A stretch of 64,000 nt of DNA from positions 62,001 to 126,000 of the forward strand of contig NC_013037.1 in NCBI RefSeq assembly GCF_000023125.1, read 5' to 3'. Positions 1 through 64,000 of this stretch are shown piece after piece. The stretch comes from Dyadobacter fermentans DSM 18053 (GTDB taxonomy: Bacteria > Bacteroidota > Bacteroidia > Cytophagales > Spirosomataceae). The stretch's first letter is position 1; every line of letters starts with the position of its first letter. The position numbers were made by a program, and so were the translations under genes. Under the pieces are notes generated by a model that was given only the letters and a program-made list of their open reading frames with translations, did no database searches and was not told where the DNA came from.

Positions 1-1268
1 CTCCATACTGTTGGTAGGAAATAGGTAGGGAAATGGAGATCTCACGATCCCTATGGAAAGTAGGCGTTACGGAAATGAGGTTTACGGGATACAGCTTGTT
101 GAGATTTTTTCCGCTGTTCAAACTTACAGCCAATTCGCTCGTTAAGCTCAGACGACGAAGACCAAAATAGCTTGCCTGTAAGCGGAGCATCGTTGGCAGG
201 GAGATGTCATATTTGCCGGTATCTACTGCCTTTCTTGAAAAAAAGCGGGGATATTTATCAAATACTCTCGTGGTTTGACTGAATGAAGAATTAGCAAAAT
301 TGTTGTTGAAATACAGCTGCTGACTGGGAGATATATGAACGTCGTAGCTTTTGCTGAATGAGCTATCGGCACGATAGCTCGCTTTACCAATATCTGTGAC
401 AGAAATACCCAGAACGAAGTTGATAGGAAGATTTCTGGATTTACGAAATGCATAGGTCAATCCCAGGTCTGCCGCAATACTCGCTCTCTGGAAACCAACC
501 AGGTTACCGAATGTCGCGTCACCAAAAAAGTTGCCTGAAGTGCGCGCAGTTACCGATCCAGTGGCATCAGTAAGATAACTCGTCTGAGTGGGAGTCGATT
601 TAATGATGCCTTCCAGTTGAGCAGTCTCCAGTGTCGTGTTTGCAATGCCATTTACATATTTTAGCGTGCCGCCGATGGTCCAGGAGTGGAATTCATTGGA
701 CTTGAATTCGTATGCGGCCACAGCACCGAGCTCGGAAAACATGGTAATGTTAGCTTTTGAGTTTTCCGCTCTGGGAAGTACATATGGATACTCATGAATC
801 ACCTTGGTCAGTTCACCAATTTCGGATACTAATCGTCCATCTACTTCCCAATAGTTAGCGTGCAGACGAGCACGCGTGGTAAGGCCGACTACGAGACGAT
901 TGCTAATTCTATATGAGAAAGAGGGGCCACGCAGATCGAGCGCGCCAGCCCCTGTGGAAATTTTTGAAGTGCCGAGCACATCGGATCGCAATAGATCGGC
1001 GCTTAGTTTGAAAATGCTTTTTAGTTGGATATCAGCCGTGTTCGATGATAAGTTGTAGTCCAATGAGAATACGTTGACGTTCCATCTACTTTCTTTATTA
1101 AATACACCTAGCATGGAAGGGTTCTTAAATGCCCATAGAATTGCAGGTTCCGGTGGCTCCGGATTTGGCGAAATTGCTTCCGATTGCGCAAATACTTTTC
1201 CTATTGAAAGGATCAAAAGTAATCGAACCAATTTCCATCGACTCCTCGGCGACTGTGTATTTGTCATT
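1..1268 (-). CDS. Outer-membrane protein, partial (DUF5723-like), 3' end outside window
   Basis: A continuous minus-strand reading frame runs from an ATG at 1268 to the left edge, about 422 codons with no stop, so the C-terminus lies outside the window. It begins with a short basic segment and a hydrophobic stretch ending in FAQ, a likely signal peptide cleaved near residue 28. The rest alternates aromatic and polar residues in short strands, with phrases such as NPSMLG near the start and GISVTDIG in the middle, which recall the Bacteroidota DUF5723 outer-membrane family. The family call is inference. It is the last visible gene of the exopolysaccharide locus, 20 bases downstream of the Wzi-like gene, and may share its transcript. 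Confidence 0.6.
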
Positions 1269-1288
1269 CGAAATGTGAGTTAGTGCTG

Positions 1289-2863
1289 TTAAAATCGGAG
1301 TGACTTTTTTACATTGATAAGCAGTCCGAATGAATTATAAAGTAATTGTCCACTATCAAATGCTCCTGCAATACCGCACTGCCAATCTTTGGCAAATGAT
1401 CTGCTAACCTCTAAATATCCGGAGAATTGATTAACCTTTTCGAAATAGGGTGGATCTATTACAAATCTGTCCTTCCCAAGTGAAGTACCAATGGGACTAC
1501 TTCCGTAAGTTCCATAATTCATTGAGTATGAAAGCTTCGTCTTGATATTATATTTGTTGATATGTCCTTCCATTCCACCATGAAAGGCAATAACCCTGTT
1601 GTTTACGAAATATTCGTCCTGCCGGTACCGAAGATTGCTTCGACCCTCATGGCGAGGTGTAACAAATGGATTGCCGATTCCGACCCCTTTGTAAGACCAT
1701 CCGGAAGCGTACATGAAGTTATTGTAATATTGTTCGTCGCCAGATTTCGTGACAGGTGACCATAATTCCCCCGCTTGATTTTTGGAATAGAAGAGTTCCA
1801 ACACAATCTTCTCCCACCCAGACCTTGATGCGATCTTGTTTTTCAAGGAGATCCCGGTCAGGCCGTCACGCACATTTGCCAGACGCGCCAGTGCCCCCAC
1901 ATCATAAAACTGTTGCCTGTAAACAAATAAGTGCGCGTTATTCCAGTCATAAGTAATTCCCAGATCAATGGAGCCCAGCTGATTTCCCAGCTTAGTCTTA
2001 AAATTCTGAGATCCAACCCACGTTTTCCCGGTTACAGCATGGTAAAACGATTCGAATTTATCCAGATTGAAATCTCTTAGGAATTTCCTTTCATTACCAT
2101 ACATTACCTGGTGGTTGAAGCCGGCAATTACATTTAATCGCCACTCCGGCTTGCCCAGTCTGCCGTAGAGCGATTTCTGGTGAAAATAAGATTTTACTTC
2201 TTTTACACTTTCTATGTAGTTGAACGGGTCAGAATGATTAATCGGAGTCGTGCCGAACCAGCCGTAAACAAAATTCCCTTTGAAAGCTAACAGGCCCTCC
2301 CAAATTGGTATCCTGTAAAACTCCGGAATGGCAATTTGCAGTTTGGGGATACCAAGAGCATTACCCGAAACAGCGAAAGCCCCGGTCGATAAAGTACTGT
2401 CTGCCAGTCCCATCATATCTTTGGATCTCCCTGCTCTCAGCTCAAAGATTCCTAACCTGGCTTTTGCGTAAGCTTCAATAAGCAGTAAGTCAGTCCGATT
2501 ACCTAAATTGAAGCGCCCCTCCACAGCCGTTCCCCAATCAAAAAACTTCTTTTCCGGATTAGATGTGTAGTCCCTGGAAATTCGTCCAATCCATGCTGTT
2601 GAAGGCCCGTCTAATGGAACGCTGCCAAATTGATTTGCTCGCATCCAAAAAGGGACATGGTTGTCGGAAGTGACAATACCCTGAGCCTCGAGACTTGCCT
2701 TGAATTGCCTGGAAAGGCTGTCTTCGGCCGAAATATTGGTATTACCACGTGCATCTACATCCGTCTTGATTTCACCGAGCTGACGGGTGGTGACTGCCAT
2801 AACGTCTGAGCAGACCGATGATATTGAACAAATTGTGGATGCTATTAAGAATTTGTAATTCAT
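1289..2863 (-). CDS. Capsule assembly Wzi family outer-membrane protein
   Basis: This 524-residue protein has an N-terminal signal peptide (hydrophobic stretch to about residue 24) followed by a long stretch of alternating aromatic and polar residues typical of a beta-barrel. The motif VPFWMRANQFG near residue 70 is characteristic of Bacteroidota Wzi-family proteins, and it ends in an aromatic residue (SLRF), as outer-membrane barrels often do. Wzi proteins in Enterobacteria attach capsular polysaccharide to the outer surface. Here it sits at the end of a Wzx/Wzy-type polysaccharide locus, which fits surface retention of the exported polymer. The start is the only ATG placed before the signal peptide. 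Confidence 0.85.
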   Translation of the reverse strand: MNYKFLIASTICSISSVCSDVMAVTTRQLGEIKTDVDARGNTNISAEDSLSRQFKASLEAQGIVTSDNHVPFWMRANQFGSVPLDGPSTAWIGRISRDYTSNPEKKFFDWGTAVEGRFNLGNRTDLLLIEAYAKARLGIFELRAGRSKDMMGLADSTLSTGAFAVSGNALGIPKLQIAIPEFYRIPIWEGLLAFKGNFVYGWFGTTPINHSDPFNYIESVKEVKSYFHQKSLYGRLGKPEWRLNVIAGFNHQVMYGNERKFLRDFNLDKFESFYHAVTGKTWVGSQNFKTKLGNQLGSIDLGITYDWNNAHLFVYRQQFYDVGALARLANVRDGLTGISLKNKIASRSGWEKIVLELFYSKNQAGELWSPVTKSGDEQYYNNFMYASGWSYKGVGIGNPFVTPRHEGRSNLRYRQDEYFVNNRVIAFHGGMEGHINKYNIKTKLSYSMNYGTYGSSPIGTSLGKDRFVIDPPYFEKVNQFSGYLEVSRSFAKDWQCGIAGAFDSGQLLYNSFGLLINVKKSLRF

Positions 2864-2940
2864 TTTACGGATGCTTTTTTGTTTATTTTAGGGCAAAATG
2901 ATCAGCAATTAGTCCCTGTCAATCATTGAAGGGAATCGAC

Positions 2941-4305
2941 TTACTTGAATCTGAAAAGGAATGCTTCCCCAACACGTGTCGAGTCTCGTAGCATTGCACT
3001 TCGGTTTGAGATACGGAACATCTTTTCGGCGTTTTTTGAAGGTCCCATCAAACTGTCCAGCTGGTATATCTGTACTTCTTTATTGCTAACTGGAAATTGG
3101 ACGGCTTCATCTAAGGAAAGAAAGACGCAAAGAATGTCATTGGTGCCCGGCTTTCTACCCCACAAAAGGCCACTTGACATTCCAGCCGTGGGACTCTTAT
3201 ACTCATTATTAAGAAATATCCTGTCGTTTAGGGGGGTGTCATTCAAATTTTCCCAGTTGGGTAATACCCGAATCAACTTTAACCGGGCAGGAACCTCCGC
3301 AATATTCTTAAAGTCCGGCATGTTTCCTGTGCCGCCAAACCTCCCGTACCACGAAAACCAGGCGCCGTTAATTGCCATTGTAGCCGCAATCGTCCTGTTC
3401 TCCACTTCTCCAAAAACATTTGGCGTGGTGCTTGCCAATTGACTTTTCTTAATTTTGCCTGAACTTAAAATTCTCGGATCCGAAACAAATTTCAAATCAC
3501 TTGCTTCCTGACATAACAAATCGGGCATGATGGAATCCGGAACATTATGGGTTGCTACCACTTTTACCCAATCATCATAAATCTTGGCGGGTTCCATAAT
3601 TATTCTTGCGTCGGGATAACGTTGCCGCATAGCGGCGAAAAGCACCTGGTAGTAAGCGGTTCGACCGCGGGTGTAAGATGGTTTACTCTGCTGGCGTAAA
3701 GTTTGGTTTTTACTTTGCCAGTATTCCAGTGTCACTTGTTTTCCACCCTTTTGAGCGGGGGCACTCCAGAAGTCACCGGTTAATTGGGGAACGTCCCATG
3801 CGAATCCGGCGAACTTGAATTTCGGATTTCGTGATTCTATTTCTCTCACTTTTTTCAATATTTCCTGCACCGCCCAATTCACGACATCTTTGTTTCGGAA
3901 GTCCAGCTCGACAGAAAAGTCAGTTTCGTTAAAGAACCAGCCAGTTGCCATATTACGAGGAAATTGTTGGTCTGGCTCGCTTACGGTACAGTGCTGCTCA
4001 TAAAAGCGAACATCCTTTTCAGGATAGGTTCGGTTTAGGCTTAGGGTCCGCTTATAGATTGTATACTCGGGAGACTCAAGGTAAAAATGTAAGTTATCTG
4101 ACAGGGGGTCATTCTCCATGCCCTGCTGATAAAATACATATCGATATCCCATATTTCGCGCGTAGACGAGATTGTCATGCGCTTTTCCTCTCCATGCAAT
4201 CCCATAAAAGTTTTTAAATGTTTCGTGCTGCGCAAAGCACCTGCCACACCAGGATACAATTAGTAGGATCGTAAATAGTTTAAATCGTGTTCTCAGAGAG
4301 ACCAT
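2941..4305 (-). CDS. Secreted protein of unknown function, possible TIM-barrel glycosidase
   Basis: This 454-residue protein starts with a clear signal peptide ending near CFAQ (residue 26). The body has alternating helix and strand segments, with phrases such as FYGIAWRG, FAGFAWDVPQL and ARIIMEPAKIYDDW. Acidic residues sit at the ends of predicted strands, as in TIM-barrel glycoside hydrolases, but I do not recognise a specific family. It lies between the last glycosyltransferase and the Wzi-like gene, so a role in trimming, modifying or releasing the polymer is plausible. That role is inferred only from position and general architecture. Confidence 0.55.
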   Translation of the reverse strand: MVSLRTRFKLFTILLIVSWCGRCFAQHETFKNFYGIAWRGKAHDNLVYARNMGYRYVFYQQGMENDPLSDNLHFYLESPEYTIYKRTLSLNRTYPEKDVRFYEQHCTVSEPDQQFPRNMATGWFFNETDFSVELDFRNKDVVNWAVQEILKKVREIESRNPKFKFAGFAWDVPQLTGDFWSAPAQKGGKQVTLEYWQSKNQTLRQQSKPSYTRGRTAYYQVLFAAMRQRYPDARIIMEPAKIYDDWVKVVATHNVPDSIMPDLLCQEASDLKFVSDPRILSSGKIKKSQLASTTPNVFGEVENRTIAATMAINGAWFSWYGRFGGTGNMPDFKNIAEVPARLKLIRVLPNWENLNDTPLNDRIFLNNEYKSPTAGMSSGLLWGRKPGTNDILCVFLSLDEAVQFPVSNKEVQIYQLDSLMGPSKNAEKMFRISNRSAMLRDSTRVGEAFLFRFK

Positions 4306-4329
4306 ATCTTCGAGGTTATTCCTGTTACA

Positions 4330-5436
4330 CTACCGTTTACCGCAGGCGCGTTCGTACACTTCCAAAGTTTGCCGAGCTATTTGTGCCCAGTCATACCTGC
4401 TCATATCGTAGTTCTGTAAGGGTGAATGATTCGATATCTTTTCGCGTATCTTTTTGGCTAAACTGTCGATATTTCCTACTTCGAAATAGAAATCTTGGGG
4501 AAGGCAAACTTCTTTATTGGCGTCGATATCGCTAGCCAGAATATCTAGTTGGTAACTCATTGCCTCCAATAAGGAAATCGGGAGGCCTTCATAGAATGAG
4601 GGTAGAATAAACAGGCGGGCGGATGTATACAATTGGTAAAGTTTTTCTCCTTTGATAAACCCAGTTAAAACAATTCCATTTTTCCTGGCTGTATCTTTCA
4701 GGGTCGATGAGTATGGTGACTCATGATCTGCATCTCCTGCTATCACTAGCTTATAATCGTTACTCACATTTGATTGCAAGTAGGCTTGAATTAGGTAGTC
4801 GAAACCTTTTTCAGGTACGAAGCGGCCCAATGTAAATATGTACTTGCCCTTTTTCAGACCCAGACTTTCCAGGTAATCCGTTTCCTGATTTTTATTTGCT
4901 GTGGGCACTCCGTTAGGAATCAGAACAAAGTCACTACGATTATATTTCCTTTCGATAAGAGAACCAATTCCCTCTGAAATTACGATCACCTTATTTGCGT
5001 AACGAACACCAGCTTGTTCGCCAAGCTGTAAAACTTTCTTTGCCAGATTGCCCCATTTTTTCCTTTCGTAGTCAGGGCCATGATGGGTCATCACTACGTT
5101 CAGCCCGAGCAAGCGTGCGAAAGGCGTCATGATTGACGGGCCTACCGCATGTATATGCAGAATGTCAGGCCGTTTCCACGCCGCATAAACAACCGACAGA
5201 AAAGTATGCAAGAAAGCTTCCAGCGATTTGCTCCTGGGAGAAAATAAAGTAACGATCTTCACTCCCTGATATTCTGAGATATCATTGGTCGGATCTACAA
5301 AGCCGCTTCTTCTGATAATTGTGACATCGTGCCCGGCGCCAGCGTCTGCTATTAAAGGAAAAATTTCCTGGCAATGCGTTTCAACCCCGCCTTGAATATT
5401 TGGAATACCACGTGTTCCCGTGACAATAATTTTCAT
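4330..5436 (-). CDS. Glycosyltransferase family 4
   Basis: This 368-residue protein has the two-lobed GT4 (GT-B fold) pattern. The N-terminal acceptor lobe starts MKIIVTGTRGIPNIQGGVE, a form seen in DUF1972/rhamnosyltransferase-like GT4 enzymes. The C-terminal donor lobe carries FTLGRFVPEKGFD (about residue 200) and the conserved FYEGLPISLLEAM segment with the two acidic residues of the EX7E motif (about 280-290). It would add a sugar from a nucleotide donor to the lipid-linked repeat unit at the inner membrane. Its start overlaps the stop of the upstream gene by one base (TAATG), which indicates translational coupling. Donor and acceptor cannot be deduced. Confidence 0.88.
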   Translation of the reverse strand: MKIIVTGTRGIPNIQGGVETHCQEIFPLIADAGAGHDVTIIRRSGFVDPTNDISEYQGVKIVTLFSPRSKSLEAFLHTFLSVVYAAWKRPDILHIHAVGPSIMTPFARLLGLNVVMTHHGPDYERKKWGNLAKKVLQLGEQAGVRYANKVIVISEGIGSLIERKYNRSDFVLIPNGVPTANKNQETDYLESLGLKKGKYIFTLGRFVPEKGFDYLIQAYLQSNVSNDYKLVIAGDADHESPYSSTLKDTARKNGIVLTGFIKGEKLYQLYTSARLFILPSFYEGLPISLLEAMSYQLDILASDIDANKEVCLPQDFYFEVGNIDSLAKKIREKISNHSPLQNYDMSRYDWAQIARQTLEVYERACGKR

Positions 5437-6491
5437 TAGCTTTCAATTAATTGGACATAAGATTCTCTGAACTTATCCATCGAGAATTCGTTGATGAGGT
5501 GTTCCTTGCTTTTCTTACCCATTTCAGCCCTTCTGTCAGGATCGGTAATGAGGCATTGCAGCTTGCCAGCAATCGCATCGACATCCTTCACATCGCAGAG
5601 AAATCCATTTAGGTTCTCTTGGATCAATGCGTTGTTGTCGCCCACGTTCGTTGCAACAATGGGGAGATCCGCATTCATTGCCTCCATAATCGAATTACTG
5701 GTGCCTTCAAAAAGCGAAGTCGACAGGTAGATATGAGAGCGGTTGAGTAATTCCGGAATATTATTTGGATTAATATGAACTTCCACAATCTCCGTTAAAT
5801 TCAAAAGCTTGATCTGCGCACGAATTTCTTGCTCAAGTTCGCCATATCCCACGATGGTGAAAATGATGTTCGCACTATTACTTTTTAACGAAGCGATTAC
5901 CTTTAATGCAGTATTGTAGTCCTTCTGTGCCACAAATCGACCCACCGTAATAATGCGGGTTACATTATCCTCGGGTTTTTTAGTGTACGCTGAAATATTT
6001 TCAAAGCAGTTTGGGATGACGACCATTTTTTCGTTCGCAAAGCCTTGCGTCAAAAAGTAGCTCTTGCCTGAATGGCAGTTCAGGACGGTCCGCGTTGCAT
6101 ATCGATTGGTTATGAAGCGATCCGCAATTGCCTTGGCAGGGGGAAGGTAAGCGTTTCGTATGCCGGGAAAATAGCTCTTTACACCGGCAACTTTCCCTGC
6201 AAGCGCTGCAAATGCGTTGGCGGCAGTCAAATAACTGAAAATACAATCTACCCGATTTGATTTCAAGTAATTTGTTAATTGGGAAAAGCGACTGAACAGG
6301 TTGCCGTGGCATTTAAGAACATTGATCCTTGGGTTTTGAGATAACAGATCCATGTATTGTTGATGTACGTACTGATCATTGAAAACTACATACGTTACAT
6401 TATACAATTTACATAATGATATGGCTAGCAGCACAGACTGTTTTTCAGCGCCACCGCTTGTGAGATTTTTGACTAAAACAACAATATTCAC
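5436..6491 (-). CDS. Glycosyltransferase family 4
   Basis: This 351-residue GT4 enzyme starts with NIVVLVKNLTSGGAEKQ, the typical N-terminal glycine-rich loop that precedes the acceptor lobe. The donor lobe has ITVGRFVAQKDY (about residue 185) and STSLFEGTSNSIMEAM (about 260-275), which contains the EX7E acidic pair. It resembles enzymes that extend lipid-linked oligosaccharides in polysaccharide loci. The stop codon overlaps the start of the next GT4 by one base, and the upstream acyltransferase ends 22 bases before it, so these genes almost certainly share an mRNA. The sugar specificity is unknown. Confidence 0.88.
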   Translation of the reverse strand: MNIVVLVKNLTSGGAEKQSVLLAISLCKLYNVTYVVFNDQYVHQQYMDLLSQNPRINVLKCHGNLFSRFSQLTNYLKSNRVDCIFSYLTAANAFAALAGKVAGVKSYFPGIRNAYLPPAKAIADRFITNRYATRTVLNCHSGKSYFLTQGFANEKMVVIPNCFENISAYTKKPEDNVTRIITVGRFVAQKDYNTALKVIASLKSNSANIIFTIVGYGELEQEIRAQIKLLNLTEIVEVHINPNNIPELLNRSHIYLSTSLFEGTSNSIMEAMNADLPIVATNVGDNNALIQENLNGFLCDVKDVDAIAGKLQCLITDPDRRAEMGKKSKEHLINEFSMDKFRESYVQLIES

Positions 6492-6513
6492 GTGATTCGG
6501 AGTTGATGAGTGA

Positions 6514-7011
6514 TTACAAAGCTGAGTACATTTTTTTATAATAGGCAGCCTTTTGGTCAGCGCTCATTTTCTTGGTTTCGCGAACATCCTTTTGAATCTT
6601 TTGATAGTATTCATCGGTGGTTTTAATCACGCGTGCAGGTATGCCCACAGCAACGGAGTTAGAAGGGATGTCTTTCGTGACTACTGACATAGCACCCACG
6701 ACCACATTGTCTCCGATTGTTACGCCAGGCAAAATGATGGTTCCGTAGCCGAGGTAAACGTTGTCGCCTATCGTAACAGTCTTGATGATATCCCAAGTCG
6801 GATGCTGATCCCTGAATATCCAAACCCCTCCATCATGCGTCTCAAAATGGACCTTTGTGGCTGAGACGTGGTTACCGATCTTTACAAGGTAGGGTTCGGT
6901 GCTGAAAGAGATTTTGTAAAACCTGCATCTTTCTCCCACCGTCGCGCCTAGCTCTCTTGCCCACTTTACCGGGTTGAAGAGCCTTAGATATAACAAATAT
7001 ATTTTTTTCAT
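6514..7011 (-). CDS. Hexapeptide-repeat acyltransferase
   Basis: This 165-residue protein has the repeated isoleucine/valine-glycine hexapeptides of a left-handed beta-helix, such as VTIGDNVYLGYGTIILPGV and IGDNVVVGAMSV, and ends in the usual VGIPARVIK segment. A histidine in the FETHDGG region (about residue 58) may be the catalytic base, as in WbbJ/NodL-type O-acetyltransferases. It probably acetylates a sugar in the repeat unit. Its leader, about 100 bases long after the upstream GT4, contains AACTCAACGTT at 7035-7044, a near copy of the motif found before the export genes. Confidence 0.85.
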   Translation of the reverse strand: MKKIYLLYLRLFNPVKWARELGATVGERCRFYKISFSTEPYLVKIGNHVSATKVHFETHDGGVWIFRDQHPTWDIIKTVTIGDNVYLGYGTIILPGVTIGDNVVVGAMSVVTKDIPSNSVAVGIPARVIKTTDEYYQKIQKDVRETKKMSADQKAAYYKKMYSAL

Positions 7012-7107
7012 GTCTGAAAATATTAAGAATAGAACGTTGAGTTATAGACGCAAAACCAAGCAAACAAGCAACACTATTTAAGCTTTAAGTGGTGTTTATG
7101 GAGCAGA

Positions 7108-8199
7108 TTAACTTTCATAAAGCTGGTAGTAATTATTCCCACATACCTCTATTGAAAAATTTTCGGTATAGAGCCGATTGATTTCACTCTTATCGATACC
7201 ATCTTTGTTTAAAAGAAATTTTTTCAATGTCTTGATATACTGTTCCTCGCTGAAGTCACTGGATACAAATCCTGTTTTACCGTTTTCTATGATATCGACA
7301 ACACCACTAACCGGAGTGCTTACCAGCGTACAACCGCAAGCCAGCGCCTCAATAAGTGTGATTGGCATACCTTCAAATAGCGACGAAATACAGTAAACAT
7401 CACATAAAAAGAAGTAGTCTGCTACGTTTTTTTTGGGACCCAGGAATTGAATGTTCTCATCACTCATTTCCTTCAAGGCTTTGCCCAGGTCAGAATTGTC
7501 ATAACCATCCCCGATGATCATGAGCTTCAATTTAAATCCTTGGATACGTAGGGCCTTTACTGAATTAATGAGCAGACCAAGATTCTTTTGTGAGGAACAC
7601 TTTGCAATTGTAAGCAGTAATGTATTGTCCTCTTTGCGAAACGCATCTGTATATGACTTGGCTTCATGGAAAAGATTGGTCTTTTCGGGACGAGACCTGC
7701 CGTTATAAACAATTGTATCATTAGAAAGCCCTGTGTACGCTCTATATGATTTGCTATTAGTCACGGATATAGTAGCCACCTTTATCAAATCAAGTCTGGA
7801 TAGAAACTTGACTATATATTTTAGCTTTCCAGGTAGGTCTACTCTCGCAATATTGTGTACCGTGTAGACATACTTACATCTCTTGTACAGTAATATCGTC
7901 AACAGGAGGTAGTCAAGGACACAATGAATATGAACAACATCGGGTTTTAAAAATTTGATTTTTTTATAAAGCTCGATGAGATAAGAGAAATTAAACCCAT
8001 CCTCAAAGTTCATTTTAACGACCTTTACGGGCTTGTCCAGCTCAGAGACATAAAAGTCTTCGTTTCGTTCGCTTCGGCTTTTAAGTATGATTACCGTGAC
8101 CTCATCTTCCCGCCTGAGTGCAAACTGGTTGCATAGTTCTACCACCAAACGCTCGGCCCCCCCAGGATTAAGCGCGTGGATTGTTTGTATTATTTTCAT
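7108..8199 (-). CDS. Glycosyltransferase family 4
   Basis: This 363-residue GT4 enzyme begins MKIIQTIHALNPGGAERLV, the classic N-terminal loop. It has HIHCVLDYLL and YTVHNIARVDLP in the acceptor lobe, then LLTIAKCSSQKNLGLL (about residue 200) and ISSLFEGMPITLIEALACG (about 270-290), which holds the EX7E acidic residues in the donor lobe. It is predicted to act on the cytoplasmic face of the inner membrane in repeat-unit assembly. It lies between two acyltransferase genes, and its coding sequence is visibly AT-rich compared with the genes beyond 22 kb. Confidence 0.88.
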   Translation of the reverse strand: MKIIQTIHALNPGGAERLVVELCNQFALRREDEVTVIILKSRSERNEDFYVSELDKPVKVVKMNFEDGFNFSYLIELYKKIKFLKPDVVHIHCVLDYLLLTILLYKRCKYVYTVHNIARVDLPGKLKYIVKFLSRLDLIKVATISVTNSKSYRAYTGLSNDTIVYNGRSRPEKTNLFHEAKSYTDAFRKEDNTLLLTIAKCSSQKNLGLLINSVKALRIQGFKLKLMIIGDGYDNSDLGKALKEMSDENIQFLGPKKNVADYFFLCDVYCISSLFEGMPITLIEALACGCTLVSTPVSGVVDIIENGKTGFVSSDFSEEQYIKTLKKFLLNKDGIDKSEINRLYTENFSIEVCGNNYYQLYES

Positions 8200-8267
8200 T
8201 TTGAAAAATTTGAGGGTTTTATCTGGAATGACTAGTGTCGCGTTTGCAAGCTTTTTACAGAAATTGC

Positions 8268-8837
8268 TTAGATAGTGTTAAGAAAATTTAATGCATTCTC
8301 TCGCTTCTTGACTATTACAGCTGGTACCCCCGCAACCATGCAATTATCCGGAACGTCTTTTGTTACTACCGAATTTGCCGCCACTACCACGTTGTTCCCT
8401 ATTCGAACATTGCCTAAAACTTTGCTGCCTAGTCCCAGGAAACAATTGTCCCCAATGCGAGGCGCCTCACCCCGTTCATTTTGGCCGATGGTGACGCCGG
8501 GGTAGACACAAAGGTTCTTTCCAATCCTTGCCTTGCCATTGATAATAATATGTCCAAAGTGATAGAAGATAATACCTGGCCCACATGTATTTAAACCGAT
8601 TTGAAAACCAAGCTTGTAAGAGAGCGCCCGCATCTTGTATGTATGATAACCTTTTAGTATCCTGTGTGACAATGCTCGTCCTGAATTATTCAAGTAGTAC
8701 TCAGCGTGTCGGAGATGATACAAATACCTAACGATATATGCTTCTTGCCGTTTGAGAACGTAATCAGCAAACGTGGCCTGATAGAACTTTTTGTCCTCAT
8801 TTAGATAATTTCTTAAGTCGGTCTTGCTAAGTATCAT
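8268..8837 (-). CDS. Serine acetyltransferase-like O-acetyltransferase
   Basis: This 189-residue protein has a helical N-terminal half (residues 1-90) and a left-handed beta-helix C-terminal half with hexapeptides such as IGKNLCVYPGVTIG and VRIGNNVVVAANSVV. It ends with VAGVPAVIV. FYHFGHIIING (about residue 105) resembles the catalytic histidine region of the serine acetyltransferase (LbH_SAT) family. Within a polysaccharide locus such enzymes usually acetylate sugars, not serine, so a cysteine-biosynthesis role is unlikely here. It sits 16 bases downstream of the GT2 gene and 68 bases before the GT4 gene, in the same direction. Confidence 0.82.
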   Translation of the reverse strand: MILSKTDLRNYLNEDKKFYQATFADYVLKRQEAYIVRYLYHLRHAEYYLNNSGRALSHRILKGYHTYKMRALSYKLGFQIGLNTCGPGIIFYHFGHIIINGKARIGKNLCVYPGVTIGQNERGEAPRIGDNCFLGLGSKVLGNVRIGNNVVVAANSVVTKDVPDNCMVAGVPAVIVKKRENALNFLNTI

Positions 8838-8853
8838 GTTCTGTCTGGAATGA

Positions 8854-9867
8854 CTATGAACTTTTTATTTTGAGTAGATAGTAATAGCTTTTTAAAAACG
8901 AGTCTAATAAAAAATAGACATTGCTTTTCTGTACATTTTCATACACCCGGGCAAGAAACTTATTGGATATGCCGAAATTTATATCGGCACAGTCGGGATT
9001 TATTGCTCTAAACTTCCGTAGGTTAATTTTTCGCTCGCTGTATTGATATCTGCCTGATAGGAACAGGACACTGTGAAAATTGCTACACAGGCTCATGTAA
9101 TTTGAATAGAAAAGCTTGGAAGGATTTAATCCGGAGCTAGTGAGCTCGTGTGACAGCTGATTAAGCTTTGAATACACGAAAATAATGTCTTCACACGTAT
9201 TCCGGAATTTGTTAATACGAAACCCATCTCGCCAGTAATGGTAAGACGGTGCTCGTGACACCTTGACGTTGTTAACAAAGCGAAGATATGATAGTACGAA
9301 CAAAGTGTCTTCTCCCAGCCTTACTGAGGTGTCAAAAAGAACACTGTTTTCTAAAATAATGCGCTTGTCGAAAAGTTTTCCCCAAACTGGACGAACTAAA
9401 TGATGATTAATGATTTGATTTATGATAACGGTTGAATTTCCAAATGAGCCGGCACCAGGTTCAAGGTCTATTGTTTCTTCTATCGTCGATTTGCCGTCTT
9501 GGTGAATGGTGCATCCACAAATGGAAAAATCAGCATTTGAATCGTACAAGTTCAGGAGGTAATCTGAATCTACGAAATCATCTGCATCAATGAAAGTTAT
9601 ATAGTCGCCGCTCGCATGCCTGATTCCTACATTGCGGGCATTGCTTACACCTCCATTGCTAATGGTCAAAACTTTGAATCTGAAATCAGCTGAACAGGTT
9701 TCCTCACAAATCTTTTGTGAAAGATCGCTGCTGCCATCATTAACAAGAATCACTTCAAAGTCTACAAATGCCTGCTGCTTTATAGACTCGATGCACCTTT
9801 CCAGTGTCTTTTCGCCATTATATATGGGAACTATAACGGAAATTGGTTTTCGGTTGCTTGTATCCAT
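8854..9867 (-). CDS. Glycosyltransferase family 2
   Basis: This 337-residue GT-A enzyme starts with ISVIVPIYNGEKTLERC, the standard GT2 opening. It has VNDGSSD at about residue 41 and YITFIDADDFVDS at about 90, which provides the DXD metal/nucleotide-binding site. The C-terminal 200 residues are less conserved, and hydrophobic helices near the end may associate with the membrane. It would transfer a sugar to the growing repeat unit. Its first 50 bases overlap the 3' end of the Wzy-like gene in another frame, a long overlap for neighbouring genes but consistent with the start needed before the GT2 motif. Confidence 0.88.
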   Translation of the reverse strand: MDTSNRKPISVIVPIYNGEKTLERCIESIKQQAFVDFEVILVNDGSSDLSQKICEETCSADFRFKVLTISNGGVSNARNVGIRHASGDYITFIDADDFVDSDYLLNLYDSNADFSICGCTIHQDGKSTIEETIDLEPGAGSFGNSTVIINQIINHHLVRPVWGKLFDKRIILENSVLFDTSVRLGEDTLFVLSYLRFVNNVKVSRAPSYHYWRDGFRINKFRNTCEDIIFVYSKLNQLSHELTSSGLNPSKLFYSNYMSLCSNFHSVLFLSGRYQYSERKINLRKFRAINPDCADINFGISNKFLARVYENVQKSNVYFLLDSFLKSYYYLLKIKSS

Positions 9868-11140
9868 ATTCCAGTTTTGGATAAAGGAGCTTAATTTTAT
9901 AAAGTAACACGACGGTCAAATAGGTGTAATATAGACCTACGTTCACATCGCCGTTCATCGTGACGATGAGTAAATAGGCTCCGACGATCAACGCCGCTTC
10001 AAATCGAATGCCCCTAAATATCTTGGGTTTGATCAGCAAATAGAAGAATACAATGTACAATACAACCCCCACCACTCCGCCATTCGCCAGCAGCGGCATC
10101 CAAACACTTTCAGCACCGTACAGTTCAAAGTTCGAAGCCTTTAATGCGTTAATGTAGCCAAGTCCGTTTCCGAAAATAGGAGCTTTTGAGAATGCACCGA
10201 GAACAATAGCAAACTGGTGCTGACGCATGGAGATCGAACTACCACCAACATTTTTTGAACTGGAATCGAATGCAGAGGAGACCATTTCTAGTACCGAGTC
10301 GTCGAGGAAAGGAATAGAAATTACAACGCAAAGCAGTAGCAGCGCAACAAATCCAATTTGCCGTTTGAGTGTTGTTCTGAGAAGAAGCGGCGAGAGAAGG
10401 CAGTACGGAATAATAACAGACCTTGACTTGGTTATAAAAACCCCTACGGTTACCAAGCCTATCAGTATTAAAAGGTACGATTTGTTCTGCTTTATTAACA
10501 AAGGAAATCTGCTTTGGATTATTAATTGCAGGAAGAGAAATGATATGATGTAAACCCCAAATATAAATGGGTTCATAAAAAAAGACTGGACTCTTATCCC
10601 TCTGCTTGACTCCACATATGACCAAAGTTTTGCTGTTTCAAGCGTTGTTGGGATCTGAGCGAGCTCAAAATCAATGACAGGGTTTGACTGAGTCAAAAAG
10701 GTTATAATCCCATATAACAGCGACGCAATAATGACAAATGACTGCACTTTTAACGTGAAACGCAGATCCTTAATATCGTTGATACATGCTCCAATAATAT
10801 GCACAATGACCAGGTTGTTTAACGTGGATTGTACTGTTTTCAGAATTGTGGTGCTAAAAACATTCTCAGGAATGAATGTCGATATCAGATAGGAAAAAAA
10901 TAATGTGACTGTGGCGTTAAAGAAGGGATCGTTTACTGGACTCCGCTTGTATTTTATAAAGAACATTGCGAAGAAAAACGCATTAGCGGAAAACACTATC
11001 GTAAGCGCAGGGGAAGAAAATTTTAGACATACGGCGTCGTGAAAAAGTATCGACAATGCGGCCCATGCCAATACCGTTTTCTTGAAGTTCCAAAAGGAAG
11101 ACCCCAGCAGCAATACAAATGCAATATAATACAGCGTCAT
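9818..11140 (-). CDS. Wzy-like O-antigen/polysaccharide polymerase
   Basis: This 440-residue protein is almost entirely hydrophobic, with about ten to twelve predicted membrane helices. A larger hydrophilic loop around residues 290-340 contains SMRQHQFAIVLGAF and GNGLGYINA, the pattern of the Wzy_C/O-antigen ligase superfamily. In a Wzx/Wzy pathway this inner-membrane enzyme joins repeat units on the periplasmic side. It is the only polymerase-like gene in the locus, which supports the call. The sequence is too variable between species to predict the linkage. Its 3' end overlaps the downstream GT2 gene by 50 bases. Confidence 0.8.
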   Translation of the reverse strand: MTLYYIAFVLLLGSSFWNFKKTVLAWAALSILFHDAVCLKFSSPALTIVFSANAFFFAMFFIKYKRSPVNDPFFNATVTLFFSYLISTFIPENVFSTTILKTVQSTLNNLVIVHIIGACINDIKDLRFTLKVQSFVIIASLLYGIITFLTQSNPVIDFELAQIPTTLETAKLWSYVESSRGIRVQSFFMNPFIFGVYIISFLFLQLIIQSRFPLLIKQNKSYLLILIGLVTVGVFITKSRSVIIPYCLLSPLLLRTTLKRQIGFVALLLLCVVISIPFLDDSVLEMVSSAFDSSSKNVGGSSISMRQHQFAIVLGAFSKAPIFGNGLGYINALKASNFELYGAESVWMPLLANGGVVGVVLYIVFFYLLIKPKIFRGIRFEAALIVGAYLLIVTMNGDVNVGLYYTYLTVVLLYKIKLLYPKLEYGYKQPKTNFRYSSHI

Positions 11141-11213
11141 GGAAATTGCGTTTTGCTCGCGTTACCATAGCTCCGACCTGTCAGTGTTACGAGCCTTATG
11201 GTAACAATGTGAT

Positions 11214-12320
11214 TTAGTTCAGCGCCTCTTGGAGGAATTGAATGGATTCATTTTTCTTTTTTTCATGCAAAGAATTTACATGCTGCCAATCAATCTTTTT
11301 TGCTACAACTGACTCCACAGATTTTGCGCTGGTTACTAATCTATCTTCCAGATCAAAAATTCGTAGCAAAGATGAGAACCTCGTGAGACCCCGTTGCACG
11401 TTACCCCATACCAGAAACGGCTTATTAAATATAATAGAGAATACGACCGCGTGAAACGAGTCCGTAATAATGAACTCGGCATCATTAAATGCCTTCAACC
11501 ATTGTTCGACTGAGTATTCGATGTTAAGCTCGATCGGAACATTTTTTTTGATACTAGGTTTGGATGGGCTAAATGAAGTTACATTCAGCTGCTTCTCAAT
11601 ATGCTTAATGGCACTGGTCTTTTCATCATTCATATCCAGAATGTAGGAAAACAAGGTTCCCCCACTATGTATTTTGTTTGATGTTTGAAATAAATCAATA
11701 TAAGTTTGGCGCTCGATAAGTAATGTCGGGTCAAGCACATGCTCAGCTTTTACATTAAAATGAGCGTTGCACAAATCAACCGCAGAAATTTCGCGTACCG
11801 ATAAACTATTAAACTTTCCAATCAGTCTTTTACATTCTGCGGCTTGGCTGATGGAATATTCCCATGAATCCGTGCCAAAGGACGGGGCGTAGGCGATACG
11901 TTTGGCGGTTGAGTTTTCAGGTAGAAAGGAAAAGTAAGCTTCCGCGATGTTCGGGTAATATTTAGGCCGCCAAATCTGATCACTTCCAACTACGAATGCA
12001 TCAAAACTTCTCAGCTCTTCATCGGAATAAATGGCGGATTTCGAAACCAAAGGAATGTGCTTATCAACAAATGGCCTGGTGATGCGCGAAGCATTTTCTT
12101 TCAACTCGTCGATGTTAAAAATCACATTGTCTCCGCGGAGCCACTTAATCGTGTTTTTAGAAAACTTGATAGCCCTTTTTACTAGCGGAATATTTTGCTT
12201 ATCTGGTTGAATAACAAATGCCTGGTGACCAAGAGCCGACAATGCTTTTTGGAGCGCGTAAGCCTGCAAAATCCCACCGTAGTTGGAATGGAGCGGGAGG
12301 GTTATTATGCCTATTTTCAT
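11214..12320 (-). CDS. Polysaccharide pyruvyl transferase family protein
   Basis: This 368-residue protein has the CsaB/WcaK-type pattern: MKIGIITLPLHSNYGGILQ at the N-terminus, FDAFVVGSDQIWRP near residue 110, KRIAYAPSFGTD near 140, and AEFIITDSFHAVVFSIIFNKPF near 280 in the donor-binding half. The family transfers a pyruvyl group from phosphoenolpyruvate to a sugar as a ketal, giving the polymer extra negative charge. It lies 25 bases downstream of the nitroreductase-like gene and is probably co-transcribed with it. The family is clear; the exact acceptor sugar is not. Confidence 0.87.
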   Translation of the reverse strand: MKIGIITLPLHSNYGGILQAYALQKALSALGHQAFVIQPDKQNIPLVKRAIKFSKNTIKWLRGDNVIFNIDELKENASRITRPFVDKHIPLVSKSAIYSDEELRSFDAFVVGSDQIWRPKYYPNIAEAYFSFLPENSTAKRIAYAPSFGTDSWEYSISQAAECKRLIGKFNSLSVREISAVDLCNAHFNVKAEHVLDPTLLIERQTYIDLFQTSNKIHSGGTLFSYILDMNDEKTSAIKHIEKQLNVTSFSPSKPSIKKNVPIELNIEYSVEQWLKAFNDAEFIITDSFHAVVFSIIFNKPFLVWGNVQRGLTRFSSLLRIFDLEDRLVTSAKSVESVVAKKIDWQHVNSLHEKKKNESIQFLQEALN

Positions 12321-12344
12321 TTTATATTGATTGAATGCCAGGAA

Positions 12345-13361
12345 CTAGAGTGTTTTTAGAACTTCATTTAGAGGCCTACGCTCGGAAAGGGTCACTCTAA
12401 ACTTTTCACGCGAAACTCCAATTGGGATTATACAAATGATTTTTTGCGATTCCGGTATGGTTACAAATTGACTTAGCTTTCTTTCCGCAGTTACTTCTTT
12501 TCCCCAGTTCGCCGGGCAATTTGCAATCTCGTAGTAGTGCAGCGAGTAGAGAAGATTCATTAAAAAAATTCCGCCGTCTACGTATAGCTGATTTCGCTCT
12601 CCAATAGTATAGTAGAAGTTTCTGTCGTTAGTCAATATTAGGAGCTGACTGACATTTTTGCCATAGCCTTTGAAGCCCCCCTGGACTTCCAGCACACGAT
12701 CGATTTTTTCCTTGTCCTCTATCAGATATACGTTACTTGCTTGGCGGTTACAAACAGATGGAGCGGTCAGCGCGAGTTCGATTGCACGGTCAATTACATC
12801 TTTCGGAATTTTTTCTCCGGTGAAATCACGGATACTTTTTCGCGAATGAGCGAAGACTTCAAATTCTGATTTGTTTGAGCCATAGAATTTTTCTCGGTTG
12901 TATTCAATTACTCCATTAAAATTTGGAGAAGAAGCTTCGCCAAGAATCTTTTGATATTTTTTGTATTGTTCCTCCGTGTAAAAAGATGTTATGTCGACTT
13001 GCAGTTGTTGGTGTAGCTCATAATATTTACATATAACCTGGTATGCAACACGCAGCTGGGAGTTCTGTGCTGCATGGCGGATCACTTCTTCAAGATTTAA
13101 ATATTTATGAAGCCTCAGAATGCGCTCTTTTGCAAACGCTGGTTTCATTTGTTCAAATAGCATTCCTTTCTCCAAGCCATGATAATCGAGAATGATTTTC
13201 GCCTCGATTTTCTTAATATTATCCACTTTAAAAACAGTGGAATGTTTCTTGAAGAGGACATAATCCGCGTAAAAGTTAAGTGCCAGATTCTTTACGAAGG
13301 CCATTCGCAGAAAACGATCTTGGCCCACTACTGCGATGATTGCCTTTTTACCTATTGCCAT
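12345..13361 (-). CDS. Nitroreductase family protein with N-terminal extension
   Basis: This 338-residue protein has a C-terminal FMN-dependent nitroreductase domain (about residues 165-335). It shows the phosphate-binding SRKSIRDFTGEKIP, then LTAPSVCNRQASNVYLI and GERNQLYVDGGIFLMNLL. The first 150 residues are an extra domain containing the motif YHGLEKGM (about residue 60). Similar long nitroreductases are known beside polysaccharide pyruvyl transferases in surface-polymer loci, but no reaction has been assigned to them that I know of. It may carry out a redox step on a sugar or lipid intermediate. That is inference from position. Confidence 0.8.
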   Translation of the reverse strand: MAIGKKAIIAVVGQDRFLRMAFVKNLALNFYADYVLFKKHSTVFKVDNIKKIEAKIILDYHGLEKGMLFEQMKPAFAKERILRLHKYLNLEEVIRHAAQNSQLRVAYQVICKYYELHQQLQVDITSFYTEEQYKKYQKILGEASSPNFNGVIEYNREKFYGSNKSEFEVFAHSRKSIRDFTGEKIPKDVIDRAIELALTAPSVCNRQASNVYLIEDKEKIDRVLEVQGGFKGYGKNVSQLLILTNDRNFYYTIGERNQLYVDGGIFLMNLLYSLHYYEIANCPANWGKEVTAERKLSQFVTIPESQKIICIIPIGVSREKFRVTLSERRPLNEVLKTL

Positions 13362-13416
13362 CGGAATAAATATCTTTTGTTTTCTAAACTGTCCCGAATG
13401 TTAAAGCGATCGTCGC

Positions 13417-14949
13417 TTACATCTTGGAAAATCTTAGTTTGATTTGACTACTTAGTGTTTCTTTTTCTATGGATGTGAGCCCTAATGAATATGCGCTCAG
13501 CGCCGTTGTTATGACGGATAGGCTGCCCACAACTAAAAATCTCACGATGCCGTCGCTCATATTCTGAGTGATCAACATGGGTGTATAATAGGAAAGAGCG
13601 AAGCATGCAACAGATACGAGCAGCACTTTCGTTATAAATACACCGATCTGCAAATCGAGCATTTGCCGAAGTATCAGTAATCTCAATGCAAGGCAGACGA
13701 TCGAATTAGCTATGGAGCAGAAGAACACCGTTTCGGGAGCAAGGCCAGTCGAAAGGAGCACATATGCAATCGGCAGGTTTAGTGTCATTACGCCACCAAC
13801 GATTAGCTGATACCTTTTTATGTTACCGGTCGCCTGTGCGGCTGCCATTAATGGGTACGAGAAACAGTCGATAAGTGTGTTGATTAAAACTAGTTTGGTG
13901 AAAAGAATAGTGTGGTCAGGAACTTTTGCTAACCAGATTTCCAAAATGAAACGAGTTTCAATAAGGACAGGGATCGAAATCAATGATAACAGCAGAAACG
14001 AAAACTTGGATGTCTGAAACACCAGGTGCAGCATTTTGGTAATATCTTTTTGCGCATAGTACTTAGTTATCTGAGGACGCGATGCTACCAGGAAATTTTG
14101 CACAAATTGATTAACAGCAGTATTAATCTGATAAGCAACCGCCCTGGCCGCATTTACAGTCGGCCCAAAGAACATATTCAGTACTATGTTCAGGCCTTGG
14201 TTGTTGAGCGCACTTGCTAGCGCGCCAATCAGGTTCCAGCCAGAATATGTCGCAATTTCACTAAACAGTTTCTTATTCCAGTAAGGAGTATATCTGCATT
14301 CGGAATACTTTCGCCTACAATAAATCTGATAGATCAAACTCGTTGCGGTGGTCACACCGAAGAGCAATACCGCATATAGTTTCAGCTTATCCGAGGAAAA
14401 AAGAACAAGAAGATAGACAATAGCCAACTTCAAAAGGGCCTCTACAACACTTACATATGCATAAACTTTCATGTCCTCATGGGCGATGATTGCAGCATTG
14501 TAAGGCACAGCAAACATGGTCATGATAAATGAAAATACAGAAAATTGATATACCCAGAAGACACTGTCGGTTCTACCGAGGGGAATATTCATTTTGTTGT
14601 TCAAGAACCATAGGCCAACTGTTTCTGCAACCAGGAAGATCGCGACCCCTACTAAAATATATATAGATAGGGTCATACTAAACGTCTTTTGCAGTTGTAC
14701 GTGATCTCCTCTCCCTAATTCGTAGGCAAAGAAACGTTGCGACGCTGTCGCCAGCGTGCTGCTCAAAAATGAGAACATCACGACAACACCTCCCACGACG
14801 TTGTAAAGCCCATAGTCAACCACACCAAGTGTTTCCAGAACTACGCGAACTGTGTAAAATGAAACGCCCATGGTGAGCAACATCCTGACATACAGGAAGA
14901 GGGTGTTTTTTGCTATCCGGTTCGTATTTTGAGTCGCTGGTTTGGTCAT
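13417..14949 (-). CDS. Wzx-like lipopolysaccharide/polysaccharide flippase
   Basis: This 510-residue protein has the length and about fourteen hydrophobic segments of the oligosaccharide flippase (MATE/MVF superfamily). The N-terminal region NTLFLYVRMLLTMGVSFYT and LGVVDYGLYNVVGG is typical of this group in Bacteroidota. It would move lipid-linked repeat units from the cytoplasmic to the periplasmic face, upstream of the Wzy-like polymerase. It lies 43 bases downstream of the epimerase gene and 56 bases ahead of the nitroreductase-like gene, all in the same direction. Confidence in the family is high, and the substrate is unknown. Confidence 0.87.
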   Translation of the reverse strand: MTKPATQNTNRIAKNTLFLYVRMLLTMGVSFYTVRVVLETLGVVDYGLYNVVGGVVVMFSFLSSTLATASQRFFAYELGRGDHVQLQKTFSMTLSIYILVGVAIFLVAETVGLWFLNNKMNIPLGRTDSVFWVYQFSVFSFIMTMFAVPYNAAIIAHEDMKVYAYVSVVEALLKLAIVYLLVLFSSDKLKLYAVLLFGVTTATSLIYQIYCRRKYSECRYTPYWNKKLFSEIATYSGWNLIGALASALNNQGLNIVLNMFFGPTVNAARAVAYQINTAVNQFVQNFLVASRPQITKYYAQKDITKMLHLVFQTSKFSFLLLSLISIPVLIETRFILEIWLAKVPDHTILFTKLVLINTLIDCFSYPLMAAAQATGNIKRYQLIVGGVMTLNLPIAYVLLSTGLAPETVFFCSIANSIVCLALRLLILRQMLDLQIGVFITKVLLVSVACFALSYYTPMLITQNMSDGIVRFLVVGSLSVITTALSAYSLGLTSIEKETLSSQIKLRFSKM

Positions 14950-14991
14950 CTCATTTAAACTACTGTATATGTCAGATGTTTGGAAGAATGA

Positions 14992-16017
14992 TCATGCGAG
15001 GTTTACTGAAACTTTCGCGTAGGACTGAAACCATTTTGCAAATTCCAGTATACCATCTGTCAGTTTCACTTCTGGTGTATAATTCACGATGTCCTGTAAT
15101 TTGTCCTGGCTTGCCCAGGTCCTGGGTACATCGCCGGGCTGCATGGGCATGAAATCTTTCTGTGCTTCGGCTTCGAGTCCTTTTTCTAATTCTGTGATAA
15201 AATCCATCAGATTAACCGGTGAACCATTTCCAATGTTCAGCACCCGATACTTCGGTGTTTCATCGAAACCTGTCACGGTAGTTTTAGTAATGCCATTCAC
15301 GATGTCGCCGACAAATGTGAAATCCCGTTCCATTTCACCGTTGTTGAAAATCTTAATAGGCTTGCCTTCACTGATTGCGCGAGCGAAAAGCATTGGAGCC
15401 ATGTCTGGTCTGCCCCAGGGACCATAAACAGTAAAAAATCGCAAACATGTAATAGGGATACCATAGAGATGACTGTAAGCGTGCGCCATCAATTCGTTGC
15501 TCTTTTTGGTAGCGGCGTATAGGCTGACGGGTGTGTCAACTTTGTCTTCTTCTGAGAATGGTATTTTTGCATTAGCGCCATACACAGATGAAGAAGATGC
15601 ATGAACCAAATGTTTTGGCGGAAAGTGCCGGCATGCCTCCAAGATGTAATGAAAACCGATGACATTTGATTGTACATAAACATCTGGATTTTCAATAGAA
15701 TATCGGACTCCTGCCTGAGCAGCAAGATTGATCACATAATCAAACTTCTCAGATTGAAACAGACTGAATAATTGCTGTTTATCTTCCAAATCCATTCTGA
15801 CAAACCTATAAGCACTGTGAAGTTTGCTTTGTACGAGGCTGTACCATTTTACAGATTCCTGTTCAATTCCAGCTTCCTGCAAGCGTGCGTACTTAAGCTG
15901 GGGAGAATAATAGTCGTTGATATTATCCAGGCCAACAACATCAAATCCTTCGCTGAGTAATTTATTTACAGTGTGAAAGCCTATAAAGCCAGCACTTCCA
16001 GTGACAAGTACTTTCAT
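14992..16017 (-). CDS. NAD-dependent sugar epimerase, probable UDP-glucuronate 4-epimerase
   Basis: This 341-residue short-chain dehydrogenase-like enzyme has GSAGFIGFHTVNKLL at residues 7-21 (GxxGxxG), GLDNINDYYSPQLK at about 30, the SSSVYG serine region at about 135, and the YAATKKSNELM catalytic tyrosine/lysine at about 160. The NDYY segment and the overall length match UDP-glucuronate 4-epimerases, which make UDP-galacturonate. The UDP-glucose dehydrogenase gene lies directly upstream (79 bases), so the pair can convert UDP-glucose to UDP-glucuronate and then UDP-galacturonate as building blocks for an acidic polymer. Other 4-epimerase activities cannot be ruled out. Confidence 0.86.
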   Translation of the reverse strand: MKVLVTGSAGFIGFHTVNKLLSEGFDVVGLDNINDYYSPQLKYARLQEAGIEQESVKWYSLVQSKLHSAYRFVRMDLEDKQQLFSLFQSEKFDYVINLAAQAGVRYSIENPDVYVQSNVIGFHYILEACRHFPPKHLVHASSSSVYGANAKIPFSEEDKVDTPVSLYAATKKSNELMAHAYSHLYGIPITCLRFFTVYGPWGRPDMAPMLFARAISEGKPIKIFNNGEMERDFTFVGDIVNGITKTTVTGFDETPKYRVLNIGNGSPVNLMDFITELEKGLEAEAQKDFMPMQPGDVPRTWASQDKLQDIVNYTPEVKLTDGILEFAKWFQSYAKVSVNLA

Positions 16018-16095
16018 TTTGATAATGGTTAAATGGAATTGAATTCCTCAAATTTGTAACGAAACATTCAAATGCAGACTTAGACTGCAAATTGC

Positions 16096-17424
16096 TCAGC
16101 AGACCTCGCTCTCAACCCGATTTACAGCTTCTCTTCCGATACTGAAGTAAGTGAATCCTAGCTCACGCATCGTTGAAATTTCGTACAGGTTTCGTCCGTC
16201 GAAAACGACTTTTGCTTTAAGAAGTTTGCTCATTTTGTCAAAATCAGGCGTTCTGAATTGAGGCCATTCTGTAAATATCATCAGCGCATCGGCATCATCC
16301 AGTGCTGCGTAAGCAGTATGGCAGTAAGTGATATCAGGCAGAAGCTGTTTGACATTATCCATTGCTTCCGGATCGTACACAGCCACATTCGCGCCGGCAG
16401 CTGTCAAAATTCTGATATTTTCAAGGGCAGGCGCTTCACGGATGTCGTCTGTATAGGGCTTAAATGCTAGTCCCCAAACTGCAATTGTCTTTCCGCTCAG
16501 ACTTCCGCCGAAATATTCTGTTATCGCTGGAATCAACTTCGTTTTCTGGTCGTTGTTGACGGCCATCACAGCATGCAGTGTGCGAAAGTCGTATCCGTAG
16601 TCCTGAGATGTTTTAGCCAGTGCTTGCACGTCCTTCGGAAAGCAACTACCTCCATAGCCAATTCCCGCAAAAAGGAACCGTTTGCCAATTCGGCTATCCG
16701 TACCGATTCCCTTCCTTACATCGTCTACATTCGCACCCAGCCGCTCACACAAATTTGCAATCTCGTTCATGAACGTGATCTTCATAGCCAAAAAGGAGTT
16801 AGCTGCATATTTGGTCATCTCTGCGGAACGCTCGTCCATAAAAATGATCGGATTTCCCTGACGGAGCAGCGGCGAATAAAGCTTCTCCATTACCTTCTTT
16901 GCATTCTCGGAGCTAGTTCCTACGACCACACGGTCCGGCTTCATAAAATCTTCGACAGCGACCCCTTCCCTCAAAAATTCCGGATTGGAAACCACGTCAA
17001 AATCAACCTTGGCGTTTTGTGCAATCTTTTCTCTTACTTTTTCTGCCGTACCGACTGGAACAGTGCTTTTGTCAATGACAACCACATAATCTTCCAGCAA
17101 CGGTCCCAGTTCTTGCGCAACACCAAGTATGTACTTAAGGTCCGCAGACCCGTCCTCGCCCGGTGGAGTGGGTAAGGCCAGAAATATCACTTCTGCATCT
17201 TGGATTCCCTCCGACAGGCTTGTAGTGAATTTCAACCGCTCTTCAGCGATATTTCGCACAAAAAGAACTTCAAGTCCAGGTTCAAATATGGGAATTTCAC
17301 CGCGTTGCATTCGCGCAACTTTGTTTGCGTCAATATCGACGCATGTAACCTGATTTCCGGTTTCAGCAAAACAGGTACCCGTTACAAGGCCGACATAGCC
17401 CGTACCTACAACTGCTATTTTCAT
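16096..17424 (-). CDS. ugd: UDP-glucose 6-dehydrogenase
   Basis: This 442-residue enzyme carries the NAD-binding GTGYVGLVTGTCFAETG at the N-terminus, VVIDKSTVPVGTAEKV at about 130, NPEFLREG at about 150, and the catalytic cysteine motif GGSCFPKD at about 260. The C-terminal UDP-binding domain includes GLAFKPYTDDIREAP at about 330. It oxidises UDP-glucose to UDP-glucuronate with two NAD. It is separated from the upstream autokinase gene by a 328-base gap that holds a hairpin, the TTTACTCAACG motif and a possible short leader frame, so its expression may be set separately from that of the export genes. Confidence 0.95.
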   Translation of the reverse strand: MKIAVVGTGYVGLVTGTCFAETGNQVTCVDIDANKVARMQRGEIPIFEPGLEVLFVRNIAEERLKFTTSLSEGIQDAEVIFLALPTPPGEDGSADLKYILGVAQELGPLLEDYVVVIDKSTVPVGTAEKVREKIAQNAKVDFDVVSNPEFLREGVAVEDFMKPDRVVVGTSSENAKKVMEKLYSPLLRQGNPIIFMDERSAEMTKYAANSFLAMKITFMNEIANLCERLGANVDDVRKGIGTDSRIGKRFLFAGIGYGGSCFPKDVQALAKTSQDYGYDFRTLHAVMAVNNDQKTKLIPAITEYFGGSLSGKTIAVWGLAFKPYTDDIREAPALENIRILTAAGANVAVYDPEAMDNVKQLLPDITYCHTAYAALDDADALMIFTEWPQFRTPDFDKMSKLLKAKVVFDGRNLYEISTMRELGFTYFSIGREAVNRVESEVC

Positions 17425-17441
17425 ATGAATAGGAGTATTTG

Positions 17442-17561
17442 TTAACTATGTTGATCGAATTTGAAGCAATTCGGCAAGCAGCAAATGGATGCTTGCAAAT
17501 AGGACGCGATGGCGGACGATGTCCTGCGCCAGGGCGCGGGAGAAGAGATCTTGTTTTTCAT
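17442..17561 (-). CDS. Possible short leader reading frame ahead of ugd (39 residues)
   Basis: An ATG at 17561 opens a 39-codon frame that ends with TAA at 17442, 17 bases before the ugd start. The start lies 8 bases after the TTTACTCAACG motif, a spacing similar to that ahead of the export lipoprotein gene. The predicted peptide begins MKNKISSPAPWRRTSS and is basic, with three cysteines near the end (ICCLPNC). It matches no family I know. It may be a translated leader, or simply chance within a 5' untranslated region. Confidence 0.3.
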   Translation of the reverse strand: MKNKISSPAPWRRTSSAIASYLQASICCLPNCFKFDQHS

Positions 17562-17569
17562 GTTATTAA

Positions 17570-17580
17570 CGTTGAGTAAA
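17570..17580 (-). promoter_or_regulatory. TTTACTCAACG motif, copy before ugd leader
   Basis: Read on the minus strand this is TTTACTCAACG followed by TTAATAAC and an ATG. The same 11 bases occur exactly at 21006-21016, 32942-32952 and 34452-34462, with near copies at 20140-20150 and 7035-7044. Its role is unknown. The position just before starts suggests a leader or translation-initiation element, not a classical promoter. Confidence 0.45.
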
Positions 17581-17641
17581 TAGCCCTTATTCAATCTTGA
17601 CCCACCGGCTTGAAATTGAACACATGCTACAAAATTTTAAA

Positions 17642-17690
17642 GTGCCGACCTTCGGATGATAATGTTGACCAAACCAACTTCGTCGGGCAC
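17642..17690 (-). terminator. Stem-loop downstream of the Wzc-like gene
   Basis: On the minus strand the arms pair as GTGCCCGAC with GTCGGCAC, with one bulged base, around a loop that itself contains GTTG/CAAC. It is followed by TTTAAAATTTT. It lies about 65 bases after the autokinase stop. It could be an intrinsic or partial terminator, or an attenuator before ugd. Confidence 0.5.
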
Positions 17691-17752
17691 TCTGGAATTC
17701 GAATAGGAAGCAAGGTCAAATCAATTGAATACTCATTGACTTGACCTAAGGC

Positions 17753-20140
17753 TTAAACTTTGCCTACCAGCTTTTTCAGACGGGAACCGACAGATTTCGA
17801 ACCTCCTTCCAGTTCTTCCGAATAGTAGCCGTAACCATATCCCCCATAACCGTATCCGTAACCATATCCGGCACCGTAGTTCACACCATTGAAGATGACG
17901 GAAAGGTTGTTAAAGCGACGAGCCCGTTGCAAGTCTCCGATGCGTTTAAGATGGTCATGGATGGTGTAGTTAAAACGAACCAGATAGAGTGTCGCGTCAA
18001 CATGCTCAGCGATCAAGGCCGAATCTGTAACCAATCCGTACGGAGGCGAATCAATCAGGATATAGTCATATTTATGCCGTAGTTCTTCGAGCAGTACAGG
18101 TAGCTTTCCATTACTCAACAACTCTGATGGGTTGGGAGGAATAGGACCACTTGTGAGTACATCAAACTTCGGATGCACGCCTGTCGACTGAATGAAATCC
18201 TCGTAGTTACCCTGGCCGATGAGGCTGTTTGAGGCACCGAAACGGTTAGGCACACCCAAACGCTCATGTAGCGTAGGTTTCCGCAAATCGAGGCCTATGA
18301 GCAGTACGCGTTTATCCGAGTAAGCGAGACTGGCTGCCAGGTTAATACTTACGAAACTTTTTCCTTCCCCACCAATCGAAGATGTAAACATAATCACCCT
18401 ACACGTGCCATCTCCAAGATATTGCAAGTTGGTTCTAAGAGCTCTGAATTGTTCAGCCACAGCGCTGCGGCTGGTCATTTTTATAATCGACTCTTCACCT
18501 GGAACACCGTTTACAGTACCCTTCATCTGCCCGATCTCACCCAGGATTGAAGAATGAGTGACCTTTTCGATCTCTTCTCGAGACTGTATGGTATTGTTAA
18601 TCATAAAGAGGAAATTGATTAGCAATACTGGAAGTAAAATTCCTACCAGTGCCGAACCTAGCCATACAAGCGATGGCTTAGGCTTAATCGGATTAAAGCT
18701 GGAAATAGGAGCATCGATTAGGCGGCTATCTGTTACGGTAGAAGCATAGGCCAATGCAGTTTCTTCGCGCTTCTGAAGCAAGTACAGGTACAGCTCTTCT
18801 TTGATAGACTGTTGTCTCTTGATGCCGACAAATTCGCGTTCTTTTTTGGGGATGCTTTGCAAGCCGGCGGAAAATCTTGTATTGATACCTTCCAGATTGC
18901 GCTTGGTTACCGCCATCCCCCTTTTCAGGTTTTGTACGTTTTCTCTGATTGACTGGCGAGTACCCGCTAGCTGGGTGTTAATAGTTTGCAATAGCGGGTT
19001 GTTGGGAGAAGTAGTACGCGCATATCGCTCGCGCTGCAACTCCAGATCATTAAATTTGGTCAACAACGATACCAGGACGGGATCATTGATCATATAAGTC
19101 GCCGGCGCAACAGCACCTTCCCCGGCGTTCTGTATGTAGTTCTCGACGCTCTCCAAAATGCTTATCTGAGTATTCACCTCATTAAGTTTCGAGTCGTTTT
19201 CTTTAATATTTTCCAGGAAAAGCTTGGATTCTGTACCAATGTCAGTAATCCCCTGCGTTCTCTTATACGACTCGACATCCTTTTCAACATCTCCAAGCTC
19301 GCCCGTGATAAGGCCCAACCTGTTTTCTATAAATTTAAGCGTATTGCTTGCTTCGCTGTTTTTGTCTCCAAGTGATGATTGTACATAAACATCCAGAAGC
19401 TTATTTAATACATCTTTCGAACGCTGCGTATCGACGTCTTCATAGCTGATTTCAAGCACAGTGCTTTTCGTGTTCGGCTGTTCTACGGTCAATCGGCTCA
19501 GCATGCCTTCTGTCAGGTTCTTAGTGTCTTTGAAAGTCACAGTAACTTTGTCGTAGGTGGACTTTGGCCCCTTCAACACAACAAAAGCTCCCCAAGCATT
19601 CGCGAACCTTTGATTGAAACTGAACACTTTCTCCTCATTATTAAATCTGAAGTGATTTTCATCAACAACATGTACAACCAAAGGTTCTTTCAGCGCGAAC
19701 TCAGTTATTACTTCAGGCTTAACAACTACCGGGCTCCGTTTATAAAGAGAAACGGTTCTCAGTCCATCGCGCGTTGAATATGAAACGTCTAACGAGAGCT
19801 CCTTGATGACCTGCTCCATTAGTGTTTTAGATTTTATAATCTCTAATTCATTTTCAACAAGCTTGTTGCCTCCGAACTGAGTGCTCAGTTCGGAAAGGAT
19901 ATCGCCCTGCGATCCGCTCAGACCTTTTTTCTCATCCTTGATCAAAATACTGGTTTTGGTATTATATACAGGTGATGTAGTCTGCAGATAAAAGAACGCT
20001 GCGATGAAAGCGATGCAGATAAATACGGGGAAAAGATACCAGTAGCGGTAGTATCTTCTAAGGTATTCGTTCAGGTTGAACTCTTGTTCTTCCTCCTGGA
20101 ACATTGGGTTCATACCCTCGTTAGTTGTTAAATCTTTCAT
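17753..20140 (-). CDS. Wzc-like polysaccharide co-polymerase and tyrosine autokinase
   Basis: This 795-residue inner-membrane protein has an N-terminal Wzz domain with a membrane helix at about 30-52, a long periplasmic coiled-coil and GNVR region (about 260-490), a second membrane helix at about 510-530, and a cytoplasmic BY-kinase domain. The kinase shows Walker A GGEGKSFVSIN near residue 590 and Walker B YDYILIDSPP near 693. The C-terminal tail is tyrosine/glycine-rich (GYGYGYGYGGYGYGYY near 755-772), the usual autophosphorylation cluster. It would control chain length and export together with the Wza-like lipoprotein and the CpsB-like phosphatase. The start ATG directly abuts a near copy of the TTTACTCAAC motif. 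Confidence 0.93.
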   Translation of the reverse strand: MKDLTTNEGMNPMFQEEEQEFNLNEYLRRYYRYWYLFPVFICIAFIAAFFYLQTTSPVYNTKTSILIKDEKKGLSGSQGDILSELSTQFGGNKLVENELEIIKSKTLMEQVIKELSLDVSYSTRDGLRTVSLYKRSPVVVKPEVITEFALKEPLVVHVVDENHFRFNNEEKVFSFNQRFANAWGAFVVLKGPKSTYDKVTVTFKDTKNLTEGMLSRLTVEQPNTKSTVLEISYEDVDTQRSKDVLNKLLDVYVQSSLGDKNSEASNTLKFIENRLGLITGELGDVEKDVESYKRTQGITDIGTESKLFLENIKENDSKLNEVNTQISILESVENYIQNAGEGAVAPATYMINDPVLVSLLTKFNDLELQRERYARTTSPNNPLLQTINTQLAGTRQSIRENVQNLKRGMAVTKRNLEGINTRFSAGLQSIPKKEREFVGIKRQQSIKEELYLYLLQKREETALAYASTVTDSRLIDAPISSFNPIKPKPSLVWLGSALVGILLPVLLINFLFMINNTIQSREEIEKVTHSSILGEIGQMKGTVNGVPGEESIIKMTSRSAVAEQFRALRTNLQYLGDGTCRVIMFTSSIGGEGKSFVSINLAASLAYSDKRVLLIGLDLRKPTLHERLGVPNRFGASNSLIGQGNYEDFIQSTGVHPKFDVLTSGPIPPNPSELLSNGKLPVLLEELRHKYDYILIDSPPYGLVTDSALIAEHVDATLYLVRFNYTIHDHLKRIGDLQRARRFNNLSVIFNGVNYGAGYGYGYGYGGYGYGYYSEELEGGSKSVGSRLKKLVGKV

Positions 20141-20150
20141 GTTGAGTAAA
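20140..20150 (-). promoter_or_regulatory. TTTACTCAAC motif adjoining the Wzc-like start
   Basis: The minus strand reads TTTACTCAACATG, where the ATG is the autokinase start codon, so the motif directly adjoins the start with no spacer. It matches the 11-base motif in ten positions, the last being A instead of G. See the copies at 17570 and 21006. Confidence 0.4.
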
Positions 20151-20170
20151 ATGCCGTTTTGAGGAATTTA

Positions 20171-20998
20171 TTAACGTGTTAGGTTGAGGATTAGAATACC
20201 GAGTGTGCTTATTCCGCCCACAATAGTTACAATTAACGGTATTGTTCTAATTCTGCTGTCCGTGTCAAGCATTCTAGCTTTCACAGGTTCAACATAGATC
20301 ACGTCATTCTTGTGTAAATAGTAAAAGGGCGAGTTGAAGATTTCGCGAGACGTTAGATCCAATCGGGCATATTCTCGTTTGCCGTTTTCTTCTCTTATAA
20401 CCATCACGTTGCTGCGGTTGCCATAGATGGTCAAATCCCCGGCAAGACTTAGCACCTCGGGCAGGGTAATCTTTTCATCGGGGATCACGAACACGGCCGG
20501 TTGCTTTACTTCTCCCAGAACAGAAATCTTGAAGTTCAAGTTGCGAACTACAACAGACGGCTCTTTCAGAAAATCAGTAAGTCTGTGTCGGATAGTATCC
20601 GCTGCAACCGAAGTGCTCAGGCCTGCGACCTTCAACTTCCCAATCAACGGAATTTCAATGTTGCCATCGCTGTCAACCAAATATCCAAGCGGTTGAAGTC
20701 GGGCGCCGCCAGCATTGACAGAGTAGTTAGTACTCGGAGCGGAGATGGTGTTAGGTGTATTGAATACCTCGTTCGCTTCTGCATTCAAGCTCCCAACGAC
20801 TATTGAAAGTATATCGCGCGATTGAATCTTAGGTACGTAACTTTCCTCTACCTGCTGTGAATAATACCTTGTTGAGTCTCCTTGGAAATATACAATCGAT
20901 TTCGGGGAAACGCAGGAGGTAGTTCCTCCGATTATTGCGATATAGGCAATTAGCAATATGCCGGCAATGCTAGCAAACTTTTTAGAGTGGGAAAACAT
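20171..20998 (-). CDS. Polysaccharide export lipoprotein (Wza-like)
   Basis: This 275-residue protein has a signal peptide and a lipobox-like GGTTSC with the cysteine at residue 29, then a Poly_export domain (YVPKIQSRDILSIVV at about 55 and LGYLVDSDGNIEIPLIGKLKVAG at about 105) and an SLBB-type segment (ISVLGEVKQPAVFVIPDEKITLPEVLSLAG). It ends in a hydrophobic helix (residues 250-272). Wza proteins form the outer-membrane channel for polymer export. It lies 30 bases upstream of the autokinase gene and should be the first gene of the main transcript. The ATG at 20998 lies 7 bases after an exact TTTACTCAACG motif. Confidence 0.92.
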   Translation of the reverse strand: MFSHSKKFASIAGILLIAYIAIIGGTTSCVSPKSIVYFQGDSTRYYSQQVEESYVPKIQSRDILSIVVGSLNAEANEVFNTPNTISAPSTNYSVNAGGARLQPLGYLVDSDGNIEIPLIGKLKVAGLSTSVAADTIRHRLTDFLKEPSVVVRNLNFKISVLGEVKQPAVFVIPDEKITLPEVLSLAGDLTIYGNRSNVMVIREENGKREYARLDLTSREIFNSPFYYLHKNDVIYVEPVKARMLDTDSRIRTIPLIVTIVGGISTLGILILNLTR

Positions 20999-21005
20999 AA
21001 ATAAA

Positions 21006-21016
21006 CGTTGAGTAAA
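21006..21016 (-). promoter_or_regulatory. TTTACTCAACG motif before the export lipoprotein gene
   Basis: On the minus strand CTATTTACTCAACGTTTATTT precedes the ATG at 20998. It shares the extended form CTATTTACTCAACGTT with the copy before ugd. It lies about 175 bases downstream of a candidate promoter -7 box, so it would be inside the transcribed leader. Confidence 0.45.
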
Positions 21017-21196
21017 TAGTGTATTTTGTGTAAATAATTGTCATTGAGCGCTTTATTAATCGTGTGTGTTGTGTCTCTTACAGCAGTCAGAAGAGCTTAT
21101 ATTTAATAAAAATAGCTTTTCTTAATCTGGACATCCTGCTGGCCGCTGATACGTACTTGATATTGTCCAAGTAAGGCTGCGCGAAGAAATCTAAGA

Positions 21197-21204
21197 CAAA
21201 TATA
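21197..21204 (-). promoter_or_regulatory. Candidate promoter -7 box for the polysaccharide operon
   Basis: The minus strand reads TATATTTG, an exact match to the Bacteroidota -7 consensus TAnnTTTG, within a very AT-rich stretch. No clear TTG element was found at the expected spacing, so the call rests on the -7 box alone. Transcription from here would give a leader of about 190 bases ahead of the export lipoprotein gene, ending in the TTTACTCAACG motif. Confidence 0.5.
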
Positions 21205-21225
21205 AAATAAATTCAATTATTGTGT

Positions 21226-21963
21226 CTAAAAACTTGTAAGTTTTTCATTTTGAAACGGATATCGCGTTATCCAGTTATGCTTGTTACTTCTCTGTATCAT
21301 ATCCAGATGCTGAATCTTGTGCGCATCGGTGCCTAAAAAAGTAATCAGGTTGTTTTTCAGAAGCCATTCAGCCATCTTGGTGATATTCTCCCCGTAATAT
21401 CCGGTCAGCGACAAAATGTTCACTTGAAGTTCGCATCCGCCATCTGCCAGCTTTTTGTAAATCGATGGGTCCGAGTAAAAGTAAGTATACCGCTCAGGAT
21501 GGGCCAGTACCGGTTGATAACCCTTCTCAATGATGGAAAAGAGCGTTTCCGAGGTGTTCATCAATGGAGTGGAGTAGGGGAGCTCAACCAGCAGGCGGTT
21601 TCCGGGGAGTGTCAGCAGGTCCTTTCCAGTGCTAAGCAGCTGATTGAAGTGTTCATCGAGAAAGTATTCAGCGGCCGCTCCAATCTGGATGGTCAGCCCC
21701 GCCTCTTTGCTGGCCTGTCGAACTTCTTCTAGCTTTCCAAGGATAATTTCGGGTGTGTTGCGGTAGCAATCCCACATCACGTGTGGGGTTGTGATGAGTT
21801 GCCGATACCCGAGACTTTGCATTTTCGAGACCATTGCCACCGCTTCGGCCACCGTTTCAACGCCGTCGTCGACGCCTGGGATCATATGGGAATGGATGTC
21901 AATTCCAATATGTTCCAATGTAACGTGCTTGTTTACCTTCTTGTTAAATAACCAGTTGAGCAT
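21226..21963 (-). CDS. CpsB/CapC-type protein tyrosine phosphatase (PHP fold)
   Basis: This protein is 245 residues from the ATG at 21963 (MLNWLFNKKV). A further ATG 36 bases upstream would add a tail without family character. The metal-binding IDIHSHMIPGVDDG lies at about residues 21-34 (HxH at 24 and 26), ITTPHVMWDCY at about 60, VLAHPERY at about 155, and FLGTDAHKIQHL near 225, the PHP-family pattern. These manganese-dependent phosphatases remove phosphate from the tyrosine tail of Wzc-type kinases. It lies upstream of the export lipoprotein gene in the same direction and would complete the phosphorylation cycle controlling export. Confidence 0.9.
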   Translation of the reverse strand: MLNWLFNKKVNKHVTLEHIGIDIHSHMIPGVDDGVETVAEAVAMVSKMQSLGYRQLITTPHVMWDCYRNTPEIILGKLEEVRQASKEAGLTIQIGAAAEYFLDEHFNQLLSTGKDLLTLPGNRLLVELPYSTPLMNTSETLFSIIEKGYQPVLAHPERYTYFYSDPSIYKKLADGGCELQVNILSLTGYYGENITKMAEWLLKNNLITFLGTDAHKIQHLDMIQRSNKHNWITRYPFQNEKLTSF

Positions 21964-22365
21964 ATCGAATCCGGCCAATGCGTTAGATAATGTACACAAT
22001 TAGAAAAATGAAATTACCTAAACTGCATGGCCGCAGTTGTGAGTTTACCTGAGTTTCGATCAAAATAAATTAAAATAGTCCGAACGTCGAAAAATATCGA
22101 TAGGAAATTTTAAGAATTAACCGTTTGGTAACGAATTGTATTATTCAGTGGTCTGTAAGTTCGAAGCAATCTGCCTGAATTAATGGTCAAAATTGCTTTT
22201 GGCCGGTTGTAGCTCGCATTTAATGCGCTATTTGTACAATCTTTCCACGCTTGGCTAGCTACGCAAAAAGTGGCAGATGGTATAATGTGAGGTGATTTTT
22301 GCACTATTCTGATGTCATTAATTTCTCAATAATATATCTACAAAAAATGTGCCGGAGATTGCCCG
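21964..22365. other. Intergenic region before the CpsB-like gene
   Basis: This 402-base AT-rich stretch lies between the stop of the ABC transporter gene and the start of the CpsB-like gene, both on the minus strand. No convincing gene is present: a 64-codon minus-strand frame at 22110-22304 lacks recognisable features. It marks the point where base composition changes from AT-richer (polysaccharide side) to GC-richer. No clear promoter box was identified for the CpsB-like gene. Confidence 0.5.
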
Positions 22366-24147
22366 CTAGTCGAAATTGTGGCGGGCCAGCAGCTCCTGAT
22401 GTCGCCAAAGCTCGTTGAAGAGCGGACTGTTTCGTCGTAATTGTGCAAATGAACCTTCATCCGCAATGTAACCATCTTGCAGTATATATGTGTAATCAAA
22501 CTTCGCAAGCAAATGCAAACGGTGTAGTGTAGATATCACCGCTTTGTCCGAAAACTCCACAAACATCCTGTCATAAATCATCGCCTCCGTCTTCGGGTCA
22601 ATGCTGCTCGTCGGCTCGTCGAGCAGCACGATGTCGCTCGTGCGTGCGGCGAGGATGCCTCTTGCGAGTGCGAGGCGCTGCTTTTGGCCGCCGGAGAGGT
22701 TCACGCCTTTCTCCTGGATGTTTGATTCCAGGCCGTTCGGCAGCTTGCCGACCACATCTTCGAAATGCGCCGTTTCGCACACTTGCATAATGTCCTGTTC
22801 GTCGAACGGCAGGCCGAGCGTGATGTTGTAGGCAATGGTGTTCTCGAATATCTCGGGGTCTTGCGGGAAGAGCGTCACCTGGTCGGCGAGCATCTCGATG
22901 CCGGCTTCCTGCTGGCCGTCGATCGTCACTTTTACGTCGTTTTCAGGCTGGTACAGTCCGCGCAGCAGCGCCAGGAGTGTGCTTTTCCCGCTGCCGCTTT
23001 CCCCGATGAAGGCAATGCGCTCGCCGCGGCGGATGCGGATGTCGAGGCCGTGGAGGCTGTGTGCCTGCTTTTTGGCGTCGTACACCTCGCCGTGTGAGAA
23101 GTTAAGGTTGCTGATGTGGATCTCGCGCCAGTTTTCGGGGAGTTCGCCGACTTCGTCCAGGCGGTGGTGCACGCGGTAAGCGTCGCCTATCGCGCGGGCG
23201 GTTTGTACTTCCGTATTGTAGCGGATGATTTCCGTGTATTGCCAGGCGATGTCCTGGAATACGCTTGTAAACTGGTTGACGTAGCTGAGCAGCGTCACCA
23301 GCCCGCCCACGAGAAATACCTCGCCCGGCACATAATGCTGGTACACATAGCCGACCGTCACCACAATGTAAATGACCGCAATGAACACGCTCGCCACAAA
23401 CCATTTCCATTCGTTGATCACCACCGAGCGCCGGAATGGCGGGAATACGTCGGCTACTTTGCCCATCAGGCTCACTTTCATCCGCTTTTCAAGTCGTAAG
23501 GTGATCACGGTGATAATATTGGAAAGGCTATCGAACAACGTGGAGGATACAACGTGCTCCTTCTCGTTCGATTCGTCGAGCGCTTTAATGAACGGTTTGT
23601 CGAATTTGAATATCACATACACATTAATGACGCCGATCAGTACGCCCACCGCGCCAAACAGCGGCGAAAACCAGATGATCGCAATGAATGAGAATATGAA
23701 TTTGGCAAATGCGTGCAGGAACATGAAGCCGTTCTGAAAGAAGTCTTTCAGGGCTTCGTAGGCCTTGCGGATGCGGTTGATCGTCGCGCCGCTGTGGTGG
23801 TCCTGATGCCAGCGGATCGGTAAATGCAATGCCTGGTGATACAGTTCGTCGAGGAAATTGCGGCTGAGGTCGAATGCCAGCTTGCGCTCCATCACGCGCG
23901 CGGGGCCGTGGAAAGCCCATTCGAGCAGGGTGAGGCCGAGGTAGGCGCCCGCGTACCACCACACGTTGCGTAACGTTTCCTCGGCATCCTGCTGGGTAGA
24001 CTGGATAAACCATCCATATAATAGCGGGTGCGCGGCCAGCACCAGGTTGGCCAATACAAACATGCCGTACACGAGCAGGTACCGGCCCCGCTGCTGGCGG
24101 GCATAGCGCCACGCGGTGGCGAGCAGGGATAAATAAGGGTTTTTCAT
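22366..24147 (-). CDS. ABC exporter, fused membrane and ATP-binding domains
   Basis: This 593-residue protein has a six-helix membrane domain (about residues 20-320) and a nucleotide-binding domain with Walker A GESGSGKST near 380, signature LSGGQKQR near 484, Walker B DIVLLDEP near 505 and the H-loop STLHRLHLL near 545. It is a half-transporter that probably works as a homodimer in the inner membrane. It lies about 400 bases upstream of the polysaccharide locus and differs from it in base composition, so it is probably independent. The substrate cannot be deduced; lipid or drug export are both possible. Confidence 0.9.
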   Translation of the reverse strand: MKNPYLSLLATAWRYARQQRGRYLLVYGMFVLANLVLAAHPLLYGWFIQSTQQDAEETLRNVWWYAGAYLGLTLLEWAFHGPARVMERKLAFDLSRNFLDELYHQALHLPIRWHQDHHSGATINRIRKAYEALKDFFQNGFMFLHAFAKFIFSFIAIIWFSPLFGAVGVLIGVINVYVIFKFDKPFIKALDESNEKEHVVSSTLFDSLSNIITVITLRLEKRMKVSLMGKVADVFPPFRRSVVINEWKWFVASVFIAVIYIVVTVGYVYQHYVPGEVFLVGGLVTLLSYVNQFTSVFQDIAWQYTEIIRYNTEVQTARAIGDAYRVHHRLDEVGELPENWREIHISNLNFSHGEVYDAKKQAHSLHGLDIRIRRGERIAFIGESGSGKSTLLALLRGLYQPENDVKVTIDGQQEAGIEMLADQVTLFPQDPEIFENTIAYNITLGLPFDEQDIMQVCETAHFEDVVGKLPNGLESNIQEKGVNLSGGQKQRLALARGILAARTSDIVLLDEPTSSIDPKTEAMIYDRMFVEFSDKAVISTLHRLHLLAKFDYTYILQDGYIADEGSFAQLRRNSPLFNELWRHQELLARHNFD

Positions 24148-24337
24148 GTGCTAATCAATGCGCCCGGGGCGGCAGGAAGGGTCCCCGGCTCCATACAACC
24201 ACAAATCGCCGCCGAAGGTTGCCCGCCGGTGGGTAAACTTTGTGTGAAGGATCAGTAGTTTTTTGGACTTTGCGGTTTACTTACACGTTAACCGATTTGA
24301 CAAGCCACCTTTTTTGAACTACCAAACCGGAATTTTT

Positions 24338-24979
24338 ATGAGAAGACTAATGCATATTTTTTGCAGCACTGTTTTGCTGAGCATTGCCCTGGGAATCTCC
24401 GCCCACGCACAGGACGGCTGGATCACAATATTCAATGGAAAGGATTTTACCGGCTGGAAAGTCGGCGCCAATGCGAATTCCTTTTCGATCGAGGATGGTA
24501 CCATCAAAGTAGCCGGGCCGCGGGCGCATCTTTTCTATGAAGGTCCCGTGAAGAACCATATGTTCAAAAATTTCGAGTTCAAAGCGCAGGTGAAAACAAT
24601 GCCGGGCTCCAATTCCGGTATTTTTATCCATACCACCTACCAAGAGGACGGCTGGCCCGCGCAAGGTTACGAAGTGCAGGTGAACCAGTCGCACACCGAT
24701 TACAAGCGTACCGGCAGCCTGTATAATATGGTGGACGTGAAAGAAACTTACGTGAAGGACAACGAATGGTATACCGAGTACATCAAAGTGGAAGGAAAGC
24801 ACATTACCATCAAAATTAACGACAAAGTGGTGGTGGATTACGAAGAAACTGATGTAGACAAACGTCAGGGCGATATGAAGAACAAATTCCTGAAACAGGG
24901 TACATTTGCCTTGCAAGCGCACGATCCCAAGAGTGTGGTGTATTACAAAGACATTCAGGTTCGGCCATTGACCGAGTAA
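24338..24979 (+). CDS. Secreted DUF1080 (3-keto-disaccharide hydrolase-type) protein
   Basis: This protein is 213 residues from the ATG at 24338, which opens a signal peptide (MRRLMHIFCSTVLL to SAHAQ). A longer frame from 24263 would put 25 odd residues before it. The mature part is a DUF1080 jelly-roll: GWITIFNGKDFTGWKVG, then PGSNSGIFIHTTYQEDG and YEVQVNQSH, and near the end FALQAHDPKSVVYYKDIQVRPL. DUF1080 proteins are common secreted proteins in Bacteroidota and Planctomycetes; some cleave 3-keto-glycosides. It is divergent from the ABC exporter gene, and the substrate is unknown. Confidence 0.88.
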   Translation: MRRLMHIFCSTVLLSIALGISAHAQDGWITIFNGKDFTGWKVGANANSFSIEDGTIKVAGPRAHLFYEGPVKNHMFKNFEFKAQVKTMPGSNSGIFIHTTYQEDGWPAQGYEVQVNQSHTDYKRTGSLYNMVDVKETYVKDNEWYTEYIKVEGKHITIKINDKVVVDYEETDVDKRQGDMKNKFLKQGTFALQAHDPKSVVYYKDIQVRPLTE

Positions 24980-24992
24980 CCGCAGCCTTTCC

Positions 24993-25469
24993 ATGGAAGA
25001 AGAAGTTCATTTCGAATCAATACTGGAACGCCTCCCCAAACCGGGAGGCGAATTTTATATGGTGGTGCCCGACGACGTGGCCGCGCAGTTTACCGAGGGC
25101 CGCAAGCCAGCGCGTGTCCGCTGCGTGATCAATGGCGCGGTGCATTTCCAATGCGCGATCCGGCCGCGGGGTGGGGGAGGCTTCTATATTAATGTAGCCA
25201 CGGCCCTACGGCAGCAGGGCAAACTGGTGCTGGGCCAAAAACTGCATGCGGCCGTCCGCAAGGACGACAGCGAGTACGGCCGCGACATGCCCGAAGAATT
25301 GCAGGAGCTGCTCGCACAGGACGACGAGGCGAAGCGGTTGTTCGAAAGTGCCAAACCCGTGAACCAGCGGGCCATTATCCATTACATTGCCAGCGCCAAA
25401 TCGGTACAGGTAAGGATCGATCGTTCGATAATGATGACGGACCGGTTGAAAAATAGTCGGATAACGTAG
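24993..25469 (+). CDS. DUF1905 / YdeI-OmpD-associated family protein
   Basis: This 158-residue cytoplasmic protein has an N-terminal DUF1905-like beta-barrel segment (residues 5-90, VHFQCAIRPRGGGGFYINV and GKLVLGQKLHAAVRKDDS). Its C-terminal helical segment resembles YdeI/OmpD-associated proteins (ELLAQDDEAKRLFES and RAIIHYIASAKSVQVRIDR). No enzymatic activity is known for the combination. It starts 13 bases after the DUF1080 gene and may share its transcript. Confidence 0.75.
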   Translation: MEEEVHFESILERLPKPGGEFYMVVPDDVAAQFTEGRKPARVRCVINGAVHFQCAIRPRGGGGFYINVATALRQQGKLVLGQKLHAAVRKDDSEYGRDMPEELQELLAQDDEAKRLFESAKPVNQRAIIHYIASAKSVQVRIDRSIMMTDRLKNSRIT

Positions 25470-25560
25470 CGGTCAGATATTGTCAGATGTGGCCAGGAAT
25501 TGTGTTCCTATCAATGACAATACTTGTATGACAGCAAATGACTAGACCTGACCAAAAAGG

Positions 25561-26487
25561 TCATTCCTCCCGGCTGGTCACATTCCGGTACTGACTTGGT
25601 GAGATGCCTTCGGATTTGCGGAATTGTCGTCCGAAATAGTTCAAATCCGAGAAGCCGAGCTGGTAGCAAATGTCCGAAATACTGTCTTTCGTGTGTGAAA
25701 GGAGTTGTTTGGCTTTTTTAATTTTCTCCCTCAATATGAAATCCAGCGGGCTGATGCTGAACTCGCGTTTGAATGCGCGGTAGAATGAGGCCCGGCTCAT
25801 GCATGCTTTTTCGCTGAGGTCTTCTACCTGGATCTTTTCATTGATATTGGCCTTGATGTAGTTCACCACAAATGCCAGGGGATTGTCCTCGTGCTGGTAC
25901 GCCGCGTCGTCGGTGGCGGCCAGGTGCTGGGTTTGGATAATGTGCACAATGAGCTCCTGCAACGTAAGGTCCGCCAGGATATCCTTACCTAATGCGCTGC
26001 CCGAGCAGATTTTGATGAGCTTGTTGAGCGTCTGCGCGAGTTCGATATTATTGAGGAAATGGTATTGGTTATGCTGCAACGACCAGAACTGCTGCCGGCC
26101 TTCGCGCGGGTAAGTTTCGCTGAGGCGATCGACGATTTGCTGGATCTTCGTATGGTCGATCGCGAGCGCGATACATTGGGTAGGATTATCGCGCTGTGCT
26201 TCGGGGAAGTCGATTTTCATCGTCACGTTTGCCGGAACGAGCACCGTTTCGCCCGGCAGGTAATCGAAGCCCGGCTGATCGAACAGGTGCATCACCTTCT
26301 TTCCCCGCAGCATGCTCGTCACCACAAAATCCGGAAATGTAAGTGGCACCAATGCCGACGGCTGCAAAGTCTCGAACAAATTCAGCTCACAGTTTTCCAG
26401 CGTGAAAGCCCTGCGGTTCTCCACCAAAGTTTTCAGCGATTTCTCCCCCGAAACCGCCACCTGATCCAATCTGAAACCTGCCGCCAT
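25561..26487 (-). CDS. AraC family transcriptional regulator
   Basis: This 308-residue protein has an N-terminal cupin-like AraC_N ligand domain (residues 20-180, with LPGETVLVPANVTMKIDFP) and two C-terminal helix-turn-helix motifs of the AraC type (about 215-305: VEDLSEKACMSRASFYRAFK and DSISDICYQLGFSDLNYFGRQF). It is divergent from the aldehyde dehydrogenase gene, 254 bases apart, the usual arrangement for a regulator of that gene. The palindrome CACGATCGTG in the gap is a candidate site. The inducer is unknown, probably an aldehyde or alcohol. Confidence 0.9.
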   Translation of the reverse strand: MAAGFRLDQVAVSGEKSLKTLVENRRAFTLENCELNLFETLQPSALVPLTFPDFVVTSMLRGKKVMHLFDQPGFDYLPGETVLVPANVTMKIDFPEAQRDNPTQCIALAIDHTKIQQIVDRLSETYPREGRQQFWSLQHNQYHFLNNIELAQTLNKLIKICSGSALGKDILADLTLQELIVHIIQTQHLAATDDAAYQHEDNPLAFVVNYIKANINEKIQVEDLSEKACMSRASFYRAFKREFSISPLDFILREKIKKAKQLLSHTKDSISDICYQLGFSDLNYFGRQFRKSEGISPSQYRNVTSREE

Positions 26488-26666
26488 TGTTCCTCTTTTA
26501 ATTAAATATTCTTTTCCAAACCACTACAACCTCACCCAATCCAACATACCCCCTGACCATTCCCGACCACAAATGACGACCTTCCTCCATCCTCGCTTCC
26601 TCCATACTCCATCATTAAATATATAACTCTTTTTCGAAAAAATGAGATAATTATCCTAACACTTGA

Positions 26667-26676
26667 CACGATCGTG
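26667..26676. promoter_or_regulatory. Palindrome CACGATCGTG between araC-type gene and aldehyde dehydrogenase
   Basis: This perfect 10-base palindrome lies 25 bases upstream of the -7 box of the aldehyde dehydrogenase gene in the divergent promoter region. It may be an operator for the AraC-type regulator or another factor. Palindromes are not typical of AraC proteins, which usually bind direct repeats, so this remains tentative. Confidence 0.3.
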
Positions 26677-26700
26677 CCAATGAATAACGCGCTGCGAGGC

Positions 26701-26708
26701 TAGGTTTG
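26701..26708 (+). promoter_or_regulatory. Candidate promoter -7 box for aldehyde dehydrogenase
   Basis: TAGGTTTG matches the Bacteroidota -7 consensus TAnnTTTG and lies 33 bases before the ATG. No TTG occurs at the ideal distance upstream, which suggests an activator-dependent promoter. That would fit the divergent AraC-type regulator. Confidence 0.5.
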
Positions 26709-26741
26709 TATTATCAATCATTTCTTAAATAACCTTTCATC

Positions 26742-28295
26742 ATGGATACGATCACCGAAAACACGGGAGTTGAGAGTAAAACGTACAGCAGTGAAAATTT
26801 GGCTAAACGGCCTGATTTCAAGGAAAAATATGATAACTATATCAACGGCCGCTTTGTAGCCCCGGCTAAGGGCGAATATTTTGAAAACATTTCCCCTGTC
26901 GACGGCCGTGTGTTTACCAAGGCAGCGCGGTCGACGAAGGAGGACGTGGAGGCTGCACTCGATGCGGCGCACGCGGCGTTCCCGGCTTGGAGCAAAACTT
27001 CCGCTACCAACCGCAGTAACCTGCTCCTGAAAATCGCGCAGGTGATCGAGGACAACCTCGAATACCTGGCCATTGTAGAAACGATCGACAACGGCAAGGC
27101 CATCCGCGAAACCCGCGCGGCCGATTTGCCCTTGTGCGTCGACCATTTCCGCTATTTCGCCGGTGTGATCCGCGCCGAGGAAGGCAGCATTGCCGAGCAT
27201 GACGAAAACACCGTTTGCATTAACCTGCATGAGCCGCTCGGCGTGGTGGCGCAGATTATCCCCTGGAATTTCCCGCTGCTGATGGCCACCTGGAAAATCG
27301 CCCCGGCACTGGCGGCAGGTAACTGCGTGGTGGTGAAGCCCGCCGAGCAAACGCCCACTTCCATCATGATTTTAATGGAGCTCATTGGAGACATTCTGCC
27401 TCCGGGCGTGCTTAATATCGTAACCGGTTTTGGTGTGGAAGCCGGTAAGCCGCTTGCCTCCTCACCGCGCGTGGCGAAGGTGGCATTCACGGGTGAAACC
27501 ACCACGGGCCGCCTGATCATGCAATATGCTTCGGATAACCTCGTGCCCGTTACGATGGAGCTGGGCGGCAAGTCGCCGAATATCTTCTTCCCGTCGGTAA
27601 TGGACGCCGACGATGAATTTCTGGACAAAGCCATTGAAGGCGCCGTGCTGTTCGCATTGAACCAGGGCGAGGTGTGTACCTGCCCGTCGCGGATGCTGGT
27701 ACACGAGAGCATTTATGACCGCTTTATAGAGCGGGTTATCCAGCGGACGAAAGCCATTAAAATGGGCCACCCGCTCGACGGCACCACCATGATGGGCGCC
27801 CAGGCGTCGAACGACCAGTACGAAAAGATTTTATCCTATCTCAATATCGGCAAGGAGGAAGGTGCCGAGGTGCTCACCGGCGGTGCGGCGCAGCGTTTCG
27901 AGAATGGCATTTCGGGCGGTTACTATATTCAGCCGACGATTTTTAAAGGCCATAACAAAATGCGGATCTTCCAGGAAGAAATTTTCGGTCCGGTAGTGTG
28001 CGTAACCACGTTCAAAACCACCGAAGAGGCCATTTCCATTGCAAACGATACCCTTTACGGATTGGGCGCGGGCGTGTGGACGCGCGACGCGCACGAGCTG
28101 TACCAGGTACCACGGGCGATCCAGGCGGGTAGGGTGTGGGTGAATAATTACCACGCCTACCCCGCCCACGCTCCGTTCGGAGGCTATAAAAAGTCGGGAT
28201 TTGGCCGGGAGAACCACAAGATGATGCTGGGTTACTACCGCCAGACCAAAAACATGCTGATTTCGTACGATAAGAACAAGCTGGGATTTTTCTGA
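26742..28295 (+). CDS. NAD(P)-dependent aldehyde dehydrogenase
   Basis: This 517-residue enzyme has the full aldehyde dehydrogenase fold: the NAD-binding [21 protein letters not shown] at about 170, ELGGKSPN with the general-base glutamate at 273, the catalytic cysteine at 312 in GEVCTCPSR, and [10 protein letters not shown] at about 410. Length and sequence resemble ExaC/AldB-type acetaldehyde dehydrogenases. It would oxidise short aldehydes to acids in the cytoplasm. The DUF779 gene follows 7 bases after its stop, an arrangement known in other bacteria, and an AraC-type regulator lies divergently upstream. Confidence 0.93.
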
Positions 28296-28302
28296 GGATG
28301 TT

Positions 28303-28668
28303 ATGACGGAGCGCGTTCTGATTGCTCCCGAAGCCGAAAAGGTCGTGGACCAGCTTCGGGAGCTGCATGGAGAGCTGATGTTTCATCAGAGTGGCGGTTG
28401 CTGCGACGGCTCGCAGCCCATGTGTTTCCCGAAAGGTGAGTTCCGCGTGTCGGAAAGCGATGTGATGCTGGGGGAAATAGCGGGCTGCGGGTTTTACATG
28501 AGCCGCGACCAGTTCGAATACTGGCAGCATACCCAGCTGACGATCGACGTGGTGCCCGGCCGGGGCGCAAGTTTCTCGTTGGAGATCCCGCTGGGCCTGC
28601 GTTTTATCACCCGTTCGAGACTTTACACGCCCGAAGAAGCCAGCGATCTGACGGCAGTCAATGGCTGA
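28303..28668 (+). CDS. DUF779 protein
   Basis: This 121-residue protein matches the DUF779 family: FHQSGGCCDGSQPMCF near residue 27 with a cluster of cysteines, then DVMLGEIAGCGFYMS and a QFEYWQHTQLTIDVVPG segment. The family typically accompanies aldehyde dehydrogenases of the AldB/ExaC type, and the cysteine cluster may bind a metal or act in redox. It is 7 bases downstream of the dehydrogenase gene and surely co-transcribed. Its biochemical role is not known. Confidence 0.88.
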   Translation: MTERVLIAPEAEKVVDQLRELHGELMFHQSGGCCDGSQPMCFPKGEFRVSESDVMLGEIAGCGFYMSRDQFEYWQHTQLTIDVVPGRGASFSLEIPLGLRFITRSRLYTPEEASDLTAVNG

Positions 28669-28683
28669 AAACCGCATGAATGC

Positions 28684-28744
28684 AAGAAGGTGCGAAGCCG
28701 CCATGTAGTGTATATTTTACACAATGGTTTTCGCACCTTTCTTG
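28684..28744 (+). terminator. Long hairpin terminator after the DUF779 gene
   Basis: AAGAAGGTGCGAA pairs with TTCGCACCTTTCTT, and inner arms CCAT/ATGG and GTGTA/TACAC extend the stem. It lies 16 bases after the DUF779 stop. The final TTG of the right side doubles as the -33 element of the helicase promoter. Confidence 0.7.
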
Positions 28745-28772
28745 TCGTTTTAGTACTTATTGGTTATATTTG
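28742..28772 (+). promoter_or_regulatory. Promoter for the DEAD-box helicase gene
   Basis: TTG at 28742-28744 is separated by 20 bases from TATATTTG at 28765-28772, a good Bacteroidota promoter. Transcription would start near 28779 and leave a leader of about 90 bases. The -33 element overlaps the end of the preceding terminator. Confidence 0.7.
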
Positions 28773-28869
28773 TTCAAATCGAGCGGTTTGCTGACTGGGA
28801 AAATCAAGGTCAGCTCTATCTATAACATGTCTGTAAATCAACGGATTTGCAGATTTTAAAAGCTGAATT

Positions 28870-30315
28870 TTGAATTTCAACGAATTTGAACTCCACGAAG
28901 ACGTGCTGAACGCCGTGGATTCCATGAACTACCAACAGGCAACGCCTATCCAGGAGCAGGCTATACCACACATTCTCAGCGGCAAAGACCTGCTCGCCTG
29001 CGCACAAACAGGAACCGGCAAAACAGCCGCCTACCTGATCCCCATTCTAGACAAAGTTGCACACGAAGCCAACGAGCACACAGGCGCATTGATCCTCGTG
29101 CCCACGCGCGAGCTGGCCGTGCAGATCGACCAGCAAATCCAGGGCCTCGGCTATTTCGTTGGCGCTACCAGCATTGCGGTTTACGGAGGCAACAAAGGAC
29201 CCGAATGGGACCAGCAGAAAAAAGCATTGACCCAGGGCGCCGACATTATCATTGCCACGCCAGGCCGCCTGATTGCGCATTTGCAATTGGGCTACGTCCA
29301 TTTCCGCGACCTGCGGCACCTGGTCCTTGACGAGGCCGACCGCATGCTCGATATGGGTTTCCTGGGCGATATTCTGAAAATCATGAGCTACCTGCCCAAC
29401 GAGCGGCAGACACTGATGTTTTCGGCCACGATGCCCCCCAAAATCGGCGATCTGGCGAAGCGTATATTGAAAGAGCCGGAAGAGATCAGGTTAGCGGTAT
29501 CACGCCCGGCCGATCGGATTGATCAGCAGTTCTACCTCGCGAAAGACGAACAGAAACTGCCTTTGCTGATGCATTTGCTGAAAGGCGTCGAGAATATCAG
29601 CATGGTGCTGTTCACCTCCCGTAAATCGAACGTGGAGCCCATCGTTCGCGCGCTGCGCAAACTGGGCCTTGGTGCACACGGCATCTCATCGGATTCCGAG
29701 CAGGGTGAGCGCGAAATTGTACTCCGTGATTTCAAAAACCGGCAATTTCCGATACTCGTGGCGACGGACGTGCTATCCCGCGGCATAGATATTGATAACC
29801 TAAGCCATGTGGTGAATTACGACGTCCCCCGCGACCCCGAGGATTACGTGCACCGCATTGGGCGCACGGCACGTGCCGAGTCAAAAGGCACGGCGATGAC
29901 GTTCATCAATGAGCAGGATCAGAAATATGTTTTGAAGATCGAAAGGCTCTTTGAAAAGGAATTGGAAAAGAAATCCCTCACCGCGGAACTGGGTTTAGGC
30001 GAAGCTCCTTTGTTCGAGCCGCCACGGTTACGGTCGGGAGGGCGTAATAAGAAAAACAGGAAGAAGCCTGCACCCGGCGCACCTTCCGGGCGGAAACCAC
30101 ATCGCGAGGCCAGGCCCCGGCAAGGTGGTGACGCAGGAACGGATTCGGCTGGTGTAGCGGCTGTTTCATCAGGAACGCCTGCCGCAGGATCGCCTATCGC
30201 AGCGTCGGCTGCCGGAGGAACGCCTCGCGGAGACGGTGCGCAGCGTAAGCGTAGAAATAAGCGGCGGAGACCTAAGAAGGATCAGTCCCAAACTGTAAAC
30301 CCCACTGAGGCATAG
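28870..30315 (+). CDS. DEAD-box RNA helicase (RhlE-like), TTG start
   Basis: This 481-residue helicase has the Q motif ATPIQ at 24-28, Walker A AQTGTGKT at 45-52, PTRELA near 80, the DEAD box LDEADRMLDMG near 155, SAT near 186, and the C-terminal motifs VATDVLSRGIDI and HRIGRTAR (about 295-335). A basic, low-complexity tail follows from about 395, probably for RNA binding. The start is TTG at 28870: the next in-frame ATG (28924) would remove the beginning of the Q motif. It would unwind structured RNA, for example in ribosome assembly or cold adaptation. Confidence 0.92.
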   Translation: MNFNEFELHEDVLNAVDSMNYQQATPIQEQAIPHILSGKDLLACAQTGTGKTAAYLIPILDKVAHEANEHTGALILVPTRELAVQIDQQIQGLGYFVGATSIAVYGGNKGPEWDQQKKALTQGADIIIATPGRLIAHLQLGYVHFRDLRHLVLDEADRMLDMGFLGDILKIMSYLPNERQTLMFSATMPPKIGDLAKRILKEPEEIRLAVSRPADRIDQQFYLAKDEQKLPLLMHLLKGVENISMVLFTSRKSNVEPIVRALRKLGLGAHGISSDSEQGEREIVLRDFKNRQFPILVATDVLSRGIDIDNLSHVVNYDVPRDPEDYVHRIGRTARAESKGTAMTFINEQDQKYVLKIERLFEKELEKKSLTAELGLGEAPLFEPPRLRSGGRNKKNRKKPAPGAPSGRKPHREARPRQGGDAGTDSAGVAAVSSGTPAAGSPIAASAAGGTPRGDGAQRKRRNKRRRPKKDQSQTVNPTEA

Positions 30316-30394
30316 GCCTCTCGATCAGTGTTGGTCAGACGTGAGCATTGTTTGTCTTGCTTAACCGTCATGAAAGAACTTAAATTACGTACAC

Positions 30395-31132
30395 TTGGAC
30401 CGTTTGATAGATTGGATAAGGAATCATAAATTCAGCGTATCCGATCCTCCCATTATCACGATGGAGGGTTTGTTCTCGCTGCTGCTGCTTTTGCTTTTAA
30501 GCTTGCTTGCGGTGTTTTTCCACCTTGTCCGCATCCTCTTCAATTCTCCGGTTGATTTTTCGCTCGACTGGAACCTCTTTCTGAGCTGGATACCGCTCAT
30601 TATCGCTTTCCTCGCGGATAACCTCACCAAGCGTTTCGGGCATATACCCGTTGTGCTGGGCATTCTCAGCATCGCGTGGCTAGCATTCTTTCCCAATGCG
30701 CCTTATATGATCACCGACCTGGCCCACCTCACGGTGGACTACCAGCGGGACCTCACCTGGCACGACATCATCATGCTGTTCTCGTACGCGGAAGTGAGCC
30801 TGTTCAATGGCCTGGTGTCGCTCTACTGGATTCACCGCTCCTGGCGCAGGGTGTTCGAGCGAAAAGCTGCTAACACATTGCTGCTCGTGAGCTTACCGCT
30901 GGCGGGTTTCGGGGTATACCTTGGCCGCGTGCGGCGTATGAACAGCTGGGATATTATCCATGAACCGCAGGCGATCATCAACAGTGTTTTCGAAAGCCTC
31001 CTCGACCGTACCGCGTGGGTACTTTCGATGGAAATCGGGATGCTGCTGGGGATACTCTACCTCGTCCTCTGGGGCGTAATCCGCTTCCGGATCCGGCATT
31101 CGAAAAAGAATACCGAATCGGGAAACCAATAA
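30395..31132 (+). CDS. DUF1361 membrane protein
   Basis: This protein is 245 residues if started at TTG 30395; an in-frame ATG at 30461 would give a version 22 residues shorter beginning just before the first membrane helix. It has about six hydrophobic helices and the DUF1361 hallmark segments LAFFPNAPYMITDLAHL (about 95) and GVYLGRVRRMNSWDI (about 170). DUF1361 proteins are inner-membrane proteins of unknown function. It lies 6 bases before the pseudouridine synthase gene, with which it is probably co-transcribed. Confidence 0.82.
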   Translation: MDRLIDWIRNHKFSVSDPPIITMEGLFSLLLLLLLSLLAVFFHLVRILFNSPVDFSLDWNLFLSWIPLIIAFLADNLTKRFGHIPVVLGILSIAWLAFFPNAPYMITDLAHLTVDYQRDLTWHDIIMLFSYAEVSLFNGLVSLYWIHRSWRRVFERKAANTLLLVSLPLAGFGVYLGRVRRMNSWDIIHEPQAIINSVFESLLDRTAWVLSMEIGMLLGILYLVLWGVIRFRIRHSKKNTESGNQ

Positions 31133-31138
31133 CCTGGC

Positions 31139-31825
31139 ATGCAACCCCTGGAAATCCTGTACCGGAGCGACGACCTTGTCGCCATTAACAAACCCAATGG
31201 CCTGCTCGTACACCGTTCGCCCATTGCCAGCGATGCGGACGTCTTCGCGGTGCAGCTCCTGCGCGATCAGCTGAGCCAGAAGGTATACCCGGCCCACCGC
31301 CTCGACCGGAAAACTTCCGGCGTACTGCTCTTCGCCCTCAACGAAAACGTGAACAGCGAAATGCAGGGGAAATTCATGGAAGGCGAAATCACCAAAACCT
31401 ACCACGCGATCGTCCGCGGGCACACAGCCGACCGCGGCGAGATCGATTATCCATTAAAACGCGACGACGGCGTAACGCAGGATGCCGTAACCCATTTCGA
31501 AACGCTGGCACGCGCCGAAGTACCCTTTGCCCTCGGTAAGCACGCCACCTCGCGTTACTCCCTCGTGCAGCTCAACCCATTAACCGGCCGGATGCACCAG
31601 CTGCGCAAGCACATGGCCCACATCATGCACCCCATCATCGGCGACCGCCCGCACGGGTGCAACAAGCAGAACCGGTTTTTTAAGGAGGAGCTCGGGATGA
31701 TTCAGATGATGCTGCATGCGGTGTCGGTGGAATTTGTGCATCCTGTTAGTGGTCAGCATGTGACTATTGTGGCGCCTTATTTGTCTGAATTTGTGAGGAT
31801 GAGAAGTGTGCTTGGTTTGGAGTAA
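31139..31825 (+). CDS. RNA pseudouridine synthase (RluA family, TruC-like)
   Basis: This 228-residue enzyme has the catalytic HRLDRKTSGVLLFAL with the active aspartate at residue 56, NKPNGLLVHRS at 17-27, and the C-terminal NPLTGRMHQLRKHMAH near 145. The length and lack of an S4 domain fit TruC, which modifies uridine 65 of tRNAs, but other RluA members cannot be excluded. It follows the DUF1361 gene by 6 bases. Confidence 0.88.
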   Translation: MQPLEILYRSDDLVAINKPNGLLVHRSPIASDADVFAVQLLRDQLSQKVYPAHRLDRKTSGVLLFALNENVNSEMQGKFMEGEITKTYHAIVRGHTADRGEIDYPLKRDDGVTQDAVTHFETLARAEVPFALGKHATSRYSLVQLNPLTGRMHQLRKHMAHIMHPIIGDRPHGCNKQNRFFKEELGMIQMMLHAVSVEFVHPVSGQHVTIVAPYLSEFVRMRSVLGLE

Positions 31826-31878
31826 GTTGGAGTTTGTCAAAATACAAATGCGGGATACACCAACCTCCCGGAATCTTT

Positions 31879-32544
31879 TCACACCGAGTGTTCGACAGCC
31901 GATCTCTCAGCGGCCGATTCCGTAAAAAAGCCCGGCCTTCTTGCAAGCTCGACGAGGTCGGCGAAGTTCCGGACATTGAAACGGGTCATGAGCATTTTAC
32001 GATGATATTTGAGCTCAATCAGTGAGATTTTCAATTTTTGTGCGGTTGATTTCAGTGGTTCTTCCTGGGATAATGCCTCCATTATGGCCCTTTCGACGCT
32101 GGACAGGGATTCCGCCGAGATTCCACCGGTTTCAATTCTTGTTAACAGTATGTTTTGGACATGTTCCGACAAGAACAAATTGCCTTTCCGGACCTGCGTA
32201 ATCGCTTCCAGGAGCTCTTTGTATTGGCAGGTCTTCGTCAAAAATGCCCTTGCGCCTAATCGCATATAGCTGCGGATAAGCCAGTCGTCGGTCAGGGAGG
32301 TGAGGACGATGATTTGGGTATTCTTTAGGTTGAGGCGAAAAATGGCGTCAACACCTTTGTCATATCTGCCATTGAAGGCAAGCTCCGTAATTACGATCGT
32401 AGGGATACTATCGTCGGCGACGGCAGCGTAAGGCTCAAATGAGTTGAAGTGATGAATGGATTCGATCTCTGGCAGCGAATGCATCAGATTCACTTTTAAG
32501 GCGTCGGAAAGAATCTGGTGGTCATCAATGAGTGCTATTTTCAT
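31879..32544 (-). CDS. Atypical NarL-type response regulator lacking the phosphoacceptor Asp
   Basis: This protein is 221 residues from the ATG at 32544 (MKIALIDDHQILSDALK). A longer frame reaching 32778 adds 78 residues with no receiver character. The receiver domain keeps the acidic pair D7/D8 and the lysine in FLTKTC, but the position that is normally the phosphorylated aspartate is glutamate (IVITEL, E54). The C-terminus has a LuxR-type helix-turn-helix (about 150-205, LSSVERAIMEAL and STAQKLKISLIELKYH). It may be locked in an active-like state or respond to something other than phosphorylation. No histidine kinase is adjacent. Confidence 0.82.
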   Translation of the reverse strand: MKIALIDDHQILSDALKVNLMHSLPEIESIHHFNSFEPYAAVADDSIPTIVITELAFNGRYDKGVDAIFRLNLKNTQIIVLTSLTDDWLIRSYMRLGARAFLTKTCQYKELLEAITQVRKGNLFLSEHVQNILLTRIETGGISAESLSSVERAIMEALSQEEPLKSTAQKLKISLIELKYHRKMLMTRFNVRNFADLVELARRPGFFTESAAERSAVEHSV

Positions 32545-32941
32545 TGGCGGAGGGTTATTAGAACTGAATGCGCAAGCGTATCTCAGCGAGTTTAGATAAA
32601 TATCAATGTCCCAATTCCGGATCTGTTCATCAGTCCCGGATTGAATGCGTGAGATCACGAAATAATAGGCTGGTAGAGCTGTTTGTTCGATCAGATTGCA
32701 ATAGGTCTTAGTTGACCACCATTTGGGTTGCCGCAGGGAGCGCCTTACCCTTTTATTTGGGTAGAGCAATGCCATCAAATGCCAAGCAAGTCGTTAAGCT
32801 GCAAATTGAAATGCTGAATGATAACCAGCTGGCGTACGCTATGTCGCAAAAGTAATGCGTAAGCGCAGTGTTTGCCGCTGAGAAAGCGGAGTCGGATGAG
32901 ACGGGAAATTAGGTGCAAGTAACATTTTCGAAAAAGATTAA

Positions 32942-32952
32942 CGTTGAGTAAA
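32942..32952 (-). promoter_or_regulatory. TTTACTCAACG motif upstream of the response regulator
   Basis: An exact copy of the 11-base motif on the minus strand, extended as TTTACTCAACGTTAAT, which it shares with the copy before ugd. An ATG lies 17 bases further on and opens a 28-codon frame. The response regulator start is about 400 bases downstream. Confidence 0.4.
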
Positions 32953-33232
32953 AAATCACTATCAGGCCATCCAGCATGCATCGAACATGATGCACTTTTT
33001 CAGGCAACTTATCACGATGAGCTTGTCAAATGCATTTGCCGGGACAGTCAGGGATTGGGATTCTGCCAGTCCGGCAATCAGTTGTCAAGCTTGGTAGCGT
33101 GTGGAGTTTTGTCGAGGGGAAGCAGCGTAAATTGTTGGATACCAACGACCAGGAAAGGTCCAGGCCTGCTACTACTTAAATGAATATGTCGCCAGTTCCG
33201 GCGTTGAAGCTAAAAAAGAAAAGTTATTGTCA

Positions 33233-33240
33233 CAAATTTA
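33233..33240 (-). promoter_or_regulatory. Candidate -7 box, minus strand
   Basis: The minus strand reads TAAATTTG, matching TAnnTTTG. A CAA (TTG on the minus strand) occurs 15 bases upstream, shorter than the preferred 18-20. If used, it would give a leader of nearly 700 bases before the response regulator. Confidence 0.3.
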
Positions 33241-33360
33241 CACATGTCATTCGCGCAATTTTGAGCGAATATTCATATTATTTAATCCTATTTTATCATT
33301 ATGAAATGTAGGCGAAGCAGCCTCAGGGCGCACGGCCACAGATGTGCGGATAAGTGAAGT

Positions 33361-33403
33361 ACAAAAGAAGCGAATGCGGGAGTACTGCATTCGCTTCTTT
33401 TGT
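33361..33403. terminator. Strong bidirectional hairpin terminator
   Basis: ACAAAAGAAGCGAATGC and GCATTCGCTTCTTTTGT are perfect 17-base complements around a 9-base loop, with A-rich and T-rich ends. It lies just beyond the stop of the minus-strand gene at 33417 and can terminate in either direction. Confidence 0.85.
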
Positions 33404-33416
33404 TAATACGGTAAGA

Positions 33417-33743
33417 CTAAAATTCTGCGGCGACTTTTTTGTGCAATTCGGAAACCCGTTGAATAATTTCCAGGCATTCCAGGTCCGACATTCGCTCGAT
33501 CGTGTTTCTCGTTTCGTTGGCAATGATTCCGCCTTCTTCGTTGTAGGCGGGGCCGGAGCGTTTCACCTGTCCGCAAATCCCCTGCCACTCGGCTGAGAGC
33601 GCATCGGAAAACATGTTGGGAGGGATAATTTTAAAATAACTGTGACGAGCAACGAGATCGGCGCGGCAGGTCACGGGATTTAGGGTAAGATTCTCCATGA
33701 ACTTTGAGAGTTCAATGAAGACAAAGATGTTTGAACGTTTCAT
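33417..33743 (-). CDS. Hypothetical protein, 108 residues
   Basis: The protein starts at ATG 33743 (MKRSNIFVFIELSKFMENL); a longer frame up to 33833 exists but its extra residues look random. It is cytoplasmic, with no signal peptide, and mixed alpha/beta in appearance. It ends with a helical segment, MSDLECLEIIQRVSELHKK. I do not recognise a family. A strong hairpin terminator follows its stop, which supports it being an expressed gene. Confidence 0.55.
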   Translation of the reverse strand: MKRSNIFVFIELSKFMENLTLNPVTCRADLVARHSYFKIIPPNMFSDALSAEWQGICGQVKRSGPAYNEEGGIIANETRNTIERMSDLECLEIIQRVSELHKKVAAEF

Positions 33744-34053
33744 GTAGGGTAATAACGTAGTTATAGGATTGTGGGGGTAATAGGATAAAATTAGTTCTTT
33801 CTGCAATACCAAGTTATCTGGATACGTGCGCAAGAAGGATTAATGGTGAGCCTCGGGAAAGGATAGCGAACTTTAATCAGCTAGTGGAAAGATGGTTACA
33901 ACCGTCATGACCGAATAATAAATTCTTGTTGCGGGGAAAGAAAATAACATTATTGAACCCGGTGGAACACTTTTTGTACAATATAATTGAACTTATTCGC
34001 TTTGTAGGCCCGTACAATACTACAAGTGTTCTAAAACGTTATTACTCACCAAC
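33744..34053. other. Intergenic region with a promoter for the small gene at 34054
   Basis: This 310-base AT-rich stretch has no gene. Near its end TTG at 33974-33976 and TCGCTTTG at 33997-34004 are 20 bases apart, close to the Bacteroidota promoter consensus, with the ATG 49 bases further on. Confidence 0.5.
33974..34004 (+). promoter_or_regulatory. Candidate promoter for the small protein gene
   Basis: TTG, 20 bases, then TCGCTTTG: the spacing is ideal and the -7 box differs from TAnnTTTG in one base. It points toward the 65-codon gene at 34054. Confidence 0.45.
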
Positions 34054-34251
34054 ATGCCTAGATTCTCGCTTGTTATAACCGCTTCGTCCGATGGGACGAT
34101 TGTCCACAATTCCTACAATTTCACTATGAATTACCGACCAACCGAGTCGGAATTGCTGCAATCGTATCAGGAATTTTATCCCACCCATACGGATGTGGGA
34201 ATTATTCTTTTCGCGGAAATCGAGGAAAGTATTGTAGCAGAAGCTGCCTGA
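34054..34251 (+). CDS. Small hypothetical protein, 65 residues
   Basis: This 65-residue protein begins MPRFSLVITASSDGTIV and continues with strand-like and helical segments, ending with an acidic helix (FAEIEESIVAEAA). It has no signal peptide or membrane helix. A near-consensus promoter lies upstream, which makes it more credible than a chance frame. I do not recognise the family. Confidence 0.55.
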   Translation: MPRFSLVITASSDGTIVHNSYNFTMNYRPTESELLQSYQEFYPTHTDVGIILFAEIEESIVAEAA

Positions 34252-34451
34252 CATTAAGAACTAATTCGATTAGTTTGGCATGTTAGCACCGTTTGCTTGT
34301 CAACAGTTCTACATTTCGTCACGACTGAGAAACTTCTTATATAGACTATTTTCAAGTGGGTTCTACGTGTGTAACCGATAGATAATTATGTTGTAGAATG
34401 TAAAAGCTATTGTACATACCGTAAGAATTACATTACTACTTTCATACCGAT

Positions 34452-34462
34452 TTTACTCAACG
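34452..34462 (+). promoter_or_regulatory. TTTACTCAACG motif, plus-strand copy
   Basis: An exact copy of the 11-base motif on the plus strand, 10 bases before a hairpin terminator. Unlike the other copies no credible gene start follows it, so this one may be coincidental or belong to a short RNA. Confidence 0.3.
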
Positions 34463-34472
34463 ATAGAAGAAA

Positions 34473-34498
34473 GGGGATCTTGCGTCATGCAGATCCCC
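34473..34498. terminator. Hairpin terminator after the diheme cytochrome gene
   Basis: GGGGATCT pairs with AGATCCCC around a 10-base loop. On the minus strand it is followed by TTTCTTCT and lies 24 bases after the cytochrome gene stop; on the plus strand GCTTTTGTTTT follows, so it could work both ways. Confidence 0.75.
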
Positions 34499-34521
34499 GC
34501 TTTTGTTTTGGGCCGGCCCGA

Positions 34522-35496
34522 TCAGTTCGGACGAAATTTAACCACCTTGTTTTCCAGCGGCGTCACAGTCTGCAAGTACGCGAAAATCGCGCGGAGGTCG
34601 CTTTCTTCCATCCCTGCATACATCATCCACGGCATGGGTGTATTCATTTCTTTCGGTCCTACCTTGTGTGGTTTGTAGGTGGAATCGGCGTAGGCCTTAA
34701 ATCGTTTGACGAACGCATCGGCTGTCCACGAGCCGATACCGTTGGCCTGGTGCGGGGTAATGTTGGCGGAGGTGGTAACGCCGGTGGGCATGATGAATTC
34801 CATTCCGCCGCCGTAATCCGTGCCCGGTACCCTGGTGCCCTTGTCGCGCATACTATGGCATTCAACGCAACCCGCCGCCATTGCCATATAGCGTCCATAG
34901 CTCACCACATCGGCTTCCGACGGGCGTTGGGTAAGGTTCGCCTTGGCGGGCATGGTGTTGATGATGAAGTTTACCGGGAAATCGGCCTCAGCGGGCGTGA
35001 TGTCGTGCTTCACGGGCGCGAGCGTGCGGATGTAGGCAATGAGGCTGTAAATATCTTCCTGGTCGAGCTGGCCGTAGTTCAGGTAGGGCATGATGGGGAA
35101 CAATGCGTGGCCGTCCCTGCTTTGGCCGGTGGTGATGGCGCGGAAAACCTCGCCGTCGGTCCATTCGCCTATGCCGTAGGGCGTGATATTCCGGGCGTAA
35201 AACACGCCGGGGAAGCCCATATCGCGACTGAACAGCTCTCCGCCGCCGCCGAAATTACCCGCGGCGAGCGGCGCCGAAAACAGCGACCAGTCGCGGGAGC
35301 TGTGGCAATCCATACAAACTGTGACGTGGTTGGCGAGGTACTTGCCCCGCTCGATGCGCTCGGGGGTTCTTTCAACAGAAATGACGGGCGCATCGCCAAT
35401 GTCGGGAAGCGCGGTTTTGACGTACGTAGCAGCGGCCGCAATGGCAAGAATAAGCACGAGGACGAGGATGCCCACGATTTTGAGTAGTTTTTTCAT
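34522..35496 (-). CDS. Membrane-anchored diheme cytochrome c
   Basis: This 324-residue protein has an uncleaved N-terminal membrane helix (residues 5-26) and two CxxCH heme-binding motifs, CMDCH at 61-65 and CVECH near 211. Each is followed by a typical cytochrome c domain; the second ends in MMYAGMEESDLRAIFAYLQTV. Methionines in GNFGGGGELFSRDMGFPG and FIMPTGVTT may be axial ligands. It would transfer electrons in the periplasm. No partner oxidoreductase gene lies alongside, so its place in the respiratory chain is open. Confidence 0.88.
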   Translation of the reverse strand: MKKLLKIVGILVLVLILAIAAAATYVKTALPDIGDAPVISVERTPERIERGKYLANHVTVCMDCHSSRDWSLFSAPLAAGNFGGGGELFSRDMGFPGVFYARNITPYGIGEWTDGEVFRAITTGQSRDGHALFPIMPYLNYGQLDQEDIYSLIAYIRTLAPVKHDITPAEADFPVNFIINTMPAKANLTQRPSEADVVSYGRYMAMAAGCVECHSMRDKGTRVPGTDYGGGMEFIMPTGVTTSANITPHQANGIGSWTADAFVKRFKAYADSTYKPHKVGPKEMNTPMPWMMYAGMEESDLRAIFAYLQTVTPLENKVVKFRPN

Positions 35497-35659
35497 AACA
35501 GGGGAGGTTACAGTGATGGTGAGTTTCAGGATCAGGCAAAAGGTACAATATTTCGCGTAAAGCTCAAATGCTTAGTTATTTAGCGAAAAGTTGGACCGCG
35601 ACTGCAACGTTTAAATGCAACAATGTGTCTGAAAGTAAAAATCAACCAGACTGACTGCC

Positions 35660-36199
35660 ATGAAAAGAACACTACTCGCAGGTTGCCTGACATTGCTGAT
35701 GATTTCGTGTTACATAAGGGATACCGAGCCATTTGTCGGCAGCGTGAGGTTCGACGGAACAGCTTACCGGCCGGTGTACAAAAATCCCGAAGATGTGGCC
35801 AAAGTGGAGGTGTCGACAGCGCGGTCGCTCAAAGATCCGGGCAAGATCTACACCTACGACCGCTACTTGTTCATCAACGAACTCGGTAAAGGCATTCACA
35901 TCGTCGACAATGCCAACCCGGCCAAGCCGCAGAATATATCGTTTGTGTCCATCGAGGGCAATTTTGACATCGCCGTAAAGGGCAACTGGCTCTACGCCGA
36001 TAACCTCTCCAACCTGCTGGTGATCGACATTACCGATCCCAAAGCGCCCAAGCTCACCAAAACGATCCCGAATGTGATTCCGGTGCAGGCCTTTCCTCCC
36101 TTGCAGGGCGTTTATTTCGAATGTGCAGACAGTAAAAAGGGAATTGTGGTGGATTGGGAGAAGGTTGAAATGGAAGAACAGCCCAAATGCTATCGGTAA
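35660..36199 (+). CDS. LVIVD-repeat lipoprotein, first of two
   Basis: This 179-residue protein has a lipoprotein signal peptide (MKRTLLAGCLTLLMISC, cysteine at 17) and LVIVD-type beta-propeller repeat segments (GKGIHIVDNANPAKPQNISFVSIEG and NLLVIDITDPKAPK). Such repeats form propeller blades in surface proteins of Bacteroidota. It is short for a full propeller and may act with the following paralogue, whose frame overlaps its last bases. Function unknown. Confidence 0.8.
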   Translation: MKRTLLAGCLTLLMISCYIRDTEPFVGSVRFDGTAYRPVYKNPEDVAKVEVSTARSLKDPGKIYTYDRYLFINELGKGIHIVDNANPAKPQNISFVSIEGNFDIAVKGNWLYADNLSNLLVIDITDPKAPKLTKTIPNVIPVQAFPPLQGVYFECADSKKGIVVDWEKVEMEEQPKCYR

Positions 36200-36222
36200 C
36201 AGCGCCAAAACTTGATCCAGCT

Positions 36223-36993
36223 ATGAAAAAATTGATCCCACTTTTCTTTATCGGGCTCGCGGCAGTTGGCCTGATGCTCATTCTGAATGCCTGCGAAAGC
36301 AGCAGTAAAGATTCGTATGTAAGCCCGCAAACCGGCACCGGCGGCTCAATGGCCCGCTTTGCGATCACCGGTAACACACTATATATCGTTTCGAAAAAAT
36401 CCCTGGAAGTATATGATATTCGCGACGGCGGCAATCCTTCCAAAACCGTGACCAGGGATATGGGCATCGGGATTGAAACGATATTTCCCTATCAGCAGAG
36501 CCTGTTCATCGGTGCGAACGATGGCATGTATATTTACAACAACTCCACACCCAACCGCCCGGTGCTGATGTCGAAGTACACGCACGTGCTTTCATGCGAT
36601 CCGGTGGTGGTGCAGGGGCAATATGCCTATGTGACCTTGCGGGCGGGTGTGAATTGCCGGCCGGGCGGTTCGTTCAGTTCGCTGGATGTCGTGGATATCA
36701 GTGATCCTACGCGGCCGGCGATGGTGGGCAGCCAGCAGATGGACTCGCCTTATGGCCTCGGGGTGTCGGGCAATAAACTGTTTGTGTGCGAAGGCGACAA
36801 AGGCTTCCGTGTGATGGACATTACCGATCCGAAAACACCGGTTCACAAGCGTTATTTCCAGGAAGTGCCATCGTACGATGTGATTGTTCGCAACAACCAC
36901 CTCATTATCACAGGCAAGAAGGGGTTATTCCAATACAACTACGACGATTCAGACAGTATCCGCTTCCTCAGCCGGATTGCGGTAGAGGAATAG
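36223..36993 (+). CDS. LVIVD-repeat lipoprotein, second of two
   Basis: This protein is 256 residues from the ATG at 36223 (MKKLIPLFFIGLAAVG), which gives a lipoprotein signal with cysteine in ILNACESS. A start 36 bases upstream would overlap the previous gene and spoil the signal. Repeats such as LEVYDIRDGGNPSK, LDVVDISDPTRPAMVG and FRVMDITDPKTPVHK indicate several propeller blades. It follows the first LVIVD gene by 23 bases. It probably sits on the outer membrane surface; ligand unknown. Confidence 0.82.
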   Translation: MKKLIPLFFIGLAAVGLMLILNACESSSKDSYVSPQTGTGGSMARFAITGNTLYIVSKKSLEVYDIRDGGNPSKTVTRDMGIGIETIFPYQQSLFIGANDGMYIYNNSTPNRPVLMSKYTHVLSCDPVVVQGQYAYVTLRAGVNCRPGGSFSSLDVVDISDPTRPAMVGSQQMDSPYGLGVSGNKLFVCEGDKGFRVMDITDPKTPVHKRYFQEVPSYDVIVRNNHLIITGKKGLFQYNYDDSDSIRFLSRIAVEE

Positions 36994-37014
36994 CGGATAC
37001 TGCTTTCGTAAATT

Positions 37015-37051
37015 ACCCAAACCGAAGGGCGTGTTAGCTACCGGTTTGGGT
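37015..37051 (+). terminator. Hairpin terminator after the LVIVD genes
   Basis: ACCCAAACCG and CGGTTTGGGT are perfect complements, followed on the plus strand by TTTCTTTTT. It lies 22 bases after the second LVIVD gene and overlaps the last codons of the convergent msrB gene. Confidence 0.75.
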
Positions 37052-37603
37052 TTTCTTTTTGCTATTGAATTTCTTCTCGGCAGTTTTAGCTTTTTCAAAA
37101 TCCAGCACAACGCCATTAATACAATAGCGGAGGCCGGTAGGAGGTGGGCCGTCGTCGAATACGTGGCCTAAATGCGATTTGCAGCGGCCACACATCACCT
37201 CAATGCGGTGCATTCCCAGGCTATTATCCGCCGCTTCCACAATGGACTTCTTGCTGATCGGCTCGAAGAAGCTCGGCCAGCCGCAGCCGCTTTCGTATTT
37301 GGCATCGCTCTTGAACAGCGGGTTACCGCACACGGCGCAGTAGAATGTGCCGATTTCTTTGGAATGCTCATACTCGCTCGTGAATGGGCGTTCGGTGCCC
37401 TTGAGGCGCGCCACGCGGTACACTTCGGGCGAGAGTATCTTCTGCCACTCGTCGTTGCTTTTTTTGACGGGTGCGGTTTCAGTACGCGAATATTCGGGTG
37501 CTTTCTGGGCCGGTTTGCTCTGGTCGGCCGAGGACTGCCCGTAGCAGTTTTGCAGCGTGAGGGCGAACACTCCGGCAATGGCGGCCATTATGAAATTTTT
37601 CAT
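37034..37603 (-). CDS. msrB: Peptide-methionine (R)-S-oxide reductase, exported
   Basis: This 189-residue protein has an N-terminal signal (MKNFIMAAIAGVFALTLQNC, possibly a lipobox) followed by an SelR/MsrB domain: zinc cysteines in CAVCGNPLF (about 95) and CGRCKSHLGHVFDDGP (about 140), CGWPSFF, and the catalytic cysteine in LRYCINGV near 160. It repairs methionine-R-sulfoxide in proteins, here probably in the periplasm. The usual asparagine-serine after the catalytic cysteine is asparagine-glycine, a minor change. Confidence 0.92.
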   Translation of the reverse strand: MKNFIMAAIAGVFALTLQNCYGQSSADQSKPAQKAPEYSRTETAPVKKSNDEWQKILSPEVYRVARLKGTERPFTSEYEHSKEIGTFYCAVCGNPLFKSDAKYESGCGWPSFFEPISKKSIVEAADNSLGMHRIEVMCGRCKSHLGHVFDDGPPPTGLRYCINGVVLDFEKAKTAEKKFNSKKKTQTGS

Positions 37604-37687
37604 GCGTTTTTGATCTGTTTATCAAGATATACGATGAAAACAACCGGACAGGTCAAACTAATTCCCGCAAATTTTTCCTAATAAATG

Positions 37688-38416
37688 TTAAAGGAAAACC
37701 GACAGGTCACGCACGCCTAGTTTGCGGGCAGTGGTAAAGCCTTCGCCATACCTGACGCCAATCGCGTGACCCATTTCCTGGGCCCGCGCGATGATGAATT
37801 CCAAAAACTCGGGGGACGAAATGTAGCTCTGCGGCTCGCCTTCGCCTTTGTAGTCGGGCACGTGGAACTGGCTTTTGAATGCTTTCACAGCCTCGATTTT
37901 CTGGTCGTGGAAGGCGGTGATGTCTACAATAAAGTCGGGATTGATGTAGCGGTCCTGGATGGAGTGAAAGACGTTTTTAGGTCGCCATGCTTCCTGCTCA
38001 TTGCCTTGCTCATCGAACGTTTTGACCATTCTTAAACCTGAATAAAAGCAGGCTTCGGCAACCAGTGCCGCGCCGCGCCCGTGATCGGGATGGCGGTCGT
38101 TGATGGCATTGGTAATAACGATTTCAGGCTGGTACTTGCGGATAAACGGGATAATGGCTTTCTGGTGCGCTTCGTCGTTTTTGAAAAAACCGTCGGCCAG
38201 GCCCACGTTCTCCCGTACGTCCACGCCGAGTATGCGTGCGGCGTCGAGACCTTCCTGGATGCGTCCCTTGGGTGTCCCGCGGGTGCCCAGCTCGCCGCGG
38301 GTGAGGTCTATAATGCCTACTTTCTTGCCCAGCGCCATTTGTGCGAGCAAAGTTCCGGCGCAGCACAGCTCCACGTCGTCGGGGTGGGCTGTGATGGCAA
38401 GGATATCTAATTTCAT
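37688..38416 (-). CDS. bshB1: Bacillithiol biosynthesis deacetylase BshB1
   Basis: This 242-residue protein is a LmbE/PIG-L-type zinc deacetylase: AHPDDVELCCAGTL with the metal ligands at 10-23, LTRGELGTRGT near 40, NDRHPDHGRGA near 105, and a C-terminal segment with GVRYGEGF. It removes the acetyl group from N-acetylglucosaminyl-malate to give GlcN-malate in bacillithiol synthesis, a thiol used by many Bacteroidota. The glycosyltransferase and ligase genes of the pathway are not in this window. It follows the M23 peptidase gene by 12 bases and may be co-transcribed with it. Confidence 0.92.
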   Translation of the reverse strand: MKLDILAITAHPDDVELCCAGTLLAQMALGKKVGIIDLTRGELGTRGTPKGRIQEGLDAARILGVDVRENVGLADGFFKNDEAHQKAIIPFIRKYQPEIVITNAINDRHPDHGRGAALVAEACFYSGLRMVKTFDEQGNEQEAWRPKNVFHSIQDRYINPDFIVDITAFHDQKIEAVKAFKSQFHVPDYKGEGEPQSYISSPEFLEFIIARAQEMGHAIGVRYGEGFTTARKLGVRDLSVFL

Positions 38417-38428
38417 GTCAGTTTCGGA

Positions 38429-39502
38429 TTATTTAATGCGCAGTTTCTGTCCGATCCGCAGGGTGGAGCGGGTAGACATGCGGTTTTTCCGCGCAATGGA
38501 AGAAATGCTCACGCCATAGCGGGAAGCGATGGAGCCCAGCGTGTCGCCCGAGCGTACTTTGTGCAAAATGGAGCGGGAATATGCCTTGGGAGCATCGCCC
38601 GCCTCGAATTCGCTCTTGCTTACTCTCCCACGAATATGGCTCCAAGCCGCGCTGGTAAGCAGGAAACGGTCGGATTTGATGGCAGCACCAGGCCAGTCGA
38701 AAATGTGCTCCGGGTCGAACGGGTTACCTTCGTAGCGGTTTTCATAATGTAAATGCGAGCCTGAGCTGCGGCCGGTATTTCCTCCCAAACCAATCACTTC
38801 GCCCGCCTTCACCAACTGGCCCGACTCGACCATTTGTTTCGAAAGGTGACCATAGAGCGTTTCCAAACCATTGTAATGTCTTACCACCACAAACCGGCCG
38901 TAACCGCTACCATCCCAGGCCACGATCCGCACCATGCCATCGTAAGTACTGCGCACCGAGTCCCCGGTTTCGAGATCAAGGTCGGTACCGTTGTGCCAGC
39001 GGCCCCAGCGGTAGGCGAAATGCGAGGTCACGGGCGTTTTTTCCATCGGTGCGGCCCACATGCGGTTGGCAGCCTGGTCGTATAGTTTCAAATCTACCGG
39101 CTCGTCGAAATCTTCGGCTTTGAGGCCGTAGGGGTTGATCGTGCGGGCGTCCCAGATCACGTAATATTCGGCAGCCTTCACCCATTCATCGGCAACAAGC
39201 ACAGAATCTTCGGCGATCACTACTTCGGTTTCCCCTTCGTCAATGGTGGTGGTATCTTCATTCACGACGGGGTTCAGCGGCTTGACCGGCTCGAACTGGC
39301 TCTGGAATTTCAGGTTGGAAGTTTCTACCTCGTATTCGTCCTCGGGCTGAGGCGTGGCTTTGGTGGTCGGGCCTTCGTTGGCATTATTGCCCGACTGGTT
39401 GATCTTGGGGTTTCTTCGGAATTTTCCTCGCTCTTGCGCTTGCGTGTTCCAGGAGATCAGACACACGGCCATTAGCAAACAAACAATAAGCTTTACTTTC
39501 AT
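38429..39502 (-). CDS. M23 family peptidoglycan endopeptidase with LysM domain
   Basis: This 357-residue exported protein has a signal peptide (MKVKLIVCLLMAVCLIS to TQAQ), a low-complexity linker, an M23 peptidase domain with HNGTDL (zinc ligands, about 170) and GSHLHYE (about 248), and a C-terminal LysM domain (HKVRSGDTLGSIASRYGVS, about 312-355). It would cut peptide cross-links in peptidoglycan or, if catalysis is weak, activate amidases. Both expected histidines and the aspartate are visible, so it should be active. Confidence 0.9.
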   Translation of the reverse strand: MKVKLIVCLLMAVCLISWNTQAQERGKFRRNPKINQSGNNANEGPTTKATPQPEDEYEVETSNLKFQSQFEPVKPLNPVVNEDTTTIDEGETEVVIAEDSVLVADEWVKAAEYYVIWDARTINPYGLKAEDFDEPVDLKLYDQAANRMWAAPMEKTPVTSHFAYRWGRWHNGTDLDLETGDSVRSTYDGMVRIVAWDGSGYGRFVVVRHYNGLETLYGHLSKQMVESGQLVKAGEVIGLGGNTGRSSGSHLHYENRYEGNPFDPEHIFDWPGAAIKSDRFLLTSAAWSHIRGRVSKSEFEAGDAPKAYSRSILHKVRSGDTLGSIASRYGVSISSIARKNRMSTRSTLRIGQKLRIK

Positions 39503-39517
39503 AAGTATAATACCAAA

Positions 39518-39554
39518 TCAGACTACGCTGGTGCTTATTATTCAGCGTAGCCTG
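39518..39554 (-). terminator. Hairpin terminator after the thioredoxin reductase gene
   Basis: On the minus strand CAGGCTACGCTG pairs with CAGCGTAGTCTG (one G-T pair) around a 13-base loop. It lies 27 bases after the trxB stop. The T-tract is weak, so it may be a transcript-stabilising hairpin instead. Confidence 0.6.
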
Positions 39555-39581
39555 ATCCTTTTAGGGGTTTTGCAATTGATT

Positions 39582-40544
39582 TTAAGCGGTTTCTTCTTCG
39601 ATGATAACGTCCACTTCCCGTTCTACAAGGAACCTTTCAGCATCCAATGCCGCCATACAGCCTGTTCCCGCAGCGGTAATTGCCTGGCGGTAAACATTGT
39701 CCTGCGCATCACCGCAGGCGAAAACGCCCTTGATGTTGGTGCAGGAGCTTCCTTTGATCGTCTGGATATAGCCGGTTTCGTCCATGTTGACATAACCTTT
39801 GAAAATATCCGTGTTCGGTTTGTGGCCGATCGCAACAAAGAAACCGGTTGCTTCCAAAAGTTGCTCCTCGCCCGTTTTATTATTTTTAACCAATACCGAT
39901 TCCAGACCGTGCTCACCGTTCAGTTTCACGGTTTCGGTGTTCCAAAGGATTTCGATATTCGGCAGCGTTTCCAAACGTTTCTGCATGATTTTCGACGCGC
40001 GCATTTCGTCGCGGCGAACGAGCAGGTATACTTTGCGGCAAAGTTTCGCCAGATAGCTCGCTTCTTCGGCAGCCGTATCACCGGCACCGACTACCACTAC
40101 GTCCTGTCCGCGGAAGAAGAAACCATCACAAACAGCGCAGGCAGATACGCCGTGGCCGTTCAAACGTTCTTCTCCTTCAATGCCCAGCCATTTGGCCGAA
40201 GCACCTGTTGAAATAATGACTGCATCGGCAGTGATCTCGTGGGTATTGTCGATGATCACTTTGTGCGGGTAGCCTGTGAAATCAACCGAAGTAGCGAGGC
40301 CGTAGCGCACGTCTGTTCCGAAGCGCCTGGCCTGTTTTTCGAAGTTGATCATCATTTCAGGGCCGGTAATGCCGTCGGGGTAGCCCGGATAGTTGTCAAC
40401 TTCTGTCGTGATCGTCAATTGACCGCCCGGCTGGGCACCCTGGTAAAGTACTGGATTCAATCCCGCGCGGGATGCATATATGGCGGCTGTGTAACCGGCA
40501 GGGCCGGAGCCGATAATTAAGCAAGAGACTTTCTCGGATGACAT
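39582..40544 (-). CDS. trxB: Thioredoxin reductase
   Basis: This 320-residue flavoenzyme has the FAD-binding GSGPAGYTAAIYASRAGL at the N-terminus, the redox-active CAVC near residue 135-138, the NADPH-binding GAGDTAAEEASYLA at about 150, and the C-terminal GVFACGDAQDNVYRQAITAAGTG. It passes electrons from NADPH to thioredoxin. Length and motif order are those of bacterial low-molecular-weight TrxR. It appears to be a single gene with its own terminator downstream. Confidence 0.95.
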   Translation of the reverse strand: MSSEKVSCLIIGSGPAGYTAAIYASRAGLNPVLYQGAQPGGQLTITTEVDNYPGYPDGITGPEMMINFEKQARRFGTDVRYGLATSVDFTGYPHKVIIDNTHEITADAVIISTGASAKWLGIEGEERLNGHGVSACAVCDGFFFRGQDVVVVGAGDTAAEEASYLAKLCRKVYLLVRRDEMRASKIMQKRLETLPNIEILWNTETVKLNGEHGLESVLVKNNKTGEEQLLEATGFFVAIGHKPNTDIFKGYVNMDETGYIQTIKGSSCTNIKGVFACGDAQDNVYRQAITAAGTGCMAALDAERFLVEREVDVIIEEETA

Positions 40545-40719
40545 GTTATTATAAAAACTACTGTTAATGACGAATGTTCAACTTTTAGCCGGAAAAACCG
40601 GCAGTGACCGAAAGGCCAAATCTTCGCGTGTGGATAGGGATTTTGCCTTTCTGTACCTGTTGGTACAACACTGGCTGACTGACAAAAGTGCAAAATTTCA
40701 ACCCCTTATGCAAATGCAT

Positions 40720-42636
40720 TTAAAGGATGCGCCACTCGATCCTTCGGTTTTTCTGCCGGTTTTCATCTGAATCATTGGGCGCTTTGGGCGTTGTTTCGCC
40801 ATAACCTTTGGCTAAAATCCGGTCCGCCGCAATTCCCGACTGTTGCAGATAATATTGCACCGACTGCGCCCGGCGTTGCGAGAGCGCCATATTCTCGGTA
40901 TCCGAGCCCACATCGTCGGTATGGCCGGATATTTCGATTTTAATGGTTTTGTTTTTGTGCAAAAAGTCGCTCATCTTGTCGAGCTCCACTTTCGATTTGT
41001 CGTCGAGGATATATTCTCCTGTTTTGAAGAAAATGTTATTCAAAACCTCCGCCCGGTCTTTCTCGATTGCTTCCAGCGGGATTTCAAGGTTTATAAACGA
41101 CTGTTCATTATTGACCGTAAATGAAAGGCTTTTAAATAAATAACCCGGTTTTGAAACATAAAAAGCATACTCGCCACCGCTGTTCAAAACCGCCAGAAAC
41201 GAACCATTCTGGCTATCTGAATTGAAAGAACCTACTTTCGTCTGTGTTTTAAGGTCAAACAGATCGATGTCCGAAGCCAGTACCGTTCCTGTTTTCTTAT
41301 CAAACACCTTACCCTTCGCGTAGCGCGTGGGCGTAATGGTTTTTTGCAGCGATTCGGGCACGCGGAAGGTGTATAGCAGCGAGCGCCCGCCGCCTTTTTC
41401 TGTATTATCGTCGGTATAGTAGGCATTCTCGCCGTTGGAAGCGATAAACAGGCCTACCTGATCAGAAACCGTGTTGATAGGGTAGCCAATATTGGCCGGC
41501 GGTGCCCACGTAGTGTCGATTTTTTGGGTAATGAAAATATCGAAGCCACCCATGCCCGGCAGGCCGTTGGAAGAATAAAACAGCGTGCGGTTATTGGCAT
41601 GAATAAATGGTGCATTCTCGTCGTCGGTGGTATTGATGGTCGGGCCGAGGTTTTTGGGCGCAGTCCATTGCTTCTTGTCGTTCAGCTGCGTCATCCAAAT
41701 ATCCCGCTTTCCTACGCCGCCCTTGCGATCAGAGGCGAAATAGAGCGTGTGACCATCGGCCGAAAGCGAGGGCTGCGAATCCCATTCCCGGGAATTGACC
41801 TCCTGACCAAGGTTAACAGGCTGGCTCCATTCATTGCCCACTTTATGGGAAATGTACAAATCGCAGCTGCCGTGACCATCGGGGCGGTTGCAGGCCGTGA
41901 ATACGAGCGTGCGACCGTCAGCGGAGACGGTGCAGGTGCCTTCGTTATTGGTGGTATTAATGGATTTGGAAATCTCCTCGGGAACGTCCCAACGGTCTGG
42001 GCTGCGGTCGCCTTTGATGCGGCGTGTAAAGTAAATGTTCTCGTCCCGGTTTTCAGTCAAGCCGGTGAAAATCAATGTCTCGTCATCGGCCGTCATCACC
42101 GGGAAATACTGTGTTGCCAGGAAATTCACCGTGTCGCCCATGGACCGTTTTTCGATCGGTAGCGGATTTTTCACAGCCTGCTTTGCGAACTTCGCCGAAG
42201 CTGCGGACTTCTCTGCCAGCCGTCCCAAACTCGATTTTGCGGGAAACAATGGCAATGCCTTTTCGAAGTAAAATTGCGCGGAATCGTAGCGCTGCGCATT
42301 GAAATGGTCGCGACCGATCCATTGGAATGCCGGTGCTGACTGCGGTGCGTCGGGGCGGAGGGCTACGGCTTTGTGATAATGCTTGCGGGTAAGGTCGGGC
42401 TTGCGTTGCAGTTCGTATACCTGCGCGAGCCGCAAATGCGTATCGTAGCTGTTCGGCTCCATTTCGAGCACTTTTTCAAACAGCTCGGTCGCTTCGGGGA
42501 GCTTCCTTTCCTGCCAGGCTTTTTGTGCCTTATCGTATACTTGCCGGGCTGTCCTGGATAGTGTAACGTCCTGAGCTGAAACGGATTGGAGGGTAAAAAT
42601 GCCTAGTGCGAAGCAAAAAAGAATAATCCGGTGCAT
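40720..42636 (-). CDS. OmpA-family protein with TPR and PD40 repeats
   Basis: This protein is 638 residues from the ATG at 42636, which gives a clean signal peptide (MHRIILFCFALGIF to VSAQ). A start 45 bases upstream would lie inside the preceding gene. TPR helices occur at about 35-130, WD40-like PD40 repeats at about 190-400 (LSADGHTLYFASDRKGG, THNNRTLFYSSNGLPGMGG-like segments), a carboxypeptidase-regulatory-like domain around 440-520, and a C-terminal OmpA domain (ISGHTDDVGSDTENMALSQRRA near 575) for binding peptidoglycan. Similar proteins occur with Bacteroidota gliding or type 9 secretion components. It overlaps queE by one base (TAATG), so the two are translationally coupled. Confidence 0.9.
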   Translation of the reverse strand: MHRIILFCFALGIFTLQSVSAQDVTLSRTARQVYDKAQKAWQERKLPEATELFEKVLEMEPNSYDTHLRLAQVYELQRKPDLTRKHYHKAVALRPDAPQSAPAFQWIGRDHFNAQRYDSAQFYFEKALPLFPAKSSLGRLAEKSAASAKFAKQAVKNPLPIEKRSMGDTVNFLATQYFPVMTADDETLIFTGLTENRDENIYFTRRIKGDRSPDRWDVPEEISKSINTTNNEGTCTVSADGRTLVFTACNRPDGHGSCDLYISHKVGNEWSQPVNLGQEVNSREWDSQPSLSADGHTLYFASDRKGGVGKRDIWMTQLNDKKQWTAPKNLGPTINTTDDENAPFIHANNRTLFYSSNGLPGMGGFDIFITQKIDTTWAPPANIGYPINTVSDQVGLFIASNGENAYYTDDNTEKGGGRSLLYTFRVPESLQKTITPTRYAKGKVFDKKTGTVLASDIDLFDLKTQTKVGSFNSDSQNGSFLAVLNSGGEYAFYVSKPGYLFKSLSFTVNNEQSFINLEIPLEAIEKDRAEVLNNIFFKTGEYILDDKSKVELDKMSDFLHKNKTIKIEISGHTDDVGSDTENMALSQRRAQSVQYYLQQSGIAADRILAKGYGETTPKAPNDSDENRQKNRRIEWRIL

Positions 42637-43340
42637 TATGGAATGTTCATAAACTTGTGAGTTTGTAACGACATTTTCCATTTGGGATTGTCTTTGATAT
42701 AGTCAATTATCAAAGGCAGCATGACGTCCTGCTTACTCCATTCGGGCTGCATGAGGAGGGTGCATTCCGGCGAAACTTTGGCGGCGTGCTCCTCGGCGAA
42801 GTCGAAATCGCTTTTGTTATAAATGATCGTTTTCAGCTCGTCGGCATTCTTGTAAATATCGGGATGCGGCGTTTTGAATTTTTTGGGAGAAAAACACACC
42901 CAATCCCAATGGCCGGTGAACGGATAAACGCCTGAGGTTTCGATGTTGGTTTTGAAACCCGCCTCCTGCAATGCGCCTGTCAGCGCGTCGAGATTGTACA
43001 TTAATGGCTCGCCACCGGTGATGACGGCCAATCTACCGGGATACTGCAATGCGCCGTCGACGATCGCATTAATGTCGAATTTGGGATGGATACTGGCATC
43101 CCACGACTCTTTTACATCGCACCAATGGCAGCCCACATCGCAGCCGCCGAGACGGATGAAATACGCGGCACGACCGCTGTGCTGGCCTTCACCCTGCAAG
43201 GTGTAGAAGGCTTCCATCACCGGAAGTTGGGAAGTAACGATGGGCAAAGTTTCGGTAAGCAAAATGTTGGAAATCTTAATGTTGAAAAAAGTGTAACACG
43301 CCTTGGCGCGGGAAAAATCCCGTAAAGGTACAAAATTCAA
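42636..43340 (-). CDS. queE: 7-carboxy-7-deazaguanine synthase (QueE)
   Basis: The frame is 234 residues from ATG 43340. The first 26 residues look unlike the family, so the true start may be the TTG at 43262 just before LLTETLPIVTSQ. The family core follows: EAFYTLQGEGQHSGRAAYFIRLGGC and the radical-SAM cysteines in CDVGCHWC (about 67-74 in the long form), then TGGEPLMYNL and NIETSGVYPF. It converts 6-carboxy-tetrahydropterin to 7-carboxy-7-deazaguanine in queuosine biosynthesis. It is divergent from mnmE by only 17 bases if the long start is used, which also favours the shorter start. Confidence 0.9.
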   Translation of the reverse strand: MNFVPLRDFSRAKACYTFFNIKISNILLTETLPIVTSQLPVMEAFYTLQGEGQHSGRAAYFIRLGGCDVGCHWCDVKESWDASIHPKFDINAIVDGALQYPGRLAVITGGEPLMYNLDALTGALQEAGFKTNIETSGVYPFTGHWDWVCFSPKKFKTPHPDIYKNADELKTIIYNKSDFDFAEEHAAKVSPECTLLMQPEWSKQDVMLPLIIDYIKDNPKWKMSLQTHKFMNIP

Positions 43341-43377
43341 ACTTCCTTCTCCGCTTAATGGTTCTCCTTAAAAGTAG

Positions 43378-43385
43378 CATATTTG
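43378..43385 (+). promoter_or_regulatory. Candidate -7 box for mnmE
   Basis: CATATTTG differs from the consensus TAnnTTTG only at the first base and ends 5 bases before the mnmE ATG, so the transcript would start at or next to the start codon. No good TTG was found at the right distance upstream. Confidence 0.3.
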
Positions 43386-43390
43386 CAATT

Positions 43391-44758
43391 ATGAATACAG
43401 AAACAATCCGTCAGCAGGAAGTGATTTGCGCGCTCGCGACGCCCTCGGGCGTGGGCGCGATCGGTGTTATACGCGTATCGGGCCTGGGCTCGATCGCGAT
43501 GGTGAACAGCGTTTTCAAAGGCAAAAACCTCGAAAACGCCGAAAGCCACACCGTGCATTTCGGCACCATCTTCTCTGGCGATGAAATTATTGACGAAGTG
43601 CTTGTGACGGTTTTCAAAACGCCGCGCTCATTTACCAAAGAGGATTCGGTGGAGATTTCGTGCCACGGCTCGGACTACATTATTCGTCAGATATTAAAGG
43701 TGCTTATTTTGAAAGGTGCCCGCATTGCCAAACCCGGCGAATTCACGCAGCGCGCCTTTTTGAACGGCCAGTTTGACCTCGTGCAAGCCGAAGCCGTGGC
43801 GGACTTGATCGCCGCGGACTCGCAAGCGAGCCATAAAACTGCATTGAACCAGCTGCGGGGAGGTTTTTCCAAAAAGCTGGCCTCGCTGCGAGCTGAGCTG
43901 ATTCATTTTGCTTCTTTGATCGAGCTGGAACTGGATTTCGGCGAGGAAGACGTGGAATTCGCCCAGCGGGACGATCTGCGGCGTTTGATCGATGCGTTGC
44001 TATCGACGATCGAGCCGCTGATCAGTTCTTTTGATTTTGGTAATGCGATTAAGGAAGGTGTGCCGGTGGCGATTATCGGCTCGCCGAATGTGGGTAAGTC
44101 GACGCTTTTGAATGCGTTGTTAAATGAAGAGAAAGCTATTGTGACCAGCATTGCCGGCACCACGCGGGATGTGATCGAGGATACGATTGTGCTGGATGGA
44201 TTGAAATTCCGGTTTATCGATACTGCTGGCATCCGGGAAACGACCGATGTAGTGGAATCGATTGGTATCGAGCGTTCGAAGGCCGCGATGGATAAGGCGG
44301 ATATTGTGATTTTCCTTTTTGACAGTGCGGAGACGCTGGCTGATAACCGGGCGTTGGCGGCATTGCTACCTGCTGGTAAGGAGGTGCTATTTGTTTTGAA
44401 TAAAACCGATATTAATCCTTTGTTGGCCTCTGAACTGTCTGGCGATGCTTCGGACATTATCCCCATTTCCGCGCATACGCAGCAGAATTTGCCTGTATTG
44501 ACCTCGAAACTCGTTTCCCTCGTGCACGGGCAAGCGGCCGGGGATACGGTTGTGACCAACCTGCGGCATTATGAGCATTTGATGAAGACTTCGGATTCTT
44601 TGACGGATGTTTTGAATGGGCTTTCGTTAGGTGTTACGGGGGATTTTCTGGCGCAGGATATCCGGTTGGCGCTGCATCATTTGGGGGAGATTACGGGGAC
44701 TATTGCAACTGACGACTTACTTGAAAATATTTTTTCTCGCTTTTGCATTGGGAAATAA
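43391..44758 (+). CDS. mnmE: tRNA uridine-5-carboxymethylaminomethyl modification GTPase
   Basis: This protein is 455 residues from ATG 43391; a further ATG 33 bases upstream overlaps the promoter region and lacks family similarity. The N-terminal tetrahydrofolate-binding domain begins QQEVICALATPSGVGAIGVIRVSG, the G domain has GSPNVGKSTLLNALL (about 225), DTAGIRET (about 275) and NKTD (about 335), and it ends in the invariant FSRFCIGK. With MnmG it modifies the wobble uridine of some tRNAs. The stop is followed by a large inverted repeat. Confidence 0.95.
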   Translation: MNTETIRQQEVICALATPSGVGAIGVIRVSGLGSIAMVNSVFKGKNLENAESHTVHFGTIFSGDEIIDEVLVTVFKTPRSFTKEDSVEISCHGSDYIIRQILKVLILKGARIAKPGEFTQRAFLNGQFDLVQAEAVADLIAADSQASHKTALNQLRGGFSKKLASLRAELIHFASLIELELDFGEEDVEFAQRDDLRRLIDALLSTIEPLISSFDFGNAIKEGVPVAIIGSPNVGKSTLLNALLNEEKAIVTSIAGTTRDVIEDTIVLDGLKFRFIDTAGIRETTDVVESIGIERSKAAMDKADIVIFLFDSAETLADNRALAALLPAGKEVLFVLNKTDINPLLASELSGDASDIIPISAHTQQNLPVLTSKLVSLVHGQAAGDTVVTNLRHYEHLMKTSDSLTDVLNGLSLGVTGDFLAQDIRLALHHLGEITGTIATDDLLENIFSRFCIGK

Positions 44759-44778
44759 ATGTTGCCCAAATACCAATG

Positions 44779-44842
44779 ATTAAGTTTAAATGAAAAAACG
44801 TCTAGCGAGTGTACCAAGACGGATTTCTCATTTAAACTTAAT
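44779..44842. repeat. 15-base perfect inverted repeat after mnmE
   Basis: ATTAAGTTTAAATGA at 44779-44793 and TCATTTAAACTTAAT at 44828-44842 are exact complements, and the 34-base loop contains a further CGTCT/AGACG pair. It lies between the convergent mnmE and the 158-residue gene. It may be a bidirectional terminator, although the T-tracts are poor, or mark the edge of the AT-rich insertion that follows. Confidence 0.6.
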
Positions 44843-44899
44843 TGTATTCTAAGTAGCGACGCATTTTGCTTTAAGCTTATACCGCACGAAGCCTAATAT

Positions 44900-45376
44900 T
44901 TAGTCTAACGTGAATCCATTAGCTTTATTTAGATCATAAAAGGACATGAAAATATCGAGTGGGCCACCTCCCGATTTCACCCATTCAGCTGTTACATTGA
45001 AGGCCGGTTCCAAAAAAGTCGAGATGTATGTCATCTGTCCAGAGCTATGTCTGAAGCCATTTTTGTCGAGAGCTTTACCTCTATTCAGAAAGAGATTCTT
45101 CTGATCGTATATTTGTTGACGAAGCCGCTTATTTTCCTTCCCTTTTGGTAGGTTGTCGATTAGCATTCTTTGCATCGTGAAATACAACCGATGCGATTTG
45201 TCCGGGTCGGCAATATCATCAAAAATATTGGCATCGAAACTGATATCCTCATCTCCAAGCTCTTCTAAAGGAAATAGCAATGGCTGAATAGAGGTCATAT
45301 CCTTTGACTGGTCGATTAGTCGCTTCATTTCTTCAAGACGATCTACCTGAGTTTTCTTGTTTTTCTTATTTTCCAT
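44900..45376 (-). CDS. Unknown protein paired with an XRE-ImmA/IrrE gene
   Basis: This 158-residue protein begins with a lysine-rich stretch (MENKKNKKTQVDRLEEM) and is mostly helical, with MQRMLIDNLPKGKENKRLRQQIYDQ in the middle and TYISTFLEPAFNVTAEWV further on. No signal, membrane helix or known motif is visible. It is 20 bases downstream of the XRE-ImmA gene and clearly AT-rich like it. By analogy with other two-gene units it could be the substrate or effector controlled by the ImmA-type protease. That is a guess from position. Confidence 0.55.
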   Translation of the reverse strand: MENKKNKKTQVDRLEEMKRLIDQSKDMTSIQPLLFPLEELGDEDISFDANIFDDIADPDKSHRLYFTMQRMLIDNLPKGKENKRLRQQIYDQKNLFLNRGKALDKNGFRHSSGQMTYISTFLEPAFNVTAEWVKSGGGPLDIFMSFYDLNKANGFTLD

Positions 45377-45396
45377 CCAAGTTTGTGATAAAATGA

Positions 45397-46623
45397 TTAA
45401 TTGTTTTGCGCACTAAGTCTTTTCTTAATCAGCGATATTTCTTCAAAAATAGATTGTTTATCGAATGGATTTGTTTTTAGTGATTTCAGCGCTACATCAG
45501 TTTTTCCAAAATATTGTTGGTACAGCCCGTACATATTTTTGCCGTTTTCTTTATTCATTTCATAGCAGAAAAAGCTGTAAATTATTGATGGGTGAACGCG
45601 CTTTTCCTCCGCGTACTTCGCAACTGACGCCGGTGAATTAATTAAATGTTTGATATAGCTCATAAATTCGCGCGGGAAGAGCATTTCTCTGGCAAACCAA
45701 TCTGCGTCTTCTTCTTGAAGTAAGAATAAGTCCGCTGATCCGTCCTCGGTTAGCGCATATTTGAGGATTTTTAGTTGATCTAAATCGTTGAGAACGTGGA
45801 ACAACTCGTGCATTAATGCGAACCATAGTGTCGCATAGTTGTTATTATAATCAGTGATGGCGATACATGGCCTTCCGTTTACAACAAATGTTCCGCCCCT
45901 CACTTTCGCTTTCGGTGGGGATGGTTGGACAATCACCGTAATTCCAACGCTAAACAATGCACGGATAACTGTTAGCAGCCCTTTCTCTTCATATCGGGTG
46001 TAAGGTCTTATGTTTTTGACGAGGCCTACAAGCGCGTCGCGATCGTAATTATTTTGATTTTCGATCTTTTCAAACTGAAAGAAAGCTGAGCGTACCCATA
46101 ACTCTCTCATTTTATCATTGGAATTGTGGAGCTTGCTGAAAAGTACTCTTCCCACCTCATGACTATAATCAAAAATTGAGTCTAGGTGAAAAAATGATGT
46201 TATTCGGTCCTCGATGTGCCGAAAATCGGATGTAGAAGATATAAAGTTTAAGTCTTTGAGTGCCTTGACATCAAACGTACGTAAGATATAATTAGCTTTT
46301 CGCGCATCTTCAATTTGACCAATATGTTCTGGATTAAGCGATCCAACGTATGTTTTGGTCAAATCCTCAACATCCAAGTTGAAAAGCTGGCTAATCTTTA
46401 TAATGGAGAAGTAGTCAAGTGACTCTACGTCACCCTCGGATATCCTCTTCGTCATCCGATAGAAGGTATTTTTCGGTATCCCTAAAATCTTAGACATCTG
46501 AAAATCTGTAAGACCTAATTCGATCTTCTTTTGCTCGACCAGTTCTGAGAAGCTGATCGAGGGGCCGCTCTCAACTTTATCAAACAAGCTGGATACTAGG
46601 TCAGATAAGTTGTTATTTCCCAT
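45397..46623 (-). CDS. XRE-family HTH and ImmA/IrrE metallopeptidase fusion
   Basis: This 408-residue protein has an N-terminal XRE-type helix-turn-helix (about residues 28-90, LTDFQMSKILGIPKNTFYRM) and a C-terminal ImmA/IrrE zinc-protease domain with HELFH at about 268-272, then EEDADWFAREMLFP supplying the third ligand. Such fusions control prophages, mobile elements, toxin-antitoxin pairs or stress genes by cleaving a repressor. Both genes of this unit are AT-rich relative to mnmE and the genes beyond 47 kb, consistent with horizontal gain. A palindrome TTCCC-N6-GGGAA lies in its promoter region and may be its own operator. Confidence 0.85.
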   Translation of the reverse strand: MGNNNLSDLVSSLFDKVESGPSISFSELVEQKKIELGLTDFQMSKILGIPKNTFYRMTKRISEGDVESLDYFSIIKISQLFNLDVEDLTKTYVGSLNPEHIGQIEDARKANYILRTFDVKALKDLNFISSTSDFRHIEDRITSFFHLDSIFDYSHEVGRVLFSKLHNSNDKMRELWVRSAFFQFEKIENQNNYDRDALVGLVKNIRPYTRYEEKGLLTVIRALFSVGITVIVQPSPPKAKVRGGTFVVNGRPCIAITDYNNNYATLWFALMHELFHVLNDLDQLKILKYALTEDGSADLFLLQEEDADWFAREMLFPREFMSYIKHLINSPASVAKYAEEKRVHPSIIYSFFCYEMNKENGKNMYGLYQQYFGKTDVALKSLKTNPFDKQSIFEEISLIKKRLSAQNN

Positions 46624-46668
46624 TTTTGATACTGATTGTGATTATATATTCGCAATATAGTAAAAATA

Positions 46669-46684
46669 TTCCCGATAATGGGAA
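46669..46684 (-). promoter_or_regulatory. Candidate operator TTCCC-N6-GGGAA before the XRE-ImmA gene
   Basis: TTCCC and GGGAA form a perfect interrupted palindrome about 45 bases upstream of the ATG. On the minus strand TATATTGC, near the TAnnTTTG consensus, follows about 10 bases on. The position suits autorepression by the XRE domain. Confidence 0.5.
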
Positions 46685-46774
46685 ATTTTTACTTTTCATG
46701 CTGTATTTATGCAAATCTTGGCTTCTCGGTGAGGATAACAGTTTAAGACATCGCGGTAATCTGCGATATTTGCC

Positions 46775-46896
46775 CCGCAAACTTTAAGAAACACTTATGG
46801 AATTATTGAGAAAAGCCAGCCCAAAATGGCCTTGGAGAGGCATACGGGTGTAAGTCCCGAAACCTGGCCGAAGTGTTTCTTCGTTGAAGTTTGCGG
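46775..46896 (+). other. Structured inverted-repeat element, possible RNA
   Basis: CCGCAAACTT (46775-46784) pairs with AAGTTTGCGG (46887-46896), and GAAACACTT (46788-46796) pairs with AAGTGTTTC (46871-46879). Inside, GGCC/GGCC and CGGG-tgtaagt-CCCG could form further stems, giving a nested, branched structure of about 120 bases. A near-consensus -7 box (GATATTTG, 46765-46772) lies directly before it, so a transcript could begin in the left arm. It could be a 5' leader RNA for the small gene downstream, an independent RNA, or the remnant of a mobile element. It matches no RNA family I can name. Confidence 0.45.
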
Positions 46897-46933
46897 TGAC
46901 CTCTCCATTTCATTCACCCAAAAACCTTTGCCA

Positions 46934-47221
46934 ATGGAAACTTCAAATAGTTCTTATGTAGGCTCGAATGAGCATTCAGCCAACACAACGAATGATGCAC
47001 GTCACGCATTAGCTGCCGGCTCGCCGCTGACAGCTTCCCAAGCCGAATTTCTGCACCTAGTGGAATGCCAGGGTTGGCAGTAGTTGTCGCGCTCTCTGAA
47101 AATGGTTCACGATTTGGCGCTTTACCACTCCGATGTGCCCTTCGATCAAGCGGAAAAAGATGCACTATGTGATTTGAAACTGCTCTGGGAAGGTTTAGAG
47201 CGGATGGCGGAAAGTGCTTAG
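46934..47221 (+). pseudogene. Small gene split by an in-frame TAG
   Basis: An open frame from ATG 46934 (METSNSSYVG) reaches a TAG at 47081-47083 after 49 codons, then continues in the same frame, without another stop, to TAG at 47219-47221. The second part (LSRSLKMVHDLALYHSDVP, then FDQAEKDALCDLKLLWEGL) has an amphipathic, protein-like composition. The simplest reading is a 95-residue gene broken by a single-base nonsense mutation. Alternatively the downstream ATG at 47102 starts a separate 39-residue peptide. I do not recognise the family. Confidence 0.5.
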
Positions 47222-47309
47222 AAAAGCTAGGACTGTCGATTGGCAGTCCCTCTGAGTATCTCCACCACATCCGGCAATGATTAGCGTCAACCCATCCCAC
47301 CATCATCCC

Positions 47310-47555
47310 ATGCAGCACGACGAAAAAATAGCAAACACCATCCTCTCCACCGCCATCCATCGCGGTAGCCAGAAAAGCACTTGCCCCTCGGAAATCGCGC
47401 GCATGCTTTTCCCTGATGACTGGCGTGAGCACATGAAAGACGTACTCGCAGTAGCAATTGATTTGCACCATGAAGGCAGCGTGGTAATTACCCAAAAGGG
47501 GACGCCGGTGGATGTGGAAAATATCAAGGGGCCGGTCCGCATTAAGATTGCCTAA
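47310..47555 (+). CDS. DUF3253 protein
   Basis: This protein is 81 residues from ATG 47310 (MQHDEKIANTILSTA); a start 33 bases upstream adds a histidine-rich stretch without family match. The sequence STCPSEIARMLFPDDWREHM followed by VLAVAIDLHHEGSVVITQKG is typical of DUF3253, a small winged-helix-like domain of unknown function. It is cytoplasmic and stands alone. Confidence 0.82.
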   Translation: MQHDEKIANTILSTAIHRGSQKSTCPSEIARMLFPDDWREHMKDVLAVAIDLHHEGSVVITQKGTPVDVENIKGPVRIKIA

Positions 47556-47605
47556 TTCGAGGTGGGCGACGGGCAGGTAGTCGGGTCAAGAAAATATAAA
47601 GGCGC

Positions 47606-48247
47606 CTAATCCCTGACCAGCCGAACCGAATAGCCGCCGGCGACATCGTTGTCCCAGCGGAAGGCTTTTTTTAGATTTTGTTTATTGCTGCTGGGAGGGC
47701 CGCCGTAGTGAAAGTTCCATGCCCAGGCTTTGTCGACAGAAGTGCTTATTGACGACGTCCAAAAAATACCGAGGAAACCTTGAGCTACATAAGTGCCATC
47801 AGGTCTTCGGTGGCCTCCTGCAAGCGCATCGAACCCACTGCTGTTATTGCCGTTGCCGTCTTCATTCCAGCTTTTGACGCTTTTCAGCGCTTCGCCGGCC
47901 ATGTCCATTCCACCAAATTGATGCACAAGCGTCGCCCATTCGTTATCAGTGGGCACATGCCAACCGCTGGGACAGGCTTTTTTGGCCGCCTCCCAGGTGT
48001 AGAGCAAGCCCAGCTCGTTTCGATTATTTTCCTTATATTCATAAGCATAGCTGCCGTCAACTTTGTAGTTCAGGTTTTGTGCCATCCAGGTTACGGTTTT
48101 GCCCGTCGTGGATTCTTGAAAGCTGATCGTTTTATACGTTTGGCCATCACGCGCGTCGGTGAAGGTGCCGGTGGATTGCGCGAATCCCATCTGTTTCAAG
48201 AATAACACAGCAAATGCTGCGAAGACGTGTTGTTTCATCATGATCAT
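47606..48247 (-). CDS. Secreted FISUMP-domain protein
   Basis: This 213-residue protein has a signal peptide (MMKQHVFAAFAVLFLKQMGFAQ) and a Fibrobacter succinogenes major paralogous domain: KTVTWMAQNLNY near 55, GLLYTWEAAKKACPSGWHVPTDNEWATL near 80-110, then AGGHRRPDGTY and GYSVRLVRD at the end. FISUMP proteins are secreted or surface-exposed in Bacteroidota and related phyla; their function is not established. It is a single gene, convergent with DUF3253. Confidence 0.88.
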   Translation of the reverse strand: MIMMKQHVFAAFAVLFLKQMGFAQSTGTFTDARDGQTYKTISFQESTTGKTVTWMAQNLNYKVDGSYAYEYKENNRNELGLLYTWEAAKKACPSGWHVPTDNEWATLVHQFGGMDMAGEALKSVKSWNEDGNGNNSSGFDALAGGHRRPDGTYVAQGFLGIFWTSSISTSVDKAWAWNFHYGGPPSSNKQNLKKAFRWDNDVAGGYSVRLVRD

Positions 48248-48410
48248 CCCAGGTTTAGTTTGATCACAATAACGCCAATCTTTGAGTTTTTATAGGTCAA
48301 AAAAAGCCGCATTTACATTTCATTAACGTTCTTTTACAGCGCATTAACAGACGATAGGCTAGAAACGCATAGTTTTGAAAATCCTTCAAACCATCCCTGC
48401 CAAACTACCC

Positions 48411-50153
48411 ATGAGAAACCGCCGCCTTTTTCTGATTCTATCTCTTCTATTATTTGCATTCAACGCCCAGGCCGACGAACTCGACGATTTTATCCGCAGC
48501 CAAATGCAGAAGCGGCGCATTCCCGGTTTGTCACTGGCTATCATCCAGGATGGAAAAATCCTGAAAGCGCAGGCATACGGACTTATTGATAAAGATGGAA
48601 AAGTGCCTGTCACGACGAACACATTGTTCCAGGCGGGTTCGGTGAGTAAATCCGTGGCGGCTATGGGCGCGCTGTATCTGGTGGAACAGAATAAACTTGC
48701 TCTGGATGAGGATGTTAATGTTAAATTGAAAAGTTGGAAAGTGCCTGATAATGAATTCACAAAGGATAAAAAGGTCACACTGCGCGGGCTGCTCAGCCAT
48801 ACTGCCGGACTTACCGTGCACGGGTTTCCGGGATATGCCGTGGGCGAAAAAATGCCTTCGGTGATTCAAATTCTGGATGGGACGGCCCCGGCCAATACAC
48901 GACCAGTTCGTGTGGATTTTGTGCCGGGCTCGCGTTGGAGGTACTCGGGCGGCGGTTATACAGTCATGCAGCAACTAGTGGAGGATGTGACGGGCGCTGC
49001 TTTCCCGGAATTCATGAAAATTCATGTGCTTTCGCCATTGGGCATGAACAATAGCACCTACCAGCAACCGTTACCGCCCGAACCCGCCAAGTCGACGGCA
49101 ACCGGTCACTATAACAACCGAAGTGTGGTGGAAGGCCGCTGGCACATTTATCCGGAGATGGCGGCCGCGGGATTGTGGACGACGCCGTCCGATCTGGCCC
49201 GGTTCGCGATCAGTATTCAGAACGCTAACGCCGGAAAATCAGGGAGTATATTATCTCAGTCGATGACCCGCCAGATGCTGACGGATCAGAAAAACAGGGA
49301 TGGATTGGGCGTTTTTTTGCAGGGGGATAGTACCACGCTCCGCTTCGGTCACAACGGGCGCGACGAAGGTTTCGATGCGCTGCTCACCGCCAGTGCGCAC
49401 AAAGGAAATGGCATTGTGATCATGATCAATGCGAATGATAACTCGCATATGATGGGCAGGATCGTAGACTTTATCGCCGACTACTACCATTGGGATGGAT
49501 TTGCAGCCAAGCGGGCGAAACCGGCCGCGGTGGATGTGGATGCCAAGGCTTTAAAGGCTTTCGAAGGCCGGTATGAGTTGTTCAACAATCGAATGGTCAC
49601 TTTTGAGGCCGGGGGGCAGCGGCTCTTTACCCTGGAAGATGGCTTTGTGGACGAAGAATTCGTGGCGGTTGGTTCCAATAAGTTTACATCTACCGACCGC
49701 AATGTTTCCGTGATCTTCAATGCGGACGATCGTGGAAATGCGACTGGCTTCACGCTGCAAGACAATGATCAGCGCTATGAGCGAAAAGTGCCGCGTATCG
49801 GGCCGCTGGCCGATGCGGGTAAATCCAATGCCGATCCGGACCCGTCGCGCACGCCCAAAATCCTGGCAGCTTTGCAGGCTTTGGTAAAAGGCGGTAAAAC
49901 ATTGGAAGAAGCATCGGGCCTCACGCCGGGCGCCAAACGCGATTTCGCAGGAGGCATGCGCGAGCCGGAAACGCTGAAATCATTGACTTTCGTCCATTCA
50001 GAAAACGTGGCAGGCCGGGGCATTAAGCGCCATGAAAGCCACGTGAGCGAGATTGTGACTTACCAATTAAAGTCCAGTCAGCCGGACACCTTTATACTCG
50101 TCCATCTCACTTCCGACGGGCTGGTTACGGATTGCGATCTCGTGGAAAAATAA
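48411..50153 (+). CDS. Serine hydrolase of the beta-lactamase/DD-peptidase family
   Basis: This protein is 580 residues from ATG 48411, which opens a signal peptide (MRNRRLFLILSLLLFAF to AQA). The beta-lactamase-related domain has SVSK with the nucleophile serine near 77 and lysine near 80, RWRYSGGGYTVMQQL (tyrosine motif, about 180) and FGHNGRDEGF near 307. The last 180 residues form extra domains with beta-strand repeats (YELFNNRMVTFEAGGQRLF). Such enzymes cleave D-amino-acid peptides or esters in the periplasm; the substrate here is not known. Confidence 0.88.
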   Translation: MRNRRLFLILSLLLFAFNAQADELDDFIRSQMQKRRIPGLSLAIIQDGKILKAQAYGLIDKDGKVPVTTNTLFQAGSVSKSVAAMGALYLVEQNKLALDEDVNVKLKSWKVPDNEFTKDKKVTLRGLLSHTAGLTVHGFPGYAVGEKMPSVIQILDGTAPANTRPVRVDFVPGSRWRYSGGGYTVMQQLVEDVTGAAFPEFMKIHVLSPLGMNNSTYQQPLPPEPAKSTATGHYNNRSVVEGRWHIYPEMAAAGLWTTPSDLARFAISIQNANAGKSGSILSQSMTRQMLTDQKNRDGLGVFLQGDSTTLRFGHNGRDEGFDALLTASAHKGNGIVIMINANDNSHMMGRIVDFIADYYHWDGFAAKRAKPAAVDVDAKALKAFEGRYELFNNRMVTFEAGGQRLFTLEDGFVDEEFVAVGSNKFTSTDRNVSVIFNADDRGNATGFTLQDNDQRYERKVPRIGPLADAGKSNADPDPSRTPKILAALQALVKGGKTLEEASGLTPGAKRDFAGGMREPETLKSLTFVHSENVAGRGIKRHESHVSEIVTYQLKSSQPDTFILVHLTSDGLVTDCDLVEK

Positions 50154-50199
50154 CGGGTAGATCATGCAGTTTGCCAACCATAAATTGCTATTAAAATAC

Positions 50200-50228
50200 T
50201 TGCCAAGTTCAATTGATTAGTATCTTTG
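50200..50228 (+). promoter_or_regulatory. Promoter for the 136-residue protein gene and metal block
   Basis: TTG at 50200-50202, 18 bases, then TATCTTTG at 50221-50228, an exact -7 match. The transcript would start near 50234 with a TCCGCA/TGCGGA hairpin (50235-50249) at its very 5' end, before the GTG start at 50262. Confidence 0.7.
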
Positions 50229-50261
50229 CCCGCGTCCGCATCGTGCGGATTGCAGTAAATA

Positions 50262-50672
50262 GTGGTGCAAGTGAAAAGTTGGGCAACTCAAACATTGGTC
50301 TTTGTGATGCTGGCAGTGATGCTGGTGAAGACGATGGTTGTGCCCGTTATTTACCTTGATTACGAGCTTCGCAAGGATTATATCATTTCCACACTGTGCG
50401 AGAACCGTAACCGTCCGCAGCTGAATTGCGATGGTAAATGTTACCTCGCCAAACGCATCGCCGAGGCGGCAAAACAGGAACAGCGGCAGGCTGAAAGCGA
50501 TTTTATGACCAAAATGCTGTCCGCCCAGGCCCCGGTTACCAACGACTTCCTCACGCACTTCATCACAACACCCCGCACAGTGGAGCTTCTGCCTGCTGTG
50601 ACCTTCAATTACGCGAGCCCGTTCAACGGGCGTAACTTCGTGCTGGACATCTTCCACCCGCCGCTCTGCTGA
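50262..50672 (+). CDS. Conserved hypothetical protein with cysteine motif, GTG start
   Basis: This 136-residue protein has an N-terminal membrane helix (about residues 9-30, LVFVMLAVMLVKTMVVPVIY) and a cysteine-bearing segment CENRNRPQLNCDGKCYLAK (about 46-64) that could bind a metal or form disulfides. No ATG precedes the helix, so GTG at 50262 is the likely start. It precedes the MbnP/MbnH genes and is the first gene after a good promoter. Similar small proteins occur near metal-related receptors in Bacteroidota, but I cannot name a family. Confidence 0.65.
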   Translation: MVQVKSWATQTLVFVMLAVMLVKTMVVPVIYLDYELRKDYIISTLCENRNRPQLNCDGKCYLAKRIAEAAKQEQRQAESDFMTKMLSAQAPVTNDFLTHFITTPRTVELLPAVTFNYASPFNGRNFVLDIFHPPLC

Positions 50673-50753
50673 CATTGCCTCTCATTGCTTTGTCATAACA
50701 GAAACCAAGGCTGATCCGCCAAAAGGCCGGGTCGCCTTACAACTTCCTATCTA

Positions 50754-51578
50754 ATGAATTTCTCCAAGGTTTTGCCAGCCCTGCTGGTGGCCGTGGCAGC
50801 CGTGTTCATGCTCGTGTCCTGTTCGGACAATGCCGCTGAACCCGCGCCTCCCACCGGCAACAATGGTGCGCTCACCATTGAATTCGACAATATAGTAGGT
50901 GATAAAAACCTGGTACTCAATGGCGCCGCTAATACCAATGCGGCCGGCGAGGACTTCGTGCTCACCAAGTTTAACTACTACGTTTCCAACATCAGGCTGC
51001 TCCGCCAGGACGGCACTTCCTACACCGTGCCGCAGGATTCGAGCTACTTTCTGATCATGGAGGATAAAAAGGAATCCCAGTTTGTGAGGCTGAAAAACGT
51101 GCCGCCCGGTACCTACACCGGATTGGAATTTATGCTCGGCGTGGACAGCCTGCGCAACACGATGTCACTCGATAAATGGACGGGCGTATTAGACCCCGGC
51201 GGATCGATGATGGAGGACGGCATGTACTGGGCCTGGGAATCCGGGTTTATATTCCTGAAAATGGAGGGTACTTCTTCCAAAGCTTCCACCGCGAATGGCA
51301 AGTTTTATTACCACATCGGCCTGTATGGCGGAATGACGCTGCGCACCGTGAATAACACCCGCGTTGTGAAACTATCGTTCGGAGATCTCAAAGCAGAAGT
51401 TACCACAACTCAAACGCCGGAAGTACATCTTTTTGCCGATGTTCAGAAGGTGTTTAACGGCCCGGGCACCAACTTGTCCATTGCCGCATTCAGCAGTGTG
51501 ATGACTCAGCAACAGGAGAAAGCCAGCCAGATCGCCAACAACTACGCGAAGATGTTTTCGGTTGACCATATCCATTGA
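50754..51578 (+). CDS. MbnP-like copper-binding lipoprotein, first copy
   Basis: This 274-residue lipoprotein has a signal peptide with the lipobox LVSC (cysteine at 23) and an MbnP-family domain: LTIEFDNIVGDKNLVLNG near 42, LTKFNYYVSNIRLL near 75, PPGTYTGLEFMLGVDSL near 115 and a YWAW pair (tryptophans at 159 and 161). In methanotrophs MbnP binds copper through a site with an oxidised tryptophan, produced by its diheme partner MbnH; WxW here is a candidate for that residue. The MbnH-like gene overlaps its stop codon, so the two are a functional pair. Confidence 0.85.
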   Translation: MNFSKVLPALLVAVAAVFMLVSCSDNAAEPAPPTGNNGALTIEFDNIVGDKNLVLNGAANTNAAGEDFVLTKFNYYVSNIRLLRQDGTSYTVPQDSSYFLIMEDKKESQFVRLKNVPPGTYTGLEFMLGVDSLRNTMSLDKWTGVLDPGGSMMEDGMYWAWESGFIFLKMEGTSSKASTANGKFYYHIGLYGGMTLRTVNNTRVVKLSFGDLKAEVTTTQTPEVHLFADVQKVFNGPGTNLSIAAFSSVMTQQQEKASQIANNYAKMFSVDHIH

Positions 51579-52717
51579 GCGTCATGTGGCATTTTTTTAA
51601 TTGGCATTCATTTCAAAAAATGGATGTCGTGCCGGGCATGGTACTGGCCGGCCTGGCGCTGGCATTTGCAGCCTGCCAAAAAGAGGAGCGGCCTGTGGAG
51701 CCTGTCTGGACCGGTCCCACGGCCGTGACCTGGAAGAAACCCGCGCATTTTCCCGATCCGGTGTATGATTTGAGTACAAATCCGCTGACCGAGGAAGGGA
51801 TCGAGCTGGGGAAGTTCCTGTTTTACGATGGTATCCTGTCGCGTACCAACCAGATCGGCTGCGGCACCTGCCATCAGCAGGAGGCTGCATTTACCCATCA
51901 CGGGCATGAGCTCAGTCATGGCGTCGACGATCTGCTTGGGACGCGTAACTCGCCTTCGATCCAGAACCTGGCCTGGAACCCGGTTTTCTTTTGGGACGGG
52001 GGCGTGCATGATCTGGACAAAGTCCCATTCAACCCAATCCAGAATCCGGTGGAGATGGACGAAACGGTCAAGAATGTGATTGCCAAGTTGCAGGCCACGC
52101 CGTTGGCTACCGCCAAAAAGCCGGTGAATTATCCCGAAATGTTCCGCAAGGCATTTGGCGACGATCAGATTACCACCGAGCGGATGATGAAGGCACTTTC
52201 GCAATTCATGCTCACGATGGTTTCGGCCGAATCGCGCTATGACTTTTTCAAACAGGGCGATGGCTCGGCGCTGAATGCGCAGGAGCAGGAGGGGCTGGTG
52301 CTTTTTAAGGCCAAATGCAGCAGCTGCCACACGGGAGAGCTTTTCACGGATCACAGCTTTCGCAACAATGGGCTGGTACCGCTGCGGCTGGACGATAAAG
52401 GGCGTTCCGAAACATCCGGCGATCCGGCAGATAAGTACAAATTCAAAGTGCCCAGTCTGCGCAATGTCGGTCTGACGGCGCCCTACATGCATGACGGCCG
52501 CTACCATACGCTGGAAGAGGTGCTGGATCACTACACCTCGGCGGTGCAGCAGTCCCCGACGCTCGATCCGGGATTGCAGCGCGCCGACCGGAAGCCGGGC
52601 ATCGATATGACCGACAGCGAGAAAAAGTCCATTATCGCATTCCTCAGGACGCTTAGTGACGAGCAGTTCATCCGAAATTCCAAACTTTCCGATCCCGGGG
52701 TCGGGACGAATTTTTAG
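51575..52717 (+). CDS. MbnH-like diheme cytochrome c peroxidase family, first copy
   Basis: This protein is 380 residues from TTG 51575, overlapping the previous stop. In-frame ATGs at 51584 or 51620 may be the true start; the latter gives a good lipoprotein signal (MDVVPGMVLAGLALAFAAC). Two heme motifs are visible, CGTCH (about 95) and CSSCH (about 249), plus NLAWNPVFFWDG and APYMHDGRYHTLEEVLDHY, typical of the diheme peroxidase/MauG family. MbnH oxidises a tryptophan of MbnP to kynurenine. The pairing with the preceding MbnP-like gene strongly suggests the same here. Confidence 0.85.
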   Translation: MSVMWHFFNWHSFQKMDVVPGMVLAGLALAFAACQKEERPVEPVWTGPTAVTWKKPAHFPDPVYDLSTNPLTEEGIELGKFLFYDGILSRTNQIGCGTCHQQEAAFTHHGHELSHGVDDLLGTRNSPSIQNLAWNPVFFWDGGVHDLDKVPFNPIQNPVEMDETVKNVIAKLQATPLATAKKPVNYPEMFRKAFGDDQITTERMMKALSQFMLTMVSAESRYDFFKQGDGSALNAQEQEGLVLFKAKCSSCHTGELFTDHSFRNNGLVPLRLDDKGRSETSGDPADKYKFKVPSLRNVGLTAPYMHDGRYHTLEEVLDHYTSAVQQSPTLDPGLQRADRKPGIDMTDSEKKSIIAFLRTLSDEQFIRNSKLSDPGVGTNF

Positions 52718-52736
52718 ACCTCAAAAATCTTGACAT

Positions 52737-53648
52737 ATGAAACTCAGGTATATTGCATTCACCCTTCTGATGCTGCTGTTTACGACCGGGTCGCGCGCTT
52801 GCGACATTTGCGGCTGTGCAAACAGCGGCGCGTATTTCGGCCTTTTGCCCCAATCCCACAAGTCGGTGATCGGCCTGCGCTACCAGCGCCTGCATTTTGT
52901 GACGCACGGCGATAGCAAGGTACTTCGCACCGAGGAGCATTTCAATGTGGGGGAGGTGTACGCCCGGTTTTTTCCGGTCAAGCGCGTCCAGGTGATGGCG
53001 TTTGTTCCTTACCGGATCGACAAGCAGGTTACTTCCGCGGATGTGAAAAAGCAGAATGGGTTAGGCGACATCACGGTGCTGGCCAACTATAATCTGTTCA
53101 ACACTTTCATGGACGGCGAGAATGCCCGGACGTTCAATCACACCTTGCTGGTCGGCGGCGGCATCAAGCTGCCTACGGGACGTTTTAAGTTCGACGAGAA
53201 CAATACGCTGGAAGTAGCCAATGCCAACTTCCAGTTGGGTACCGGAAGTACGGACTTCATTCTGAGTGCCTTCTACACGATCAACAAAGATCAATGGGGG
53301 CTTTCGACCAACATTTCGCGCAAGTTTAACACGACCAATTCACAGGATTACCGTTTTGGCAACCAGCTCTATGGTACCGTCGATCTTTACCGGTCATTCG
53401 AGGTGGGTAAGCTTTCCATAACGCCCAGTCTGGGCGTGTACGGCGAACATGCGGCTCATGGTGTTCAAAAGGGCGAAGTGCTTGACATTACCGGCGGCCG
53501 GCTTTTGAATGCGACAGCCGGCGTTACATTTTTTACCAACAAATGGACACTGGGCATCACCGGTCAGAAGCCCATTGCACAAAAGAGCGCCTCGGGGCAC
53601 GTGATTGCCAAAGAACGTGTGCTGGTTCAGCTCGGATTTTTATTCTGA
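52737..53648 (+). CDS. Outer-membrane beta-barrel with CxxCxC motif
   Basis: This 303-residue protein has a signal peptide cleaved near SRA, directly followed by CDICGCANSGAYFGLLP: three cysteines at about residues 22-27 at the new N-terminus, a plausible metal-binding site. The rest alternates beta-strand segments (VIGLRYQRLHF, VMAFVPYRID, TLLVGGGIKLPTGRF) and ends in phenylalanine (LGFLF), as outer-membrane barrels do. It lies between the two MbnP/MbnH pairs, 20 bases after the first. I would guess metal or small-molecule passage across the outer membrane. Confidence 0.78.
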   Translation: MKLRYIAFTLLMLLFTTGSRACDICGCANSGAYFGLLPQSHKSVIGLRYQRLHFVTHGDSKVLRTEEHFNVGEVYARFFPVKRVQVMAFVPYRIDKQVTSADVKKQNGLGDITVLANYNLFNTFMDGENARTFNHTLLVGGGIKLPTGRFKFDENNTLEVANANFQLGTGSTDFILSAFYTINKDQWGLSTNISRKFNTTNSQDYRFGNQLYGTVDLYRSFEVGKLSITPSLGVYGEHAAHGVQKGEVLDITGGRLLNATAGVTFFTNKWTLGITGQKPIAQKSASGHVIAKERVLVQLGFLF

Positions 53649-53743
53649 TTCACAAACCGTTAGGGGCTCGAAAGACGCTCCGGACAGCTGCGGGACCACA
53701 GGTTCCGTTAGTTATCCCATAGTATTTAGTCAATTCCAAAAAC

Positions 53744-54544
53744 ATGATCAAAATGAAACATATTCTTTCAATCGCATTATTTTCCCTTCTGTTCGCATCC
53801 TGCTCCGACGACGATTCTAATGAGGTTATCGCGCCCGTTGCAGCCGGCGAATTTGAACTTACGCTTGATACGCGGGTGGGTTCAGAGGACTTTGCATTAA
53901 ACAAGGACTTTTCGATCGGCGGCCAGACGCTCAACTTCAAAAAACTCCGCTACTGGGCCAGCAATGTGGTGTTGGTGGATTCAAAAGGTGCCGAATATAA
54001 AGTGCCGGATTCATATTACCTGATGGAAGAGGTAACGGACCTGAACCTGTCCGGCACGATCAACGACAGCACGCTGTATCCGGCCAAAAAGCGTGAGACG
54101 ATCAAATTCCGCGACATTCCGGCCGCAGAATACAAAAGCATCAAGTTTTCCATCGGTGTGGATGCCCAGCACAATGATAACCTCAGCCTGACCGGCGGGG
54201 AGTTGAGCATTGCCAATGGCATGAGCAACATCGCCTGGATGTGGCATTCGAGCTATATTTTCTCATCGGTGGGCGGTACCATGAAGCAAGGCGCCACAAC
54301 CAAAGAGTTTCTGGCGGAAACCGGCCTGAATGCGAACTACAAAACGCTGACCATAGACCTGCCCGCCGCGGTGAATTCCGCTTCCACCAGGGGCGTAACG
54401 CTGAACCTGGACGTGACCAAAATTTTTGACGGCATTGACGTTTCGCAAAACCCGAAGATCAATGCGATGACCGCCGCACTGATGTCTACCGTGGCGACCA
54501 ACTACGCGACCAAAGCGATTGCATTCAGCAAAGAGAATAAATAG
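53744..54544 (+). CDS. MbnP-like lipoprotein, second copy
   Basis: This 266-residue protein has a lipoprotein signal (MKHILSIALFSLLFASC) and the same family pattern as the gene at 50754: FELTLDTRVGSEDFALN, LNFKKLRYWASNVVLVD, EYKSIKFSIGVDAQHN and AWMW (tryptophans at 165 and 167). The two copies are clearly paralogous but diverged. It is followed 8 bases later by the second MbnH-like gene. Start ATG at 53744, or at 53753 for a slightly shorter signal. Confidence 0.85.
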   Translation: MIKMKHILSIALFSLLFASCSDDDSNEVIAPVAAGEFELTLDTRVGSEDFALNKDFSIGGQTLNFKKLRYWASNVVLVDSKGAEYKVPDSYYLMEEVTDLNLSGTINDSTLYPAKKRETIKFRDIPAAEYKSIKFSIGVDAQHNDNLSLTGGELSIANGMSNIAWMWHSSYIFSSVGGTMKQGATTKEFLAETGLNANYKTLTIDLPAAVNSASTRGVTLNLDVTKIFDGIDVSQNPKINAMTAALMSTVATNYATKAIAFSKENK

Positions 54545-54551
54545 ACTCGTG

Positions 54552-55598
54552 ATGCGGTTGGTCAAACTGGGCTGGTTTTGCATTGTCTTGCTAATCTCCT
54601 CGTGTGACAAGGATACGGTGGCACCTGCGGAAAACGCGTATGCGTTCGAGGTGCCGCCGCATTTCCCTGTTCCTGTTCCGGATGCGCATAATCCTATGAC
54701 TGAGGCCGGCATCCGGCTGGGCAGGCAGCTATTCTATGACCGGCGCTTGTCGGCCAACAACAAGGTTTCCTGCGCAAGCTGTCACGATCCCGCCAAGGCA
54801 TTCAGCGACGGGGTCGCGCTTAGCACATCAGGCGTGTCGGACACGCAGTTGCTGCGGCATGCACCGGCGCTGTTCAATCTGGCCTGGGCGACCAACGGCC
54901 TTTTCTGGGACGGCGGCTCGACTAACCTGGAATCGCAGGCGTTCGGGCCGCTCACCGCCCATGACGAAATGGCCCAGGATTTGTACGAACTGGTGGATGA
55001 ACTCAATGCGGATGCGTCGTACGTGAAGGGTTTCCAGGAGGCTTTTTCGGCAGGCATAACCTCGCAGAATGTGGCCAAAGCGCTCGCGCAGTTCCAGCGC
55101 TCACTCGTTTCGGCGACTTCGCGGTACGACGATTTCCGGCTAGGACGCAACGGCGCAGTGCTCACTCCGGAAGAAATGTCGGGCTTGGCGCTGGTCCGGC
55201 AGCATTGCCAGGGATGCCATTCCGGCGAGCTTTTCACGGACAACGGCTACCACAACAACGGGCTCGACAGCCGTTTCGACAACCAGGATCACGAGGGAAT
55301 CTTCATGGGCCGCTACCGGATCAGCTACGACGAGGGTGATTTGGGCAAATTCAAAACGCCGTCGCTTCGCAATGTAACGCTCACAGCACCCTACATGCAC
55401 GACGGCCGCATACCCACGCTCGAAAAGGTGCTCGACCATTATTCAAACGGCATCCAGCATTCGGCCACGCTCGATGGCCGCATCCCGCAGCAGGGCTTCG
55501 CATTCAGTGCTGTCCAGAAGACCCAGATCATCGCCTTTCTGGCAACATTGACAGACGAGCGGTTCGTAAGCAACCCCGCGCATCAGAAACCACATTAG
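54552..55598 (+). CDS. MbnH-like diheme cytochrome c peroxidase family, second copy
   Basis: This protein is 348 residues from ATG 54552 (MRLVKLGWFCIVLLISSC), a lipoprotein signal; a TTG further upstream would overlap the MbnP-like stop. Heme motifs CASCH (about 77) and CQGCH (about 220) are present, with NLAWATNGLFWDGG and APYMHDGRIPTLEKVLDHY as in its paralogue. It pairs with the second MbnP-like protein. The block is closed by a terminator 48 bases after the stop. Confidence 0.86.
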   Translation: MRLVKLGWFCIVLLISSCDKDTVAPAENAYAFEVPPHFPVPVPDAHNPMTEAGIRLGRQLFYDRRLSANNKVSCASCHDPAKAFSDGVALSTSGVSDTQLLRHAPALFNLAWATNGLFWDGGSTNLESQAFGPLTAHDEMAQDLYELVDELNADASYVKGFQEAFSAGITSQNVAKALAQFQRSLVSATSRYDDFRLGRNGAVLTPEEMSGLALVRQHCQGCHSGELFTDNGYHNNGLDSRFDNQDHEGIFMGRYRISYDEGDLGKFKTPSLRNVTLTAPYMHDGRIPTLEKVLDHYSNGIQHSATLDGRIPQQGFAFSAVQKTQIIAFLATLTDERFVSNPAHQKPH

Positions 55599-55645
55599 CC
55601 TGGCGGGCGGCCAGCAAAAATGTAAACTTGTCAGTAATCATGAAA

Positions 55646-55674
55646 GCATGGTGGTGATTGCCACCGTGCTTTTT
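55646..55674 (+). terminator. Hairpin terminator after the second MbnP/MbnH pair
   Basis: GCATGGTGG pairs with CCACCGTGC (one G-T pair) around a 6-base loop, followed by TTTTT. It separates the MbnP/MbnH block from the cobalamin riboswitch. Confidence 0.75.
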
Positions 55675-55722
55675 ATCTTTACACCCTTAAAAAGTTCTTT
55701 TCTTTCATTTTCCATCGGGAAA

Positions 55723-55937
55723 GGTTTTGCTAAGTAGCAGATTAATAGGGAATCGTGTGCAATTCACGAGCTGTCGCGCAACTGTAAGTAACACTTCAAG
55801 TTTATATCGGTTATATCCACTGGAGATAACTGACTGATTTTTGAATAAATGAATAGTATTTAAATTATTCACTCATTCAAAATTCAATCATTGCTCTGGG
55901 AAGGATGATATAAATGTTACAAGTCAGGAGACCTGCC
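55723..55937 (+). ncRNA. Cobalamin riboswitch
   Basis: Conserved segments in order: GGTTTTGC near 55723, AATAGGGAA with GTGNNANTTCAC (55744-55768), AGCTGTCGCGCAACTGTAA (55769-55787), CCACTGG (55817-55823), CTGGGAAGG (55896-55904) and AAGTCAGGAGACCTGCC (55920-55936). These are the signature boxes of the cobalamin (B12) riboswitch. Between them is an AT-rich variable arm (TGAATAAATGAATA paired with TATTCACTCATTCA). It should repress the downstream TonB-dependent receptor when adenosylcobalamin or related corrinoids are plentiful. Confidence 0.9.
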
Positions 55938-56112
55938 TTTTCACGTTGTCGACGCTTTCGCGGAATAAAGTATGTCGGTCTGGATCTGTTGTGTCTGATG
56001 GTTTTGGTATCACAAAACCACTACGCCCCTGCGTGACCGTTCCCCGTTGTTCCAAGAAAGCTTCCTGAAATACTGCAAGAGACTTTAACTCATCTAACCA
56101 TCAGTTAAAAGT

Positions 56113-58500
56113 ATGCAAACATCTACATTCTGCTGCTCGCGGACTAGCGGCAGGGAGGCGAAAAATTCATTTTTACTACTCATTTCATTCGCCCTGTTAT
56201 GGTGTTCATTTCCCAGTTTCGGCGCTGCGCCGGGGCGGGTGACAGGCTCCATTCAAAGCGAAAAAGGCGATGCTATTGCCGGGATCAGCGTGCGGCTGGA
56301 AGGCACCAGCTATGCGGCCGTAACCGACGCGGACGGCCGGTTTGACATTAAAAACGTCCAGGCAGGAAGCTACACGCTCGTTGCCACCGGCGTGGGCCAT
56401 GAGGCAAAAAAGCAAAATATCGTTCTCAAAGATGGCCAGGCGCTGGAATTGAATTACAAACTCAATACCAGCACCAACGAGCTTTCCGAGGTCGTGATCA
56501 GTACCGCGCGGCGCCAGGCTTATTCGGGCATTAACAAAATCGACGTCCCGCTGCGCGATATGCCCATCACCACTTCCACCATATCGGCAAAAACGATCGA
56601 ACAGCGCGGTATCGACGATTTGGGCGAGGCCATGAAAAATACGACAGGCGTGCGGGCCAACAACACCTACGGCGGCTTTCAGCATTTTACAATCCGCGGT
56701 TTTTCCAACTTCGTGCTTTTGGTGGATGGCGTGCGCGATGAGCGGCACAACATTTCCACCAGCGCGCCGAACACGAACCTGGCCAATGTGGAATCCATAG
56801 AAATACTGAAAGGGCCGGCTTCCGTGCTGTTTGGACATTCGGCATTGGGCGGCATTATCAATATCGTCAGAAAAAGGCCCACTGCGGGCTTTAAGGCGGA
56901 CTTTTCGGCTAGTTATGGCAGCTTTAATACAAGAAGAATCCGTGCCGGTGCGGGCGGGGCAATCAGCGATAAGCTGCGCTACCGCGTGGATTTCGGCATG
57001 TCGGACACCGACGGCTTCCGGCATTCGGGGTCAAATACCAACAATGGCTACCTGGCATTGGAATACACGCCGACGGACAAAGATCAGTTCTACCTGACCA
57101 TCGGGGCCAACAAAGACATTTACGATACCGACGCAGGTATTCCTGTGCTCGAAGGCAGCAAAGCAGCTCCGGGCATGAATGTAAATACCCGCTACAACGA
57201 CCCGCAGGATTTTCTCAAACACACCCGCTATGATTTCCAGTTGAAGTACACGCGTCAGTTGGCGAGTAACCTCAAACTGTCGAACCAGCTTTCTTACTAC
57301 GACGATAATATCGACTATTTCTCGACCGAGGAGCTGACCTTTACCCCGGGGATGGATTCGTTGCAGCGCTCGTTTCCGTTCTATTTCAACCACCTTACCA
57401 AGCCGTGGCAAAACCAATTGGAACTGACCTGGGATTTTAGTACCGGTCCGATCGAGCACAAGCTGCTGGCAGGATATTCGGTGAGTATTCTGGATAGAAA
57501 AACGTATAACGGCGATGTTTTTGGCCCGGCCCTGAATGCGACCATTCCTATCAGTAACCCGATCCTGAACCAAGGTTATCTGACGCATAACGATCTGAAT
57601 TACCGGGCAACAATGGAAAATGTCCACGGTATTTACGTGCAGGATTTTATCCCTTTCTCAGACAAACTGAAAGGACTTGCGGGTCTTCGCTATGATATTT
57701 TCAACGGCACCTATTACACCGATAAAGTAGATAACAACCGCAATGTAACCGAGCACGGCGCAGAATCGACGATCTCCAAATCCGCATTGACCTACCGATT
57801 GGGGCTGGTGTATCAGCCGGTGGAGCCGCTGTCGGTTTACGGTTCGTTCTCCACTTATTTCAAACCTGCACGACGCGTGGCGCCGAACGGCGAGACTTTC
57901 GATCCCGAAACAGGTTACCAGGGTGAAATCGGAAGCCGATTCGAGCTTTCACGGAAATGGGCGGCTAACCTGGCATTCTATTACATGCGCAAGAATAACC
58001 AGCTCGAAGCGCTTGCTGGTGGCATTTACAGGCGGATCGGCTCGGCGGAGTCCAAGGGCGTTGAGCTGGAAGTGAATGGAAACTTGCTGCCCGGGCTCGA
58101 CGTGAGAGCGGGATACACATTTTCCAAAGCAGAAATCCTTCCTTACTCGCCCGGTGAGGCTACCAATGCCCTGGCAGGGAAAACGGTGGCTTTTGCTCCC
58201 AAAAACTTGCTGAATGCCTGGGTGAACTATGAAGTGCAGCAGGGTGCTGTAAAAGGACTGAGCCTGAGTGCCGGTGCCAACTATATGGATGAGACTTTCA
58301 CAAACAGTTCCAACAGCTACGTGCTGCCCGCCTACACCGTTTTCGATGCGGCGCTGGGATACCGGATTGGGAAAATTGGTTTAAGATTGAATGTCAATAA
58401 CCTCTTCAACGAAAAATATTTCGCGAATGCCATTTTCGCAAACCAGTTCTCGGCCGGCCCGACCAGAAATTTCCTCGTAACGGTGCGGTATAGCCTTTAA
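56113..58500 (+). CDS. Siderophore-type TonB-dependent receptor under a cobalamin riboswitch
   Basis: This 795-residue outer-membrane receptor has a signal peptide (to about residue 37), a carboxypeptidase-like regulatory domain (GRVTGSIQSEKGDAIAGISVRLEG, about 40-120), a plug domain (DMPITTSTISAKTIEQRG and NTTGVRANNTYGGFQHFTIRGFSNFVLLVDGVRDE, about 140-230), and a long beta-barrel ending in VTVRYSL. The plug wording is closest to FhuA/ferric-siderophore receptors rather than BtuB. The cobalamin riboswitch upstream implies transport of cobalamin, cobinamide or a metal chelate whose need changes with B12 status. Confidence 0.9.
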   Translation: MQTSTFCCSRTSGREAKNSFLLLISFALLWCSFPSFGAAPGRVTGSIQSEKGDAIAGISVRLEGTSYAAVTDADGRFDIKNVQAGSYTLVATGVGHEAKKQNIVLKDGQALELNYKLNTSTNELSEVVISTARRQAYSGINKIDVPLRDMPITTSTISAKTIEQRGIDDLGEAMKNTTGVRANNTYGGFQHFTIRGFSNFVLLVDGVRDERHNISTSAPNTNLANVESIEILKGPASVLFGHSALGGIINIVRKRPTAGFKADFSASYGSFNTRRIRAGAGGAISDKLRYRVDFGMSDTDGFRHSGSNTNNGYLALEYTPTDKDQFYLTIGANKDIYDTDAGIPVLEGSKAAPGMNVNTRYNDPQDFLKHTRYDFQLKYTRQLASNLKLSNQLSYYDDNIDYFSTEELTFTPGMDSLQRSFPFYFNHLTKPWQNQLELTWDFSTGPIEHKLLAGYSVSILDRKTYNGDVFGPALNATIPISNPILNQGYLTHNDLNYRATMENVHGIYVQDFIPFSDKLKGLAGLRYDIFNGTYYTDKVDNNRNVTEHGAESTISKSALTYRLGLVYQPVEPLSVYGSFSTYFKPARRVAPNGETFDPETGYQGEIGSRFELSRKWAANLAFYYMRKNNQLEALAGGIYRRIGSAESKGVELEVNGNLLPGLDVRAGYTFSKAEILPYSPGEATNALAGKTVAFAPKNLLNAWVNYEVQQGAVKGLSLSAGANYMDETFTNSSNSYVLPAYTVFDAALGYRIGKIGLRLNVNNLFNEKYFANAIFANQFSAGPTRNFLVTVRYSL

Positions 58501-58503
58501 TGC

Positions 58504-58740
58504 ATGAAAACCAACGTTAAAGTGTTTCTGCTGGTACACCGCTATCTGGGATTCGCATTGAGTTTACTTTTCGCGATCTGGTTTCTGTCCGTATTCGCGA
58601 TGATGTACGTGCGCTACCCGATCATGCGCCAGCACGAGAAATTGCAGCATTTGCCGCCTGTCGATTTACAGGCCTGCAAATTGAATTTAAATGAAGTATT
58701 AACAGTGGCCGGCGTGAACGACACGCTGATCGGTGGATAG
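58504..58740 (+). pseudogene. Truncated PepSY-associated membrane protein
   Basis: The 78 residues start MKTNVKVFLLVHRYLGFALSLL, the opening of PepSY-associated transmembrane proteins, which are normally several hundred residues long and often accompany siderophore receptors as reductases. The frame stops at TAG 58738-58740 after NDTLIGG, and nothing in the next 60 bases continues the family in any frame. A CGTGAG/CTCACG hairpin follows at 58743-58770. Probably the 3' part was lost by deletion, so the protein is likely inactive. Confidence 0.7.
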
Positions 58741-58802
58741 AGCGTGAGCTGCACCGGATTGGTACTCACGTGGAAATCAGTAACACGAACCGTCAAAAAA
58801 CG

Positions 58803-59243
58803 CTAAGGCATGCGCTGAATGTTTGTCAAATGCACGAAATAGCCGTAATTGCTTCGCATGACGGGGGAGGTGATTGCGCCGTAGCATTGCTTGCGCCGAT
58901 AGGAAACCAATATCCGCAGCCCCTGTTTCTGGTATTCTTCCGGTACCGATAATGAAGTAACGCACGGCACGAGTATGTTCGGGCCTGCGGCGTGGCTGGT
59001 TCGCTCGAAATCAGCCGGATCTGTGCTTAATATATACATGTCCGGGCCCTGGTAACCATTGGGGTTATTGCCTTCGAGCAGCACCACCACTGCTTCTTTG
59101 TCCTTGATGGCTTCGTCTGCGATGGCTCCGTTGCAATCACATGCCTTGTTTTGTTCGGCGGGATCGTCAGATGTACAGTTGGTGAGTGCGAAAAGCAGCG
59201 CCGGTGCCACCAGTCGCCAGGGTAATGTTCTGAAATAATTCAT
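58803..59243 (-). CDS. Hypothetical lipoprotein
   Basis: This 146-residue protein has a lipoprotein signal with the lipobox LTNC (about residue 23) and a further cysteine pair in KACDCNG (34-36), then CVTSLS and RKQCYG, four cysteines that could form two disulfides. It overlaps the upstream SGNH hydrolase gene by 4 bases (ATGA). I do not recognise the family. It lies beside the truncated PepSY gene, which may reflect a rearrangement. Confidence 0.65.
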   Translation of the reverse strand: MNYFRTLPWRLVAPALLFALTNCTSDDPAEQNKACDCNGAIADEAIKDKEAVVVLLEGNNPNGYQGPDMYILSTDPADFERTSHAAGPNILVPCVTSLSVPEEYQKQGLRILVSYRRKQCYGAITSPVMRSNYGYFVHLTNIQRMP

Positions 59244-60448
59244 GGCCTTTGAAGTTTGGTTGATTGCTTATTCATCCACCCGTTTGTGCGTATAAATGTA
59301 GCTAACGCTTCACCGATTTTCCTGTGCCCGCGCGCGTTGATGTGGTCGTCGATGGTAAAATAGTATTTTGTATCGAGAAGTGGATGGATATTGATGAAAT
59401 GCACATTCTCCATCGGATGGTGCGCCTGGTACGTCTGGAATTCCTTCACGATCGGGAAATTATACACCCCAAGGTCGAAAACGACGATCGGGCCATGATA
59501 CCGTTCCCGGATCCGGTTCAGGTAGGGAAAAAAGGCTTGTGCATGTTCTGGCTGACGTATTAGGCTGCCGGTTTTGACGTCCGCGGCAATGGCAGCCGGG
59601 GCGGGGGACTTTTTCAGCGCCTCGGCAATCAGCCAGCGAATGGTTATGTAAATGCCTTTGAATGGAAAATAGATTTTGCTGATCGTATTCTGCTTTTCAG
59701 CCACCTCAAACCCGAACGCGTCGATGCTCGATTTCTGGTCTTTTACGAGGTTTGCTTTGTTTTCGTCGAGGTCGTTGTCACAATATTGGATGATGAGCAG
59801 TTTGCAGGAGTCCAGGTTCAGCTCGTTGAGGAGTTTGGTTTCGCGGTAGGTGCCGTAGGAGGTCACGCCGGTATTCAATACATTGATTTTGAGTTGTTTT
59901 TCAATCACTTCCGAGAAACGCTCTTCGTGCTCCACGCCCCAGCCCATGGCATGGGAGTCGCCCAGCACGACGATTTTAGGATGGCGCAAGCTGGCTTCGT
60001 CGTCGCGCACACCGGCAGAATTCGTTTTAACTTCCACATCGAATTCCGGGTTGGTGAACCGGCCCGTGATTTGCGGCCGGAACCGGTAAGTAAGCAGCGA
60101 ATCGTATCGCGAGAGCTCGGAGTTGAAATTGGTCGTGTTTTTAAATGAACCCGCATATTGCTGCCTTATCCAGTAATAATAGCTGTCCGAAAAAGGCGCA
60201 TACTTTTGAAATGCGGCCATATACCACACGCTTCCTGCCAATGCTATTTCCATGACAGTGAAAATGCCCAGCAGAATGACCAGCCGTTTCTTTTTGCCAT
60301 TGCAAAACGACCAGAGCATGATGACGAGGCCAATCGGGAACAGAAAAAAGTAAACGGGGAAAATAGTGGAATGCCTGACGAAAAAATCCTGGCGGAAAAG
60401 TGTCAGGCACATGAGGAGCAGGCCCGACAAAAATGCGATCCAATTCAT
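59240..60448 (-). CDS. SGNH/GDSL hydrolase-like membrane protein
   Basis: This 402-residue protein has three N-terminal membrane helices (about residues 5-85) followed by an SGNH domain with LGDSHAMGWG (nucleophile serine near 164), NTGVTSYGTYRE (block II) and the C-terminal catalytic DDHINARGH (about 373). Such proteins often act as acyl-esterases or transferases on surface sugars. Its stop overlaps the start of the downstream lipoprotein gene, which suggests they act together. Substrate unknown. Confidence 0.82.
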   Translation of the reverse strand: MNWIAFLSGLLLMCLTLFRQDFFVRHSTIFPVYFFLFPIGLVIMLWSFCNGKKKRLVILLGIFTVMEIALAGSVWYMAAFQKYAPFSDSYYYWIRQQYAGSFKNTTNFNSELSRYDSLLTYRFRPQITGRFTNPEFDVEVKTNSAGVRDDEASLRHPKIVVLGDSHAMGWGVEHEERFSEVIEKQLKINVLNTGVTSYGTYRETKLLNELNLDSCKLLIIQYCDNDLDENKANLVKDQKSSIDAFGFEVAEKQNTISKIYFPFKGIYITIRWLIAEALKKSPAPAAIAADVKTGSLIRQPEHAQAFFPYLNRIRERYHGPIVVFDLGVYNFPIVKEFQTYQAHHPMENVHFINIHPLLDTKYYFTIDDHINARGHRKIGEALATFIRTNGWMNKQSTKLQRP

Positions 60449-60539
60449 GAAAGAGCGGTTTACTGAGCGATTACCCTGACTTATAAACCGCAGACACTCA
60501 GTTTTCTACCTTTCGTTGCGACGCCGCTTCCTTTTTTGT

Positions 60540-60581
60540 AAATTCTGATTAAACGGCTTTTACAAATTCTGACCAAACGGC
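60540..60581 (+). repeat. Two tandem copies of an 18-base sequence
   Basis: AAATTCTGATTAAACGGC (60540-60557) and AAATTCTGACCAAACGGC (60564-60581) differ at two positions and repeat with a 24-base period, in the gap upstream of the DUF488 gene. They may be a pair of regulator-binding sites or a small duplication. Confidence 0.6.
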
Positions 60582-60660
60582 GTCATCTATGCCAAAATCG
60601 GCAGGATCGCTAACTTTACGCGATTTTTAGCTTTTAGTTAACCATTAAAATTTTCACACT

Positions 60661-61008
60661 ATGAATGTTAAAACAAAGCGGATTTATGACCCGGCAGCGG
60701 CCACAGATGGCTACCGTGTGCTGGTAGACCGCCTGTGGCCGCGCGGTTTAACGAAAGAAGCGGCTCACATCGACCGCTGGATGAAGGAAGTGGCTCCCTC
60801 CGACGAGCTCCGCAAGTGGTTCCATGCCAATATGGACGAATGGGACGAGTTTACGGCTCGTTTCACCGCCGAAATCGAAGGATCGGAGGCTCTGCAAGAG
60901 TTGAAGACCCTGGCTGCCGAAAACGAGACGCTTACGCTGCTGTTTTCGGCCAGGACAACGGATCGCAACCAGGCGCTCGTCCTGAAAGAGCTTCTGGAAA
61001 AAGCCTGA
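60661..61008 (+). CDS. DUF488 family protein
   Basis: This 115-residue protein has the DUF488 hallmarks: GYRVLVDRLWPRGLTKE near residue 20, IDRWMKEVAPSDELRKWF near 40, and TLLFSARTTDRNQALVLKELL at the end. The family is small, cytoplasmic and widespread, with no established activity. It stands alone, convergent with the GH13 gene, with the tandem repeat about 80 bases upstream. Confidence 0.9.
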   Translation: MNVKTKRIYDPAAATDGYRVLVDRLWPRGLTKEAAHIDRWMKEVAPSDELRKWFHANMDEWDEFTARFTAEIEGSEALQELKTLAAENETLTLLFSARTTDRNQALVLKELLEKA

Positions 61009-61019
61009 CCTGCATTAAC

Positions 61020-62651
61020 TCAACGTTCCAATCTCACAATCAATCCCTCATCGCCGCTCAGCAGCAGGTTGTTATCGACGCGCAGGCCAATGCGCTCCGT
61101 TTCCGTGCTGATGATGATTTCCCCCTTATAAGTTTCATTTTTAGGTCTCAGGTAGGCCGGCCTGTGGCTAAGGTTCAATACTACCAGGAACCGGTCCTCG
61201 TCGTTCTCGCGGATGAATGCGATAAGTTGTTTGTCCGAGTAAACAGGTGTGAATTTGCCGGTCTGGAATGCAGGTTGCCGTTTTCTGAGGTTGATCAGGC
61301 TGCGGTAAAACGACAGCATCGAGTCGGGATCCTCTTTTTGTAATGCCACATTCTGGCGCTGGTAGCTGTACGGCAGCCGCAGCCAGGGTTTGCTGTCGGT
61401 AAATCCTGCATTGGTATCCGGGTCCCATTGCATGGGTGTGCGCGACGGATCGCGGCTTACATTTCGGTCGGGCATATTGAGTCCCTGCGGGTCTACCACC
61501 TCGTCCTGCGGAATGGGCACGTCGCGCATGCATATTTCATCACCATAATAGATGGTAGGCGTTCCGCGGAGTGTCAGGAGGAGCATGGCGGCCACGCGTG
61601 CCTGCGAGCGTCCCACCCGGCTGGCCACGCGTGGCTGGTCGTGGTTGCCGAGTACCCAGTTTGGCCACCCGTCTGCCGGCAATGCGCCTTCGTATTCATC
61701 TATCGCCCGGGCGATCTGCTGCGAATCCCAGGGCAAAGTGAGCAGCTGGAAGTTGAACGGCAAATGCGCACCGGATTTGTCCGCGCCATAATAGGTAACA
61801 AGTTTGTGAATGGGAAGGTAAATCTCGCCGATCAGCACGCGCTCGTCGTATTCATTGGTCACCTGCCGCATCATCCGCACGATCTCGTGCACTTCCGGCT
61901 GGTCGGTGGAATACACCGGGTCGTGGTATTCGTAAATGAGGTCGCTTGCCACGAATGGCGTGTTGGCAGCGACGGGGTTGTTGCGCAGCCGGGCGTCCTT
62001 GATCATGTGCCACATCACGTCCACCCGGAAGCCGTCCACGCCCTTTTTCAGCCAGAAATGCATGACGTCCATCATCGCCTGCTGCACTTCCGGATTGCGC
62101 CAGTTGAGGTCTGGTTGCTGTTTCAGGAATGCGTGGTAGTAGTATTGCTGCGTGGTTTCATCCCATTCCCATGCATGCCCGCCGAATACGCTGAGCCAGT
62201 TGTTGGGCAACGCGCCGTTCTCGCCCGCGTCGTGCCAGATGTACCAGTCGCGCTTCGGATTGTCGCGCGATGAGCGCGATTCGAGGAACCAGGGGTGCTG
62301 GTCGGAGGTGTGGTTCGGCACCAGGTCAAGGATAAGTTTCATTCCCCGGCTATGCACCTGCTCCAGGAGCTCGTCGAAGTCCTCCATTGTTCCGAAAAGC
62401 GGATGAATGCCCTGGTAATCAGAAATATCATAGCCGAAATCGGCCATGGGCGACGGGTAGATGGGCGACAGCCACACGCAGTCGATGCCGAGCCATTGCA
62501 GGTAGTCGAGCCGCTGGACGACGCCTTTCAGGTCGCCGATGCCGTCGCCGTTCGTATCCTGAAACGAGCGCGGATAAATCTGGTAAATAATTCCGGTTTG
62601 CCACCAGAGATGGTCGATGTCTGTCGGATTCGTGCCGGTGATTGATTCCAT
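61020..62651 (-). CDS. GH13 alpha-glucosidase (oligo-1,6-glucosidase-like)
   Basis: This 543-residue enzyme shows the conserved GH13 regions: LDLVPNHTSDQHPWF (region I), GFRVDVMWHM with the nucleophile aspartate near 213 (region II), VLIGEIYLP with the acid glutamate near 273 (region III) and LGNHDQPR near 337 (region IV). ISDYQGIHPLFGTMEDFDEL places it near oligo-1,6-glucosidases and alpha-glucosidases. No signal peptide is visible, so it should act on imported short alpha-glucosides in the cytoplasm. No transporter or regulator gene is adjacent. Confidence 0.93.
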   Translation of the reverse strand: MESITGTNPTDIDHLWWQTGIIYQIYPRSFQDTNGDGIGDLKGVVQRLDYLQWLGIDCVWLSPIYPSPMADFGYDISDYQGIHPLFGTMEDFDELLEQVHSRGMKLILDLVPNHTSDQHPWFLESRSSRDNPKRDWYIWHDAGENGALPNNWLSVFGGHAWEWDETTQQYYYHAFLKQQPDLNWRNPEVQQAMMDVMHFWLKKGVDGFRVDVMWHMIKDARLRNNPVAANTPFVASDLIYEYHDPVYSTDQPEVHEIVRMMRQVTNEYDERVLIGEIYLPIHKLVTYYGADKSGAHLPFNFQLLTLPWDSQQIARAIDEYEGALPADGWPNWVLGNHDQPRVASRVGRSQARVAAMLLLTLRGTPTIYYGDEICMRDVPIPQDEVVDPQGLNMPDRNVSRDPSRTPMQWDPDTNAGFTDSKPWLRLPYSYQRQNVALQKEDPDSMLSFYRSLINLRKRQPAFQTGKFTPVYSDKQLIAFIRENDEDRFLVVLNLSHRPAYLRPKNETYKGEIIISTETERIGLRVDNNLLLSGDEGLIVRLER

Positions 62652-62796
62652 GGATTTTCAGTTTGCTAATGCCGCCCAGCTGCTAAAAAATCACACCACG
62701 TGAAGCGGGAGAATTTTTATAGGAATTATTTGATAAAAAACATGGAGAATCGAAGTGTATTGTTTATATTTAAGTAAATCAAAATTTACTCAGACC

Positions 62797-62988
62797 ATGA
62801 TGCCATTCATTAAAGTAACCGGCGAATTCGACGAAAGTCTGAACGTAAGCGTAGAGAAGATCCTCTATTACATGGGGTACAGCCACGGTTGTACGATCTT
62901 CCTCGGCACAAGTATTTCCATCCGCGTGAAAGAATGCGAGGAGGACATTAAAAGGCTCATCGAAGAAGCATATATGCAGGTGGCATAA
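62797..62988 (+). CDS. Small conserved-looking protein, FlbD-like
   Basis: This 63-residue protein starts at ATG 62797 (MMPFIKVTGEFDESLNVSV); a frame 42 bases longer exists. IRVKECEEDIKRLIEEA at the end and the pattern of strand-helix segments recall the small FlbD/DUF family of short cytoplasmic proteins, although no flagellar genes occur here. A hairpin terminator follows 52 bases after its stop, which supports it being a real gene. Confidence 0.6.
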   Translation: MMPFIKVTGEFDESLNVSVEKILYYMGYSHGCTIFLGTSISIRVKECEEDIKRLIEEAYMQVA

Positions 62989-63366
62989 CCCGCCGGTCCG
63001 CTTACCGGCGAGCGGCCAAACGCCGGTTCCGCGAGACATTGATCGCTGATGGGGACACGTCCGTCAGCGATCTTTTTATGGGTTTTGAGGCTTTGATGTG
63101 CTAGCTATCTGTCGCTAGTTTTGGTATTATTCTAATGTATTGAGACGGTGATTTGAAGAATTTAATGCTTGGGTGCGAAGATTCAGTACTTTTGTAAACT
63201 ATTGATAAACAATTATAGTTTTAAGTAGTAGAACAATTAAAGACATATAATCTGCTGGTTTGCAAAATAAGTAGTTTTAGTATTTTATCAATAATATCCA
63301 GTAAGCGCACAGATCAGCAAACCTCCTGTGAATCCGCCCTCCGGGCACTCAGTAAAATTCAAAAGC
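62989..63366. other. Intergenic region with terminator
   Basis: This 378-base stretch begins with the terminator at 63041-63077 and then becomes AT-rich. No gene or perfect promoter box was found; TTG and TAGTATTTT in the last 100 bases may form a weak promoter for the next gene. Confidence 0.5.
63041..63077 (+). terminator. Hairpin terminator after the FlbD-like gene
   Basis: GATCGCTGA pairs perfectly with TCAGCGATC around a 14-base loop, followed by TTTTT: a classical intrinsic terminator. Confidence 0.85.
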
Positions 63367-63783
63367 ATGAAAAAAGTACAAAAGCGTAAAGGCAGATATG
63401 TACCGGCAGGTTTCCGGGCATTGCTGGGTCAGATTTTTATCGACCGCACATCACAAAAAACAGAACAATATTCAGAGAACCGTTATTCGGTTGTATACAC
63501 GCTGAATGGTCAGTACCAGCACGTTGGCTGTCACACGCAGGAAGAAGCGCAAGTGGTTCAGGGGCTTATGCTCACCGATGAAAACCGGGTGCCGGTGGGC
63601 ATTTACGATTCAAAGGCCGACACTTTCGAGTGGGAAATCGTAGGCGAATACCTTGGCGGAAAAGGAACCGGCGAGCACCAGCATAACCGTGAACAAGCAA
63701 TCCTGGGCATTGCGCGTGCATTGCGCCGCCGCGATGCGAGCTGGCATCCTGCCTATCTGCAGCGCCCGAGTTTCTTCGCATAG
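63367..63783 (+). CDS. Hypothetical protein, 138 residues
   Basis: This protein is 138 residues from ATG 63367 (MKKVQKRKGRYVPAGFRALLG); a start 39 bases upstream lacks family character. The N-terminus is basic, and the middle has YSVVYTLNGQYQHVGCHTQEEA and GIYDSKADTFEWEIVGEYLGG. It is soluble, with no signal peptide. I do not recognise the family. A terminator follows 25 bases after its stop. Confidence 0.62.
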   Translation: MKKVQKRKGRYVPAGFRALLGQIFIDRTSQKTEQYSENRYSVVYTLNGQYQHVGCHTQEEAQVVQGLMLTDENRVPVGIYDSKADTFEWEIVGEYLGGKGTGEHQHNREQAILGIARALRRRDASWHPAYLQRPSFFA

Positions 63784-63808
63784 CCACTCCTCAATCTTGG
63801 AATGCCAT

Positions 63809-63839
63809 GAGGCCGTTCAGCAGTGGACGGCCTCTTTTT
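63809..63839 (+). terminator. Hairpin terminator near the right end
   Basis: GAGGCCGT pairs with ACGGCCTC around a 10-base loop, followed by TTTTT. It closes the transcript of the gene ending at 63783. Confidence 0.85.
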
Positions 63840-63943
63840 GTTAATATTACCGGGCAGTTGAGCGCAATGGATTGCCTGAAAATCCGGATGGATTTGCAGC
63901 ACCAGTGCGGTTCGGTTAACTTTCAGGAAATTTAACGCTCTGC

Positions 63944-64000
63944 ATGAAAAAACTGCTCCTTCTGCTCGCACTGGTCATGATCGCAGCGGCATCACGACCG
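63944..64000 (+). CDS. Partial gene, exported protein, cut by window edge
   Basis: ATG at 63944 opens a frame that runs to the end of the window (19 codons): MKKLLLLLALVMIAAASRP, the start of a signal peptide. The body lies outside the window, so the product is unknown. Confidence 0.55.
   Translation, partial: MKKLLLLLALVMIAAASRP

Follow-up and report, generated by a model that had tools for sequence, protein, structure and literature searches.

A candidate copper-sensing leader gene at the head of a gene cluster with two MbnP/MbnH pairs in Dyadobacter fermentans

The stretch of 64,000 nt from the Dyadobacter fermentans genome that was analyzed here (the window) contains two MbnP/MbnH gene pairs, a predicted outer-membrane barrel gene between them and a short leader gene in front. 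We regard it as fairly probable that these genes form a copper acquisition operon for conditions of copper starvation, which would be governed by a nascent-chain copper sensor and would comprise one standard and one altered pair. The gene order, the protein families, the conservation of motifs, the clades and the genomic context of the leader were observed directly.

The gene cluster of D. fermentans

All five genes described in the original prediction were present at their place (50262..55598), on one strand (+). The earlier suggestion of a complete system had overlooked the leader: a sixth gene within 50262–50672 had been left undescribed although the coordinates began there. The features are:

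50221..50228, + strand: promoter -7 element TATCTTTG, Bacteroidota type TAnnTTTG
50262..50672, + strand: leader gene, likely start GTG 50271; putative nascent-chain copper sensor
50754..51578, + strand: MbnP 1 lipoprotein (P1); M157, W159-x-W161, H187
51575..52717, + strand: MbnH/MauG-type diheme enzyme 1 (H1); two CxxCH, Y320, extra H108/H111/H115
52737..53648, + strand: predicted outer-membrane barrel with a fold like those of FapF and the COG4313 channel; signal peptide followed by CDICGC
53744..54544, + strand: MbnP 2 lipoprotein (P2); WMWH retained, Ile and Glu at the positions of the canonical Met and His
54519..55598, + strand: MbnH/MauG-type diheme enzyme 2 (H2); two CxxCH, Y308, His triad absent
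55643..55672, + strand: terminator-like inverted repeat 3′ of the last gene, 12-nt arms, 92% complementary

The starts of H1 and H2 are probably ATG 51620 and ATG 54552, respectively, and a shared operon is likely. For the element at 50221..50228, TAnnTTTG was taken to be the Bacteroidota -7 consensus. An element of this type was found upstream of 78 of 99 leader copies when a spacing shorter by one base was also accepted, which is a raw count without shuffled control. An operator role of the palindrome TCCGCA-TCG-TGCGGA (50235–50249) was rejected; among 215 loci it occurred in exact form only in L001 and L153, both from the same stretch of the D. fermentans genome.

The two MbnP/MbnH pairs

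The assignment of the lipoproteins and enzymes to MbnP and MbnH was borne out by Pfam matches. MbnP (PF20243) matched P1 at 1.9e-53 (WAW) and P2 at 1.5e-39 (WMW), with 181.7 and 136.3 bits compared with a gathering score of 27, and CCP_MauG (PF03150) matched H1 at 9.8e-51 and H2 at 8.9e-54. The scores against NCBIfam TIGR04052 were 47 and 32.3 bits, below the equivalog cut-off of 140, and by their sequences P1 and P2 are related to TIGR04052 without being that equivalog. H1 and H2 likewise stayed below the TIGR04039 cut-off of 362.85 bits (229.4 and 248.4). For both enzymes the best PDB match was 6e1c, which is labelled "Di-heme enzyme" and which we take to be MbnH of Methylosinus trichosporium.

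For the counts across genomes, MbnP rows below 200 aa and MbnH rows below 280 aa were excluded. The WxW motif was present in 103 of 107 MbnP rows, P1 and P2 included. Both CxxCH motifs were found in 116 of 117 MbnH rows, and all 117 had a Tyr in place of the Met of bCCP. Window H1 and H2 share both traits with known MbnH; Y320 of H1 aligns with the Met of the bCCP chain 4aal, and this Tyr presumably acts as a ligand in MbnH/MauG. A lipobox was recognized by pattern in 79/94 P1, 13/13 P2, 73/104 H1 and 12/13 H2 rows, with a few evident misplacements, and acidic residues after the lipid-carrying Cys suggest surface exposure.

The family matches, the MbnP fold and WxW are shared with MbnP/MbnH of Methylosinus trichosporium (7l6g), and the Met and His of P1 align with its GMAWNW and VHVG. 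In contrast to M. trichosporium, the window adds a second pair without Met and His, a leader and a barrel, and its H1 has three extra His. A further difference is that no methanobactin MbnB (TIGR04159) was found in the whole D. fermentans genome, in line with the earlier statement that no methanobactin gene is in view.

The two pairs had rightly been called diverged, because the identity is 26% between P1 and P2 and 42% between H1 and H2. While 84 of the 94 P1-type rows kept M, WxW and H together, all 13 P2 copies kept WxW, lost the aligned Met and His and carried a Glu. The Met and His positions are presumably the copper-site ligands of MbnP. These alignments set the two pairs apart, with the expected copper-site Met and His present in P1 and both missing from P2, and the idea of two equal copper binders was not supported.

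It is conceivable, if somewhat doubtful, that P2-H2 has given up the MbnP mode of copper handling, so that a site with Glu for His and without Met would bind another metal, or the Trp modified by MbnH2 would serve otherwise. The residue changes are joined here by the trees, in which P2 and H2 each form a single clade (MbnP quick tree, MbnH FastTree tree), and by the His triad, which was found in 88 of 104 H1-type enzymes versus none of 13 H2. However, in 11 of the 13 P2 copies an M and an H lie inside WxW or next to it (WMWH) and could serve as substitute ligands, and 11 of the 13 P2 loci still have a second leader in front of P2 (P2 of the window has none). Such a change would be compatible with the copper acquisition operon proposed above.

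The barrel and the conserved unit

The prediction of a barrel with a CxxCxC motif was supported: the protein was predicted to be a barrel, its mature sequence begins with CDICGC after the signal peptide, and CxxCxC was kept in 41 of 41 rows. It has the barrel fold in common with FapF (5o67) and the COG4313 channel (4rl8), with Foldseek E-values of 1.5e-10 and 1.9e-9, but differs from both by its N-terminal CDICGC, an identity of only 14–15% and the absence of a Pfam family match for the window barrel (52737–53648). The nearest folds belong to a polypeptide transporter and to a general channel rather than to a metal porin.

The five-gene order, which was to be looked for in other Bacteroidota, did not turn out to be a conserved unit. 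Among 79 named barrel loci, several of which end at contig ends so that gene absences there are not proven, a second pair was present in 12 and the exact order of the window in one (L091). What recurs is a core made up of the small leader, MbnP, MbnH and the barrel. In an overlapping set of 40 loci, the exact order was also seen in L073, which has a shortened P2 ORF of 163 residues and was set aside. The link to copper was strengthened by the genomic neighborhood, with SCO1-like genes in the same run as the barrel locus in 15 loci (one checked) and NosL/NosD-type genes upstream in 4 loci (one checked).

Architecture of the leader

The window leader has 136 aa and comprises an N-terminal hydrophobic segment, C46-x9-C56DGKC60, 72 residues, and a PP located two residues from the end (C-terminus FHPP-LC). 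The hydrophobic start points to a putative export. Five loci with a divergent short protein at the leader position were excluded from the leader counts. Three Cys were present in 98 of 101 copies, followed by 65–72 variable residues, and a C-terminal PP was present in all 101, 1–8 residues before the C-terminus. Only 8 of 306 other neighbors, 0 of 98 MbnP, 7 of 111 MbnH and 0 of 80 barrels had a PP within the last 10 residues, versus 101 of 101 leaders. The spacing from CxGxC to PP was 69.2 ± 1.4 in 99 of the 101 copies, omitting two without CxGxC (the L120 copy and L132), and 66.6 ± 1.9 in 65 of 65 copies of a phylum-wide sample. This stretch is poorly conserved in sequence and nearly fixed in length. 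The terminal PP was present in 166 of 166 leaders, and in 142 of them a hydrophobic residue followed by H, R, Q or K came before it, whereas RAPP or RGPP was found in none of the 166. R-A-P is the core of known RAPP-type arrest peptides, according to the accessible part of PMC12992588.

At the nucleotide level, C exceeded G in the last 150 nt of 99% of 82 leader genes, with a small synonymous excess; the amino-acid make-up accounts for most of this bias. A conserved hairpin 3′ of the leader was rejected, since the mean z was -1.1 (82 stretches) compared with -1.7 after MbnP (105) and -1.2 after barrels (80). The stretch following the window's own leader had a z of -3.4, but the family showed no excess of RNA structure over these controls.

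Genomic context of the leader

In the barrel loci, MbnP or MbnH followed immediately 3′ of the leader in 79 of 82 copies. The phylum sample consisted of 60 stretches hand-picked from the listed matches, with neighbors not known beforehand and two stretches from the D. fermentans genome. Its 63 next genes were 14 MbnP, 6 barrels, 1 MbnH and 42 others, among the latter TonB plug domain (24), YtkA (3), SCO1 (2) and YHS (2) genes; not all of the 42 match a copper-linked family. In the sampled Bacteroidota, the operons that begin with the leader were of the TonB-receptor, MbnP, barrel or SCO1 type. The D. fermentans genome has three copies, which head the MbnP operon, an SCO1 gene and a TonB receptor-PepSY (PepSY_TM) pair. 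In the last case the profile match crosses a TGA near the end, yet the ORF ends with PPPCE.

The adjacency to MbnP/MbnH, together with three conserved Cys that follow a hydrophobic segment and could bind Cu(I), might also fit a structural, membrane-anchored copper carrier that partners MbnP, MbnH and the barrel in trans, without nascent-chain regulation. This is unlikely, because the leader precedes its partners, recurs before P2-H2 and heads operons without MbnP, and because a variable stretch of near-fixed length and a PP so close to the end argue against it.

From these copies we propose a class signature of Cys, CxGxC, about 62–73 residues and PP, mostly as hydrophobic-[HRQK]-PP, and a class regulon of TonB receptor/PepSY, SCO1, MbnPH and CxxCxC barrels.

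Comparison with known copper systems

CruR homologues stand at the head of TBDT/PepSY/ScoC/MbnPH operons (PMC9426467). The window leader resembles CruR of Bordetella pertussis (DUF2946; PMC9426467) in its leader position as first gene, its Cys motif, the PP near the stop, the fixed Cys-to-PP spacing and the copper-linked genes downstream, which are of the TBDT/PepSY/SCO/MbnPH type. It differs in having CxGxC plus a third Cys, 62–73 residues to PP (CruR 45) and no RAPP, in coming from Bacteroidota, and in lacking detectable homology. Homology of the leader to SilD or DUF2946 was rejected in comparisons of single sequences, with an hhalign probability of 0.5 against one DUF2946 sequence and none found to SilD. 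The DUF2946 family (PF11162) was found in 0 of 39 genomes and was absent from the 25 families matched by 35 members of A3. In a survey of RAPP/RGPP leaders, copper-related leaders are reported to be missing from Bacteroidota.

CutF has CxxxC and PP, is induced by copper and uses a stem-loop (PMC9973294). The window leader shows the CutF-like traits of a length below 150 aa, a putative export, a CxxxC (CDGKC) and a PP at most 15 residues from the end. In list D of CutF-like proteins, 19% of the entries are from Bacteroidota (PMC9973294), and the leader family may therefore be among them; MbnP and MbnH are not named in the main text of that paper. In architecture, the leader agrees with CruR and CutF, both of them copper-sensing leaders, but shows no detectable sequence homology. 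The genes of CorA/CorB, a comparable pair, are downregulated by copper according to the accessible part of PMC3621798, and the role of MbnPH is still called unknown there and in that of PMC9601215.

A copper detoxification operon, induced by copper with the sign of CutF, in which MbnP would act as a sink at the surface and the barrel would serve for export, is unlikely: CutF with CxxxC and PP works at this opposite sign (PMC9973294) and a polypeptide transporter is among the nearest folds of the barrel, but the co-headed genes often serve uptake or copper-enzyme assembly (TonB receptors, PepSY, SCO1), and efflux is rare, with one OEP and one HlyD-type gene among 38 second genes of the phylum sample.

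A model for copper acquisition under a leader sensor

For copper sensing, arrest, kynurenine formation, transport and the sign of regulation, we infer a scheme in which the copper acquisition operon would be controlled post-transcriptionally. The first gene would encode a short exported protein, whose C46, C56 and C60 would bind copper on emergence from the translocon, and whose C-terminal FHPP would slow or arrest the ribosome. At low copper, the ribosome would remain close to the leader's end, so that transcription or translation could continue into the genes for MbnP1, MbnH1, the barrel, MbnP2 and MbnH2. In the presence of copper, the arrest would be relieved and the operon would be off, the sign proposed being that of CruR. 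MbnH1 would oxidize the first Trp of the WAW of MbnP1 to kynurenine and thereby complete a Cu(I) site to which M157 and H187 also belong. Copper would then move inward through the barrel, whose N-terminal CDICGC would accept it in the periplasm, and MbnP2/MbnH2 would be a pair added long ago, its site altered. The scheme is favored by the PP, the Cys-to-PP spacing and the gene context of the leader, by the SCO1-like and NosL/NosD-type neighbors, by the P1 residues and by the precedents of CruR, CutF and CorA/CorB. Against it speak the missing homology to DUF2946 and SilD, the absence of RAPP/RGPP, the lack of excess RNA structure after the leader, a C-over-G bias that is largely compositional, next genes outside copper-linked families, the OEP and HlyD-type second genes, the TGA in one profile match, the fold neighbors of the barrel and the missing second leader before P2 of the window.

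The chances seem about even that copper-sensing leaders form a large class in Bacteroidota, possibly of separate origin, that controls a copper-starvation regulon without RAPP, and that P2-H2 beside it represents a WxW/diheme system whose tuning has shifted from the known copper ligands. If so, this would show how Bacteroidota could sense copper after transcription, and the longer Cys-to-PP spacing would bring the sensor to the translocon's periplasmic side. The copper-gauge-like leader would tie the MbnP/MbnH pairs of Bacteroidota to copper starvation, and the second pair would be a natural experiment on which residues the kynurenine copper site needs.

Composition and limits of the operon

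The original prediction had assigned two lipoproteins and two diheme enzymes to the MbnP and MbnH families, and Pfam bore this out for all four genes (MbnP1 and MbnP2, in short P1 and P2; MbnH1 and MbnH2, in short H1 and H2).

Features of the operon and its downstream neighbour
50221-50228, + strand: Bacteroidota-type promoter element (from the sequence)
50262-50672, + strand: leader gene, which the original prediction had not described
50754-51578, + strand: MbnP1 (Pfam MbnP)
51575-52717, + strand: MbnH1 (Pfam CCP_MauG)
52737-53648, + strand: predicted outer-membrane barrel (structure model)
53744-54544, + strand: MbnP2 (Pfam MbnP)
54519-55598, + strand: MbnH2 (Pfam CCP_MauG)
55643-55672, + strand: terminator-like repeat (from the sequence)
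55705-55954: cobalamin riboswitch upstream of the TonB-dependent receptor gene (95.4 bits)
56113-58500: TonB-dependent receptor, next gene after the operon (best NCBIfam match a siderophore-receptor subfamily)

The promoter element, the terminator-like repeat and the separate next gene indicate that the operon probably starts with the leader gene. The receptor gene at 56113 has a cobalamin riboswitch upstream and is probably a separate unit.

The top NCBIfam matches of the lipoproteins and enzymes were also MbnP and MbnH models, but the scores were below the curated cut-offs. H1 and H2 shared their best PDB match, 6e1c, which we take to be an MbnH structure. The MbnP crystal structure 7l6g was found with a profile of 25 MbnP sequences (E 0.0028), and six 7l6g chains were the only structures matched at E <= 0.001 by the MbnP2 AlphaFold model (mean pLDDT 78; WxW loop modelled poorly). 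For the barrel, modelled with a mean pLDDT of 82 and an uncertain N-terminus, the best matches were FapF and the COG4313 channel.

Gene order in relatives

Within the family, 83 of 200 genomes encode the barrel. Among 79 named barrel loci, the recurring arrangement was leader, MbnP, MbnH, barrel, and the variants included leader-H-P-H-barrel. The five-gene order did not prove to be the conserved unit: of the 79, only one locus (L091) had the window's exact order, and the P2-H2 pair occurred in 12. P2 formed a single clade of 13 sequences including that of the window (SH-aLRT 100, quick tree), H2 likewise (FastTree support 1.0), and both were carried by the identical 13 loci. In 11 of these, a second leader lies directly upstream of P2, the exceptions being the window and L091. 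A third MbnP (L054, G000:C1:4143608-4144255) lies next to an MbnH at another place in the genome, with neither leader nor barrel recognised alongside.

The second pair has an altered site

M157 and H187 of P1 align with a Met and a His of 7l6g that we take to be copper ligands of the MbnP site, identities that reportedly come from Manesis et al. 2021. The Met, both Trp and the His were retained in 84 of 94 P1-type sequences, and Leu replaced the Met in six. The remaining four (the first MbnP of L085, L087, L088 and L095) have lost the two Trp and also the His; these copies still adjoin an MbnH and might be pseudo-substrates. All 13 P2 proteins kept both Trp, with the Met replaced by Ile, Leu or Ala and the His by Glu.

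The enzymes differ as well. His at positions 108, 111 and 115 was found in 88 of 104 H1-type sequences versus none of the 13 H2 sequences. In an alignment with the bacterial cytochrome c peroxidase 1iqc, H115 falls on a His that presumably serves as the mobile distal ligand in this enzyme family. Tyr at the position of the 4aal Met was invariant (117/117), and both CxxCH motifs were kept in 116 of 117 enzymes.

A pattern-based count of acidic residues at positions +2 to +6 after the lipid Cys gave means of 2.5 for P2, 1.7 for P1, 0.8 for H1 and 1.0 for H2. The acidic stretch recalls the Bacteroidetes surface export signal (PMC5080379), most clearly in P2 (CSDDD) and the window's H1 (CQKEE).

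The leader family

In a Cytophagales-centred set, three spaced Cys were present in 98 of 101 leaders and a PP within 10 residues of the C-terminus in all 101, with a Cys-to-PP spacing of 65-72 residues in 99. In a phylum sample the two features occurred together in all 65 leaders, at a spacing of 62-73. No sequence tail was common to both sets, and 166 tails were distinct. For four sampled copies (L197, L212, L213 and L214) the profile matches ended short of the C-terminus, and therefore the search did not demand their PP. Matches were found in 156 of 395 Bacteroidota genomes.

One copy (L120:3067-3465), heading an MbnP-MbnH pair, lacks the Cys motif and retains a C-terminal HPP; from its sequence it is predicted to be copper-blind. 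At L124, L125, L126, L142 and L148, mostly Cyclobacteriaceae-type loci, a divergent short protein without CxGxC takes the leader's place; the copies inspected have F-x-PP at the end.

In the phylum sample, the gene after the leader encoded MbnP in 14 cases, a barrel in 6, MbnH in 1 and other proteins in 42, among them TonB plug domain proteins (24), YtkA (3), SCO1 (2) and YHS (2). For the second gene, 38 of which were scanned, SCO1 (7), PepSY_TM (4), OEP (1) and HlyD (1) were found. Copper-linked context was also seen elsewhere: SCO1-like genes share the run in 15 loci (family confirmed on one) and a PepSY_TM-like cluster in 11 (checked on L140). In four loci, members of the NosL and NosD clusters stand upstream of the leader; both families were confirmed on L122. 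The window's genome has three leaders: one before the MbnP/MbnH operon, one before SCO1 at L156, and one at L157 before a TonB receptor gene with PepSY_TM. A second SCO1 gene and COX2 are also present in this genome. In many Dyadobacter operons SCO1 is preceded by a putative lipoprotein, about 160 residues long and containing several His and Met, which has relatives in 16 loci; the L078 copy (L078:11488-11970) has no Pfam family.

Of 82 leader genes, 99% hold more C than G in their last 150 nt (the mean C-G is +0.094, compared with +0.005 for MbnP, +0.022 for MbnH and -0.023 for the barrel). For the last 50 codons the value was +0.098, of which +0.074 was explained by amino acids and codon usage. 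The synonymous excess of +0.024 (se 0.0035; positive in 73%) comes from related sequences and is not a strict test; the controls gave -0.011 (MbnP) and -0.007 (barrels). At most, such a bias would fit Rho loading in this region, as for CruR. RNA structure downstream of the leader showed no excess over controls.

Comparison with known copper leaders

The CruR authors' model has arrest relieved by copper and transcription ended by Rho, and operons headed by CruR homologues carry TBDT, PepSY_TM, ScoC and MbnPH-like genes (PMC9426467). CutF has a CxxxC and a proline-rich end and senses copper on the exported side, with a sign opposite to CruR; its wider list takes in Bacteroidota (PMC9973294). The CutF authors argue that, with 45 residues, the motif sits in the periplasmic vestibule of SecY; the same reckoning would put that of the leaders, with 62-73 residues, beyond it. 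We liken the leader to CruR and CutF in its mode of working, but as no sequence homology to DUF2946 was found, it is not classed there. A survey of RAPP/RGPP leaders reports that copper-related ones are absent from some groups, e.g. Bacteroidota (PMC12992588); neither motif occurs in any of the 166 leaders, which would thus escape that survey.

According to PMC3621798, the MbnP/MbnH pair is spread far beyond methanobactin producers, and copper downregulates the CorA/CorB genes. In the literature covered, partly in excerpt and with few subscription papers, which leaves absence from print unproven, the combination of leader, MbnPH, barrel and altered pair was not found named, except for the MbnPH mention in PMC9426467.

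Taken together, the proposed operon is real, copper-linked and of a known kind, but its anatomy differs from the one originally described: a putative copper-sensing leader stands at the head, followed by one standard MbnP/MbnH pair with the CxxCxC barrel, to which a pair with an altered site has been added.
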